A stretch of DNA of 43,235 bases from an uncultured bacterium (GTDB lineage Bacteria > Cyanobacteriota > Vampirovibrionia > Gastranaerophilales > Gastranaerophilaceae), in NCBI GenBank assembly GCA_947073645.1, contig CAMTMK010000015.1, positions 1 to 43,235 on the forward strand, given 5' to 3'. The notes under the pieces are model-generated. The model made no database searches. It had not been told where the DNA came from and saw nothing but the letters and a program-made list of their open reading frames with translations. A program made the position numbers and the translations under genes. The number at the start of each line of letters is the position of its first letter. The stretch's first letter is position 1. This document shows, in pieces, positions 1 through 43,235 of this stretch.

Positions 1-81
1 TCAAAGGTGTTTATTAATAACTTTACACTGGAGAAACTCTAGTCCCTTGTTTATTTATATTTCCTGATATGATATAGGGAG

Positions 82-275
82 ATGGCTATTTTATCTGTAT
101 TTCCTTCTGACCTAAAAAGTACCCAGTATAAAAATATAAATGATAACACATCAGCAAGTAGAATATAAACAACCTTCTGAGAGTAAAAGGTGAAACTGCA
201 TATTTTGGCGGAGCATCAGGTGCAGGAAAAGCTGCCTCGGGTGCTTGTTGTTCTGCAGTATATTTATCAAAATAA
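82..275 (+). pseudogene. possible broken or frameshifted small ORF
   Basis: I do not recognise this. An ATG at 82 follows AGGGAG and opens 28 codons ending at TAA 166. A second open stretch in another frame runs from 162 to TAA 273-275. It ends immediately before the hairpin terminator at 274-300, as a real plus-strand gene would, and reads as a Gly/Ala-rich, double-Cys peptide (GGASGAGKAASGACC). It has no ATG, GTG or TTG of its own. One frameshift near 160 would join the two parts into about 63 residues. It could equally be chance reading in a non-coding region. Confidence 0.25.
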
Positions 276-300
276 AAAAAGCGCCATTGGCGCTTTTTTT
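274..300. terminator. bidirectional intrinsic terminator
   Basis: The stem GCGCC/GGCGC with loop ATT (281-293) is flanked by seven A on the left and seven T on the right, so it can end transcripts from either strand. It abuts the stop codon of the winged-helix gene (minus) and of the possible plus-strand small ORF. Confidence 0.85.
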
Positions 301-934
301 AGATATTTAATATGAATCCGCCTTTGTCGGCATTTTCAAGTTTGTCACCTTCGATTTTTGCTCTGAGGTTTTTAATATATTTATATACATAATCTCTTGG
401 CAAATCTAAAATACCAGCTAAGTCTTTAGCATAAACGATTTTACCTTTGTTTTCCGCAAAGTGGTCAAATACTTTTTGTTCTCTATCTGTTAATGCTTTT
501 TTGAAAACAATTCTAACTTCTTCTCTAAGAGTTTCAGCTTTTACAGTTTTCTTTGCAGTAGGAGCTTTTTTTACAGCAGGTTTCTTTTCCGTTTTTGGTT
601 TAGTAGTTTTTGCAGGAGCTTTTTTAGGAGTTTCTTCTGCAACCGGAGTTTCATCAATTTGGATTTTATGAACTGAGAAAGGTGTAGGTGCTATTTGTTG
701 TTCGCGTTCATAAGCACGTTCTGCTATAGCACTTAGTCTTTCAGCGTGGTTTTGTTTCCAATCAGGTTCGTTTGAAACAACCGGTTTCCCTTTTAATACA
801 ATATCTATTAAATCGTTTGTAGGCTTAGCCTCTTCTATCTTTTTCCCTAATCTGGCAGCGAATTCTTCTAATGTAATCTTTTCTAATGAGCTTCTCCATT
901 GCTTAATCTCTTCTTTGCTCAAATATTCAGACAT
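299..934 (-). CDS. winged-helix DNA-binding protein with Lys/Ala/Pro-rich linker
   Basis: A 211-aa soluble protein. Residues 1-90 are helical and charged. Residues 98-135 form a Lys/Ala/Pro-rich linker resembling histone H1 tails (KKAPAK, KKPAVKKAP). Residues 147-211 look like a small winged-helix domain of the kind at the C-terminus of OmpR-type regulators: LTDREQKVFDHF, a recognition-helix-like RDYVYKYIKNLRAKI, and a final hairpin GGFILNI. There is no receiver domain. The ATG at 934 has AGGAG seven bases upstream. It is the last gene of the ilvC-led minus-strand run, 110 bases after the kinase gene, and ends on the terminator at 274-300. A nucleoid-associated or regulatory role is inferred from architecture only. 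Confidence 0.75.
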   Translation of the reverse strand: MSEYLSKEEIKQWRSSLEKITLEEFAARLGKKIEEAKPTNDLIDIVLKGKPVVSNEPDWKQNHAERLSAIAERAYEREQQIAPTPFSVHKIQIDETPVAEETPKKAPAKTTKPKTEKKPAVKKAPTAKKTVKAETLREEVRIVFKKALTDREQKVFDHFAENKGKIVYAKDLAGILDLPRDYVYKYIKNLRAKIEGDKLENADKGGFILNI

Positions 935-1044
935 TCATAATCTCCTATAAACTATTCCTTTTACATTTTCTAATGTAGCATAAACCATGCCCCATGATTC
1001 AAAATGTTTCATAACGTAAATTTTTATTTAATTAAGTAACAATT

Positions 1045-1704
1045 TTAGTAAAGAATACCCGAATCCAGTATTTTTTGAACTTCTTCACTCATAACATTAT
1101 GGATTTCTTTTATAGGCAAAGTTCCGTCAATACTTTTGAAATTATATTCAGATTTCATATTGTTATACTGTTCCAAACATTTCTTTTGATATATTTCAAA
1201 GCTTTTGTAAAAGTCGGTTGAAAACCCTACATCTCGTCCGCTTTCGTAAAAATCCAGACCTGTCGTTCCGATAATTCTTTTTAATAGAACATCAACAGGC
1301 ATATCTAGATAAAATACTAAATCAGGTTCGGGGGCGTAATCATAAAGATTTTTAACCCATTCAATATCTTGTCCTCTTACAACATCACGAGCAAGTGCTG
1401 TATAATAATATCTGTCTAAAAGTACGATAAATCCTGATTTTAGAGCCGGGATAATCTGGTTTTCCAATCTGTCCGCAAAGTCAGCTGCATAAAGCAAGCT
1501 GTATGTTGTAGCGTTAAGCAGGTTTCTATCTTTTGCATCATCAATTACACCCGCAATAAGACGTGAAGTTTTCCACTCAGAAACCATTACTCCGTAAGAT
1601 TGAGCCTGAATATATTTTTTCAAAAGTTCTAATTGGGTAGATTTTCCTGAACCGTCAGTACCTTCAATTACAATAAGTAAACCTTCATATCCGTGTTTAG
1701 TCAT
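1045..1704 (-). CDS. thymidylate-kinase-like P-loop kinase, copy 1
   Basis: A 219-aa member of the thymidylate kinase superfamily. The Walker A motif GTDGSGKST is at residues 15-23, and DRYYYTALARD at 97-107 corresponds to the DR(Y/S) motif of dTMP kinases. The REPGGT motif that contacts the nucleotide monophosphate in classical Tmk is replaced by SEWKTS at 42-47. It is a clear paralogue of the next gene upstream (1739-2425), sharing DFADRL, PALKxGFIVL and TAxARDVxRG. A Shine-Dalgarno-like AGAGGA precedes the ATG. One of the pair probably makes dTDP; the substrate of this copy is not certain. No third tmk is visible in the window. Confidence 0.8.
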   Translation of the reverse strand: MTKHGYEGLLIVIEGTDGSGKSTQLELLKKYIQAQSYGVMVSEWKTSRLIAGVIDDAKDRNLLNATTYSLLYAADFADRLENQIIPALKSGFIVLLDRYYYTALARDVVRGQDIEWVKNLYDYAPEPDLVFYLDMPVDVLLKRIIGTTGLDFYESGRDVGFSTDFYKSFEIYQKKCLEQYNNMKSEYNFKSIDGTLPIKEIHNVMSEEVQKILDSGILY

Positions 1705-1738
1705 TTTTATATCCTCTTTGTAAATTTTGGTGTTGCTT

Positions 1739-2425
1739 TCATTGTTTTTCTTGAAGCTTTACTCCTTTACTGTTTAATACATCTTTTAACATTTTTCTTA
1801 TAGCAACTTGTTTTGAGTGGATTGAATCCATTGCGTCGAGTTTTATTAATCCAAATTCATCTACCATTTTTTGATATTCATTGATTACTCTGCCTTGGAA
1901 TATCATATAGCTTTCATAAGGGTCATTGCTTAATTTTAAGTCCATACCAGCTTCGTAGAATTTTGGTGCGCGGTTTGCACAAATTCTTTCCATAGAGTCT
2001 TTCGGGTTAATATCAAAATATATTGCCAAATCAGGTTTTATTGCAAAGTTGTAAACATTTCTTACCCACTGCGGGTCCACTCCTCTTGCAACATCTCTTG
2101 CAAAAGCTGTGTATGCATATCTGTCGGCAAGCACGATAAATCCCGCTTTTAATGCAGGGTCAATTACCTGTTTTAACCTGTCTGCAAAGTCGACTGCATG
2201 CAACAAGGAAAAAGTTCTCGGAGAAAGCATATTTTTCTTTTTGGCAAGCTTTGTAGTCTGGCTGATAAGTTCAGACGAGTTCCATTCGGTAAAGATTACG
2301 TCCTGTCCCGTGGATTTCAGCCAGTCGCGTAAAAGTGCTAGCTGGGTTGATTTACCCGAACCGTCAATTCCTTCTACGCAGACAAGTGTTCCTTTATAGT
2401 TATGCTTTTCTGTTAATTTTGACAA
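1739..2425 (-). CDS. thymidylate-kinase-like P-loop kinase, copy 2
   Basis: A 228-aa paralogue of the neighbouring kinase. Walker A GIDGSGKST is at 19-27 and DRYAYTAFARD at 101-111. TEWNSS at 46-51 sits where classical dTMP kinases have REPGGT. Length is close to the usual 200-220 residues of Tmk, with a short charged C-terminal tail. It starts two bases after the HD-domain gene, so the two are surely co-transcribed, and lies 34 bases before copy 1. The arrangement points to a tandem duplication followed by divergence. Both copies keep the P-loop, so neither looks dead. Confidence 0.8.
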   Translation of the reverse strand: MSKLTEKHNYKGTLVCVEGIDGSGKSTQLALLRDWLKSTGQDVIFTEWNSSELISQTTKLAKKKNMLSPRTFSLLHAVDFADRLKQVIDPALKAGFIVLADRYAYTAFARDVARGVDPQWVRNVYNFAIKPDLAIYFDINPKDSMERICANRAPKFYEAGMDLKLSNDPYESYMIFQGRVINEYQKMVDEFGLIKLDAMDSIHSKQVAIRKMLKDVLNSKGVKLQEKQ

Positions 2426-2427
2426 AA

Positions 2428-3270
2428 TTAAACTCCTTTTTCTTCTAGTAAGTGAACATTTATTTTACCGAATTTTGCAGAGAAATTGTCTACAAGGTGG
2501 ATAAAATAAAGTTCGGGTTCAAGGTCTTTTTCGTTCAAATCTATAATTGCGCCCCAATCGCTTCTGCCATGGTGTGCTGCAATCATTCTAGCTACTTCTT
2601 TAAAACCGTTTGCCATACAGATTGTAAATCCGTATTGAGAGTGAGTAAGCCATTCTTTTCTGAAATCTTCGTTATAATCGATTAAGCCTGTTTCAGTGTC
2701 AATTGTATATTCAAAAATTTTGCCGATATCGTGAAGAATGCAGGCTGCAAGAATGTGGTCACGGTTAAATTTATAATCAGAAGTATTCATATTATTTTCT
2801 GCGTATTTCAAACATTCTAACGTATGAACCATTAATCCGCCTATATAATTGTGATGCATAAGTTTTGCAGCAGGCATAATCTTGATAGTTTCTTTGTGTT
2901 CCATAAAGAATTTTACAAGGAAACTGTTGAGTTTTTCATCTTGAATTTTATCAAAATAAGATATAAGTTCTGCATAAACCTTTTCTCGTTCTCTTTCGTC
3001 CAGTCCCATTTTAGCCTCTTTAACAAGTGAAAGAGTTGAAACAAGACAGTTATTGAATTTTTCGTTAAATGATGCTGTCACAATTCTTACGATGTTACCT
3101 GTTCTAAAAACTTTGGCATCAAAACGATTTAAGGTTTCTTCCCATAATATACAATTTAACAATGAGTTATCTTCAAGATTTTTCAATTGAAGTTTGCCCA
3201 TTTTCGTTCCAGCTTTTGTATCTCCGACCGAAAATACTACTACTTCATAATCTACATCAGTACTAAACAT
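2428..3270 (-). CDS. yhaM: YhaM-like 3'-5' exoribonuclease (OB fold + HD domain)
   Basis: A 280-aa protein with an N-terminal OB-fold-like region (about 1-85) and a C-terminal HD phosphohydrolase domain. Metal-binding candidates are H149 in GGLMVHT, H180-D181 in LHDIGK, H210, H233-H234 in AHHG, and D261 in LVDNFSAKFG. This is the layout of Gram-positive YhaM/CBF1 proteins, which degrade RNA and single-stranded DNA 3' to 5'; those are somewhat longer (about 310 aa). It lies three bases after ilvC and two before the kinase gene, in one operon. Catalysis is inferred from the family; the HD residues themselves are visible. Confidence 0.8.
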   Translation of the reverse strand: MFSTDVDYEVVVFSVGDTKAGTKMGKLQLKNLEDNSLLNCILWEETLNRFDAKVFRTGNIVRIVTASFNEKFNNCLVSTLSLVKEAKMGLDEREREKVYAELISYFDKIQDEKLNSFLVKFFMEHKETIKIMPAAKLMHHNYIGGLMVHTLECLKYAENNMNTSDYKFNRDHILAACILHDIGKIFEYTIDTETGLIDYNEDFRKEWLTHSQYGFTICMANGFKEVARMIAAHHGRSDWGAIIDLNEKDLEPELYFIHLVDNFSAKFGKINVHLLEEKGV

Positions 3271-3273
3271 ATT

Positions 3274-4354
<1,081 letters not shown>

Positions 4355-4415
4355 TAAGCAATGTGAGATTTCTTATATAAAATATAAATCGGGATAAGTT
4401 TTTTGTTAAGCGGTA

Positions 4416-5390
4416 TCAGTTTGAAGAAAATTCTCCGAATTGGAATATTTGCAGAGCACTTTCGGTTTGTTTTATTTGTTTATAATAGTCTTTTACAAGT
4501 ACGCATTGTGTTTGAATACAGTTTAAATCCCTTTGGTGAAGATATTTTTCGAAATTATCTGCATTTTTTGTGTATTGACGGTGTTTTATAAATGCGCAAT
4601 ATTTTGATTTTCTGCTTGAAATTTCTGAGAGTGCAAAATTTATTACCTCATCGTATGAAATGTTATAAGCCTCATTTAATGACATATCAATTATAAAATT
4701 GTAATTGTCATTTGTGGATATTGAAAGATATGCAATAATTCTTTCTTTTTCTGGTTCTTCCAATACAAATCGGTTTTTATATCCGTTTGTAAAGCCGGCA
4801 AAGACGGGTTCTGTATATTCGGATTTTATTCTTTCAAGAGTTGGTCTGTATAGGTTTTTTAGTTCGGCATTATAAAGTCTTGCAACATATTTGGCATCAC
4901 TGTTTTGACAGTGTCTGAAGTGAGCTTTGGAAGTTGTCTGAGGAAGAAAATTATCAAGTTTCCATAAGTTTTCATAACTGCATTGTCTGAATCCGCATCC
5001 GTTTAGGAATAAATCCAAAAGTTCATCATGCGACTGTTCAATTGTTACGATAAAAGATACAGCTCCTTTTGCTCCATATCTTGCTATTACAAATTCAACA
5101 AGCTGTTTACCGACATCATACATGTTTTGTTGAAAAATTAGTTTGGTAATATTAATTTTATAAGGATTTCCGCTTGTCGGCATAATTGTAATAAGTCCTA
5201 AGATTTCATCATCTTTAAGTAAAATATAGCTTTCAGGCATGAATTTGAATTTTAGCGGAAAAAGTCCTTGAAATAATGCAAAGGCATTGACGGTTAAAGT
5301 TTGTGATATTTTTTCATCATTGCCTAGATATGATATCATTTTTTTTATTTTAGGTGCATCAAAATACGTCAATCTTCTTATGGAAATCAT
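4416..5390 (-). CDS. probable two-domain GNAT acetyltransferase-like protein
   Basis: A 324-aa soluble protein that I place in the GNAT fold with moderate confidence. It begins like an N-acetyltransferase (ISIRRLTYFDAPKIKKMI), has a beta4-like ILLKDDEILGLITI near residue 58, and ends its first half with LFLNGCGFRQCSYENLWKL, the usual GNAT C-terminal strand pattern. The second half (from about 155, HFRHCQNSDAKYVARLYNAEL) starts a second similar unit. No clear acetyl-CoA loop (Q/RxxGxG/A) is seen, so activity is uncertain. The gene has no Shine-Dalgarno but a near-consensus promoter whose -10 ends six bases before the ATG, so the mRNA is probably leaderless. Confidence 0.55.
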   Translation of the reverse strand: MISIRRLTYFDAPKIKKMISYLGNDEKISQTLTVNAFALFQGLFPLKFKFMPESYILLKDDEILGLITIMPTSGNPYKINITKLIFQQNMYDVGKQLVEFVIARYGAKGAVSFIVTIEQSHDELLDLFLNGCGFRQCSYENLWKLDNFLPQTTSKAHFRHCQNSDAKYVARLYNAELKNLYRPTLERIKSEYTEPVFAGFTNGYKNRFVLEEPEKERIIAYLSISTNDNYNFIIDMSLNEAYNISYDEVINFALSEISSRKSKYCAFIKHRQYTKNADNFEKYLHQRDLNCIQTQCVLVKDYYKQIKQTESALQIFQFGEFSSN

Positions 5391-5396
5391 ACATTT

Positions 5397-5425
5397 ATTA
5401 TAAGCTTTAATTTTATTCTTTTCAA
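5397..5425 (-). promoter_or_regulatory. predicted leaderless promoter of GNAT-like gene
   Basis: On the minus strand TTGAAA (5420-5425), a 17-base spacer and perfect TATAAT (5397-5402) are followed after only six bases by the ATG at 5390. Transcription would start at or next to the ATG. This is the cleanest of several such cases in the window. Confidence 0.7.
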
Positions 5426-5445
5426 GTTTGTGTTAAAGTTTTTAT

Positions 5446-6420
5446 ATGAGAACAGCTGTTATTTATAACGATAAAATTATAGTGAATGAAACCCCGTCAA
5501 TATCTTTGGGTGGTAGAAAAGGTGCTGTAGTAAAAGTTTTGGGATGCGGTTTGTGCGGGTCAGATATTGTGAAATTTGTTCATAAAATTTCAAAAGACGG
5601 AACAGTTCTCGGACATGAGATTGTTGCCAAAATTGTTGAAATTGATTCAGAAACTGATTTTAAAGCTGGAGATACAATCGTAACTTCACATCATATACCT
5701 TGCGGGGAATGTGTTTATTGTAAACATGGAAATGTTTCTATGTGTGAGCATTTTAAGGCTACTAATATTCGCCCGGGCGGTTTTTCGGAATTAGTTTACT
5801 TATCGGAAGAACATTTGCAAAATGTTGCACATTTAAAACCCGAAAATTTAACAGAAGTCGAAGCATCTTTTTATGAGCCTTTGGGTTGTATTGTAAGAGC
5901 TGTAAAGCGTGCTAATCTATTGAAGGGCGATGAAGTGCTTGTTGTTGGGTTAGGTTCTATCGGAATTCTTACGGCACAAGCATTAAAAGCATATGGAATG
6001 AATGTCGTCGGATGTGACCTTTTGCCTGAAAGAATTGAATTCTTGCGCAAGCTTGGAATTGATGCCATTGATGTAAGAGAATTGGCAGGTGAATTTGACG
6101 GAATATTTATGACATCAGGGGCAGATAAGGCTATTGATACAGCTTTAAAATATGTCAGAAACGGCGGGAAAATCCTCGTATTTTCAAGTACTCCTTCTGA
6201 AATCTCGGCTTATGCAAATAATGAGATTTATTATAGAGAATTGACTGTTATGGGAAGTTATTCGCCATCCCCTGTTGATTTGAAAGATTCACTTGAACTT
6301 TTGAGAAGAGGTAAAGTTAAAGTCGACGGGATTTCTACAATATATGAGCTTGATGATATTCAGCAGGCTTTTGAAGATACAATGTCAAATAAAATTATGA
6401 AAGCGTATATAAAATTATGA
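5446..6420 (+). CDS. zinc-dependent medium-chain alcohol dehydrogenase, first of pair
   Basis: A 324-aa MDR-superfamily dehydrogenase. Catalytic zinc candidates are C37 in GCGLCGSD and H57-E58 in GHE. The structural zinc motif has four Cys at 86, 89, 92 and 100 (CGECVYCKHGNVSMC). A nucleotide-binding GLGSIG lies near 168. Such enzymes oxidise polyols, sugars or alcohols with NAD(P), like sorbitol or threonine dehydrogenase; the substrate cannot be read from the sequence. Its stop overlaps the start of the next gene by four bases (ATGA), so the two are translationally coupled. No Shine-Dalgarno is seen before this ATG. Confidence 0.88.
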   Translation: MRTAVIYNDKIIVNETPSISLGGRKGAVVKVLGCGLCGSDIVKFVHKISKDGTVLGHEIVAKIVEIDSETDFKAGDTIVTSHHIPCGECVYCKHGNVSMCEHFKATNIRPGGFSELVYLSEEHLQNVAHLKPENLTEVEASFYEPLGCIVRAVKRANLLKGDEVLVVGLGSIGILTAQALKAYGMNVVGCDLLPERIEFLRKLGIDAIDVRELAGEFDGIFMTSGADKAIDTALKYVRNGGKILVFSSTPSEISAYANNEIYYRELTVMGSYSPSPVDLKDSLELLRRGKVKVDGISTIYELDDIQQAFEDTMSNKIMKAYIKL

Positions 6421-7448
6421 GAGCGATTCAATATTACGGACCACAAAATATAAGTTATGAAGAAGTTTCTATAAAACCGCCTCAAGAAGGTGAAATTGTC
6501 GTAAAAGTTATGTCTGCGCTTACTTGCGGAACGGATGTGAAAACCTTTAGACGCGGTCATCCCGTACTTATAAAATCAGTACCTTCAGGATTCGGCCACG
6601 AATTTTCAGGTATTGTTGATAAAGTCGGCAAAGGTGTTGAAAACGTTAAAGTAGGTGACAGAGTTGTTTGTGCAAATTCTGCACCTTGCGGACACTGTTT
6701 CTATTGCAGGCATGAAGAATATAATCTTTGTGAAAATCTTGATTTGCTTAATGGAGCGTATGCAGAATATATAACAGTTCCTGCGCGCATTGTTAAGAAA
6801 AATACACTTATTTTGCCTGATGATTTAAGTTTTGATAAAGCTGCGTTCTGTGAACCGTTAGCAAATGTTGTTCATGGAGTTGAAAGAACAGGGATTAAAG
6901 AAGGACAGACGGTTGGGATTATTGGTATTGGACCAATCGGGCTAATGTTTGCACGCCTTGCAAAGTTGAAAGGTGCTAATGTTATTGTTGCGGGCAGAAA
7001 TCCCATGAAACTTAAGCTTGCGGAAGAATTTGCACATGCTGATGAGATTATTGATTTAACAAAATATCCAAATCCTGAAAAAATCTTTAAAGAGTATACG
7101 GAAGAACACAGAGGACTTGATGTCGCGGTTGAATGTGTAGGATTACCAGAGATTTGGGAAAGAATTTTCTCCTGTGTGCGTCCCGGCGGAACTGTACATT
7201 TCTTCGGCGGGTGTAAATCTGGTTCTACGGTAACTTTTGATACCACAAAAATGCATTATGGTGATATAAAATTGATGAGTGTATTCCACCATACTCCAAA
7301 ATATTTCCGAATGGCTCTGGGTTATATTGCATCAGGAGATGTTGAGGTTGAAAAACTTATAACAGATACGCTTCCGCTTGAAAAAGTTGAATATGCTATG
7401 CAGCAGCATATTGAGGGGAAAGCAATTAAGTTTCTTATTAAACCATAA
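6417..7448 (+). CDS. zinc-dependent medium-chain alcohol dehydrogenase, second of pair
   Basis: A 343-aa MDR dehydrogenase related to but clearly diverged from its upstream neighbour. C37 in LTCGTDVK and H61-E62 in FGHEF are the catalytic zinc candidates. Cys 91, 94, 97 and 105 form the structural zinc site, and GIGPIGL near 168 is the cofactor loop. It overlaps the preceding gene by four bases. The pair may form a heteromer or act in sequence on one substrate; that is inference. The prepilin-like gene with a G10 tract begins 13 bases downstream and may be on the same transcript. Confidence 0.88.
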   Translation: MRAIQYYGPQNISYEEVSIKPPQEGEIVVKVMSALTCGTDVKTFRRGHPVLIKSVPSGFGHEFSGIVDKVGKGVENVKVGDRVVCANSAPCGHCFYCRHEEYNLCENLDLLNGAYAEYITVPARIVKKNTLILPDDLSFDKAAFCEPLANVVHGVERTGIKEGQTVGIIGIGPIGLMFARLAKLKGANVIVAGRNPMKLKLAEEFAHADEIIDLTKYPNPEKIFKEYTEEHRGLDVAVECVGLPEIWERIFSCVRPGGTVHFFGGCKSGSTVTFDTTKMHYGDIKLMSVFHHTPKYFRMALGYIASGDVEVEKLITDTLPLEKVEYAMQQHIEGKAIKFLIKP

Positions 7449-7461
7449 GGAAAGGAGAATT

Positions 7462-8303
7462 ATGAAAAATTTAAGCATGAATCGGCTCGTCGGGGGGGGG
7501 GCAATCTAAGCCAATCTCCATTTATTGAAAGTTTATCCAAAACCCATGTGTCGGGTCCGGCGGTACGCTGGGGCTTTACTTTGGCTGAGGTTTTAATTAC
7601 CATTGGCATTATTGGTGTTATTGCGTCCTTAACCATACCTAATATTGTTAATAATCATTTAGAAAAAAGACGTATAGTACAATTAAAAAAAGCTTATAAT
7701 ACTATAAGCAGAGCCTTTGATATGGCTATAGCAGAAAATGGAACGGTTGATAATTGGTGTGCTCGACCGGTTAATTGGGATGAATGTTCTGTTGATATTA
7801 CAAATAAAATTTTACCATATATGCAAAAGGTAAAATTATGTAAGGGCGATGCTCAGTGGAATTCTAAATACTGTTTTGCAACTTCTTATAAAAATTTAGA
7901 GGGTGGAATTGCCGGATTATGGCTTAATAAAGAAAAGCTTTTCAGAACTTCGGATGGTGTTTCATTTAATATTAGGGCTGATTGTTGTGATATGTTTAGT
8001 CAATATTGGTGCACAGGTACAACAAATGGCTATATGAATAATTGCGGGAGTGTTAATGTTGATATAAACGGACCTGATGGTCCAAATGTTGCCGGGAAAG
8101 ATTACTTTTATTTTTCAATAAGGAAAGATAAAATTCTACCTTTAGGAATACAGCAGGATACTCATTATTTACGCTCATTTAGTAACAGGTGTCTAAATTT
8201 TGGAGATGCCTGTGCAGGGTGGGTAATTTATAATGAAAATATGGATTATTTGCACTGTAAAGATTTGGATTGGAATGGCAAGAACAGCTGTAAGCAAAAA
8301 TAA
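7462..8303 (+). CDS. prepilin-like protein, frame interrupted at a G10 tract (predicted phase OFF)
   Basis: The ATG at 7462 has AAAGGAG four bases upstream but, with ten G at 7492-7501, reads only 15 codons to TAA 7507. The frame from 7510 onward is open to 8303 and encodes a type IV prepilin or pseudopilin: GFTLAEVLITIGIIGVIASL is the cleavage/methylation segment with hydrophobic helix and Glu at +5. Eleven G (or eight) would join ATG 7462 to this frame and give 280 aa with a leader of about 38 residues. The mature part is Cys-rich with short Gly/Asn loops, as in surface or minor pilins. A GTG at 7548 could start a short-leader form (251 aa) but lacks a Shine-Dalgarno. Tract length may vary in the population. 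Confidence 0.8.
7492..7501 (+). repeat. G10 homopolymer tract (prepilin-like gene)
   Basis: Ten consecutive G begin 30 bases after ATG 7462, in the context GTC-G10-CA. With ten G the gene is out of frame; with nine it also stops early; with eleven it is open. See also 29202 and 37976. Confidence 0.95.
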
Positions 8304-8327
8304 AGACCGATTAAATCGGTCTTTTTT
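8302..8327 (+). terminator. intrinsic terminator of prepilin-like gene
   Basis: The 10-bp stem AAAGACCGAT/ATCGGTCTTT (8302-8311 and 8315-8324) has a 3-base loop and runs into T6. It overlaps the TAA at 8301-8303. Presence of a strong terminator supports the prepilin frame as a real transcription unit. Confidence 0.9.
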
Positions 8328-8350
8328 AAATAAGTAAAGCTCTCTTACTT

Positions 8351-8509
8351 CTATTTAACTGCGCGTAATCGTTGCGCTTCTATACCTGCGTCCGCATTAA
8401 TCATCTTGGCAGACGCCATTGCCATATTTCGGCGTTTTCTCGCTCCTCTTAATATAAATTCCACACTTTCGCTTACATTTTGCGACGGGGATATTATCTT
8501 TTTTAACAT
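8351..8509 (-). CDS. small hypothetical protein (52 aa)
   Basis: A short ORF I do not recognise. ATG at 8509 is preceded by GGAG (8519-8522) at nine bases; the stop is TAG at 8351. The 52 residues begin MLKKIISPSQNVSESVEF and are very basic in the middle (LRGARKRRNMAMASAK), with an amphipathic helical look at the end. It fills most of the gap between the prepilin terminator and the rpmA terminator and points the same way as rpmA. The coding claim rests on the Shine-Dalgarno, the clean start and the gap-filling position. Function is unknown; a nucleic-acid- or membrane-binding peptide would fit the charge. Confidence 0.5.
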   Translation of the reverse strand: MLKKIISPSQNVSESVEFILRGARKRRNMAMASAKMINADAGIEAQRLRAVK

Positions 8510-8605
8510 ATATTATTTCTCCATAAATTTCTGATTACATGTTTTATATCGGAAGGTTAATGGAAATTCTTTAATAATTTGTTTTATTTGTTACAAAATT
8601 GCAAC

Positions 8606-8639
8606 AAAAAACGAGTCTTAATTTTAAGACTCGTTTTGT
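8606..8639 (-). terminator. terminator of the rplU-rpmA operon
   Basis: The 11-bp stem ACGAGTCTTAA/TTAAGACTCGT (8611-8621, 8624-8634) is flanked by A-rich sequence at 8606-8610, which is a U-run on the minus strand. It lies just past the rpmA stop. Confidence 0.85.
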
Positions 8640-8659
8640 TATTATTTTTAATCTAAAAA

Positions 8660-8914
8660 TTAAACAGCGTAAACGCTAACTTGTTTTCTGTCGCGTCTGT
8701 GTGCTTCAAATTTTACTTGACCGTCAATCAAAGCATACAATGTATCATCTGAACCGATACCTACATTGTTGCCAGGGTGAACTTTTGTTCCACGTTGACG
8801 AATTAAAATATTACCAGCTTTAACGATTTCACCGCCGAATTTTTTGACGCCTAAGCGCTTCGCTTCGGAATCACGTCCGTTACGGGTAGATCCCATACCT
8901 TTCTTATGTGCCAT
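8660..8914 (-). CDS. rpmA: 50S ribosomal protein L27
   Basis: 84-aa ribosomal protein of the large subunit near the peptidyl transferase centre. The start is the ATG at 8914, giving the canonical N-terminus [16 protein letters not shown], with AGGAG (8924-8928) nine bases upstream; the longer frame back to 8947 only runs through the leader. The N-terminus is the mature form: there is no cleavable extension as in Firmicutes, and accordingly no prp protease gene lies between rplU and rpmA. The third Gly of the usual KKGGGS is Met here. Confidence 0.97.
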
Positions 8915-9076
8915 TTTATTATTCTCCTGTACTACGTACGTAGACACTGCTTACGATTATTTAAGTTGCGCCTGCATACTTGTTTTGTATCACTTTTACC
9001 AATAATTTTGTTATCGGCTTTTCTTAGTTTGACGCACTCGGTGCTGTGCACCTCGCATCTGTTCTGCTTTTAAGGT
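8915..9076 (-). other. rplU-rpmA spacer without a prp gene
   Basis: This 162-base spacer holds no convincing ORF. It contains a 12-bp perfect palindrome CTACGTACGTAG (8932-8943) close to the rpmA Shine-Dalgarno and a small hairpin GGTGC-TGT-GCACC (9040-9052). They may influence rpmA translation or mRNA processing; this is inference. Confidence 0.5.
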
Positions 9077-9427
9077 CTATTCTGCTTCTGTAGCTGCTTC
9101 TGCTTTTTTCTGAGCTGATGTTCTGATTTTAGAAATCATTACTCTTGTAAAGCCTTGTCTGTGACCTTGTTTTTTTCTGTAACCTTTTTTAGGTCTTTGT
9201 TTATAAACGATTACTTTTTTAGCTTTATCGTGTTTTACGATTGTACCTTCAGCAGATGCTCCAGCAACGTATGGTTGACCTACTTTAGATTTTTTACCGT
9301 TTACGATCATGACAACTTTGTCAAATACAACTTTAGCGTTTGCTTCGCCTTCTAATAATTCAACATCAAGGTATCTTCCTTCTTCAACCTGATATTGTTT
9401 TCCGCCTGTTTCTACAATTGCGAACAT
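9077..9427 (-). CDS. rplU: 50S ribosomal protein L21
   Basis: 116-aa ribosomal protein that binds 23S rRNA. The N-terminus MFAIVETGGKQYQVEEG and the basic loop KKGYRKKQGHRQGFTRVMI are diagnostic. The C-terminus carries an extra Ala/Glu/Lys tail (about 12 residues) beyond the usual 103 aa. Transcription comes from the strong promoter at 9502-9530, leaving a 5' leader of roughly 65-70 bases. rpmA follows 162 bases downstream and the pair ends at the terminator near 8620. Confidence 0.97.
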   Translation of the reverse strand: MFAIVETGGKQYQVEEGRYLDVELLEGEANAKVVFDKVVMIVNGKKSKVGQPYVAGASAEGTIVKHDKAKKVIVYKQRPKKGYRKKQGHRQGFTRVMISKIRTSAQKKAEAATEAE

Positions 9428-9454
9428 TTTCTTTTCCTTTCTTTTGGGTTTCGT

Positions 9455-9466
9455 ACCCCGTGGGGT
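9455..9466 (-). promoter_or_regulatory. small hairpin in the rplU leader
   Basis: ACCCCGTGGGGT is a perfect 12-base inverted repeat in the predicted 5' leader, about 28 bases before the rplU start. L21 leaders that bind r-protein are known in other bacteria; similarity to those is not established here. Confidence 0.35.
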
Positions 9467-9501
9467 TTATTAACGATTTACCGCATACTAATACATCAAT
9501 A

Positions 9502-9530
9502 ATTATCTATTGCTAAAACCCTTCTGTCAA
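9502..9530 (-). promoter_or_regulatory. strong promoter of rplU-rpmA
   Basis: On the minus strand consensus TTGACA (9525-9530), a 17-base spacer and GATAAT (9502-9507). Predicted start near 9495. Confidence 0.85.
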
Positions 9531-9576
9531 GTAGTATTAACATTTTTTAACGTTATGACGCTGTTGGTTTGTTTGA

Positions 9577-9582
9577 TATAAA
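9577..9582 (+). promoter_or_regulatory. -10-like hexamer of murF
   Basis: TATAAA ends eight bases before the murF ATG, which lacks a Shine-Dalgarno. No convincing -35 was found. Confidence 0.4.
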
Positions 9583-9590
9583 ATTATTAT

Positions 9591-10880
9591 ATGAAGTTTA
9601 AGTCAGAAGATATAAAAAGAGCCACAGGTGCTCAAGTTTTGGTAGAGGGAGAGTTTGAAATCTCCACTGATACAAGGACAATAAAAAAAGGCGATTTGTA
9701 TTTGCCCTTGAAGGGTGCAAATTTTGACGGAGAAGCTTTTTGTGATAAAGCGCTTGAAGCAGGCGCATCTGCATGTTTCTGCACAAAAAAAATGCAGGAC
9801 GGAATAAAAGTTGATGATACTTTAACTGCCTATCTGCAAATCGCAAATTTTGCAAGACAAAAATATAATCCGAAAGTTATCGGCGTTACGGGAAGTTCGG
9901 GCAAAACTACCACAAAAGAGATGATTTATTCGGTTGTTTCTGAAAAGTTCAAAACACATAAAACCTTTTCGAACCATAATAATGAAATAGGATTTTGTCA
10001 GACTGTTCTTTCAATGCCTGAGGATACTGAAGTGTTGATTGTAGAAATGGGAATGCGCGGTTTAGGTGAGATTGAACTTATTGCAAAGTATGCAGAACCT
10101 GATTTTGCGGTAATTACAAATGCCGGTTCGGCTCATATCGGGCGTTTGGGGAGTTTGGATAATATTGCAAAAGCAAAATGTGAGATTACATCAAAATTGA
10201 AAGAAACTCTTATTGCGCATGACAATGAGCGTATCAAAAATTTTGCAAATTTTGACGGTGAAAAAATATTTTATTCAATCAATGATGTAGAGGTTATTGA
10301 AAAAAGAAGCGGATATTCTAAGTTCATATATAAAGGTAAAGAATATGAGCTTAACGTTGAGGGCGATTATAATATTGAAAATTCGCTTTCTGCTGTTGAA
10401 ATCGGTTATAAGCTTGGAATGTCTTATGATGCGGTTAAGCGCGGGCTTTTGGCTTATAAACCTATTGAAAAACGCTGGGAAACTGAGACCGTGAAAGGTT
10501 TTAATATAATTAATGACAGTTATAATGCAAACCCTGAATCTATGAAGGCTTCTGTTTCAACGTTTTTGGAACTTTATAAAAATCCTGTTGTAATTTTAGG
10601 CAATATGGGTGAGTTAGGTGAGAATGAAGTTGAGTTTCATAAAGAAGTCGGCAGATATTTGGGAAGTAAATTTAAATGCGGAATATTTCTTACTGTAGGC
10701 GATTTGGCACGTCATATCGGAGAAGAACTTTCAAAATGCGGATTGAATGTTGAATCTTTTGAAGACAATATTGAAACATCTCGTTACATTCTTGATAATC
10801 TGAATGCGGGTAGTACAATATTCTTGAAGGCTTCAAGAGCTATGAAGTTTGAGGAAATTATAGAATATTTAAAGCAATAA
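9591..10880 (+). CDS. murF: UDP-MurNAc-tripeptide--D-Ala-D-Ala ligase
   Basis: A 429-aa cytoplasmic ATP-dependent ligase adding D-Ala-D-Ala to the UDP-MurNAc peptide. The N-terminal domain has STDTRTIKKGDLYLPLKG; the ATP site GSSGKTTTK is at 101-109; NHNNEIG and EMGMRGLGEI follow as in MurF. The C-terminal part contains NDSYNANPESM, a MurF hallmark. First gene of the plus-strand wall cluster. No Shine-Dalgarno precedes the ATG, but TATAAA (9577-9582) ends eight bases before it, so a leaderless start is likely. Spacing to mraY is 16 bases. Confidence 0.96.
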   Translation: MKFKSEDIKRATGAQVLVEGEFEISTDTRTIKKGDLYLPLKGANFDGEAFCDKALEAGASACFCTKKMQDGIKVDDTLTAYLQIANFARQKYNPKVIGVTGSSGKTTTKEMIYSVVSEKFKTHKTFSNHNNEIGFCQTVLSMPEDTEVLIVEMGMRGLGEIELIAKYAEPDFAVITNAGSAHIGRLGSLDNIAKAKCEITSKLKETLIAHDNERIKNFANFDGEKIFYSINDVEVIEKRSGYSKFIYKGKEYELNVEGDYNIENSLSAVEIGYKLGMSYDAVKRGLLAYKPIEKRWETETVKGFNIINDSYNANPESMKASVSTFLELYKNPVVILGNMGELGENEVEFHKEVGRYLGSKFKCGIFLTVGDLARHIGEELSKCGLNVESFEDNIETSRYILDNLNAGSTIFLKASRAMKFEEIIEYLKQ

Positions 10881-10896
10881 GGAGAAATATAAAGAT

Positions 10897-11877
10897 ATGA
10901 TAATGCTTGCTGTGGCATTTTTGCTGGGAATGATTTTATGTTTGTTATTCGGTGTGCCGTATATAGATTTTTTAAAGAAAAAAATGATTGGGCAATATGT
11001 TAAAGACTGTGCGCCTGAAGCCCATGCTAAAAAACAGGGAACTCCGACAACAGGCGGTGTATTTATAATTGTAGCTGTTATATTAGGTTCAATCATTACG
11101 CTTGCTATGGCGCAAAGACTTACTACAGAAGCTTTTATTATTCTTTTAACTCTTTTATTTTATACATTTGCAGGGTTTCAGGATGATTATATTAAAATTA
11201 AAGGCAAAGGAAACGATGGATTAACAGCACGCGGAAAGCTTTTAAGACAAATTGCAATTGCAATGTTGCCTATTTTATTTATGATGCTGACAAAACAAGG
11301 CGCAGGTGATGTCACAATCGGGCAGTATGTATTGCATTTGGGTTGGTTGTATCCTGTATTTGCTGTGTGTGTAATTACAGGGGCATCAAATGCTTATAAT
11401 TTGACTGACGGATTGGACGGATTAGCAGCATCTACTGGTATTTTTTCATTTATTGCCTGTGCCGTTATTTGTTTGTTTACCGGTTCACCTGAGGCGGCTA
11501 TTATTTCAGCTGCTGTTGCAGGTGCTTTGGCAGGATTTTTAAAGTTTAATAAACCAAAAGCAGAAGTATTTATGGGTGATACGGGTTCGCTGGCGATTGG
11601 CGGATTGCTGGGTACGGTTGCTGTTCTCGGGAAATTTGAAATTTTGCTTGTGTTGATTGCAGGTGTGTTTGTTATGGAAACTTTGTCTGTAATTATTCAG
11701 GTTATCAGTTTTAAAACTACAGGAAAAAGAGTTTTTAAAATGTCACCTATTCACCACCATTTTGAGTTGTGTAATTGGTCAGAGAAAAAGATTGTTGTTG
11801 TATTTGCGCTTGTATCAGCAATTCTTTCGACAGCTGCATGTGTTCTATATTTCATGACTGCGGGGAGAGTTTTATAA
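10897..11877 (+). CDS. mraY: phospho-MurNAc-pentapeptide transferase
   Basis: A 326-aa polytopic membrane enzyme forming lipid I on undecaprenyl phosphate. Recognisable motifs are GTPTTGG near 48, the Mg-binding NLTDGLDGLA, FMGDTGSLA, and PIHHHFEL near the C-terminus. About ten hydrophobic helices are evident. AAGGAG (10879-10884) lies 12 bases before ATG 10897, a long spacing; ATG 10903 is even farther, so 10897 is preferred. It follows murF directly and overlaps murD by one base (TAATG). Confidence 0.97.
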   Translation: MIMLAVAFLLGMILCLLFGVPYIDFLKKKMIGQYVKDCAPEAHAKKQGTPTTGGVFIIVAVILGSIITLAMAQRLTTEAFIILLTLLFYTFAGFQDDYIKIKGKGNDGLTARGKLLRQIAIAMLPILFMMLTKQGAGDVTIGQYVLHLGWLYPVFAVCVITGASNAYNLTDGLDGLAASTGIFSFIACAVICLFTGSPEAAIISAAVAGALAGFLKFNKPKAEVFMGDTGSLAIGGLLGTVAVLGKFEILLVLIAGVFVMETLSVIIQVISFKTTGKRVFKMSPIHHHFELCNWSEKKIVVVFALVSAILSTAACVLYFMTAGRVL

Positions 11878-13217
11878 TGAAGTGGTTTGACAGAAAAGTT
11901 CTTGTATTAGGGTTTTCAAAAAGCGGGATTTCAGCAGCAAAGTATTTAAATAGTGTCGGAGCTGATGTTTATATAACGGAAGCTCGCCAGAAAAAAGATG
12001 AAGATGATTTGAAACTTGCCGAACTTGACGGGATAAAAGTTGAATTTGGCGGACATAGTGATGAGTTTATAAAAGATGCTTATATTGCGGTTACAAGTCC
12101 TGGAATTCCTCCGCACAGCGAGATTATGACACGATTGAAGGATGAAAATATTAAGGTAATTTCAGAAATTGAACTTGCGTATTCTCAAACTTCAAAGCCT
12201 TTTGTAGCAATTACGGGTACTAATGGAAAAACAACGACTACTGCTTTGACTGCACATATTTTATCGAGTGAATATAAGGCAGAACCTTGCGGAAATTATG
12301 GAGTTCCGCCATGTGACCTTTTGGATAAAAATATTGACTATTTTGTCTGCGAATGCAGTTCTTTTCAGTTGGAATACAGCCCGTCTTTTATTCCGCAAAT
12401 TGGGGTGTTTACAAATTTAACGCCTGATCATGTGGATTGGCATAAAGGTGTTGAAAATTATTTTAATGCAAAAGCAAAAATGTTTAGAGCAGGTGTGCCT
12501 TTTGTAGTCTTGAATGCTAAGGATGAAAAACTTGTTGAACTGGCAAAAGAGTGTTCGGGTACTGTATTTTTCTTTGATGAGGAAATCGGGGAAAACTGTT
12601 CTTATATAAAAGACGATGCTATTTTCTTTAAACGGAACGGTAAAGAAGAACAGATTATTACCCTTGAGGATTGTCCTTTAATTGGAAATCACAATTATCA
12701 AAATGTTATGTGCGGTGTGATTGCGGCTAAACTCGAAGGGATTTCGAATGAAAATATCCGCAACGCAATTATGTCTTTTAAAGTTCCTGAGCATAGATTA
12801 GAAAAATTTGCTCAAATTGGTAAAACTGTTTTCTATAATGATTCAAAGGCAACTAACCCTGAGGCAAGTTTGGTTGCGATAAATTCTTTTAATAATACGG
12901 ATGTTGCATTGATTGCGGGCGGGCGTGATAAAAATACTGATTTAAAAGAATTTTGTGAAGCCGTAAAAACGCATATTAAAACAGTTATTTTGATTGGTGA
13001 AGCTGCAGAAAGATTTGAAGAAAACTTGAAAGCTTGCGGGTTTGAAAATATAATTAAAGAAAGCACAATGCAGTCTGCTATAGACAAATCTATTGAATTA
13101 AACCCTGATGTAGTATTGTTATCGCCTGCTTGCGCAAGTTTTGATATGTTCGCGGGATATGAGGAGAGAGGAAAGGTATTTAAGGAATATGTCTTATCAA
13201 AGACCAACAAGGCGTGA
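11877..13217 (+). CDS. murD: UDP-MurNAc-L-Ala--D-Glu ligase
   Basis: A 446-aa cytoplasmic ligase. The start is the ATG at 11877, overlapping the mraY stop as TAATG, with GGGGAGAG about ten bases upstream; it gives MKWFDRKVLVLGFSKSGIS, a proper MurD N-terminus with the nucleotide-binding GFSKSG. A frame extending back to 11775 lies inside mraY and is rejected. GTNGKTTTT is the ATP loop near residue 112, and NDSKATNPEASLVA is the MurD-type NDSKATN motif. Confidence 0.96.
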   Translation: MKWFDRKVLVLGFSKSGISAAKYLNSVGADVYITEARQKKDEDDLKLAELDGIKVEFGGHSDEFIKDAYIAVTSPGIPPHSEIMTRLKDENIKVISEIELAYSQTSKPFVAITGTNGKTTTTALTAHILSSEYKAEPCGNYGVPPCDLLDKNIDYFVCECSSFQLEYSPSFIPQIGVFTNLTPDHVDWHKGVENYFNAKAKMFRAGVPFVVLNAKDEKLVELAKECSGTVFFFDEEIGENCSYIKDDAIFFKRNGKEEQIITLEDCPLIGNHNYQNVMCGVIAAKLEGISNENIRNAIMSFKVPEHRLEKFAQIGKTVFYNDSKATNPEASLVAINSFNNTDVALIAGGRDKNTDLKEFCEAVKTHIKTVILIGEAAERFEENLKACGFENIIKESTMQSAIDKSIELNPDVVLLSPACASFDMFAGYEERGKVFKEYVLSKTNKA

Positions 13218-14355
13218 GCCGAGAAGTGGAGATATTCAAAGCGTAATTGTATCGTCACCTGATAAAACGCTGTTAATTGTTGTTGCTTTTTTGGTAATAA
13301 TCGGATTTTTGGCGATATTTTCGGCAACAGCTCCAAAGTGTCTTGATGAGGGCGGAAATCCTGCTCAATTTTTGATTAAACAATTGATTTGTTTTGTTGT
13401 AGGATTTTTCGGACTTAAATTTTTTATGAATTATGATTACAAAAAATTGGCAAATTGGAATGTAATTATAATGGCTTCAATTCTTGTAGCTTTGTTTTTA
13501 GTTGATTTCACGCCGTTAGGGGTTGTTGTTAACGGTGCAAAAAGATGGATTAATATTGCAGGTTTTCAGTTACAGCCTTCTGAGTTTGCAAAACCTGCTG
13601 TAGTTTTACTGCTTGCAAATGCGTTTCGAAAGGATGCAAATCTTCTTGATCAAGATAAGTGGGTTTGGGCTTTCTTTCCTATAATTGCTATGGCAGGATT
13701 GATTTTTATTCAGCCTAACCTTTCAATGGTTATTTTATTAGGTATGACAACTATTGTAATGTATATGGCAGCCGGCGGTTCAATGAAGTTGTTTATGAGC
13801 TGTGTCGGCGGGGTTGTTATGGCTCTTGTTGTCGGATTAACTACTATCATAAAACCTTATCAGTTACAACGTATCAGGACTTGGGTAAATCCTGAAAGTG
13901 ACCCTTTAGGAGCGGGATATAACATTATTCAATCATTGATTGCATTTGCTTCCGGCGGGTTTAGCGGTGTCGGATACGGCGGTTCTATTCAGAAACTTTC
14001 ATATTTGCCAGAATGTCATACGGACTTTATTTTTGCAATCGTTGCAGAAGAATTGGGCTTTGTCGGATGCTTGCTTGTTATTGGTTTATTCTTTACGTTC
14101 ATGCAGAGAGGATTTGTAATTGCGGCTCATTGTCCTGATATGTATGGAAAATTGCTTGCGGTAGGAATAACTTTTTCAATTACGTTCCAAGCGTTTATGA
14201 ATATGAGCGTTGCAAGTTCATTTTTGCCGACAACCGGTGTACCGCTTCCGTTTATCAGTTATGGCGGTTCGTCGTTGATTGTTTCAATGATTATGGTTGG
14301 GATTTTGTTGAATATATCAAAGAAAAAAATTAAGAAAATAAGGAACAGATATTAA
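13189..14355 (+). CDS. ftsW: septal peptidoglycan polymerase of the SEDS family
   Basis: A 388-aa polytopic membrane protein that polymerises lipid II during division. SEDS motifs include NGAKRWI near residue 110, QPSEFAKPA, and PLPFISYGGSSL close to the end. ATG 13189 (MSYQRPTRRE) is chosen because it gives a normal short basic cytosolic tail before the first helix; the frame is open back to 13141 inside murD, and ATG 13159 is an alternative. It overlaps the end of murD by 29 bases and murG by one base. RodA is the close paralogue; position between murD and murG argues for FtsW. Confidence 0.93.
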   Translation: MSYQRPTRREPRSGDIQSVIVSSPDKTLLIVVAFLVIIGFLAIFSATAPKCLDEGGNPAQFLIKQLICFVVGFFGLKFFMNYDYKKLANWNVIIMASILVALFLVDFTPLGVVVNGAKRWINIAGFQLQPSEFAKPAVVLLLANAFRKDANLLDQDKWVWAFFPIIAMAGLIFIQPNLSMVILLGMTTIVMYMAAGGSMKLFMSCVGGVVMALVVGLTTIIKPYQLQRIRTWVNPESDPLGAGYNIIQSLIAFASGGFSGVGYGGSIQKLSYLPECHTDFIFAIVAEELGFVGCLLVIGLFFTFMQRGFVIAAHCPDMYGKLLAVGITFSITFQAFMNMSVASSFLPTTGVPLPFISYGGSSLIVSMIMVGILLNISKKKIKKIRNRY

Positions 14356-15407
14356 TGGCAAGATATTTTATAACAGGTGGAGGAACAGGCGGACATATTT
14401 ATCCTGCAATTGCAGTGGCGGATGCGTTAAAAGATGATGAGGTCTTTTATGTCGGCAACCCTAAAAATCTTGAGCATGATATTGTTAAGCAAAAAGATTA
14501 TAAGTTTTTAGGTGTGAATGTTCACGGAATGCCGAGAAAGGCAAATTTTGAACTTTTAAAATGGGGATTTGAACTTTCTTTGGCAGTATTGAAGGCTTGT
14601 TATTATATTTTAAAATACAAACCTGATGCGGTTTTTGGAACAGGCGGATATGTGTCTGCACCTGCGCTGATTGGGGCAAAACTTTTAAAAGTGCCTTACA
14701 TGATGCATGATTGTGATGCACAGCCGGGGCTTGTAACAAGGAAGTTGGCGCCCTCAGCAAAATGCGTGTCGGTTGCTTTTGAATGCGCTTGTAATGTAAT
14801 TAAAAATAAAAAATGTTATGTGAACGGAAATCCTATAAGAACAGAATTTAAAACTTTGACAAAAGAGCAGGCTCGTGAGAGTTTGGGGTTAGATAATAAA
14901 CTAACATTGTGTATTATGGGTGGCTCGCAGGGTGCTAAATCTATTAATGATGCTGCAGTTGAGGCATTGAAAAATCTTGATATGCAGATAATTTTTCAAA
15001 CAGGAAAGAAAAATTATGACAGCGTAATGAAAAAACTTCCTGAGCACAAAAATCTTATTGTTAAACCCTATTTTGATGATATGGTAACTGTTTTAAAGGC
15101 TTCAGATATTGCTGTATCGCGCTCCGGGTCTTTAAGCATTTCGGAAATCTGTGCATCAGGTATAGCTCCGATTTTTGTTCCATATCCTCATGCTGCCGGT
15201 GACCATCAGCGTAAAAATGCTAAATTTATGGTTGATAAAGGTGCCGGAATTTATCTTGAGGACAGTGAAATTAATGAAAAAACGCTATGCGATACAATAA
15301 ATTCAGCTATTGCAAATTTGAATGAGTTGCAGAAAAATTCGTTGGCGCTTGCAAAATTTGACGGTGTAGAAAAAATAGTAGAGCAATTGAAGAATGAATT
15401 ACGATGA
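14355..15407 (+). CDS. murG: lipid II synthase (GlcNAc transferase)
   Basis: A 350-aa peripheral membrane GT28 glycosyltransferase that adds GlcNAc to lipid I. GGGTGGHIYPA at 8-18 is the first glycine loop; GTGGYVSAPAL and MGGSQGAKSIN follow; SRSGSLSISEI and PYPHAAGDHQ form the UDP-GlcNAc site. Starts at TAATG with ftsW and overlaps folC by 14 bases, so all are translationally coupled. Confidence 0.97.
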   Translation: MARYFITGGGTGGHIYPAIAVADALKDDEVFYVGNPKNLEHDIVKQKDYKFLGVNVHGMPRKANFELLKWGFELSLAVLKACYYILKYKPDAVFGTGGYVSAPALIGAKLLKVPYMMHDCDAQPGLVTRKLAPSAKCVSVAFECACNVIKNKKCYVNGNPIRTEFKTLTKEQARESLGLDNKLTLCIMGGSQGAKSINDAAVEALKNLDMQIIFQTGKKNYDSVMKKLPEHKNLIVKPYFDDMVTVLKASDIAVSRSGSLSISEICASGIAPIFVPYPHAAGDHQRKNAKFMVDKGAGIYLEDSEINEKTLCDTINSAIANLNELQKNSLALAKFDGVEKIVEQLKNELR

Positions 15408-16533
15408 GGCAATAAAATTACTTACATCACAGGGGAAGTTTAAGATAAATCTTGGATTGGAGAGGATTTCTAATGTTTTGGAAAAACTGGGTAATCCTCA
15501 GGACAAACTTAAATGTATTCATGTCGCGGGAACTAACGGTAAAGGTTCAGTTTGCGCAATTATTGCTTCTGTATTACAAAATGCAGGCATGAAGGTGGGA
15601 CTTTATACAAGTCCGCATATTTTTGAGTACACTGAACGTATAAAGATTAATGGTGCTGATATTTCAAAAGAAGATTTTGCAAAATATGTTGAAGAAGTTT
15701 GTACTGACGATTTGACTGAGTTTGAAGTTTTGACGGCTGTTATGTTCAAGTATTTTGCAGATAATGATGTTGATGTGGTTGTTTTGGAAACAGGTCTTGG
15801 AGGACGTTTTGATGCTACAAATGTTATTAAGTCAAATCTCTGTGCCATAATTACTCATATTGATTTTGACCATACGGAACGACTTGGAAGTACCAAATCA
15901 AAAATAGCGTTTGAAAAAGCAGGTATAATAAAACCAAATTGCCCTATATTTACTTGTGAAGGGTATGAGGAGATTAAAGATAAGGCAGATGAATGCAACT
16001 CTTTATTTTCACTGGTAACGCCGTTTGAAGATACGACAAATCTTTCTTTAAAGGGAACTTGTCAGCAGGAAAATTTATCGCTTGCATTAGCTGCTGTCAG
16101 GTATTTGTTCCCGCAAATTCCTGAAAGTATAATTCAGGAAGGAATTTCAAAGGCTAAACATCCTTGCCGTTTTCAGCTTTGTGGTGATGATTTGATAATT
16201 GATGCATCACACAACCCGAACGGTGCTTTGGCGCTTAGAGAAAGTTTGGATTTTTATTATCCTGACAGAAAACGCTGTTTTGTTTTTGGCTGTCTGCCAA
16301 GCAAGGATTATAAAAAAATGATGGAAATACTTTTTTCTCAAGGTGATGAAATCTACTTTTATCATTTCAAAAATTCCTGCACAATTGAACAATTGCAAGA
16401 AATGTGTGAACTGCCTTCTAAACAATTCATCAGGCTTGATGAACTGCCTGATGATTGCTTAAAAATTATCTGTGGTTCGTTTTATATGCTCAATGAGATT
16501 ATTGCTCCTGAGCTAATTCGTCAAGAAGTGTAG
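15394..16533 (+). CDS. folC: folylpolyglutamate / dihydrofolate synthase
   Basis: A 379-aa Mur-ligase-superfamily enzyme that glutamylates folates. GTNGKGS at 46-52 is the P-loop of FolC, followed by GLYTSPHIFEYTERIKING and ETGLGGRFDATNV. DASHNPNGA marks the C-terminal domain. It is shorter than the usual 420-430 aa, mostly in the linker and C-terminal domain. It sits where many dcw clusters have murC and murB, neither of which is in the window. Its last 35 bases overlap the convergent glycosyltransferase gene, with no terminator between them. Confidence 0.93.
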   Translation: MNYDEAIKLLTSQGKFKINLGLERISNVLEKLGNPQDKLKCIHVAGTNGKGSVCAIIASVLQNAGMKVGLYTSPHIFEYTERIKINGADISKEDFAKYVEEVCTDDLTEFEVLTAVMFKYFADNDVDVVVLETGLGGRFDATNVIKSNLCAIITHIDFDHTERLGSTKSKIAFEKAGIIKPNCPIFTCEGYEEIKDKADECNSLFSLVTPFEDTTNLSLKGTCQQENLSLALAAVRYLFPQIPESIIQEGISKAKHPCRFQLCGDDLIIDASHNPNGALALRESLDFYYPDRKRCFVFGCLPSKDYKKMMEILFSQGDEIYFYHFKNSCTIEQLQEMCELPSKQFIRLDELPDDCLKIICGSFYMLNEIIAPELIRQEV

Positions 16534-18052
16534 TGACAACTGCCGGTTCAAAGTCTGTACAAGAGTTCCAGATTAATGTTGCTCTTGGCTCTTTGATTGA
16601 GGGGCTCGGGTAGTCACTGTTGCAGAAGCCTTTTAACATATTTGTAGAGCCGTCAATATCTGATGTGAAATGTTTACAACAGCTGCAAAGCTTCAATATC
16701 ATTCCGTATTCGTTAAGTTTAAGTCTTAATTCCTGCAATGCATCAATCATTCTAAGATGTCTGCCGGTTATGAATTTTCTGTTTTTATAGATAAATTTAA
16801 TTTTTGCAAGTCCTGACTCTGAGATAAACTCAATTTTACAAGGCAATTCTCTGCCAGTATTGTTCATAACAAAGGTTTCTACTTCCAGTTTTTCTGTGTC
16901 AGGTTCTGTAGTTTCTCTCTGCGCAAGTTTTGTTCTGACAATTCTTACAGGAGGAAGGTTTTTGATAATATGGCACAATGAATAAATCGGGTATAGGCAA
17001 AGCAGAACAATTTCTTTAAATCTTAATTTAGAATTTATTAAGCTTATGCCAAATCCTGCAATTAACATTAAGAATGTTAAAACTACGATTTTAAAATCTA
17101 CAAAGAAATAATATCTGTAAGAATGTTTGATAACTGCCATATATACCAGCATTACAAGCCAAATGTTAGGGTTTAACAGTGAAAGTGTATGTTCTGCAAA
17201 TGTGAAGTTTTTAGACCAAATTTGCGTAAAGCAGTTTTTAAATAATTCCAATCTTGCAGATAATCTTGGTTTTCTGAATTCATAATTTGCTGTGTCGACG
17301 TATGTTTGAATATTGGGATTATATGTGCATGGACATTTAACCTTTGAAAGCAGCATACTGTATTTTAATTCTGAATTTATATCTTTAAAATCTACAGAAC
17401 CGATTTCGTCAACGATTTGTTTTTTGATTATAAATACACCTGAATCAGCGCTTGATGCAAGCCCAAATAGTGAACGTGCTTTCCTCATAAAGTTCATATG
17501 ATATTTTTGATAGGCTGCCTTAATTTTATCAACTATACCTAAGTTATCAGTTAAAATTAGAGTTTCACCGCTAAGCACACTATTATTAACAAGTGCTGAG
17601 TTTATTGTTGTTAGAAAGTTTGCAGGTATACTTCTGTCAGCGTCAAGGAATACATATGAATTAATTGTATTATCTTTTGAAAGTCTTTCCAAAAGCATTG
17701 AAACAGCTTGGTCTTTGCCGACAGTTCCTACGTTTTGGATATTAATCAAGTTTACAAAAGGTTCACCTAAGAATAATTTCTCAGACCCGTCTGAACAGTT
17801 ATCAAGGATTACAAAAACTCTGAAATTATTGATAGGATAATCTTGCATTTTTAATTCTCTGACGAGATTTTCCAGAGTAATTTTGTTGTTTCTTGCATAA
17901 ATTACAACCGCTAAGTTGTCTTTTTCATCGTATTGAGCGTATCTTTTTTCAATTTTAAACGGTTTATCATTCAGGTTTCTGATTGCAAGCGCAAGAAAAT
18001 AAAACGAATATATTGCCGCATAAATATATAAAATGTCTAAAATAAATTCCAT
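16499..18052 (-). CDS. membrane family-2 glycosyltransferase with Cys-rich C-terminal module
   Basis: 517 aa from ATG 18052, which has AAAGGA seven bases upstream; the in-frame ATG at 18073 has none. One N-terminal helix is followed by a GT2 catalytic region (VVIYARNN, ILDNCSDGS, and FLDADRS as the DxD motif) and a cluster of helices (about 290-365). The last 130 residues form a soluble module with LCSCCKHF, GFCNSDY and NSCTDFEP, a four-Cys pattern that could bind a metal. Acceptor and sugar are unknown; extracellular polysaccharide or glycolipid synthesis is plausible. Divergent from padR. Confidence 0.8.
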   Translation of the reverse strand: MEFILDILYIYAAIYSFYFLALAIRNLNDKPFKIEKRYAQYDEKDNLAVVIYARNNKITLENLVRELKMQDYPINNFRVFVILDNCSDGSEKLFLGEPFVNLINIQNVGTVGKDQAVSMLLERLSKDNTINSYVFLDADRSIPANFLTTINSALVNNSVLSGETLILTDNLGIVDKIKAAYQKYHMNFMRKARSLFGLASSADSGVFIIKKQIVDEIGSVDFKDINSELKYSMLLSKVKCPCTYNPNIQTYVDTANYEFRKPRLSARLELFKNCFTQIWSKNFTFAEHTLSLLNPNIWLVMLVYMAVIKHSYRYYFFVDFKIVVLTFLMLIAGFGISLINSKLRFKEIVLLCLYPIYSLCHIIKNLPPVRIVRTKLAQRETTEPDTEKLEVETFVMNNTGRELPCKIEFISESGLAKIKFIYKNRKFITGRHLRMIDALQELRLKLNEYGMILKLCSCCKHFTSDIDGSTNMLKGFCNSDYPSPSIKEPRATLIWNSCTDFEPAVVTTLLDELAQEQ

Positions 18053-18100
18053 AGTAGTCCTTTCATACAACATTCTATTTAAAAGAATATTAAAAATCCA

Positions 18101-18120
18101 TTACATGTTAATAAATGTAA
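18101..18120. promoter_or_regulatory. inverted repeat, candidate PadR operator
   Basis: TTACAT-N8-ATGTAA lies between the divergent glycosyltransferase and padR genes, 20 bases before the padR ATG. Known PadR sites are ATGT-N8-ACAT, so the half-site order differs; autoregulation is therefore only a suggestion. Confidence 0.45.
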
Positions 18121-18140
18121 TTTTATGGTATATTTTGGTT

Positions 18141-18665
18141 ATGATAGAACTTTTGATTTTATATGTAATTTTGAAACGCGAGTATACAATGTATGCAATT
18201 CAAAAGCGTATTGAAGAGAATTTTGCACCATTTGCAAAACCGAGCTTTGGCGCGTTAAAACCTGCATTGAGACGTTTGGAAGAAAAGGAATGCTTGAGTA
18301 CTCGTAAGATTATGTCTGACGGCGGGAAACTTTCCGTGTATTATGAGATTTCAAGGAATGGTATTAATGAACTTAAACGTTTGATTTTGGAAGAATTCAG
18401 TGATAATCCCGTTCAATTTTTATCAAATGCCCGCGTGAAATTATCCTGCGCGGATTGTTTGGATAAAGATGAACGTACACGTTTGTTTTTCTCTGCAAAA
18501 TCACGTGCTATGCAGTTTAAAACAATGGCGCAAAATGTTCTTGATGATGAATATAAACAAACAAATTTCTATCAGAAAATAATTTTAGATAACACAATTT
18601 GTGAATTTGTAAATTTTATAACGATAGTGGAAGGGTTGGAAAAAGATAATGCCGGCAATAGTTAG
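18141..18665 (+). CDS. PadR-family transcriptional regulator
   Basis: 174 aa from ATG 18141. The N-terminal winged helix is typical: LLILYVILKREYTMYAIQKRIEENF, then PSFGALKPALRRLEEKECLSTRK and a wing with SDGGKLSVYYEISRNGINEL. The C-terminal half is helical and would dimerise. The frame is open upstream to 18033, but that part overlaps the divergent gene start and has no family similarity. No Shine-Dalgarno; TATATT (18129-18134) ends six bases before the ATG, suggesting a leaderless mRNA. It overlaps the radical-SAM gene by 17 bases. Confidence 0.85.
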   Translation: MIELLILYVILKREYTMYAIQKRIEENFAPFAKPSFGALKPALRRLEEKECLSTRKIMSDGGKLSVYYEISRNGINELKRLILEEFSDNPVQFLSNARVKLSCADCLDKDERTRLFFSAKSRAMQFKTMAQNVLDDEYKQTNFYQKIILDNTICEFVNFITIVEGLEKDNAGNS

Positions 18666-19977
18666 TGAAGTTTTGGAAGGTTCTATTGCACAAGAGTTGG
18701 AAATTCAATCGGGCGATGAAATATTATCGATTGATGATATGAAAATGCAGGATATGATTGATTACAATTTTATGTGTAAATCGGATTTCCTTACGTTGGA
18801 AATTAAAAAGACAAACGGTGAAATAGAAGTTATTGAACTTGAAAAAGATTATGATGAAGATTTAGGTATTGTTTTTGAAAGTGCTGTATTTGACAGGGTT
18901 AAACCTTGTTTAAACCATTGCATATTTTGCTTTGTAGACCAACAGCCCAAAGGCTTGCGCGAAACTCTTTATATAAAAGATGATGATTACAGGCTTTCGT
19001 ATTTGCAGGGAACTTATATTACATTGACAAATCTTAAAGATGAAGATAAAGAACGTATTAAGAGAATGCACTTAGGACCGTTTTATGTTTCAGTTCATAC
19101 AACAAATCCTGAATTGCGTGTTAAAATGCTTAGAAATCCAAATGCAGGCAAGGCTTTAGAAAACTTGAAATGGTTTAGAAAAAATAAAATTCCGTTCCAC
19201 GCACAAATAGTTTTGTGCCCCGGTTATAATGACGGAGCGGAACTTGAAAGAACCTTGTCTGACCTTGCAGAATTGAAAAACACCGTGCTTTCGGTTGCAA
19301 TTGTGCCTGTTGGCATTACTCAATTCCGAGCGGAGGCTTCAGCCTCTGTCGGTAATCTTAAAAATGATACAAAAATCTACGAAGGTGGTGAAAAGGGACT
19401 TAAACAGGTTGATAAAAAGTGTGCGATAGAAACTCTTGATATTGCATCAAAATTCAAACGAGTTTGTTGTTCTGATGAGTTTTTTATTCTTGCAGAACGA
19501 GAAATTCCGCCTGCAAAATATTACGGCAATTTCTGCCAGCTCGATGACGGTGTAGGTGCATTGAGAATGCTTGAAGATGATTTTAAATCAAGAGAATTGC
19601 CAAAAACATTAAAAACACCTTTAAAAATGTCTTTTGCATCAAGTTATGCGGCAAAAAATACGTTTGAAAAGATTGCAAAAAAATTGAATAAAATAAAAAA
19701 TCTTACGGTAACAGTGAACCCTGTAAAATCTCTTTACTGGGGGCAAGATATAACTGTAGCAGGGCTTATTACAACTGATGATTTAATAAGAACGGTGAAG
19801 GATTTGGATTGTGATATCGTCGTCATCCCGTCTGTTATGCTAAGACCTTATTCTGAGGACTTTCTGGACGGAAAAACTTTGACATACGTTAAAGAACAAA
19901 CTGGAAAAGAATTTCAAGTTGTGAAAGATATTTATTCGTTTAAAGAAACTTCTGAATATTTAAAAAGCCTCTCATAA
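18649..19977 (+). CDS. PDZ / radical SAM / DUF512 protein
   Basis: A 442-aa protein of the family annotated as a putative radical SAM enzyme (TIGR03279-like), conserved in cyanobacteria and many Firmicutes. An N-terminal PDZ-like segment (1-60, SGDEILSIDDMKMQD) precedes the cluster motif CLNHCIFC (C87, C91, C94), spacing C-x3-C-x2-C. CPGYNDG and SYLQGTYITLTN are family motifs, and the last part is DUF512. The substrate of the family is unknown. It overlaps padR by 17 bases and shares its terminator with convergent glnA. Confidence 0.9.
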   Translation: MPAIVSEVLEGSIAQELEIQSGDEILSIDDMKMQDMIDYNFMCKSDFLTLEIKKTNGEIEVIELEKDYDEDLGIVFESAVFDRVKPCLNHCIFCFVDQQPKGLRETLYIKDDDYRLSYLQGTYITLTNLKDEDKERIKRMHLGPFYVSVHTTNPELRVKMLRNPNAGKALENLKWFRKNKIPFHAQIVLCPGYNDGAELERTLSDLAELKNTVLSVAIVPVGITQFRAEASASVGNLKNDTKIYEGGEKGLKQVDKKCAIETLDIASKFKRVCCSDEFFILAEREIPPAKYYGNFCQLDDGVGALRMLEDDFKSRELPKTLKTPLKMSFASSYAAKNTFEKIAKKLNKIKNLTVTVNPVKSLYWGQDITVAGLITTDDLIRTVKDLDCDIVVIPSVMLRPYSEDFLDGKTLTYVKEQTGKEFQVVKDIYSFKETSEYLKSLS

Positions 19978-19987
19978 GAGAGGCTTT
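19964..19987. terminator. bidirectional terminator between radical-SAM gene and glnA
   Basis: GCCTCTC/GAGAGGC (19967-19973, 19978-19984) with loop ATAA, flanked by A and T runs. The stem overlaps the TAA of the radical-SAM gene and precedes the glnA stop. Confidence 0.85.
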
Positions 19988-19991
19988 AATT

Positions 19992-21356
19992 TTAATATCT
20001 TTCCAAATATTTATCAATTTCCCATTGCGAAACATAAGTTCTGAATGAATCCCATTCTTTTTTCTTTGCTGACAGGAATTCATTAAATATGTGTTCACCA
20101 AGTGCAGCTTTTGAAACCAGCGATTTGTCAAAACAATCTATAGCTTCAGCAAGGCTTCCTGGGAGAGCATCGATTCTCTGTTTTTTACGTTCTTTTGACG
20201 AAAGTTTGTAAATATTGCTTTCAACAGGAGCCGGCGGGTCAATTTTGTTTCTTACACCGTCCAAGCAAGCTTCCAAAATAGCAGCAAACGCTAAATATGG
20301 GTTGCAAGCAGGATCGGGTGAACGAAGCTCTACACGTGTTGCGTTTCCGCGTTTTGCTGGAACTCTTAGCAATGCACTTCTGTTAGCTAATGACCAAGCC
20401 AAATAAACAGGTGCTTCATAACCCGGAACTAAACGTTTAAAGCTGTTTACTGTCGGGTTTAATACGGCTGTAATACTTTTTACATGTTTCAGCATTCCGC
20501 CGATTGAATATTTTGCAACATCTGAAAGTTCGTATTCGGCTTTTTCATCAAAGAAAGCGTTCTTGCCGTCTTTAAATAATGAAACATTACAGTGCATACC
20601 TGAACCGTTTATGCCATAAATAGGTTTTGGCATAAATGTTGCATGTAAATTATGTTTTGCAGCAATTGCCTTAACTGCTATTTTGAATGTTGCAACGTTG
20701 TCGGCTGCGCTTAAAATATCTGTATATCTGAAATCAACTTCGTGCTGCCCGTCTGCAACTTCGTGGTGAGATGCTTCAATGTCAAAACCCATTTCCTGAA
20801 GAGTTAAAACAATATCAGAACGAACGTCTTCTCCCAAATCTTCAGGTCCTACATCATAGTATCCTGCGCGATCTTGGGTTGTTGTTGTGACATTACCGTT
20901 TTTATCTTTGGCAAATAAGAAAAATTCTGCTTCAGGTCCGATATTCATAGAAAAGCCCATTTTTTCAGCTTCTTTCATAACTCTTTTCAAGTTGCATCTC
21001 GGGCATCCTTCAAAGGGTGTGCCGTCAGCATTATAAATATCACAGATTAATCTTGCCGAATTTACTCCGTCTTTTTCTCTCCAAGGCAAAAGCTGGAACG
21101 AGTTTTTGTCAGGGTGGAAAAACATATCAGATGTTTCAATGCTTCTGAATCCTTTGATAGATGAGCCGTCAAGCATAATTTCGTTATTTAATGCTTTTTC
21201 AATATGTTGTGACGGAATTGTCAAATTTTTAACCTGACCGTTTATATCTACGAATTGAAGTTTAATAAATTTAATATTGTATTCTTCAATAAAACCTTTA
21301 ATATCTTCTTCCGTAAAATTTCTGTTGTCTAATCTTGTGTGTGTAAATTCTTTCAT
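19992..21356 (-). CDS. glnA: glutamine synthetase type I
   Basis: A 454-aa dodecameric enzyme making glutamine from glutamate, ammonia and ATP. Motifs: MLDGSSIKGF near 62-71, IGPEAEFFLF, GSGMHCN, NPTVNSFKRLVPGYEAP, and RVELRSPDPACNPYLAFA. Length and lack of the NLYDL-type adenylylation tyrosine region point to the GSI-alpha form, regulated by feedback rather than adenylylation. Its promoter is at 21380-21408, and AAGAGG precedes the ATG. Confidence 0.97.
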   Translation of the reverse strand: MKEFTHTRLDNRNFTEEDIKGFIEEYNIKFIKLQFVDINGQVKNLTIPSQHIEKALNNEIMLDGSSIKGFRSIETSDMFFHPDKNSFQLLPWREKDGVNSARLICDIYNADGTPFEGCPRCNLKRVMKEAEKMGFSMNIGPEAEFFLFAKDKNGNVTTTTQDRAGYYDVGPEDLGEDVRSDIVLTLQEMGFDIEASHHEVADGQHEVDFRYTDILSAADNVATFKIAVKAIAAKHNLHATFMPKPIYGINGSGMHCNVSLFKDGKNAFFDEKAEYELSDVAKYSIGGMLKHVKSITAVLNPTVNSFKRLVPGYEAPVYLAWSLANRSALLRVPAKRGNATRVELRSPDPACNPYLAFAAILEACLDGVRNKIDPPAPVESNIYKLSSKERKKQRIDALPGSLAEAIDCFDKSLVSKAALGEHIFNEFLSAKKKEWDSFRTYVSQWEIDKYLERY

Positions 21357-21379
21357 TTGAACCTCTTTCTTATTTTATT

Positions 21380-21408
21380 ATTAGAATACTTTTTTCTTAA
21401 AAGGTCAA
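21380..21408 (-). promoter_or_regulatory. predicted glnA promoter
   Basis: On the minus strand TTGACC (21403-21408), 17-base spacer, TCTAAT (21380-21385). The leader would be about 16 bases and include the Shine-Dalgarno. A second TATAAT farther upstream could be another promoter. No GTA-N8-TAC NtcA box was found. Confidence 0.65.
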
Positions 21409-21529
21409 TACTTTTGCGTGTAAAGATTATATAAGTTTTTTACAAAATGTTAATGTTTTTCTAATAATAAGGTTATTTATCCGATTTTTTAGGGAATAAC
21501 TGATATATAAGGGAAGATTATAAATTTTA

Positions 21530-21792
21530 ACTTTAAAATAAGGGAAATTTAAAATGCAGATTTACTGTGCATTTCTAAGATTATGTAACGAAATGTAACG
21601 AAATAAACAAGATATAGCAATTATATACTCTAGAAATACTTTATATAAATGTAAGCGATACACAAGAGATTAATCAAAGAATTAAATAAACACGAGACAT
21701 ACTATTTACACTACCTACTACACACTAACCTTCTACACACGAGGAATTACGTAAAAGAATTCCGAACTCTATCGAAAGATAGGGTTTTTTTT
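21530..21792 (+). ncRNA. candidate small RNA upstream of glnA
   Basis: A strong plus-strand terminator at 21765-21792 is not preceded by any plus-strand gene; the previous plus gene already ends in a terminator at 19964. The AT-rich, G-poor stretch before it contains a tandem 10-base repeat TGTAACGAAA x2 (21584-21603) and one 14-codon ORF from ATG 21554 with AAGGGA upstream. A small RNA is the simplest reading; the 5' end is a guess. Confidence 0.35.
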
Positions 21793-21793
21793 T
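21765..21793 (+). terminator. intrinsic terminator with GAAA tetraloop
   Basis: A nine-pair stem (21765-21773 with 21778-21786, one G-T pair) closed by a GAAA tetraloop runs into nine T (21785-21793). It is oriented to end a plus-strand transcript for which no protein gene is visible. Confidence 0.75.
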
Positions 21794-21925
21794 AGGGCGA
21801 GCAGAGGCAGGAGAAATACGAAGTATTTCGAACAGATGAGCAATCATAAGCGGAAACCGCGTTTTTCGCTTTGATTGCGAACGGTGCCGTTTAATGCGAG
21901 CCCGTAGGCAGGCTGAGCCTGCACG
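21794..21925. repeat. GC-rich array of short hairpins
   Basis: Clearly richer in G and C than its neighbours. It contains GAAATAC-GAA-GTATTTC (21812-21828), a nested hairpin CAATCA...TGATTG (21841-21877) with inner GCGG-AAA-CCGC, ACGG-TG-CCGT, and GCAGGC-TGA-GCCTGC (21908-21922). GCGAGC followed by AGGCAGG occurs near both ends (from 21797 and from 21896). It has no convincing ORF and resembles an interspersed extragenic palindrome element; no second copy lies in this window. Confidence 0.5.
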
Positions 21926-21931
21926 CAACTT

Positions 21932-23839
21932 TCAATAATTGGGAAATATTATATTAATATATTCCTGATAATTTTCAGGCTCAAAGAATGCAACTGAAAA
22001 CTCAGCACAATTGTAGCCGAGTTGCTGTGCATCAGGAACTTCAAACGGCGGGCCCGCGGGAGTTGAACGTGACGGGTTTTTAGGATTAGAAATCACGCCT
22101 GTGCTTCTCAAAAGAGTTACAAGCAGAGATTTTCCTTTAACTTCGTATTCTGTCAAACCTTGTGTAATAATTCCAAAACCTTGCGTTCCGACATATCTCT
22201 GCATCGGCGCAAAATTTGTTTTAACCTCTATCCCGCGCTCTTTTGGCAGGTGCTCGCGCATGTTCCAGTTCGGGTCAAATTCACGGCGGATAATTGTATT
22301 CATATCCTCTGAAAATGTTTTCGTAACTGGTTTTTTAAGGTTAAATTTTACCTGCCATAATTTATTTTTAAGTTTGTTATCCCATTCGATTTTGAAGTTA
22401 ATCATTTTGCCAAATTCTACTTGAATATCAAAAAAGCTTGTTTTGATTATATTGTTTTTGAATGAATAAATTTCAGCCTTTTCTCCTTTATCATCAGCAA
22501 CTGCACCAAAATTATATGTATCACCCTCGTCTTTAAACCTGACAAATTCCATCTCAATATTGCCGATGCGGATTTTGCCGTTTTTTACTTCAAATTTGAT
22601 GTCACAAGATGCGGAAGGTGAGTATTTTAATGTGTAAATATCTGTAAAATCCTCGGTCACAGGGATTTTTTGAGTGTCATAAAGCAAAGAATTTTCTACA
22701 CCGAAATGTTTTGAAATAACCTTATATTCAGGTATCAGCTCTTTGCTTTCCATAATTGGGGTTTTGAAGTTATGTTCAAGTCTTAATTCTTCAATAATTG
22801 AATTTGCTATTTGAATAATTTTTTCATAACGGTTTATGTTTTCTCTGTGAACCAAATCTGTCGAACATCCGCAAATTCCGTCGTGTGCTTGATTTTTTAG
22901 TAGTAATTTGTATGCATATTCTATAACAGAATTGTATTTTGAACCGTATTTTTGCTGTAACTTATCTGCTTGCTCAAGAAGATATGTGCATTTTACATTA
23001 TATTGTTTAAGCTTTGTTCTTGCCGAATATGAACCTTGCAAAATGAATGTTTTGGAGTTGTCGCGAAGTTCATCGTTCCATTCAAATTGTTTAAAATTCT
23101 CTTTTACAAGCTCAAAATATTCAAACGGATTAGAAAGTTTAATTTCATAATCATTAAGTAATTTATTTAATTGTTCGATTTGTTCTTCAATATCAGGTTC
23201 AACTCCGAGATGGTCTGCTCCTATTGGTAAAAGAAGATTATCTCCTGATTTTTCAGCAATTTTATCTAAATTTCCTTTTAACAATTCGGCTTTTTGTTCA
23301 ATAGTCATTTGTGCGGAAAATATGTCCATAAAATATCCGCGTACCAAGTTAACCGTATTTATTCCGTTAAATGTGAATTCAGATGGAAAATCTCCGCATC
23401 CGCGCCACACAACACATTTATCTATTCCAAATTTTTGGAAAATTGTCGGGATATTTTTGCTGTGTCCGAAAGTGTCTGCAAGATATCCGATAAAATCAGT
23501 ACAACCGAAATCGCGCGAAATTTTCATGCCGATTTCAAGATTTTTTTCAAAAGCACTTTTATCAGTTAAAAATTCATCAACAAGCGTATAACAAGGACCT
23601 ATAAAAAGTCTTTTTTCTGAAATAAATTTACGAATTTGGTCTTCTTTTTCCGGTCGAATTTCAAGATAGTCCAAAAGAGCAGAAACCTGACCATCAAAAT
23701 AAAATGACGGGATTTTGCCGGCTTCAAGAAGCTCTAAAATATTATCAAAAACTCTCAAAAGTCTTAGTCTGAAAACTTCAAACTCTCGATACCATTCCCT
23801 ATCCCAATGTGTGTGTAAATATGCAATAACTTTTTTCAT
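21932..23839 (-). CDS. GH38 alpha-mannosidase-like glycoside hydrolase, compact form
   Basis: 635 aa. HTHWDREWY at 9-17 gives zinc ligands H9/H11 region and D13; LADTFGHSKNIP at 120-131 holds the nucleophile candidate D122; NQAHDGICGCSTDLVH at 316-331 supplies another zinc-ligand His. This is the MngB-like branch of GH38, which removes alpha-mannosyl residues from glycans. Family members usually have 850 or more residues, so the C-terminal beta domains are reduced here. No signal peptide is seen, suggesting action on imported oligosaccharide. No Shine-Dalgarno before the ATG; the start lies just beyond the ycf23 terminator. Confidence 0.87.
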   Translation of the reverse strand: MKKVIAYLHTHWDREWYREFEVFRLRLLRVFDNILELLEAGKIPSFYFDGQVSALLDYLEIRPEKEDQIRKFISEKRLFIGPCYTLVDEFLTDKSAFEKNLEIGMKISRDFGCTDFIGYLADTFGHSKNIPTIFQKFGIDKCVVWRGCGDFPSEFTFNGINTVNLVRGYFMDIFSAQMTIEQKAELLKGNLDKIAEKSGDNLLLPIGADHLGVEPDIEEQIEQLNKLLNDYEIKLSNPFEYFELVKENFKQFEWNDELRDNSKTFILQGSYSARTKLKQYNVKCTYLLEQADKLQQKYGSKYNSVIEYAYKLLLKNQAHDGICGCSTDLVHRENINRYEKIIQIANSIIEELRLEHNFKTPIMESKELIPEYKVISKHFGVENSLLYDTQKIPVTEDFTDIYTLKYSPSASCDIKFEVKNGKIRIGNIEMEFVRFKDEGDTYNFGAVADDKGEKAEIYSFKNNIIKTSFFDIQVEFGKMINFKIEWDNKLKNKLWQVKFNLKKPVTKTFSEDMNTIIRREFDPNWNMREHLPKERGIEVKTNFAPMQRYVGTQGFGIITQGLTEYEVKGKSLLVTLLRSTGVISNPKNPSRSTPAGPPFEVPDAQQLGYNCAEFSVAFFEPENYQEYINIIFPNY

Positions 23840-23850
23840 AAATAATAAAC

Positions 23851-23876
23851 AAAAAAGCTCCCCTAAGGGGAGCTTT
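23851..23876 (-). terminator. terminator of ycf23
   Basis: A 10-bp stem AAAGCTCCCC/GGGGAGCTTT (23854-23863, 23867-23876) with a 3-base loop; on the minus strand it is followed by a U-run (A6 at 23851-23856 on plus). Lies between ycf23 and the GH38 gene. Confidence 0.9.
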
Positions 23877-23886
23877 CAATTTTAAC

Positions 23887-24645
23887 TTATACTAATTCTA
23901 CAACTTTAGCTGCGTTTCTTGAAGCGATTTCAACAAGGCTTCTTGATGTTGCCATCATTGACAATGTAGAATCCATTTTGTTAATGCAAGAACCGCATCC
24001 GATAGCTGAAGCACCTGCAGCAAACGCAAACGGAGCTGTTGTTGGATTGATTGCTGTAGCTGTCATAATCGGCAAATCAATGTTTCTTGAAAGTTCAATT
24101 GTGTTAGAAAGTGTCAATTCTGCTCTTTCCATTAAACCTCTTACGCCGTCAGCTTGTGAATCTGATGAGTAATGACCTTCAGTTTGGATTAAGTCGATAC
24201 CCATAGTTTCTAATTTTCTAGCCAATTCGATTTGTTCAGCAATAGCTAATTCGCCAGGAATTGTAACTGAGAAGAATGTTCTCATATCGCCTAACATATC
24301 GATAGTTTCTTTAACTAAAGAAATAACTTGTTCAGCTGAGAAAGACATTCCTTTTTTGTAAAGAACATCAAAGTTTCCTAATTCGATAGCATCAGCGCCT
24401 AATTCAACTGCTTTAACCAATTCAGAAGGAATGATTGAAGATACGAAAATAGGCATATCTGTCATTTCTCTAATTTCTGAAATAATTTCAGGTCTTGCGC
24501 AGATATCTACTGCTGATGCACCTGTTTGTTCAGCTGAAGTTACTACTTTTTTAATGTTTTCGATATCGAAGTTATCAATACCTGCAATAACTTTAACAGC
24601 TCTTTTTTCTGTCAAATGTTGTCTGAATAAATCAATTCTGCTCAT
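23887..24645 (-). CDS. ycf23: Ycf23 / DUF561 family TIM-barrel-like protein
   Basis: 252 aa. The family is found mainly in cyanobacteria and red-algal plastids. Shared features: KVIAGIDNFDIENIKKVV, a VDICARPE strand, AIELGNFDVLYKKGMSFSAEQVI, FSVTIPGELAIAEQIELARKLE and IQTEGHYSSD. The pattern suggests a TIM barrel with a phosphate site; the biochemical role is unknown. CGSCINKM near the end has two close Cys. The gene has its own promoter overlapped by an operator-like repeat (24681-24709), an AAAGGA Shine-Dalgarno, and its own terminator, so it is monocistronic. Confidence 0.88.
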   Translation of the reverse strand: MSRIDLFRQHLTEKRAVKVIAGIDNFDIENIKKVVTSAEQTGASAVDICARPEIISEIREMTDMPIFVSSIIPSELVKAVELGADAIELGNFDVLYKKGMSFSAEQVISLVKETIDMLGDMRTFFSVTIPGELAIAEQIELARKLETMGIDLIQTEGHYSSDSQADGVRGLMERAELTLSNTIELSRNIDLPIMTATAINPTTAPFAFAAGASAIGCGSCINKMDSTLSMMATSRSLVEIASRNAAKVVELV

Positions 24646-24680
24646 AATAATTTCCTTTCATATGTACAAGTTTTTTCTGA

Positions 24681-24709
24681 ATTATACATTAAAATTGTAA
24701 TAATTACAA
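24681..24709 (-). promoter_or_regulatory. ycf23 promoter with overlapping 7-1-7 inverted repeat
   Basis: On the minus strand TTGTAA (-35, 24704-24709), 17-base spacer, perfect TATAAT (24681-24686). The perfect inverted repeat TTGTAAT-A-ATTACAA (24695-24709) covers the -35. Its 7-1-7 form is that of Fur-family boxes and differs from the Zur consensus TCGTAATNATTACGA by one base per half. Regulator identity is inferred. Confidence 0.65.
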
Positions 24710-24773
24710 TAACTAATCCCAAAAATTTTTTTAAGGGTAATGAATAAAGTTTTAATTAAAGCATAATTAAAGT

Positions 24774-25457
24774 ATGATGAAAAGATTAATTTTGATTTTA
24801 ACATATATTTTGATGTTGGTAATGCCTGTTTCTGCGCATAATTACAGTGCGGATGAGATGGTTAATATAAATGTTTATGAGAAAATTAACCCTGCTATTG
24901 TCGCAATTGATGCGAATCTTTCTGACGGATTTTCGGCAGGAACAGGCTGTGTTGTGCGCGGAGATGGTGTTATTTTGACCGGTTCTCATGTTATAGAAGG
25001 CGCAAAAGATATTGATGTAACAACCTTTAACGGCAAGGTCTATAAAGCGACCGTAATTGCCAAAATGGGTAAAAATAAGGATTTGGCATTATTGAAGATT
25101 AATCCTAAACAGCAATTGAGAACAATTTCGTTTGGGGATTCCGAGCAGGTAAAAGTCGGGCAAAAGGTACTTGCAATCGGTAATCCGTTCGGGTTTGCAG
25201 GAACTTTAACATCAGGGATAGTTTCTCGTATTGATTATGCAAAAGGCAGGATTCAAACTGATGCCGCGATTAATCCGGGATGTTCGGGCGGACCTTTGTT
25301 GAATTCGCAGGGGCAGGTAATAGGGATTTCGCAATCAATCTACAATCCTGACAATAATATTTCAAATATCGGTATCGGTTTTGCAATTCCTGTTAATGAG
25401 GCTAAGAGATTTATACAAACAGCAAATCTTGATAAAAGCCGTTTTGCATCTAAGTGA
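24774..25457 (+). CDS. exported trypsin-like serine protease (HtrA-like, no PDZ)
   Basis: 227 aa. Residues 1-21 form a signal peptide ending VSA-H. The catalytic triad is H72 in TGSHVIEGA, D103 in NKDLALLKI and S171 in NPGCSGGPLL; the usual Asn before Ser-1 is Cys (GCSGGP for GNSGGP). IGNPFGFAGTLTSGIVS and GFAIPVNEAKRF are typical of HtrA/DegP. No PDZ domain follows, so it is about half a DegP. Acts outside the inner membrane, probably on misfolded proteins. No Shine-Dalgarno; CATAAT (24762-24767) ends six bases before the ATG. MlaE follows after 21 bases. Confidence 0.88.
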   Translation: MMKRLILILTYILMLVMPVSAHNYSADEMVNINVYEKINPAIVAIDANLSDGFSAGTGCVVRGDGVILTGSHVIEGAKDIDVTTFNGKVYKATVIAKMGKNKDLALLKINPKQQLRTISFGDSEQVKVGQKVLAIGNPFGFAGTLTSGIVSRIDYAKGRIQTDAAINPGCSGGPLLNSQGQVIGISQSIYNPDNNISNIGIGFAIPVNEAKRFIQTANLDKSRFASK

Positions 25458-25478
25458 ATTTCATGTTATAAATAAATT

Positions 25479-26207
25479 ATGATTGAATTTTTGGGACAGT
25501 GTGTTCAAAATCTGGTAAAAAGCATAAAATATACTACGCAGGTGAGATTTTCTTCAATTATTGCGCAGGCGGCTTCAATAAGTTATGATTCTTTGCCGAT
25601 TTCTTTAATAATTGCTTTTATTGCATCAGCAGTTATTGCAATACAGGTTTCAAAACAATTTTTGATGAGCGGTGCGGAAGCCTATATTGGCGGTACAATT
25701 GCGGTTGTAATGATTAGAGAGATTGCACCGGGGTTTGTTGCGCTTGCTATCGGAGCTCGTGCAGGAACCGCAATTTCTGCAGAAATCGCTAATATGCAGG
25801 TTACATCACAAGTCGATGCGATAAAAACTCTTAAAGTTGATCCTGTCGGATATTATTTTGCTCCAAGACTAATCGCTTCTGCAATTACTGTTCCTATGGT
25901 TGTATTACTTGCGGAACTAGTCGGAATTGCCGGAGGAATGTTTATTTCTCATGCGACAATTGATTTGCACCCCGCAAGATATATGAACTCTGCTTGGCTT
26001 TGGATTTCTACACGTGACATTTATATAAGTCTTTTAAAAGCTTCGATTTTTGGTGCGCTGATAGCTTTAGTTTGTGCGACACAGGGTTACAACACTCATG
26101 GCGGAGCAAAAGAAGTTGGAATATCAACAACAAAAGCGGCAATCCTTTCAACTGTATATATGCTTATTGCAGACTTTTTGATTAATTTGGTATTTTACAT
26201 TTTGTAA
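25479..26207 (+). CDS. mlaE: MlaE-type ABC permease
   Basis: 242 aa, with about five hydrophobic segments and the MlaE signature GGTIAVVMIREIAPGFVALAIGARAGTAISAEI. In Gram-negatives MlaE works with MlaF (ATPase) and MlaD (MCE substrate protein) to move phospholipids or other lipids across the envelope. Neither partner is adjacent, so it must recruit them from elsewhere. This supports an outer-membrane-bearing cell. TATAAA (25467-25472) ends six bases before the ATG and there is no Shine-Dalgarno. Confidence 0.9.
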   Translation: MIEFLGQCVQNLVKSIKYTTQVRFSSIIAQAASISYDSLPISLIIAFIASAVIAIQVSKQFLMSGAEAYIGGTIAVVMIREIAPGFVALAIGARAGTAISAEIANMQVTSQVDAIKTLKVDPVGYYFAPRLIASAITVPMVVLLAELVGIAGGMFISHATIDLHPARYMNSAWLWISTRDIYISLLKASIFGALIALVCATQGYNTHGGAKEVGISTTKAAILSTVYMLIADFLINLVFYIL

Positions 26208-26248
26208 TATTTGCGCAAATTTTTTAGATTTTAGACTTTATACAATAT

Positions 26249-27298
26249 ATGGTAGTTAGTATTAATAAAGTTGCATCATCTATAATGTCTCAACCTCATT
26301 CTATTTCTCATGTAGCTGAGCCTGTTGTATCTGTTCCCAAAACTTTGACAGAAATTGATGCATTGAATTTTAGAACATATATTCACGCAAAAACCTTTGA
26401 TTTTAAAGCTACTCAAGAAGAATTAAATGCTTTATTTAAATTTGATGGTGATGAATTTTTTGTAAAAACTTATGACTTTTTTATTAAAAAACTTGGGATT
26501 TCTGAAAACTTAAAACCGCCTGTAATCAATCAGCCTGCACATCAATCTGTTGGAATGACTTATGATTTTTGTCAAAATTTGATTACCAGAAATCCAAATT
26601 CTCTAGAACAAGGTAAAAATGCCATTTTTGGACAAATTCGTCATGAACTTCAACACGTTATCCAAAATATGAATATATTGCGTACCGAAAATATTGGCGA
26701 GGAAGCAGTAGATTTTTATTCGGAACTTATTGCTAACCAAAAGATTATGAGTACTGATTATATGGTGAAAAATATTCCTTTGGAACAGGTTGATGAAACT
26801 GTGCAAAGTAATTTTAAAATATTAAAAGATTTGTTAAAAAATAATCCTAATGGTTATGAAGACGAATTAAAAGCAGGTAAAAAACTAATAGCTGATGATA
26901 TGAAGAGACAGCTTCAAACTTTCAGAAATCTTGTAGTTCAAGAAATGGGATTAATTAAAGCTGATACTAAATCTGCTAAGCGTTCAGAAAAAATGCTTGC
27001 TGAAATGTTGAAAGAAAAAGGCTATTGGAAAGATGACGGTTCAATGCATTTTGGTAGATATTCATTTGATATCAGAGAAAACGATGCAATGCTTGCACAA
27101 GGTATTGCACAGTTAAAGCTATTGCCGGCTGAACAGAAATATTGTTATGTTCAGTTAATAAAGCAACAGCAAGGAGCATTTGAACAGCTTTCTAAAAATG
27201 ATTCTAACAACAAAGAAGTGGCTGAGTTGCTGGAAACCACAAAAGAAATGTATAAAAAATTTAATTTGAAAGAATTGATAAGTTATCTTTTTGATTAA
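26249..27298 (+). CDS. unknown protein with HELQH zinc-protease-like motif
   Basis: 349 aa, not recognised as a named family. HELQH at 132-136 matches HExxH (H132, E133, H136), and EEAVDFYSEL at 151-160 offers a downstream Glu as third ligand in gluzincin fashion. The rest is strongly helical and charged, with no signal peptide and no membrane segment. Lys-rich C-terminal half (from 165) may be coiled coil. Its last four bases overlap the convergent PilB-like gene. A metalloprotease role is an inference from the motif alone. Confidence 0.6.
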   Translation: MVVSINKVASSIMSQPHSISHVAEPVVSVPKTLTEIDALNFRTYIHAKTFDFKATQEELNALFKFDGDEFFVKTYDFFIKKLGISENLKPPVINQPAHQSVGMTYDFCQNLITRNPNSLEQGKNAIFGQIRHELQHVIQNMNILRTENIGEEAVDFYSELIANQKIMSTDYMVKNIPLEQVDETVQSNFKILKDLLKNNPNGYEDELKAGKKLIADDMKRQLQTFRNLVVQEMGLIKADTKSAKRSEKMLAEMLKEKGYWKDDGSMHFGRYSFDIRENDAMLAQGIAQLKLLPAEQKYCYVQLIKQQQGAFEQLSKNDSNNKEVAELLETTKEMYKKFNLKELISYLFD

Positions 27299-28677
27299 GC
27301 CAGATACTTTTGCACTGTTTCTTTTGAAAAAACTTCAATACTATCTTGTGAATGTATGAATACAAGACAGCTGATTATTGATTTCAAAGTTTCAAAATCA
27401 GAGAATGAAAGTTTATAGCGTAAATCTTCCATATTGTTTGCAAGAAATTCCATGATAACGGTTTTATTTTCAAATACCAAACTTGAAAAATAATCAAAAG
27501 ATTCTTTCGTTTTAATCCCTTCAAGGTAGACTATATCAGGTGATTGGAATTCAATAAATCTTGAGGCTTTATCCATATTAAAGCCGACATTTTCATTTAA
27601 TTCACATTGATGCACATTTTTTAGGTTGTATTTTGCAATACTTTCAAGCGTCATAATATTTTTGTTTTTGCTTGCACTTTCAAGTAAGAGTGAATAAATG
27701 ATATGAGTTTTTCCGCTCAATGGTGAACCGCATACAATAATTATTCCGGGGTTGTTGAGTGCTGATTTTATTACATTCAAATTATTTTCGGATTTTATAA
27801 TTTGATTAAGCGCTCTTGGCGGTTTGTAGATTTTTAGAAAAATTCTTTCGCCCATAATTGTCGGGAATGTTGAGATGCTTGCTATAACATTTAATTCATC
27901 AACTTTAAAGTTCAGTTTTCCCAATTGCGGAACTTCGCTGACTGATGCATCAAGTTCTGCGAGGTTTTTTAGTTTTGCCACAAAAGATGAAGTTAATGCC
28001 TGCGGGATGTTTCCTTTGTTCAGAATTTCTCCGTTTTTCTTAAAGTTTACGGCAAATCCGTTATCTTCGTGCTGGAAAGTTACTTCATGAACTTTTTCTA
28101 AAATAGCTTGTTTTAAGACTGCACGTATAATTTTTTGAATATGATTATCTGATAAATCATCACTATGGAGTTCATCACGCCAGTCGTAATCTGTACCGTC
28201 TTCTGTTGAAATTTCTGCTGCAATTTCATCTTCTCTGTAGTATTGGTTAATTTTTTTCAGAATGCCTGTTTCAGAAGACACAACAGGTTCTATTGAACAT
28301 TCTGCTGTTTCAATAACTTTATCTATCGCAAATAAATCCAAAGGGTCTGCCATTGCTACAGTCAGTGTATCTTCAATTTTGAACAGCGGAATAATTCTGT
28401 ATTTTTTAGCATCTGCAAGACTGATGTATTTAAGGCATTTAGGGTCTAATGTGTAATCATCAAGGTTAACATATGGGATATGGAGTTTTGCTTCCAAAAA
28501 TTTCAGAATATCATCTTCGGATAAAACTCCTGAATTTATTAATACTTGTCCGATATTTATATTTTGGGCACTTGCAATCTCTTGTGCCTGCTCAATTGTT
28601 TCATATGCGACAAGTCCTGCTCTGACCAAATCGTATTTTAATTTTTCCAGTGTTTTGTTAGTAACTGTTGTTTCCAT
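27295..28677 (-). CDS. degenerate PilB/GspE-like ATPase with MshEN domain
   Basis: 460 aa. Residues about 15-150 form an MshEN domain (IGQVLINSGVLSEDDILKFLEAKLHIPYV), which can bind c-di-GMP in related ATPases. The core keeps a Walker A GSPLSGKT at 317-324, but the Asp box is reduced to LES, the Walker B region reads SPDIVYLEGIKT instead of DPDxxxxGEIRD, and the four-Cys zinc finger is absent. It is shorter than PilB (about 560 aa). Hydrolysis is doubtful; a regulatory or adaptor role in type IV pilus or secretion is likely. Follows the receiver gene by two bases with no own Shine-Dalgarno. Confidence 0.75.
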   Translation of the reverse strand: METTVTNKTLEKLKYDLVRAGLVAYETIEQAQEIASAQNINIGQVLINSGVLSEDDILKFLEAKLHIPYVNLDDYTLDPKCLKYISLADAKKYRIIPLFKIEDTLTVAMADPLDLFAIDKVIETAECSIEPVVSSETGILKKINQYYREDEIAAEISTEDGTDYDWRDELHSDDLSDNHIQKIIRAVLKQAILEKVHEVTFQHEDNGFAVNFKKNGEILNKGNIPQALTSSFVAKLKNLAELDASVSEVPQLGKLNFKVDELNVIASISTFPTIMGERIFLKIYKPPRALNQIIKSENNLNVIKSALNNPGIIIVCGSPLSGKTHIIYSLLLESASKNKNIMTLESIAKYNLKNVHQCELNENVGFNMDKASRFIEFQSPDIVYLEGIKTKESFDYFSSLVFENKTVIMEFLANNMEDLRYKLSFSDFETLKSIISCLVFIHSQDSIEVFSKETVQKYLA

Positions 28678-28679
28678 AA

Positions 28680-29042
28680 TTATTTAAGGTATTTTTCTAC
28701 TATCTTAACTACTTCATCTAATTCAAAAGGTTTGGTGATATATTCATCCGCACCTGTTTCTTCGCCTATTAATTTGTCTTCTTCCTGCGAACGTGCTGTA
28801 ACCATTAATATCGGAATATTCTTATATTTAGCATCGTATTTTAAAAGTCTGCTGATTTTGTAACCGTTAATTTTTGGCATCATAACATCAAGTATAATTA
28901 AATCAGGCACTATTTCTTTAGCAAGTCTAAGACCATCCTCGCCGTTATATGCGCAATAGCAGGTGAAATCTGCTGTTTCCAGCACGAATTTTAAACTTTC
29001 TACAATATCCTGTTCATCATCAACAATAAGAATTTTTTTCAT
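28680..29042 (-). CDS. single-domain response regulator (CheY-like)
   Basis: 120 aa. All receiver residues are present: D8-D9, phosphorylation site D52 in LILDVMMP, T82 and K104 in TKPF. No output domain. It is the first gene of a two-gene unit with the PilB-like ATPase two bases downstream, so it probably regulates it or a shared pilus function by protein contact. The histidine kinase at 30001-31653 is a candidate partner, separated by one gene on the other strand. Confidence 0.9.
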   Translation of the reverse strand: MKKILIVDDEQDIVESLKFVLETADFTCYCAYNGEDGLRLAKEIVPDLIILDVMMPKINGYKISRLLKYDAKYKNIPILMVTARSQEEDKLIGEETGADEYITKPFELDEVVKIVEKYLK

Positions 29043-29177
29043 ATCTTCCCCTTCAATTAGATTATATCATATTTCTAAACTTCTTGTATATTGTTAAAAT
29101 TTGTTAATTAATTATCAAAAAAATTTTTTCAGCGGTATTAAATATATTATTAGCTGAAATATGAAAGGGAAATAAAT

Positions 29178-30017
29178 ATGTCTTTAATTAATAAAATTGT
29201 CGGGGGGGGGGCACAATTAGCAGAAAAGGCTAAGCCTTCATTTAGATTTGGACCTTGGCAGCAAATGGGTGCTGTTACAAGACCTGCCGACACAAGAACA
29301 ACAGAACAATTACTTGCAAATATTGATTATTTTGCAGAAAATTTGCCGGAAGTTGCGCTGTTTAAGAAAGAATTAAAGGGAATGAACCCTCAGCATTTAG
29401 GCTTAGTTTCAGATATTTGTGAACTTGGAGCCAGAATGGATATGATTAATACTAATATTAATATTAGAAAACCTGCATCAAATGGTAAAAGTTTATTAGA
29501 ATTTTTGATGGAAAAATTGCCTTGGGCTTCAAAAGAAAACCCTGAAATGATTGAATTCTCTAAAGAGGTTATTAACCATACAGATACAACTGCTTCTAAA
29601 TATTTCTTAGGAAGTTTTGCTGAAGTTTTTGAACATCCCGAAGCGGCTAAACATTTGAAAGCAACAAAACCGTTGATAAAAGATATTGCTGAAGTGACTT
29701 TAAGCGGCGGTTATACTATGGATTATTCAAAAGAACAAAAATTTGTAAATGCTCTTAGTTCTTATATTAATCCTTCAGTAAATCCTGAAAAAATTGAAGT
29801 TGTTAATGAAGCTGTCAGAACAGTTGAAAAACTTCCAGAAAGCGTGGATTTATCTTGTAAAATAGTGAGTACAGACATTATTAATAGTACTACTTCTGCA
29901 CAACAAATGAGAGAAAATCTTGAAACGTTCTCACAAATTGCAGAAGGTTTGTCTAAAAGAACTAAAGAAGTAAATTTAACAGATTACATAATTAAAAATG
30001 TTAATTTAACGGAATAA
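29178..30017 (+). CDS. unknown protein with G10 tract after codon 8 (predicted phase ON)
   Basis: 279 aa, not recognised. The start MSLINKIVGGGAQ contains the ten-G run 29202-29211; eleven G gives a stop 8 codons later and nine G a stop within three, so expression depends on tract length. The rest is soluble and largely helical with no signal peptide, membrane segment or Cys cluster of note. GAAAGGG lies eight bases before ATG 29178. It is a single gene between divergent receiver and convergent histidine-kinase genes, overlapping the latter by 17 bases. A cell-surface or host-interaction role is possible from the switching, but unproven. Confidence 0.75.
   Translation: MSLINKIVGGGAQLAEKAKPSFRFGPWQQMGAVTRPADTRTTEQLLANIDYFAENLPEVALFKKELKGMNPQHLGLVSDICELGARMDMINTNINIRKPASNGKSLLEFLMEKLPWASKENPEMIEFSKEVINHTDTTASKYFLGSFAEVFEHPEAAKHLKATKPLIKDIAEVTLSGGYTMDYSKEQKFVNALSSYINPSVNPEKIEVVNEAVRTVEKLPESVDLSCKIVSTDIINSTTSAQQMRENLETFSQIAEGLSKRTKEVNLTDYIIKNVNLTE
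29202..29211 (+). repeat. G10 homopolymer tract (gene at 29178)
   Basis: Ten G starting 24 bases after the ATG, in the same GTC-G10-CA context as the tract at 7492. With ten G the frame is open. Confidence 0.95.
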
Positions 30018-31653
30018 CAAAATAGAATTTCGAACCTTTATTAAGTTCGCTGTCACACCAGATTGCGCCCTTGTGAGCTTCCAAAAGCTGTTTGGCAATT
30101 GGAAGTCCCAAGCCTGTACCGCCTGCTTTTCGTGACAGCGAATTTTCTATCTGTGCAAATTTGTCAAAGGCACGCAGCAAATCTTTTGTATCAATACCTA
30201 TACCTTCATCAGCTACGCAGACTTGGATGTAGTCGCCTGATAGATTTTTAATTTCCGGTTTAAAGATATCGTTAATTTGTATATCTGATGCATTTATAAG
30301 TTTTGATGAGATTGTAATATTTTTGCCTTCTGATGTAAATTTGATTGCGTTTGATACGAGGTTTGTAAGTACTTGTTCCAGTCTTTGAGCATCAAATTGT
30401 GTTTCAGGAAGATTTTCGGCTTCATCGGTTGTAAGGTTAAGTCCTTTAGATTTGGCAACTTCAGAAAGTGCTGTTTTTACATAGCCGATTACAGTATTAA
30501 TATTTGCAGGTGCAAAGTTGAAATCCATCTTTCCTGCTTCGATTTTTGACAAATCCAGAAGGTCATTAATGATTTCAGATAAGCGTTTGACGTTACGCAT
30601 AGCCATTGATAAGAATTTTTCTGCAGATTGGGTAACTTCTCCGCATCTTCCGCTGCCTAAAATATCTAATGAATTTTTTATTGATGTCAGAGGAGTTCTC
30701 AATTCGTGAGAAACGATTGAAATAAATTCTGATTTTAAACGTTCAAGTTTTTCTAGTTTTGCGTTCGTTTCAATAAGCTCTTGATATAATGTTGCACTTT
30801 TTAAAGGTAAGGCTACCTGCTGGGCGATTGTTTGGAAACAGGTTGAATCTTCGGGAGTAAATGAGTTTTCTTTAAAAATTTCTACAAATCCGAAATTTGT
30901 GTCGCCAAGTGAAATTTTGGCAAACATATTATCATATTGAAATAGTGTAAATGTAAATCTGCTTGCAGGATATTTGACGTGTTTTATAACTTTCAGGGTT
31001 TCGATATCGAGATTTTGACCTTCAAAAATTGAGTTAAAGTTTAATACACATCTGAACTTGAGAGCTGAAATGAGTTCATCAGAAAGCTCATAAAGTGAAT
31101 TTAATATCAAAACAGGCTCATCTCCGCATAATGACAAAGTGCTTGTGAGTGAAAAGCTTAGGGCTTTGTCCATACCTTCAATCATATATTGGATTAATTT
31201 ATCTTTATCCAGAGTGCCCGCAAATTGTGAACTTGTTGAATATAGAGCGTTTAAGCGGTATAAGCTGTCGGCTAAATCTTTGTTTGAACTTGATAACATT
31301 TCAAGTGCGTTTTTCATTCTGAGATTTACGTTTACTGTTGAAGTTATTAAATCTTCAGGCATGTCTGAAGTTACAAATGCATTTGCAAATTTAACGAGTT
31401 CTTTATCAATTTTTTCATTAACTAAAAATATAATAATTGTGTTTTCGCAAATTTGTTTTATTTTCTTGTTTAAGTCTTTTAAGTTTGGTGTTTCCGCGTC
31501 AAAAAAGATAATATCTGGAATATTGCCGTTTATTGTATCGATAAGCAGTGCACTATCACTAATGCAGTCAAAATCATATAGATTTTTACCGAATATATTT
31601 CTAAATTTATCAATTTGACTGTTATTTTCTGATATAAATAAAATCTTAATCAT
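30001..31653 (-). CDS. sensor histidine kinase with receiver-like and GAF regions
   Basis: 550 aa from ATG 31653, one base after the rel stop; the frame is open to 31752 but that part lies inside rel. Order: receiver-like domain (1-110) with D52 in FFDAETP but without the acidic pair near residue 8; linker helices; GAF-like domain (about 145-290); HisKA with H316 in SHELRTP; HATPase with NLVSNAIKFT, DEGIGI and GGTGLGL. Cytosolic: no membrane segments. Gene order suggests coupling to the stringent-response enzyme upstream. Partner regulator may be the CheY-like protein at 28680. Confidence 0.88.
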   Translation of the reverse strand: MIKILFISENNSQIDKFRNIFGKNLYDFDCISDSALLIDTINGNIPDIIFFDAETPNLKDLNKKIKQICENTIIIFLVNEKIDKELVKFANAFVTSDMPEDLITSTVNVNLRMKNALEMLSSSNKDLADSLYRLNALYSTSSQFAGTLDKDKLIQYMIEGMDKALSFSLTSTLSLCGDEPVLILNSLYELSDELISALKFRCVLNFNSIFEGQNLDIETLKVIKHVKYPASRFTFTLFQYDNMFAKISLGDTNFGFVEIFKENSFTPEDSTCFQTIAQQVALPLKSATLYQELIETNAKLEKLERLKSEFISIVSHELRTPLTSIKNSLDILGSGRCGEVTQSAEKFLSMAMRNVKRLSEIINDLLDLSKIEAGKMDFNFAPANINTVIGYVKTALSEVAKSKGLNLTTDEAENLPETQFDAQRLEQVLTNLVSNAIKFTSEGKNITISSKLINASDIQINDIFKPEIKNLSGDYIQVCVADEGIGIDTKDLLRAFDKFAQIENSLSRKAGGTGLGLPIAKQLLEAHKGAIWCDSELNKGSKFYFVIPLN

Positions 31654-31654
31654 A

Positions 31655-33853
31655 CTAATTTTTCTTTTTAGCGTGTTTTGCTTTTCCGTTGTTTCGTTTC
31701 GGAGCATTTGGCAGTGCATAAGATGTTTGAATACGTTTAACACTGTAAACATCAGGGATAGCTTGAATACTTAAAATAACTTTTTTCAAAGTATCAATAT
31801 TATCAAGTTCTATACCAAGCTCTATAATACCTATTTTACCGCTTTTTGATTTAACGTTTGCATAAGTAATATTTGTGTTGTTGTCAGAAACTGCTGCGAT
31901 AATATCTTTTAACAAGCCCATTTTTTCGGCAGTTTCAACACGGATTGTTGTGTTGTAAGTTTTATTTACATTATCGCCTGACCATCTTATGTCCATTAAT
32001 CTTTCAGGTTCAACATGTTCTAATGTCTGGCAGTCCATTCTGTGAACTGTAACGCCTTTAGCACGGGTTACAACACCGACAATGGGTTCGCCGGGGATTG
32101 GAGAACAACATTTTGCAATTGAATATAAAAGGCCTTCCAGTCCGATAATGTCTTTGTCTGATTTCTTTTTAACTGTACCATGAAATTCAGGTGTTTTTGG
32201 GGCTTCCGGTTTTTTAAGTTTGTTGATAACTTTGTTTAATGTAGTTTCGCCATAGCCTAATGCTGCAAATAAATCATCTGCTGAGAGATAATTCATTTGT
32301 TTTGCGATTTTGTCAAATTCTCCTGATTTATAATGTTCATCAAAAATAGCTTTTGTAAGTTCATGTTCAAGGTTTGACCTGCCGACTTCAATATGTTCTT
32401 CGCGATTATTCTTTTTGAACCATTGTTTAATTTTTGATGATGCCTGTTTAGTGACAACAAAATTAAGCCAGTCAAGACGCGGGGCAGGGGTTTTTGATGT
32501 TAAAATTTCAACTATATCGCCGTTTCTAAGCTTTGTATCAAGCTGTGCAATTCTGCCGTTTATAAGTGCACCTACGGTTTTATTGCCGACTTCCGAGTGA
32601 ATTCTGTATGCAAAGTCAACAGGTGTTGCGTTAACAGGCAGGTCGAATACGTCGCCGTTTGGAGTGAAGGCAAATACCTGGTCTGAGAATAAATCTATTT
32701 TTACCGAGTTTACGTAATCTTCTGCGGAAGTAACATCTTTGTTATATTCAACAAGTTTTCTCATCCAAGAAAACTGCATATCTGTCGGGTTATTTGCTTT
32801 CTGAGAGCCTTTTTCTTTATATCTCCAGTGAGCGGCAACCCCGTATTCTGCAATTTCATGCATTTCCCATGTTCTGATTTGGACTTCCAAAGGTTTTGAG
32901 CGCGGGCCGATAACAGATGTGTGTAAAGATTGATAGCCGTTGCCTTTCGGCATTGCAATATAATCTTTAAATCTTCCGGGAATTGGTTTAAATTGTGAGT
33001 GAATAAGCCCGAGAACTTCGTAGCATTCTTTTTCACTGTCAACAATTACACGGACAGCTGTAATATCATAAAGGTCATGGAACGCTATATTTAAGCGTTT
33101 CATTTTACTGTAAATACTGTAATAATGTTTTGCTCTGCCTGTAATTTGCGCGTTAATTCCGCTTTTTTGAACGTCTTGTGAAATCTTTTCAATAAGGAGT
33201 TTTACTGTGGCTTCACGTTCAATCTTTTTTTGCGCAACGAGCTGTGCAATTTCAAAATATTTGTCAGGTTCCAGATAACGTAATGATAAATCTTCAAGTT
33301 CGGCTTTAATTCTTCCGATACCGAGGCGGTTAGCAAGAGGTGCAAAGATATCAAGGGTTTCTCTGGCAATTTTTTGCTGTTTATTGGAAGCCATAAAGTT
33401 AAGAGTGCGCATATTATGCAATCTGTCAGCAAGTTTCAGAAATACAATTCTTATGTCATTAGCCATTGCAATGAATAAACGTCTGAAGTTTTCGGCTTGG
33501 CGTTCTTCTTTCGACTTAAACTGTAATTTGCCGAGTTTTGTAACCCCTTGTACAAGAGTCAGTACATCTTTGCCGAAAAGTTGTTCAATTTCTTCGGGTT
33601 GAGTTTCTGTGTCTTCCAAAATGTCATGTAAAAATGCTGCCATTAATGTGTGGCTGTCGACTTTTAGTCCGACAAGAATTTTTGCAACTTCTACAGGATG
33701 AATTATATATGGTTCTTCTGAAATCCGGTACTGCCCATCATGCAGACGTTTTGCAAAAAGGTATGCTTTTTCGATTTCTGCAATTTCCTGCGGTTCTCTA
33801 TTTTGTGCTATAAGTTCATTTTTAATATCTTCAAAAAGCGGTTTTTCTATCAT
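31655..33853 (-). CDS. rel: bifunctional (p)ppGpp synthetase/hydrolase
   Basis: 732 aa RelA/SpoT homologue. The hydrolase HD domain has HDGQYR and FLHDILEDT (HDxxED present); the synthetase has RAKHYYSIYSKM, GRFKDYIAMPKGNGYQSLHTSV (RxKD form, as in bifunctional enzymes); then TGS (VFAFTPNGDVFDLP) and a C-terminal ACT. ATG 33853 is preferred over 33871, because the latter lies within the promoter: TTGAAA-16-TATGAT ends nine bases before 33853, and neither start has a Shine-Dalgarno. The kinase gene follows after one base. Confidence 0.95.
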   Translation of the reverse strand: MIEKPLFEDIKNELIAQNREPQEIAEIEKAYLFAKRLHDGQYRISEEPYIIHPVEVAKILVGLKVDSHTLMAAFLHDILEDTETQPEEIEQLFGKDVLTLVQGVTKLGKLQFKSKEERQAENFRRLFIAMANDIRIVFLKLADRLHNMRTLNFMASNKQQKIARETLDIFAPLANRLGIGRIKAELEDLSLRYLEPDKYFEIAQLVAQKKIEREATVKLLIEKISQDVQKSGINAQITGRAKHYYSIYSKMKRLNIAFHDLYDITAVRVIVDSEKECYEVLGLIHSQFKPIPGRFKDYIAMPKGNGYQSLHTSVIGPRSKPLEVQIRTWEMHEIAEYGVAAHWRYKEKGSQKANNPTDMQFSWMRKLVEYNKDVTSAEDYVNSVKIDLFSDQVFAFTPNGDVFDLPVNATPVDFAYRIHSEVGNKTVGALINGRIAQLDTKLRNGDIVEILTSKTPAPRLDWLNFVVTKQASSKIKQWFKKNNREEHIEVGRSNLEHELTKAIFDEHYKSGEFDKIAKQMNYLSADDLFAALGYGETTLNKVINKLKKPEAPKTPEFHGTVKKKSDKDIIGLEGLLYSIAKCCSPIPGEPIVGVVTRAKGVTVHRMDCQTLEHVEPERLMDIRWSGDNVNKTYNTTIRVETAEKMGLLKDIIAAVSDNNTNITYANVKSKSGKIGIIELGIELDNIDTLKKVILSIQAIPDVYSVKRIQTSYALPNAPKRNNGKAKHAKKKN

Positions 33854-33862
33854 GATATAATT

Positions 33863-33890
33863 ATCATACAATTTTTTTTGAAATTTTCAA
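33863..33890 (-). promoter_or_regulatory. predicted near-leaderless promoter of rel
   Basis: On the minus strand TTGAAA (33885-33890), 16-base spacer, TATGAT (33863-33868). Predicted start lies 0-3 bases before ATG 33853. Confidence 0.65.
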
Positions 33891-33908
33891 GTATGTAAAG
33901 GATAAGTA

Positions 33909-34184
33909 ATGCTGAAAGAAACAAAAAACGGAATAATTCTGACATTGAGAATCTCTCCAAATGCCTCTAAAAATGAGATTATAAAGGAAGATTCGGGTAT
34001 AAAAGTTAAAATTACCGCACAGCCTATTGACGGAAAAGCAAATAAGGCTTTAATTGAATTTTTGTCAAAGCAGTTTAAAATTCCTAAATCATATTTTGAA
34101 ATAATTCGCGGTGAAACTGCTAAAGATAAAACTATATTGATTAAAAACACTGAAATGGATTATTTGTTAAATATTGTAAATTAA
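33909..34184 (+). CDS. DUF167 (YggU) family protein
   Basis: 91 aa small soluble protein of the widespread DUF167/YggU family, function unknown. The family motif is KITAQPIDGKANKALIEFL, followed by the conserved IIRGETAKDKTILI. AAAGGA precedes the ATG. Divergent from rel and followed by a lineage-specific gene after 50 bases. Confidence 0.9.
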   Translation: MLKETKNGIILTLRISPNASKNEIIKEDSGIKVKITAQPIDGKANKALIEFLSKQFKIPKSYFEIIRGETAKDKTILIKNTEMDYLLNIVN

Positions 34185-34234
34185 CTGTCAAAAATTTATA
34201 TTTACGATATTTTGTATTCAAGAAAGGAAATTTT

Positions 34235-34624
34235 ATGGAAATTAGAAATAACTCGAATACATCGTTTCAGGCAAAAGTATCAAAACCTGTAAAAGATTAT
34301 ATAAAAAATGAAGCTTTAAATTATGGCGGAAAAACTATGCAGGCGGTTAGAAATAAAATCAGCGAAATTGAAAGCTGGGGAAGTAAAGATAGTTTTGTTG
34401 ATTTGAACTTTTATGATAGAACAAGCAACACTATTAGTTTTGATAAACCTTTTGGTTTGGTATTATCAAACCCACTAGCAAAATTACCTGATGAAGTCGC
34501 TTTATCAGCCGGTAAAAAGACTTTATATCAAAATTTTATGGCATTAAGAGAAAAAGATGTTGTTACTGCAGAACAGCAGCTTAGTGCAAATACTGCACCA
34601 AAATCAATTGACTTATTTGCCTAG
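34235..34624 (+). CDS. lineage-restricted hypothetical protein with N-terminal NTSFQA tag
   Basis: 129 aa, no known domain. It starts MEIRNNSNTSFQAKVSK, a short tag that I associate with many small secreted or envelope-associated proteins of this lineage, although there is no classical signal peptide. The rest is mixed helix and strand, with a hydrophobic LVLSNPLAKL. AGAAAGGA gives a good Shine-Dalgarno. A structured RNA region and a membrane protein gene follow on the same strand. Confidence 0.7.
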   Translation: MEIRNNSNTSFQAKVSKPVKDYIKNEALNYGGKTMQAVRNKISEIESWGSKDSFVDLNFYDRTSNTISFDKPFGLVLSNPLAKLPDEVALSAGKKTLYQNFMALREKDVVTAEQQLSANTAPKSIDLFA

Positions 34625-34653
34625 TTGAATTTTAAAAAAAATTATGGTAGCAT
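34625..34653 (+). promoter_or_regulatory. predicted promoter of the structured RNA / gene at 34814
   Basis: TTGAAT (34625-34630), 17-base spacer, TAGCAT (34648-34653). It would start transcription near 34660, just before the hairpin region. Confidence 0.4.
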
Positions 34654-34659
34654 AACAAT

Positions 34660-34800
34660 ATGACTTCGAAAATTACATTAAAACTTCATCATCACCATAG
34701 CAACCCTTGAAGGGCTGTTTGTCGGTGTGTGAAGTTTTCAATTCTGATATAAAACAGTCTTTCAAGGGGTTATTGGAAGACTGTTTGTATTATAGAATTG
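34660..34800 (+). ncRNA. structured RNA, possible switching leader or small RNA
   Basis: Hairpin A: AAAACTTCA (34680-34688) pairs with TGAAGTTTT (34730-34738), with inner CACC/GGTG and CCC-TTGAA-GGG. Hairpin B: AAACAGTCTT (34752-34761) pairs with AAGACTGTTT (34777-34786), extended by two pairs. The apex of A, AACCCTTGAA (34702-34711), can instead pair with TTCAAGGGGTT in the loop and arm of B (34761-34771) with one bulge. Such alternatives suggest a riboswitch-like leader or a kissing RNA. It ends shortly before the Shine-Dalgarno of the gene at 34814. No known RNA family recognised. Confidence 0.5.
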
Positions 34801-34813
34801 GAGAATAAAGAAA

Positions 34814-36043
34814 ATGGCATTAGTAAATATAATTTCAGCTATTGGTAATAATAGCAGTGTATACCCCCTAATAGTACGTGACTGCGGAATTGAAGTCCCG
34901 ACCAAAATTGCTCTTACTTATAAGCAAAATAAGAAAGAGTCAAAAGAGATTGCATACTTGGCAGCTCGTGAAAGATTTTTGGATGAATATGCTACTTCTG
35001 CGGTTTGGCTTGGCGGTATTCCGCTTGTCGGATGGGCTTGTGATAAATTTATCAAGTCAAAAGGACTTAATCCGAATGTTAATTTAAAGCTTTTTAAAGA
35101 AGAGGCTGGAGTTCAAGGTATTGATTATAATATTAAAAAGTTTAAAGAAACTGCACCTGATGCTGTGAAAGACCTTCTTAAAGCTAAAGAAAATAAAAAA
35201 TTGTATGAGAAACTGCTTGCAGGTAAGTTTGTTGCATCTACTGCAATACCTATTTTGTTTATGGGATTTATTCTGCCTAAAATGGTGTTTGCATCTTCTG
35301 CTAAAAAGATTGCCGAACAGCGTCAAAAAGAACAGCAACAGCAGATGAATTTTGTTCAAAAAGATAAGTTTATAAGTTTTACCGGCGGAAACTGGGTTAC
35401 AAAGGCTGCTAATTTTTCAGCACAGGACAAAATGGCTGTTACAGACGGCGGATATGCTGTTGGACGAGTTTTGACAGCACGCAACAAAAATGAAACTTAT
35501 GATATAGCTTTCAAAATGGCAGGTATGATGTTTTTAAACTTTGTTGCTCCAAAGTGGATTGAAAAAGGGTTAAATAAACTTACTGGAGTTGAACTTGACC
35601 CGATTATTCTTTCTGATAAAAACTTTGTTTCACAGATAAAAGAAAATGCATTAAAGCTTCCAAAATCTGCAGATGCAAAAGACTTATTGGAGTTTGTGGA
35701 CAACGTAAAAAATAAAGACACATTGTTTGTAAAATATGCTAAGAAGTTTGGTAAAATTACAATGCTTGATAACGGTGTCAGAGACCCGCGTGCTTATGTT
35801 GATATTAAAAATCTTGCAAAGTTCAGAAATGATTTGGAAAGTTTTGCTAAAAAAGCAAAAATTGGCGGAGATAAATTATTTAAAAGCGCAAGAGTCGCAA
35901 AATCTGCAAATATATTGACTAATATTGCCTTAAGCAGTTTCTTGCTTGCTTATGCATTACCAAAAGCTCAATTTGCATTTAGAAAACTTATTACAGGTTC
36001 TGATTTAGAACCCGGTTTAGCACCTGCAAAAGATAAAGTTTAG
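34814..36043 (+). CDS. lineage-restricted membrane protein of unknown function
   Basis: 409 aa. Hydrophobic segments are near 63-75 (weak), 138-160 (ASTAIPILFMGFILPKMVFA), 225-245 and 375-393. A basic/Gln-rich stretch (EQRQKEQQQQ) and a FISFTGGNW tag follow the main helix. No catalytic motif recognised. GGAG lies 12 bases before the ATG. It sits behind the structured RNA region, which may control it. Its end overlaps the convergent TPR gene by four bases. Confidence 0.7.
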   Translation: MALVNIISAIGNNSSVYPLIVRDCGIEVPTKIALTYKQNKKESKEIAYLAARERFLDEYATSAVWLGGIPLVGWACDKFIKSKGLNPNVNLKLFKEEAGVQGIDYNIKKFKETAPDAVKDLLKAKENKKLYEKLLAGKFVASTAIPILFMGFILPKMVFASSAKKIAEQRQKEQQQQMNFVQKDKFISFTGGNWVTKAANFSAQDKMAVTDGGYAVGRVLTARNKNETYDIAFKMAGMMFLNFVAPKWIEKGLNKLTGVELDPIILSDKNFVSQIKENALKLPKSADAKDLLEFVDNVKNKDTLFVKYAKKFGKITMLDNGVRDPRAYVDIKNLAKFRNDLESFAKKAKIGGDKLFKSARVAKSANILTNIALSSFLLAYALPKAQFAFRKLITGSDLEPGLAPAKDKV

Positions 36044-37698
36044 ATATCAAATAATCTGTGTAATCTGTTTTGAATATCTTCTTCATCCAAATCTTGTGTG
36101 ATTTTGTTTAAATCTATTGCCATTTGGTAATAGTGTGCGGCATCATTTGTGAAACCCATAGCCTGAGATGCTCTGCCTGCGTTAAAGTAGGCAAGAGTAT
36201 AGCTCGGGTTTAGTTCAACTGCTGATTCAAAATATTCTAGAGCTTCTTCCGCATCACCAAGCCCGTCCAAATACAGTATGCCTAGGTTGTTGTGTGCATA
36301 TTCATTTTCAGGATTTAAATCAATTGATTTGTGGAAAGAAACAAGTGCTTCTTCCAAGTAATCCTTTTCCCATAATGCAATACCAGCTTTTGAATAACCT
36401 CTGTAATCTTCGGGGTTAAGCATAATAGCATCGCAATATGTTCTGATAGCATTATCCAAATCATATGTTGCCATATAAGTGTCGCCTAGAGAAAGATATA
36501 GTTCATAATTGTTCGGGTCTAGAATAATACCTGCTTGGTAGGTGGAAATTCCTGCCTCAATATTGCCTTTAACTTCTGCATAAATTGACCCTAAAGCTTG
36601 GCATACAATTGAAGTCCATTCTTTATCAGGATTGATTGAAATTGCTTTTTGATAGTGTTCTATTGCATCATCATAAAGCTCAGCTTTAGAGTATGCATAA
36701 GCCAATGAATTATTGTAGAACGGATTTTCGCTGTCATTGTCTACTGCAAGTTTGAATGCACTGATTGAATTAATTTTATCTTCTTTGCGAAGGTATAAAT
36801 GTCCCAATTCATAATAAATTTGTGCTGTGTCCATGCCAAATTCAAGAAGTTTTTCGTAGCAATCAATTGTATCATCGGTATTTTCAGGGAAATATGTTTG
36901 TAATACTGTTGCTAACTTAACCAAAACTTCTCTGTTTTGAGGATTTTGTTCTAAAACTTTTCTGTAGCAGTCTACTGTTAAATCTAATTCTTTATTTTTA
37001 AGAGCTAAATCACCCATTTTGTTATAGAAGATTTCGCCATGGTTTGTTGCCATAACTGCTTGTTTGTAAACGCTTTCAGCAGTTTGGTTTAATTTAATTT
37101 TTTCAAGAAATCTTCCTACTGTGTTGTATGTAAATACGGAAAAATCATCCGACATGTTTTTGTAGAACATTTTCATGGATGGTTTATCCCAAGCAAGCAT
37201 GACACTTCCTGATACAAAATAATATAAAAAGTTAAGATAGTCGCTTACTGTACCGTTTTTAGAATTAATTTTCTGTAAAATCGATTGTGATAAAATCAAA
37301 CGCGGACGTGCAGATTTTAGTTTTCCCATTTTAATTGCGGATTTAAATTCCTGTTCTGCGGATTGAAAATCCTGAGCGAGTTTCATGAAAAACCCTGTAT
37401 ATAAATGCGCATTGATGTTTTGAGGTGCAAGCGATACAGCGGTTTTACATTGTTCAATAGCTGTATCAAGGCTTATCTGCCCTTGTTCCCACATTAAAGT
37501 TGCAAGACGATAATATGCTTCAGGCATAGCGGGGTCGTATTTAACCGCGTCAATATAGTGCTCAATAGCTTCTTGTAAATCGCTGTTTTGAAGGCGTACT
37601 AAATATTTTTCGTGTGCCGTTCTAGCTTTTTCAAGTGCTTCGCGTGCTTTTTCGGGATTTGACGCCTGTATCGGCTGTAGTAACATTTGTTCTGACAT
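36040..37698 (-). CDS. tetratricopeptide-repeat protein
   Basis: 552 aa from ATG 37698 (GGAG nine bases upstream; the preceding in-frame TTG is not needed). It is almost entirely TPR: at least ten 34-residue units such as AIEHYIDAVKYDPAMPEAYYRLATLM, AIRTYCDAIMLNPEDYRGYSKAG and ALEYFESAVELNPSYTLAYFNAGRA. No signal peptide or membrane segment. TPR proteins are scaffolds for complexes; the partner is unknown. Divergent from the G10-containing gene at 37863 and convergent with the membrane protein gene. Confidence 0.88.
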   Translation of the reverse strand: MSEQMLLQPIQASNPEKAREALEKARTAHEKYLVRLQNSDLQEAIEHYIDAVKYDPAMPEAYYRLATLMWEQGQISLDTAIEQCKTAVSLAPQNINAHLYTGFFMKLAQDFQSAEQEFKSAIKMGKLKSARPRLILSQSILQKINSKNGTVSDYLNFLYYFVSGSVMLAWDKPSMKMFYKNMSDDFSVFTYNTVGRFLEKIKLNQTAESVYKQAVMATNHGEIFYNKMGDLALKNKELDLTVDCYRKVLEQNPQNREVLVKLATVLQTYFPENTDDTIDCYEKLLEFGMDTAQIYYELGHLYLRKEDKINSISAFKLAVDNDSENPFYNNSLAYAYSKAELYDDAIEHYQKAISINPDKEWTSIVCQALGSIYAEVKGNIEAGISTYQAGIILDPNNYELYLSLGDTYMATYDLDNAIRTYCDAIMLNPEDYRGYSKAGIALWEKDYLEEALVSFHKSIDLNPENEYAHNNLGILYLDGLGDAEEALEYFESAVELNPSYTLAYFNAGRASQAMGFTNDAAHYYQMAIDLNKITQDLDEEDIQNRLHRLFDI

Positions 37699-37862
37699 CA
37701 ATGAGCTCCAATAAGATGTATATTCTATATGAATTTTATTTCGACACTAATAATTTTAATCTTTACAAAATTTAATTAATATCATCTACATGGAGTATAA
37801 ATTTATTCGGTTAGGCAATTTTTGAACTTAAAATGTTTTTATATTTATGCAGGAGATATTTA

Positions 37863-39098
37863 ATGGGAAAAGTTCAAGCTATTAAAGCCGGTTTAAACTT
37901 ATTTAGGACAAGAACTGTTTCAGTAAGCAGTAAACGATTATTTTCGTTTGCCCAAAGGCATAAATTTAAAACTTCGGGGGGGGGGCTTTCTGAGGATGGA
38001 TTAATCCTTACTCATTTGTCGTACCATCCTCCACGTAACGGGTTTATCGATACAGCAAGGTCGGGTGCGGGAATGTCCAGAGATAGCGTTCATTTTGCCG
38101 TTAATCATGGTGTTCAGGCGCATGTGGGTGGAGCTTGGAATAGTTGTGACTATGCAGTTTTGATGCCAATGAGTTCAGCAAGACAAACCGTGGGTAATAA
38201 ATTTGCGGGAGGAATCGCTGCGGATTTTTATTCTAAAGGAAAGGTGAAAATTCCGAAAGGCTCGGTTATTGTGCGGCGAAGTGCAAGTATTCCCGAAGGA
38301 AAGTATCGTATTTCAGATGCGTCAAAAATCAAGGAATTTAAGGAGTTGCATGGAGTAATGGTAATTGAAACTTCTTCAATGGATATGGTTTCAGACGTTA
38401 ATAATATCATACGCAGGCTTGGGTATAAAGTTAAATCAGGAGGTTTTACTTGGGGTGATTCATTGCATGATTTTAATTTGTTTAATTCTTTTTTAAGAGC
38501 AAATGGAATGAAACCTATGATGCACACTTATACTCCGAATGGAAAAATTGAAGTATTAATTGAACATCTGCAGGTACGTGCTAAAAAACTTTCGGATTGG
38601 ACCGTTAAAGATAAAATGGGCGAAGTTATATTTGATTACAGGCAAGAATATTTACAATCCTTAAAATATATTGAAAAATTTGCAAATGAAACAGGTTTTC
38701 CAAAGGATTTTGATACTAAACAACTTGCTGAAATAATTCGGACTTCAGCTACTCCACAAGAGGCAATGAAGTTAATAGAAGCTAAGTTTAAAATAATAAA
38801 ATCAATGAACGTATTACAATCCGAAGCATCTGAGTTAGAATTACTGCAAGGTTTTAGAATGCTGGTTGGTGGCAGTAAATCTGCACAAATTTCGGATAAT
38901 TTAGTTTGTGAATTTTTGAGAAAGCCTAATAAAACAAGATTGCAAAAAATTCAAAAAGCTCCTGTTGCCTTAGAAACGGTACCTGAGCAGTTAATGGTGC
39001 AAAATCCTGCTCTGCGAAGTTCAGTGACGGAAATTGCCGGACAATACGGTTTAAAACTTGATAATACGGTTGCAAATAGGTTATATGAGTTAGGTTGA
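37863..39098 (+). CDS. unknown protein with G10 tract after codon 37 (predicted phase ON)
   Basis: 411 aa from ATG 37863 with AGGAG seven bases upstream; the earlier in-frame ATG at 37833 has none. The run of ten G at 37976-37985 encodes part of SGGGL; with eleven G a stop follows in three codons, with nine in seven. The basic N-terminus is followed by a region with GFIDTARSGAGMSRDSVHFAVNH (about 62-84), which looks like a folded enzymatic or binding domain, and a helical, Lys-rich C-terminal half. No family recognised. Overlaps the convergent epimerase gene by nine bases. Switchable expression hints at an exposed or costly product. Confidence 0.75.
   Translation: MGKVQAIKAGLNLFRTRTVSVSSKRLFSFAQRHKFKTSGGGLSEDGLILTHLSYHPPRNGFIDTARSGAGMSRDSVHFAVNHGVQAHVGGAWNSCDYAVLMPMSSARQTVGNKFAGGIAADFYSKGKVKIPKGSVIVRRSASIPEGKYRISDASKIKEFKELHGVMVIETSSMDMVSDVNNIIRRLGYKVKSGGFTWGDSLHDFNLFNSFLRANGMKPMMHTYTPNGKIEVLIEHLQVRAKKLSDWTVKDKMGEVIFDYRQEYLQSLKYIEKFANETGFPKDFDTKQLAEIIRTSATPQEAMKLIEAKFKIIKSMNVLQSEASELELLQGFRMLVGGSKSAQISDNLVCEFLRKPNKTRLQKIQKAPVALETVPEQLMVQNPALRSSVTEIAGQYGLKLDNTVANRLYELG
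37976..37985 (+). repeat. G10 homopolymer tract (gene at 37863)
   Basis: Ten G, 113 bases after the ATG, in the context TTC-G10-CTT. With ten G the frame is open. Confidence 0.95.
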
Positions 39099-40295
39099 AA
39101 AAGCATAGACAATTTCTCGATTATATTCTTCACCTGCTTTTAAGATGCCTTTTTCCTTGAAGTTATCGGTATTTATGGCATTCGGATAAAATTGCGGTTC
39201 TACACAAAAAGATGAACGCTTTTCGTATCTGTTACCGCTTTTACCCGCAGGTTGAGCTTTTTTACCTAAATGGTTTGCAGTATAAAATTGAAATCCGGGT
39301 AGATTTGTTGAAACCTTCAAATTTATCCCTGTTTTTTCTGATTTTACATCTGCCACTTCTACGAGATTTTTGCCGTCGTAGTTATCTATGCAGTAATTTT
39401 GGTCAAATCCGCCACCTATTTTAATCTGGTCATGGTCAGAATTTATTACATCACCTATTTTTTTAGGTGTCCTGAAATCAAACGGAGTGTTTTCGACATC
39501 TGTTAGTTCGCCTGTTGGAACCGCAATTTCACTGTTTTGTGTGAATTTTGATGAGTTTGGCAGGGTTACAATATGGTCTAAAACAGAATTTTCAGATGTG
39601 TTTTCAGCACCGTCAAGGTTGAAATAGGTATGGTTTGTAAGGTTTACAATTGTATCTTTGTCTGTTTTTGCGTTGTATAAAATATGTAATTTATTGTCGT
39701 TATCAAACTTGTATGTAACGCTCATTTCGACATTGGCAGGATAACCGCTTTCCATATCTTCTTTGAGGTAGGTGAATTTAATTCCGTCTTTTAATTGTTC
39801 GGCTTTCCAGTTTTTAACGTCAAGTCCTTGAGTTCCGCCATGTGAATGCGTTTTGCCGTTATCTTTATTGCATTCAAGGGTGTATTCTGTTTCACCGAGT
39901 TTAAATTTGCCGTCGCTGATTTTGTTTGCGTAAGGTCCTATAGTTCCGCCTGCATGTCCTACAGGTGCGGTTTCATAAGGAGTTACGTTATCATAGCCCT
40001 GGGTTACGTCTTTGATTTTACCGTCTTTATCAGGAACTTTTATAGATGTAATTGTTGCACCGAAAGTTGATAAATCGACGCTTGCCCCGTTTTTGTTTGT
40101 AATTGTGTAAAGAAAGACTTCTTCACCGTTTTTTAGTTTACCGAAAGATTTTTTGCTTATTTGAACATCATTTTGAGTGCTTTTTACGAAAGTATCCTGT
40201 ACTGGTTGATTTTGCACAAAAGCTTGATGTACAACTTTTTGCAAAATATTGTTATTGTTGTTAAACCAAAAGTGTGGATTAAAATCTATCGGCAT
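39090..40295 (-). CDS. galM: aldose 1-epimerase with an N-terminal extension
   Basis: 401 aa from ATG 40295; AGGAG ends six bases upstream of it but directly abuts the earlier ATG 40301. The mutarotase domain starts near residue 50 (KSFGKLKNGEEVFLYTITN) and interconverts alpha and beta anomers of glucose or galactose. His in THSHGGTQG and NLTNHTYFNL and Glu in FCVEPQFYPNAIN are the active-site candidates. The 45-50 residue extension is Asn/Gln-rich (WFNNNNN) and not part of usual GalM (about 340 aa). No clear signal peptide. Ends overlapping the G10 gene by nine bases. Confidence 0.9.
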   Translation of the reverse strand: MPIDFNPHFWFNNNNNILQKVVHQAFVQNQPVQDTFVKSTQNDVQISKKSFGKLKNGEEVFLYTITNKNGASVDLSTFGATITSIKVPDKDGKIKDVTQGYDNVTPYETAPVGHAGGTIGPYANKISDGKFKLGETEYTLECNKDNGKTHSHGGTQGLDVKNWKAEQLKDGIKFTYLKEDMESGYPANVEMSVTYKFDNDNKLHILYNAKTDKDTIVNLTNHTYFNLDGAENTSENSVLDHIVTLPNSSKFTQNSEIAVPTGELTDVENTPFDFRTPKKIGDVINSDHDQIKIGGGFDQNYCIDNYDGKNLVEVADVKSEKTGINLKVSTNLPGFQFYTANHLGKKAQPAGKSGNRYEKRSSFCVEPQFYPNAINTDNFKEKGILKAGEEYNREIVYAFST

Positions 40296-40341
40296 ACACA
40301 TCTCCTTTTTCTCTTATTATAACAGGAAAATTTTTTTGTAA

Positions 40342-40347
40342 TATAAT
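40342..40347 (+). promoter_or_regulatory. -10 hexamer of mnmG
   Basis: Perfect TATAAT ending six bases before the mnmG ATG, with no Shine-Dalgarno. No good -35 found. Confidence 0.5.
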
Positions 40348-40353
40348 AATATT

Positions 40354-42243
40354 ATGAATTATCTGAATAACGAATATGACATAATAGTAGTTGGTGCGGG
40401 ACACGCAGGATGCGAAGCCGCAATTTCTTGTGCACGTCTTGGCGCGAAGGTGCTTCTTGCAACTTTAAATATTGATAATATCGCACTCATGCCTTGCAAC
40501 CCTGCAATCGGCGGACCTGCAAAATCAACCCTTGTCCGTGAAATTGATGCGCTCGGCGGTGTTATGGGGGAAGTGTCCGATGCAACTTATATTCAGATGA
40601 AAATGTTGAATTCGTCTAAAGGTCCTGCTGTCAGAGCCTTACGCGCACAATCCGATAAACGTCAGTATATGGATTATATGCGCGATATTATTGAAAACAA
40701 CGAAAACATTTATCTTCGTCAGGCTTGTATTACAGATTTGATAGTTAAAGACGGTGCAATTGCAGGTGCTGTTGATGAATTCGGAATAGAATTTAAAGCG
40801 CGTGCTGTTGTATTAACTACAGGTACATCGCTTAACGGTAAAATTTTTGTAGGACTTCGCTCTTATGAGGCAGGAAGATTGGGCGAAAAATCTGCTTACG
40901 GACTTTCTGAAAGTCTTATCAAGCACGGTATAGAAATTAAAAAGCTTAAAACAGGTACTCCGCCTCGTGTTGATAAGCGTACAATTGATTATTCAAAAAT
41001 GCAAATTCAACCGGGTGATGAAACCTTGCACTTCTATTCGTTTAAGCCAAACAGACCTGTTCGTCCGCAATATCCTTGTTATTTAACACGGACAACCGAG
41101 GAAACTCATAACATTATTAGAGCAAATCTTGATAAATCACCAATGTTTCAAGGATTAATCCAAGGTGTAGGACCGCGTTATTGTCCGTCAATCGAGGATA
41201 AAGTTGTAAGATTTGCTCAAAATCCTTCACACCATATTTTTATCGAGCCTGAGGGGTTGGGAACTTATGAAATGTATATTCAAGGTTTTTCAAGCAGTTT
41301 GCCTGCCGATGTTCAGGTGCAAATGCTCAGAACTTTGCCGGGGCTTGAAAATGCTCATGTTATTAAACCTGCTTATGCTGTGGAATATGATTATGTTCCT
41401 GCGGTTCAGACAACTCATGCTTTGATGTCCAAAAATGTTCAAGGTTTGTTCTTCGGAGGTCAGATTAACGGTACAAGCGGTTATGAGGAAGCTGCTGCAC
41501 AAGGGCTCGTTGCAGGTATAAATGCTTTCAACTATATCAATAATTCCGAAATGCTTGAACTTTCAAGAAGTTCGTCTTATATTGGAACTCTTATTGATGA
41601 TTTGGTTACAAAAGACATCCAAGATCCTTACAGAATGCTTACTTCACGTTCTGAATACAGACTGTTGCTGAGACAGGATAATGCAGATGCAAGACTTACA
41701 CCGATAGGACGTAAATTCGGGCTTATTGATGATGCGCAGTATAAAGTATTTACTGATAAACAAGAAGCAATCGAGCGCGAAATGGAAAGAATTAAGGATG
41801 CAAAAATTTCCTTATCTGACGAGGTGAATGCTGTTCTTGCAAAGTATGGTGAGCATATGGAGCGCGGCATGAAGATTGCTGAGCTTTTAAAACGTCCGAA
41901 TATTGATTATTCTGTAATTTGTGAGCTTGATAGTGAAACTCGCGAATTAGGTATTCCGTTTGATGTTTCAGAACAAGTTGAGATTTTAACTAAATATGAC
42001 GGTTATTTAAAACGTCAGGAAATGCAGGTTGAGCAGGCAGGCAAGCTCGACAAGTTTAAAATTCCCGATAATATTGATTATTCAAAAATAGAGCATATTT
42101 CATCGGAAACAAAAGATAAGCTTTCAAAAATTCGTCCAAAAACTCTTGCGCAAGCATCACGAATTGGCGGTGTAAAACCTGCTGATATTTCTATCTTGAT
42201 GGTAATGTTAGAGAAGCAGTGCTACGCACATAGACAACTTTGA
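40354..42243 (+). CDS. mnmG: tRNA uridine-5-carboxymethylaminomethyl modification enzyme
   Basis: 629-aa FAD protein (GidA) that with MnmE modifies wobble U34 of tRNAs. The FAD loop GAGHAGCEAA is at 14-23. CNPAIGGPAKSTLVREIDALGG, TGTSLNGKIFVG, KLKTGTPPR, CPSIEDKVVRF and QINGTSGYEEAAAQG are diagnostic. Full length. TATAAT six bases before the ATG suggests a leaderless mRNA. No mnmE or rsmG is adjacent. Confidence 0.98.
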   Translation: MNYLNNEYDIIVVGAGHAGCEAAISCARLGAKVLLATLNIDNIALMPCNPAIGGPAKSTLVREIDALGGVMGEVSDATYIQMKMLNSSKGPAVRALRAQSDKRQYMDYMRDIIENNENIYLRQACITDLIVKDGAIAGAVDEFGIEFKARAVVLTTGTSLNGKIFVGLRSYEAGRLGEKSAYGLSESLIKHGIEIKKLKTGTPPRVDKRTIDYSKMQIQPGDETLHFYSFKPNRPVRPQYPCYLTRTTEETHNIIRANLDKSPMFQGLIQGVGPRYCPSIEDKVVRFAQNPSHHIFIEPEGLGTYEMYIQGFSSSLPADVQVQMLRTLPGLENAHVIKPAYAVEYDYVPAVQTTHALMSKNVQGLFFGGQINGTSGYEEAAAQGLVAGINAFNYINNSEMLELSRSSSYIGTLIDDLVTKDIQDPYRMLTSRSEYRLLLRQDNADARLTPIGRKFGLIDDAQYKVFTDKQEAIEREMERIKDAKISLSDEVNAVLAKYGEHMERGMKIAELLKRPNIDYSVICELDSETRELGIPFDVSEQVEILTKYDGYLKRQEMQVEQAGKLDKFKIPDNIDYSKIEHISSETKDKLSKIRPKTLAQASRIGGVKPADISILMVMLEKQCYAHRQL

Positions 42244-42282
42244 TGATATTGGTAAGAATTTTCCTCCACCCTTGGTGTAGTG

Positions 42283-43235
42283 TTAAGCAACGCCATTGTT
42301 GAGTAAGTCGTGGATGTGGATTACGCCTATCGGTTTGCAATCTTCCAAAACAAAGATGTTTGTAATCTTTTTGTCGTGCATAATTTTCATTGCTTCTGAT
42401 GCCATAACATCTTTTGAAATTGTTTTAGGATTTTTAGTCATAAGGTTAACTGCTTTTTCCTGCAGAATTTGAGGAGACAAACATCTTCTTAAGTCTCCGT
42501 CTGTAAGCATTCCTGTAAATTCTCCGTTGGAGTTTACAAAGCCAACACAGCCAAGTCTTTTTGATGTCATTTCGAGTAAAACTCTTTGCATATCGGAATT
42601 TTCTTCCAAAATTGGCATGTCGCCTCCTGTGTGCATTAAATCAGATACTTTTTGTAAAATAGAACCTAATTTCCCGCCCGGGTGACGAGAATTAAAGTCA
42701 GCTTTAGTAAAGCCTTTACGTTCAATTAATCCTGCTGTCAAAATATCGCCCAAAACAAGGGTTGCGGTTGTAGAACTTGTAGGAGCAAGCCCTAAAGGAC
42801 ATGCTTCGCCGTTATTTGGAAGTAATAATACGATGTCGCCGGCTTTTCCGAGTGAACTGTCGGGATTTTTTGTTACTGAAATAAGTTTTATGCCAAATCT
42901 TTTGCAGTAATTAAGAATGTCAACGAGTTCTTTAGACTCACCGCTATTTGAAATCGCTATAACAACATCATCTTCCGTAATCATTCCCAAGTCGCCATGG
43001 CTTGCTTCGGCAGGATGAACAAAGAATGACGGCGTTCCTGTTGAAGCTAATGATGCTGCAATTTTTTTACCTATATGACCGGATTTTCCCATACCTGTGA
43101 TGATAATTCTGCCTTTAGCATTTTGCATAATATCTAATGCTTGAGTGAAAGTTTCGCTTAAACTTTCTTTTAGTTTTAGTATAGTATCAATTTCACGGTC
43201 AATTGTTCTTTTTGCGCAGTCTATATCTTTTTGAA
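42283..43235 (-). CDS. kdsD: arabinose-5-phosphate isomerase (KpsF/KdsD), 5' end cut by window
   Basis: The frame is open to the window edge, so the gene starts beyond 43235; the ATG at 43128 is internal, since the upstream residues (LKLKESLSETFTQALDIM) match the usual N-terminal helix. SIS domain: GRIITGMGKSGHIGKKIAASLASTGTP-like region, SNSGES, and HPGGKLG; two CBS repeats follow (DLMHTGGDMP, LMTKNPKTIS). It makes ribulose-5-P to arabinose-5-P for Kdo, implying lipopolysaccharide or a Kdo-containing capsule and hence a Gram-negative envelope. Confidence 0.93.
   Translation of the reverse strand, partial: QKDIDCAKRTIDREIDTILKLKESLSETFTQALDIMQNAKGRIIITGMGKSGHIGKKIAASLASTGTPSFFVHPAEASHGDLGMITEDDVVIAISNSGESKELVDILNYCKRFGIKLISVTKNPDSSLGKAGDIVLLLPNNGEACPLGLAPTSSTTATLVLGDILTAGLIERKGFTKADFNSRHPGGKLGSILQKVSDLMHTGGDMPILEENSDMQRVLLEMTSKRLGCVGFVNSNGEFTGMLTDGDLRRCLSPQILQEKAVNLMTKNPKTISKDVMASEAMKIMHDKKITNIFVLEDCKPIGVIHIHDLLNNGVA

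Follow-up and report, generated by a model that had tools for sequence, protein, structure and literature searches.

Homopolymeric G tracts in genes for surface structures are the classical kind of contingency locus in Campylobacter and Neisseria, where they occur in pilus genes, including pilC, and in glycosyltransferase genes. In Neisseria gonorrhoeae, the pilE-associated G4 is a G-rich, orientation-dependent element near pilin genes that exchange segments. Chi and KOPS are G-rich motifs of the leading strand that switch strand where the GC skew changes. In a gut commensal, Bifidobacterium breve, a poly-G tract switches sortase-dependent pili by replication slippage, an experimental precedent for the control of pili by G-tract length (PMC9187656).

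The locus described here lies in a window of 43,235 nucleotides, one contig of the 1.71-Mb genome of a Ca. Gastranaerophilales bacterium (G000), a gut organism related to the cyanobacteria. It is one of about 50 prepilin genes of that genome in which an oriented G10 box stands between the start codon and the body. As in Campylobacter and Neisseria, G homopolymers are found in genes for surface structures, pilus genes and glycosyltransferases among them; here, however, a single family predominates, its default state is OFF through an offset of one G with a common direction, and the tract belongs to an oriented motif. The pilE G4 also combines a G-rich oriented element with nearby pilin genes that exchange segments, but in our case the element is one G10 run per locus, placed within the coding region of many genes, and nothing indicates that it forms a G4 or is tied to gene conversion. 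The boxes resemble Chi and KOPS in being G-rich, in lying on the leading strand and in switching strand with the GC skew, and differ in standing mostly inside gene starts, in numbering anywhere from 1 to 151 per genome in a single genus and in being nearly absent from the sampled sister families. With the B. breve switch the locus shares a tract of G10–G12 near the start of a pilus gene, a tract length that decides the fusion of two open reading frames, and a gut commensal as host; B. breve has one or two such loci per genome, for sortase pili, and, unlike here, neither a shared flank motif nor a replication orientation is reported in the available part of that source (PMC9187656). Our literature search for phase variation in the Gastranaerophilales lineage found no paper. 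What is new is that so many genes of one family are involved, that they share a default-OFF rule and that the box is oriented with replication.

Anatomy of the locus

A sequence-only reading of the window had described a prepilin-like gene switched OFF by a G10 tract and one G away from ON. The features to which we refer are the following, with G010 denoting the closest relative of G000.

6417–7448, + strand: zinc-dependent alcohol-dehydrogenase-like gene (ORF; Pfam ADH_N and ADH_zinc_N), a syntenic anchor in relatives
7452–7457, + strand: Shine-Dalgarno sequence AAGGAG, spaced as at most homologous loci
7462–7509, + strand: short frame opened by ATG and closed by TAA at the G10 (sequence and frame analysis)
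7486–7511, + strand: G10 box, CTCGTC-GGGGGGGGGG-CAATCTAAGC (flank matrix; strand following replication)
7492–7501, + strand: G10 tract, exactly 10; G11 would link the ATG to the prepilin frame
7502–7574, + strand: leader without stops in the prepilin frame (RGGGNLSQSPFIESLSKTHVSGPAVRWG); its repeat module and hairpin recur in other leaders
7575–8303, + strand: mature prepilin body, beginning FTLAEVLITIGIIGV (TIGR02532, homologues, empty site in G010)
8302–8324, + strand: intrinsic-terminator-like hairpin (hairpin scan), common to the empty site of G010
27295–28677, − strand: type IV pilus/type II secretion ATPase-like gene (Pfam MshEN and T2SSE)
29202–29211, + strand: second G10 box, in frame; 8 codons precede it in the gene of an uncharacterized 279-aa protein (29178–30017)
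37976–37985, + strand: third G10 box, in frame; it falls close to the N-terminus of an uncharacterized 421-aa protein (37833–39098)

The pilin gene starts 13 bases past the stop codon of the alcohol-dehydrogenase-like gene. The Shine-Dalgarno sequence, the ATG at 7462, the tract and the stop at 7507 are all present as the earlier reading claimed. From this ATG the frame runs ATG AAA AAT TTA AGC ATG AAT CGG CTC GTC GGG GGG GGG GCA ATC TAA, the stop occupying 7507–7509, and an additional G fuses it, without any stop, to the frame ending at 8303, which is stop-free from the tract onwards. G10 is OFF and G11 is ON; a simple repeat sets the reading frame. The box belongs to the motif YTTC-G10-CRNTYTNAGC and is on the leading strand.

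Prepilins are recognized by an N-terminal GFxxxE cleavage/methylation motif with a hydrophobic helix; the predicted prepilin scores 18.1 bits against the N-terminal model TIGR02532 (cut-off 16.3) and 14.9 against Pfam N_methyl, under the cut-off of 21.2. About 80 homologues of the body occur in the same genome, and the same site in G010 is without a body. Both a prepilin peptidase (PF01478, on contig C3 of G000) and an assembly ATPase, the T2SSE and MshEN protein of the window, are encoded. The hairpin reported downstream of the gene was recovered by the scan, but its assignment as the terminator of the pilin did not hold: in G010 it stands directly 3′ of the pilin-less alcohol-dehydrogenase-like gene, and it is thus the terminator of the host operon. 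In other respects the anatomy is confirmed, and it is not a single-locus matter.

Repeat modules such as AAGCGTAGCCGCTTGACCCGCCACATTGGGTTTTG and GGCTACGTGCGTAGCACTTGC occur in the leaders of this locus (7530–7574) and of L118, L089, L124 and L137; they are hairpin-like, are found in either direction and stay in frame. Leaders look as though they were places where palindromic elements can land without harm.

A prepilin family with a common frame rule

There are 67 G runs of eight or longer in G000 and 63 of nine or longer; 51 of these 63 sit in the leader before the prepilin motif FTLAEVLITLGIIGVV. Matched prepilin homologues number about 80 in G000; the counts for the other genus members start at 11 and reach at least 90. 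Tracts range from 1 to 151 per genome within the genus and from 0 to 6 in the sampled sister families, so the oriented motif is not conserved as a core element of the lineage; one genus member (G022) has at least 87 pilins and only four tracts. In viral contigs a search for the G10 box found nothing.

The reading frame was analysed in 155 tract-bearing prepilins with an ATG and a Shine-Dalgarno sequence, taken from four genomes and syntenic loci. The tract length needed for fusion was 2 mod 3 in 129, 1 mod 3 in 21 and 0 mod 3 in 5, and an earlier set of 146 gave the same picture. Since most need 2 mod 3 (usually 11) and the tract is usually 10, nearly all these genes are one G short, about 20 of the 155 being in frame at the assembled length. 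An upstream start was in frame in 17 of 168 tract pilins versus 42 of 48 tractless prepilins; in G022, a species that has largely lost its tracts, all 11 sampled tractless prepilins were in frame, with leaders of mostly a few codons. When gene orientation and codon phase were combined, all six classes showed the same need. As these classes are independent, the rule is not one ancestral accident, and a founder effect was rejected as its source.

Leaders were open in the prepilin frame in 154 of the 155 cases, compared with 29 and 14 in the other two frames. Among leaders of at least 50 nt the figures were 78 of 79 versus 1 and 0, and open leaders reached 257 codons. The sequence after the tract is therefore selected for translation from the start before it, and the earlier argument that the open leader at this locus speaks against random decay is borne out family-wide. 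Downstream start codons do not explain expression in general, because many leaders span only 6–13 nt from the tract to FTLAE. At four loci (L313, L315, L319 and L180) a promoter-like TGTTATAAT and a separate downstream ATG lie between the G10 box and FTLAE; the stretch from box to FTLAE is nonetheless open in frame with the box.

Tract length and boxes in other genes

Run lengths on the leading strand were counted over 1.35 Mb of this genus, in segments of G000, G007 and G044 oriented by their own tracts; the independent strand tests were neighbour pairs in G000, strand switches in G007 and G044, and GC skew. The counts were 137 G5, 10 G6, no G7, 4 G8, 11 G9, 126 G10, 16 G11, 3 G12 and 1 G13, and no C run of seven or more was found on the same strand of this 1.35 Mb. 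With no G7, 126 G10 and no such C run, the G10 runs are not a product of chance.

In G000 alone, 9 tracts were G9, 42 G10, 10 G11 and 2 G12, and 52 of the 56 pilin tracts in G007 and G044 had length 10. Five motif-bearing orthologues of G000 and G010 were exactly G10 at 75–86% identity. Homologues do bear the tract, contrary to the possibility, raised with the first reading, that they might lack one. In homologous tract pairs between species, about six in ten were equal and four differed (10/11, 10/9 and 11/13 were seen); L182/L186 have tracts of 9/10 and L217/L220 of 13/11. Homologues thus carry the repeat at differing lengths, all in comparisons between species. At L128, a G11 versus G10 difference is accompanied by a compensating change in the leader, and the gene is in frame in both species. 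Overall, length 10 is kept more tightly than we would expect of a freely slipping tract. A metagenome assembly gives the commonest length in a population, and this length could itself be the mutational optimum. Loss of mismatch repair was rejected as a cause, MutS1 being found in 32 of 33 genomes.

The only member of the genus without a MutS1 match (G013) also has just one tract, a coincidence that may be due to chance because this MAG is 92% complete. In a CAG:439 scaffold (L187; 2222–2260, 7140–7200 and 11172) runs of N stand at pilin leaders and G tracts, and in other MAGs some contigs end within tens of bases of a tract. Such gaps and ends may reflect unresolved variation in length or leader.

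Boxes outside the pilin family occur in genes for GT2 with TupA-like ATP-grasp, GT-D glycosyltransferase and hexapeptide acyltransferase proteins, in putative peptidase-like proteins with HExxH-like stretches (identified by eye) and in lineage-specific proteins. This range is usual for contingency genes. Most of these genes are in frame at G10, and some long ORFs are in frame only at that length (for example 935+206, 310+275 and 684+287 codons), some of them conserved between species.

The box is oriented with replication

The consensus of the box is about YTTC-G10-CRNTYTNAGC, AGCTCC being common in several relatives. Its strand follows the direction of replication over the chromosome. In G000, neighbouring tracts that share a contig were on the same strand in 44 of 45 pairs; in G044 and G007 the tract strand switches essentially twice round the chromosome, and nothing else departs from this except a pair of T-preceded tracts that lie at the ends of G044 contigs. 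The tracts of G010 change strand on contig 1, between 260 and 298 kb, where the cumulative GC skew has its minimum, and local GC skew matched the tract strand in 107 of 121 stretches. General GC skew was rejected as the cause of this orientation, as runs of G5–6 favour the leading strand by only 1.7 to 1, and among runs of nine or longer on that strand all are of G and none of C.

Pilin genes co-directional with replication have G10 in their coding strand, and head-on pilin genes have C10. A matrix built from the flanks of co-directional loci nevertheless gave high scores to head-on loci (Mann-Whitney p = 6e-27) and to non-pilin loci (p = 7e-11), in both cases against the flanks of G4–5 runs, a null that is stricter than shuffled letters. 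Because the flanks are shared on the G strand whichever way the genes run, a signal read in DNA and tied to replication is likely. Dozens of pilin genes out of frame by one base at G10 and the common direction of these tracts relative to replication together suggest a genome-wide on/off switch for pili, which would be an unusual design.

Exchange, gain and loss of gene bodies

Prepilin bodies move from one leader to another, unrelated one: homologous bodies, with up to 94% nucleotide identity, start at FTLAE beneath leaders of different origin, and close relatives are a mixture of co-directional and head-on forms. The direction of the box therefore follows the locus and not the gene body. Between G000 and G010, pilin genes have been gained or lost precisely in intergenic gaps. 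Insertion of a whole pilin cassette at a fixed site was rejected, since the empty and filled sites showed neither a target duplication nor a common end. The gene of the 421-aa protein (37833–39098) is missing from the closest relative. A tractless gene for a 349-aa protein in the window (26209–27293) is also cleanly missing at the same place in G010, so genes other than those for pilins also come and go between operons.

At 29202 the relative has GGTAGTGGGG, in the same place and of the same length, with three non-G bases, two of which are shared by the next outgroup. This G10 thus arose by substitution, and insertion of the box as a fixed-length element is rejected by the comparison. Around position 7200 of L178 and L181, 310 bases about one G10 box are identical in the two genomes concerned, within a stretch of 91% identity overall, which suggests that a pilin locus was recently exchanged.

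Discussion

The explanation we prefer, to which we give an even chance of being right on the sequence comparisons above, is a default-OFF contingency system that works by slipped-strand changes in oriented G10 boxes. Tract length would change by replication slippage, so that at any one locus a minority of cells may hold G11 (or G8) and make that prepilin, and each cell might display a small, changing subset of 50–150 pilins. As 10 is the modal length genome-wide, the frame relative to 10 sets the default of each gene; most pilins would then be OFF by default and most non-pilin box genes ON. The conserved flanks and the orientation probably keep or provoke slippage of the box during replication. 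Such a system is supported by the location of 51 of the 63 tracts in prepilin leaders, the frame contrast with tractless prepilins, the open leaders, the length differences, the compensated change at L128, the contingency-type genes, the prepilin peptidase and the precedent in B. breve.

The first reading had seen an OFF-phase contingency gene, and dozens of tract-bearing prepilins, surface-sugar enzymes with a tract and some length differences between homologues favour it. What that account omits is the directional frame rule of the whole family (ON at 11, hardly ever at 9), the tightly kept length of 10 and the replication-oriented motif. Lengths 9 and 11 are about equally common, so random slippage fails to predict the ratio of 129:5 between genes ON at 11 and genes ON at 9 or 12, and ordinary slippage gives no account of the replication orientation or the conserved flanks. 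The MutS1 matches in nearly all genomes, and the orthologues that have stayed at exactly G10, also speak against free slippage. Conceivably, though we find it somewhat doubtful, the box is a sequence-specific, replication-oriented element whose flanks would be read by a dedicated factor, or in one direction by the replication machinery; the +1 frame change, made in dozens of genes at once, would then be directed, and programmed rather than random.

The strongest rival is constitutive recoding, in which a −1 slip of the ribosome at G10 or C10, or a base added by RNA polymerase, would give low fixed expression from a DNA length that is meant to be 10. It fits the directional rule at least as well as a slippage switch does: the offset points one way (129 of the 155 need 2 mod 3 and 5 need 0 mod 3) in both orientations and all six phase combinations, length is kept at 10 within and between species, and leaders are under selection although nearly all the genes look OFF. 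About 20 of the 155, however, are in frame without recoding, and some lengths vary. Efficient slippage would also damage the non-pilin G10 genes, mostly in frame as they stand, and the replication orientation and flank motif would be left without an account. Slippage on G or C runs is, moreover, less well documented than on A or T runs. We regard recoding as possible rather than probable.

Miscounting is a genuine technical concern: many tracts would truly be G11, reported as G10 by the assemblies, and the pilins simply ON. One more G would bring 108 of the 155 into frame (those at G10 that need 2 mod 3), and the Bifidobacterium study describes a tract annotated as G11 whose commonest measured length was G12, as well as trouble with Illumina sequencing on G-tract templates (PMC9187656). 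A general miscount by one base is nevertheless argued against by the non-pilin boxes, most of which are in frame at G10; the long ORFs that need the reported length to be in frame, some of them conserved, come from the same genomes. The same G10 is, in addition, found in many independent MAGs. We consider this explanation unlikely.

It is quite improbable, in our judgement, that the box is chiefly a DNA site, an oriented signal for recombination or replication comparable to the pilE G4 or to Chi and KOPS, that aids the exchange of pilin bodies and affects the frame only secondarily. An orientation that tracks replication and not the gene, flanks conserved at head-on and non-pilin loci too, and homologous bodies that begin at FTLAE under unrelated leaders in mixed co-directional and head-on forms would all fit such a site. 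But numbers of 1 to 151 per genome in one genus vary more than those of a core chromosome signal should, gene bodies are found to both sides of the box, and from the strict frame rule it is clear that translation across the box is important. Random pseudogene decay by frameshift, to which this single locus taken alone would conform, is scarcely credible when 154 of 155 leaders have no stop in the prepilin frame and dozens of paralogues have an intact body.

If the preferred reading, the default-OFF contingency system, is right, an abundant and poorly known gut lineage has a homopolymer-controlled gene family that ranks among the largest of which we are aware. The common frame rule would set the default of the family to OFF, and each cell could show different pili. 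The orientation and the flanks open an old question to direct test, namely whether contingency tracts slip passively or are elements with cis-acting signals dependent on the replication fork.

Follow-up and report, generated by a model that had tools for sequence, protein, structure and literature searches.

A G10 tract near the start of a syntenic gene from gut Candidatus Melainabacteria and the genome-wide tract class around it

Neisseria combines phase-variable pili with antigenic variation of pilin, and KOPS and Chi are polar motifs oriented with replication. Poly-G/C tracts have been surveyed with PhasomeIt in Campylobacter, where their lengths peak at 9 (53%) and 10 (26%) and only 5% of the tracts in open reading frames (ORFs) read C on the coding strand; as origins of tracts the survey gives glycine codon drift and point mutations that repair disrupted tracts (PMC6321876).

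The tracts described here resemble those of Campylobacter in several respects. The genome is AT-rich and carries tens of poly-G tracts, mostly in ORFs, with a length peak at 9–10; occurrence among homologues is patchy, and slippage would switch reading frames. Unlike in Campylobacter, length is held more tightly around 10, the tracts share a flank, their targets are mostly pilins, and most copies are OFF by one base. The coding strand reads C in 20 of 49 pilin tracts of the source genome, against 5% in Campylobacter, so that the preference for G on the coding strand seen there in about 95% of ORF tracts does not hold here; this follows from the strand being tied to the contig (replication) and not to the gene. 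Judged from sequence, the class may work like a Campylobacter-type system with a strand rule, flank, length and OFF-by-one default of its own.

As in Neisseria, the targets form a repertoire of pilus proteins that would be expressed only partially at any given moment; unlike in Neisseria, every pilin copy has its own start codon and a ribosome-binding-site-like sequence. As with KOPS and Chi, the tracts are G-rich and co-oriented along each replichore. They differ from those motifs in being a much longer homopolymer, in being coupled to reading frames and in their concentration in one gene family: placement is not independent of gene family, since type IV pilin-like genes hold 53 of the 65 ORF-assigned tracts of the source genome, between the start codon and FTLAEVL.

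The 29178-30017 gene and its tract

The window, the whole 43,235-nucleotide stretch analysed, comes from the source MAG (G000; 1.71 Mb, 37 contigs). It contains 9 overlapping matches to G8 or more, which amount to three G10 runs (Table 1); 0.09 are expected in shuffles.

Table 1. Tracts and tract-bearing genes of the window
Feature	Position	Strand	Description	Basis or detail
G10 tract	7492..7501	+	Leader of pilin-like gene; OFF as assembled	G11 or G8 restores frame
Pilin-like gene	7462..8303	+	ATG 7462 and FTLAEVL share a frame only if the tract has a different length	
ATG ORF	29178..30017	+	279-aa all-helical protein, function unknown	Single-copy and syntenic in the genus
Tract with flank	29197..29221	+	TTGTC-G10-CACAATTAGC	Comparison with all G000 tracts and the four-genome consensus
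G10 tract	29202..29211	+	Codons 9-11 and first base of codon 12; ON	Frames computed
Gene with 37976 tract	37863..39098	+	Function unknown; 411 aa from ATG 37863	
G10 tract	37976..37985	+	ON; non-pilin gene	

An earlier note had placed a G10 run at codons 9-12 of the 29178 gene, and direct reading bears this out; the run is in frame as assembled. That the gene is all-or-none on tract length follows from its sequence: a G9 version encodes 13 aa, with the stop at the third codon past the tract, as the note had it, and a G11 version encodes 18 aa. For G11 the claimed truncation stands, with six more codons before the stop instead of the eight first given. The wider statement that any slip truncates the product is true from the ATG and fails if a TTG 5 nt before the tract is used, where G11 opens a 273-aa ORF; an escape from truncation through this start is weakly suggested. 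SSR phase variation is recognized by a homopolymer of about 8 or more in frame near the start and by a product truncated through a one-unit change of length, and the gene shows both, the second with the exception of the TTG start. The tract is as real as the note had claimed, and it is not singular, being one among about 67 similar sites in the genome.

The 29178 protein has no significant match in Pfam or NCBIfam. Its structural model is all helical and of high confidence (pLDDT 89.4), with residues 1-15, where the tract lies, disordered. Foldseek returned no match to the model at E 0.001 or better, and the VIA-align rows were discarded: they are mostly designed helical repeats with Z of 10 or less, the range of common helical arrangements. 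The gene and the convergent histidine kinase ORF overlap by 17 bases (30001-30017). The kinase and RelA/SpoT ORFs as listed overlap by 98 bases (31655-31752), so one of the two starts probably lies further in.

The gene is matched in 23 of 33 genus genomes, G000 counted in. The order T2SSE ATPase, response regulator, 29178 gene, histidine kinase is the same in the 21 relatives' loci with neighbours found, which makes the orthology of the gene firm. Its protein diverges faster than its surroundings, with 28-76% identity between the window's protein and those of relatives against 92-99% for the adjacent response regulator. Among the 22 further genus genomes that carry the gene, G runs at the tract site never reach six. 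Interruption of the tract in relatives, which the earlier note counted against its own reading, is half borne out: the nearest relative (G030, 77% identity) reads GTC-GGTAGTGGGG-CACA where G000 reads GTC-GGGGGGGGGG-CACA, a difference of base changes only, with length unchanged. Which state is the older is not certain, but the more distant relatives are without the tract too. By these comparisons the gene appears to be an ON, species-specific, non-pilin member of the tract class.

The 37863-39098 gene repeats this pattern: it is present in 5 of the 33 genus genomes (G000 counted in), and its tract is missing in four orthologues with length unchanged. Its protein has no match in Pfam or NCBIfam. 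The pilin-like gene at 7462-8303 has an N_methyl match in its downstream part, below the cut-off. Annotation would start this gene at GTG 7548; ATG 7462, which has a good ribosome-binding-like site, stands before the G10 in another frame.

The tract class and its strand rule

Runs of G8 or more number 67 in G000 (42 G10, 10 G11, 9 G9, 4 G8 and 2 G12). Length is near-fixed at 10 in the genomes G011 and G015, and 45 of 47 tracts on contig C1 of G011 are G10. Runs of G6-G7 are almost absent, at a genomic GC content of 35%, and shorter or interrupted forms of the motif, such as a decay series would leave, are missing beyond one G8-A case. The flank consensus from four genomes is TTC-G10-CAnTYTnAGC, with single positions often varying. 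It is alike in G-reading and C-reading genes and weaker in non-pilins; being common to all three kinds of site, it is not merely a product of coding. The flank of the 29178 tract fits this consensus in part only, at the CA, T and AGC positions.

Within the genus the number of tracts per genome ranges from 0 to 179, and species with none or few have few pilins, whose leaders, where read, are plain and MKKGFTLAEV-like. G003, G023 and G024 are among the tract-poor genomes. An assembly artefact was considered and rejected: the flanks are unique, all but one of the 33 genus genomes contain G8 or longer, and two species have tracts at orthologous sites in common. Across the wider family occurrence is patchy, and some genera have a different flank. 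In the sister genera g3, g4 and g29, poly-G runs followed by CT are at least as many as those preceded by TC, that is, the flank is another one.

The tracts stay on one strand per contig, whatever the direction of the gene. Neighbouring tracts are on the same strand in 44 of 45 pairs in G000 (one switch) and, among C-flanked tracts only, in 42 of 44 pairs in G013 (two switches). In G015 the sign of GC skew flips in the intervals where the tract strand flips. In the stretches of G000 that were read, the skew-positive strand carries the G tract in 20 of 21 single-strand contigs, the exception being C14; contig C4 carries tracts on both strands. Skew is weak in G011 and disagrees locally and in part with tract strand on C3, and some tracts followed by A or T, not C, break the strand rule in other genomes (G001 and G013). 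Because of the skew exceptions and the rule-breaking tracts, 'leading strand' stands here for what we infer from GC skew.

A general skew of G runs was rejected as the source of the rule: runs of 3-5 are weakly skewed or not at all, while runs of 8 or more are one-sided. In G015 the dnaA gene, tried as a marker of the origin, lies elsewhere than at the strand switch. Most simply, one may guess that such a run persists in just one orientation with respect to the replication fork. Strand-dependent stability or selection are candidate causes of the strand locking, of a length held so close to 10 and of the missing intermediates.

Reading frames, selection and rival readings

Frame counts assume a start codon picked by a simple ribosome-binding-site rule. 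On that assumption, 124 of 140 assigned pilins in four genomes are in frame only at a length of 2 mod 3 (G11, G8), and the modal G10 is therefore OFF. Only 13 of the 140 are ON as assembled, which excludes a random frame phase (1/3 ON). The ON share is 7 of 11 in non-pilins (hand reading), the 29178 gene among them, against 10 of 53 in pilins.

The coding sequence behind these tracts is conserved. Comparing G001 with G011 gives pilin pairs of which nearly all have at least one out-of-frame copy; their dN/dS values are 0.08-0.29, and some of those with high dS may be paralogues. Pooled pN/pS is 0.16 for the tract pilin pairs above 80% identity, which indicates purifying selection; OFF copies are still under selection, as SSR phase variation leads one to expect. 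The frame of the flank is kept in all but three of the pairs while length varies, and at least two of the three exceptions adjoin assembly gaps. SSR phase variation also implies ON and OFF length alleles among relatives, and the class has them in three orthologous pilin pairs with unchanged flank frame: L165:5447 and L177:9553 (G10 OFF/G11 ON) and L171:373 (G10 OFF/G8 ON). A phase-variable gene is expected to keep its coding sequence past an out-of-frame tract, and a pseudogene is not; programmed slippage would account for the conservation as well. To annotation, dozens of conserved pilins of these genomes look broken, but selection keeps them.

We lean, with modest confidence, towards reading the 29178 tract as a member of a genome-wide G10 contingency set that serves slipped-strand phase variation of the pilin repertoire. 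Slipped-strand changes, roughly between G9 and G11, would leave each pilin expressed by a minority of the cells, and the population would then show a varying pilin repertoire. Cleavage by prepilin peptidase, established for this pilin family, takes off the leader ahead of the FTLAE helix, so the mature pilin would be left unchanged by the tract. The 29178 gene, ON at G10, would be lost to expression through a slip in a minority of cells. The ON/OFF orthologue pairs and the purifying selection on OFF pilins support slipped-strand switching. Against it stand lengths that are nearly fixed, tighter than the 9/10 peak of Campylobacter; the scarcity of intermediate or interrupted motifs (the G8-A case apart), which slippage and decay would predict; and the strand locking, which has no place in the standard model.

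These same features lend weight to other readings. Programmed decoding would leave the DNA fixed at G10 and reach the second frame by -1 ribosomal frameshifting or by base addition by RNA polymerase at the G10 or C10 run, giving a fixed low expression. It would account for the near-fixed length and the single uniform offset (37 of 37 in G011), for coding sequence conserved beyond the tract, and for a pilin flank that, where G-coding, often places a stop just past the tract in the unshifted frame. It is nevertheless unlikely: in G000 the flank frame is the same for lengths 9, 10 and 11, which would call for different shifts, some of these tracts need no shift at all, tract length varies between orthologues whose flank frame does not, and both the strand locking and the tracts in in-frame genes such as 29178 are left unexplained. 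Variable length with a fixed flank frame favours phase variation over programmed slippage. The strand locking would fit a G10 motif that is a DNA-level site, which some process tied to replication or recombination binds or makes, with the effect on frame a by-product or a secondary use. Such a site could have the polarity of KOPS or Chi, or be copied from a template, in keeping with the likeness of the flank in G-coding, C-coding and non-pilin sites, with a discrete G10 class that lacks both G6-G7 runs and a decay series, and with gain or loss in place at 29178 and 37976 without change of length. We consider this distinctly unlikely, since the concentration in one gene family and the common frame offset point to selection on expression; no enzyme has been identified, Y1 transposases not being found in G000, G001 and G011. 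Repeats borne by IS200/IS605 or RAYT elements were rejected for lack of a PF01797 (Y1 transposase) match in these three tract-rich genomes.

A more specific proposal, which we also regard as distinctly doubtful, is that TTC-...-CAnTYTnAGC sites have exactly ten Gs written or restored by a dedicated process specific to one replication strand, which converts genes in place (perhaps 29178 and 37976) and holds a large set of pilins OFF by one base until the tract changes. For the 29178 tract taken singly, a neutral accident is very unlikely. A glycine stretch in a disordered N-terminus would have drifted to all-G codons, with no switching; the tract is absent in all relatives, residues 1-15 are modelled as disordered, and three glycines giving 9 Gs is an origin route named in the Campylobacter survey (PMC6321876). 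With G6-G7 runs almost absent at 35% GC, however, a G10 that has the class flank and lies on the class strand is hard to obtain by drift alone. Slipped-strand phase variation, if right, would extend large-scale poly-G phase variation to gut Candidatus Melainabacteria, for which the literature searched gave a flagellin paper and no report of poly-G tracts, and would predict a pilin repertoire with only a few members shown per cell. It also raises the question of what confines a tolerated homopolymer to one strand and a single length.

Irregular tract sites

A non-pilin gene (SQPVGGGGSL...SKPDEFVKQ-like) carries a G10 at L068:4508 and on G011 C1 near 350206 (contig reverse-strand coordinates). 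The tract is at the same place in these two distant species of the genus, and the gene is OFF by one base in both.

Tandem double tracts occur in G001, mostly with a short N gap between them (L169:10055-10093, L170:7023-7060, L175:14634-14671 and L180:2770-2806). They are probably contigs that were broken at a tract and then joined; L169:10055-10093, which has no N, may have arisen by genuine duplication. Several G001 and G011 tracts are directly preceded by short palindromes, CTACCTGCGTAGCAG among them (e.g. L171:330-373 and L165:5405-5447), and a dispersed repeat family may lie behind them.
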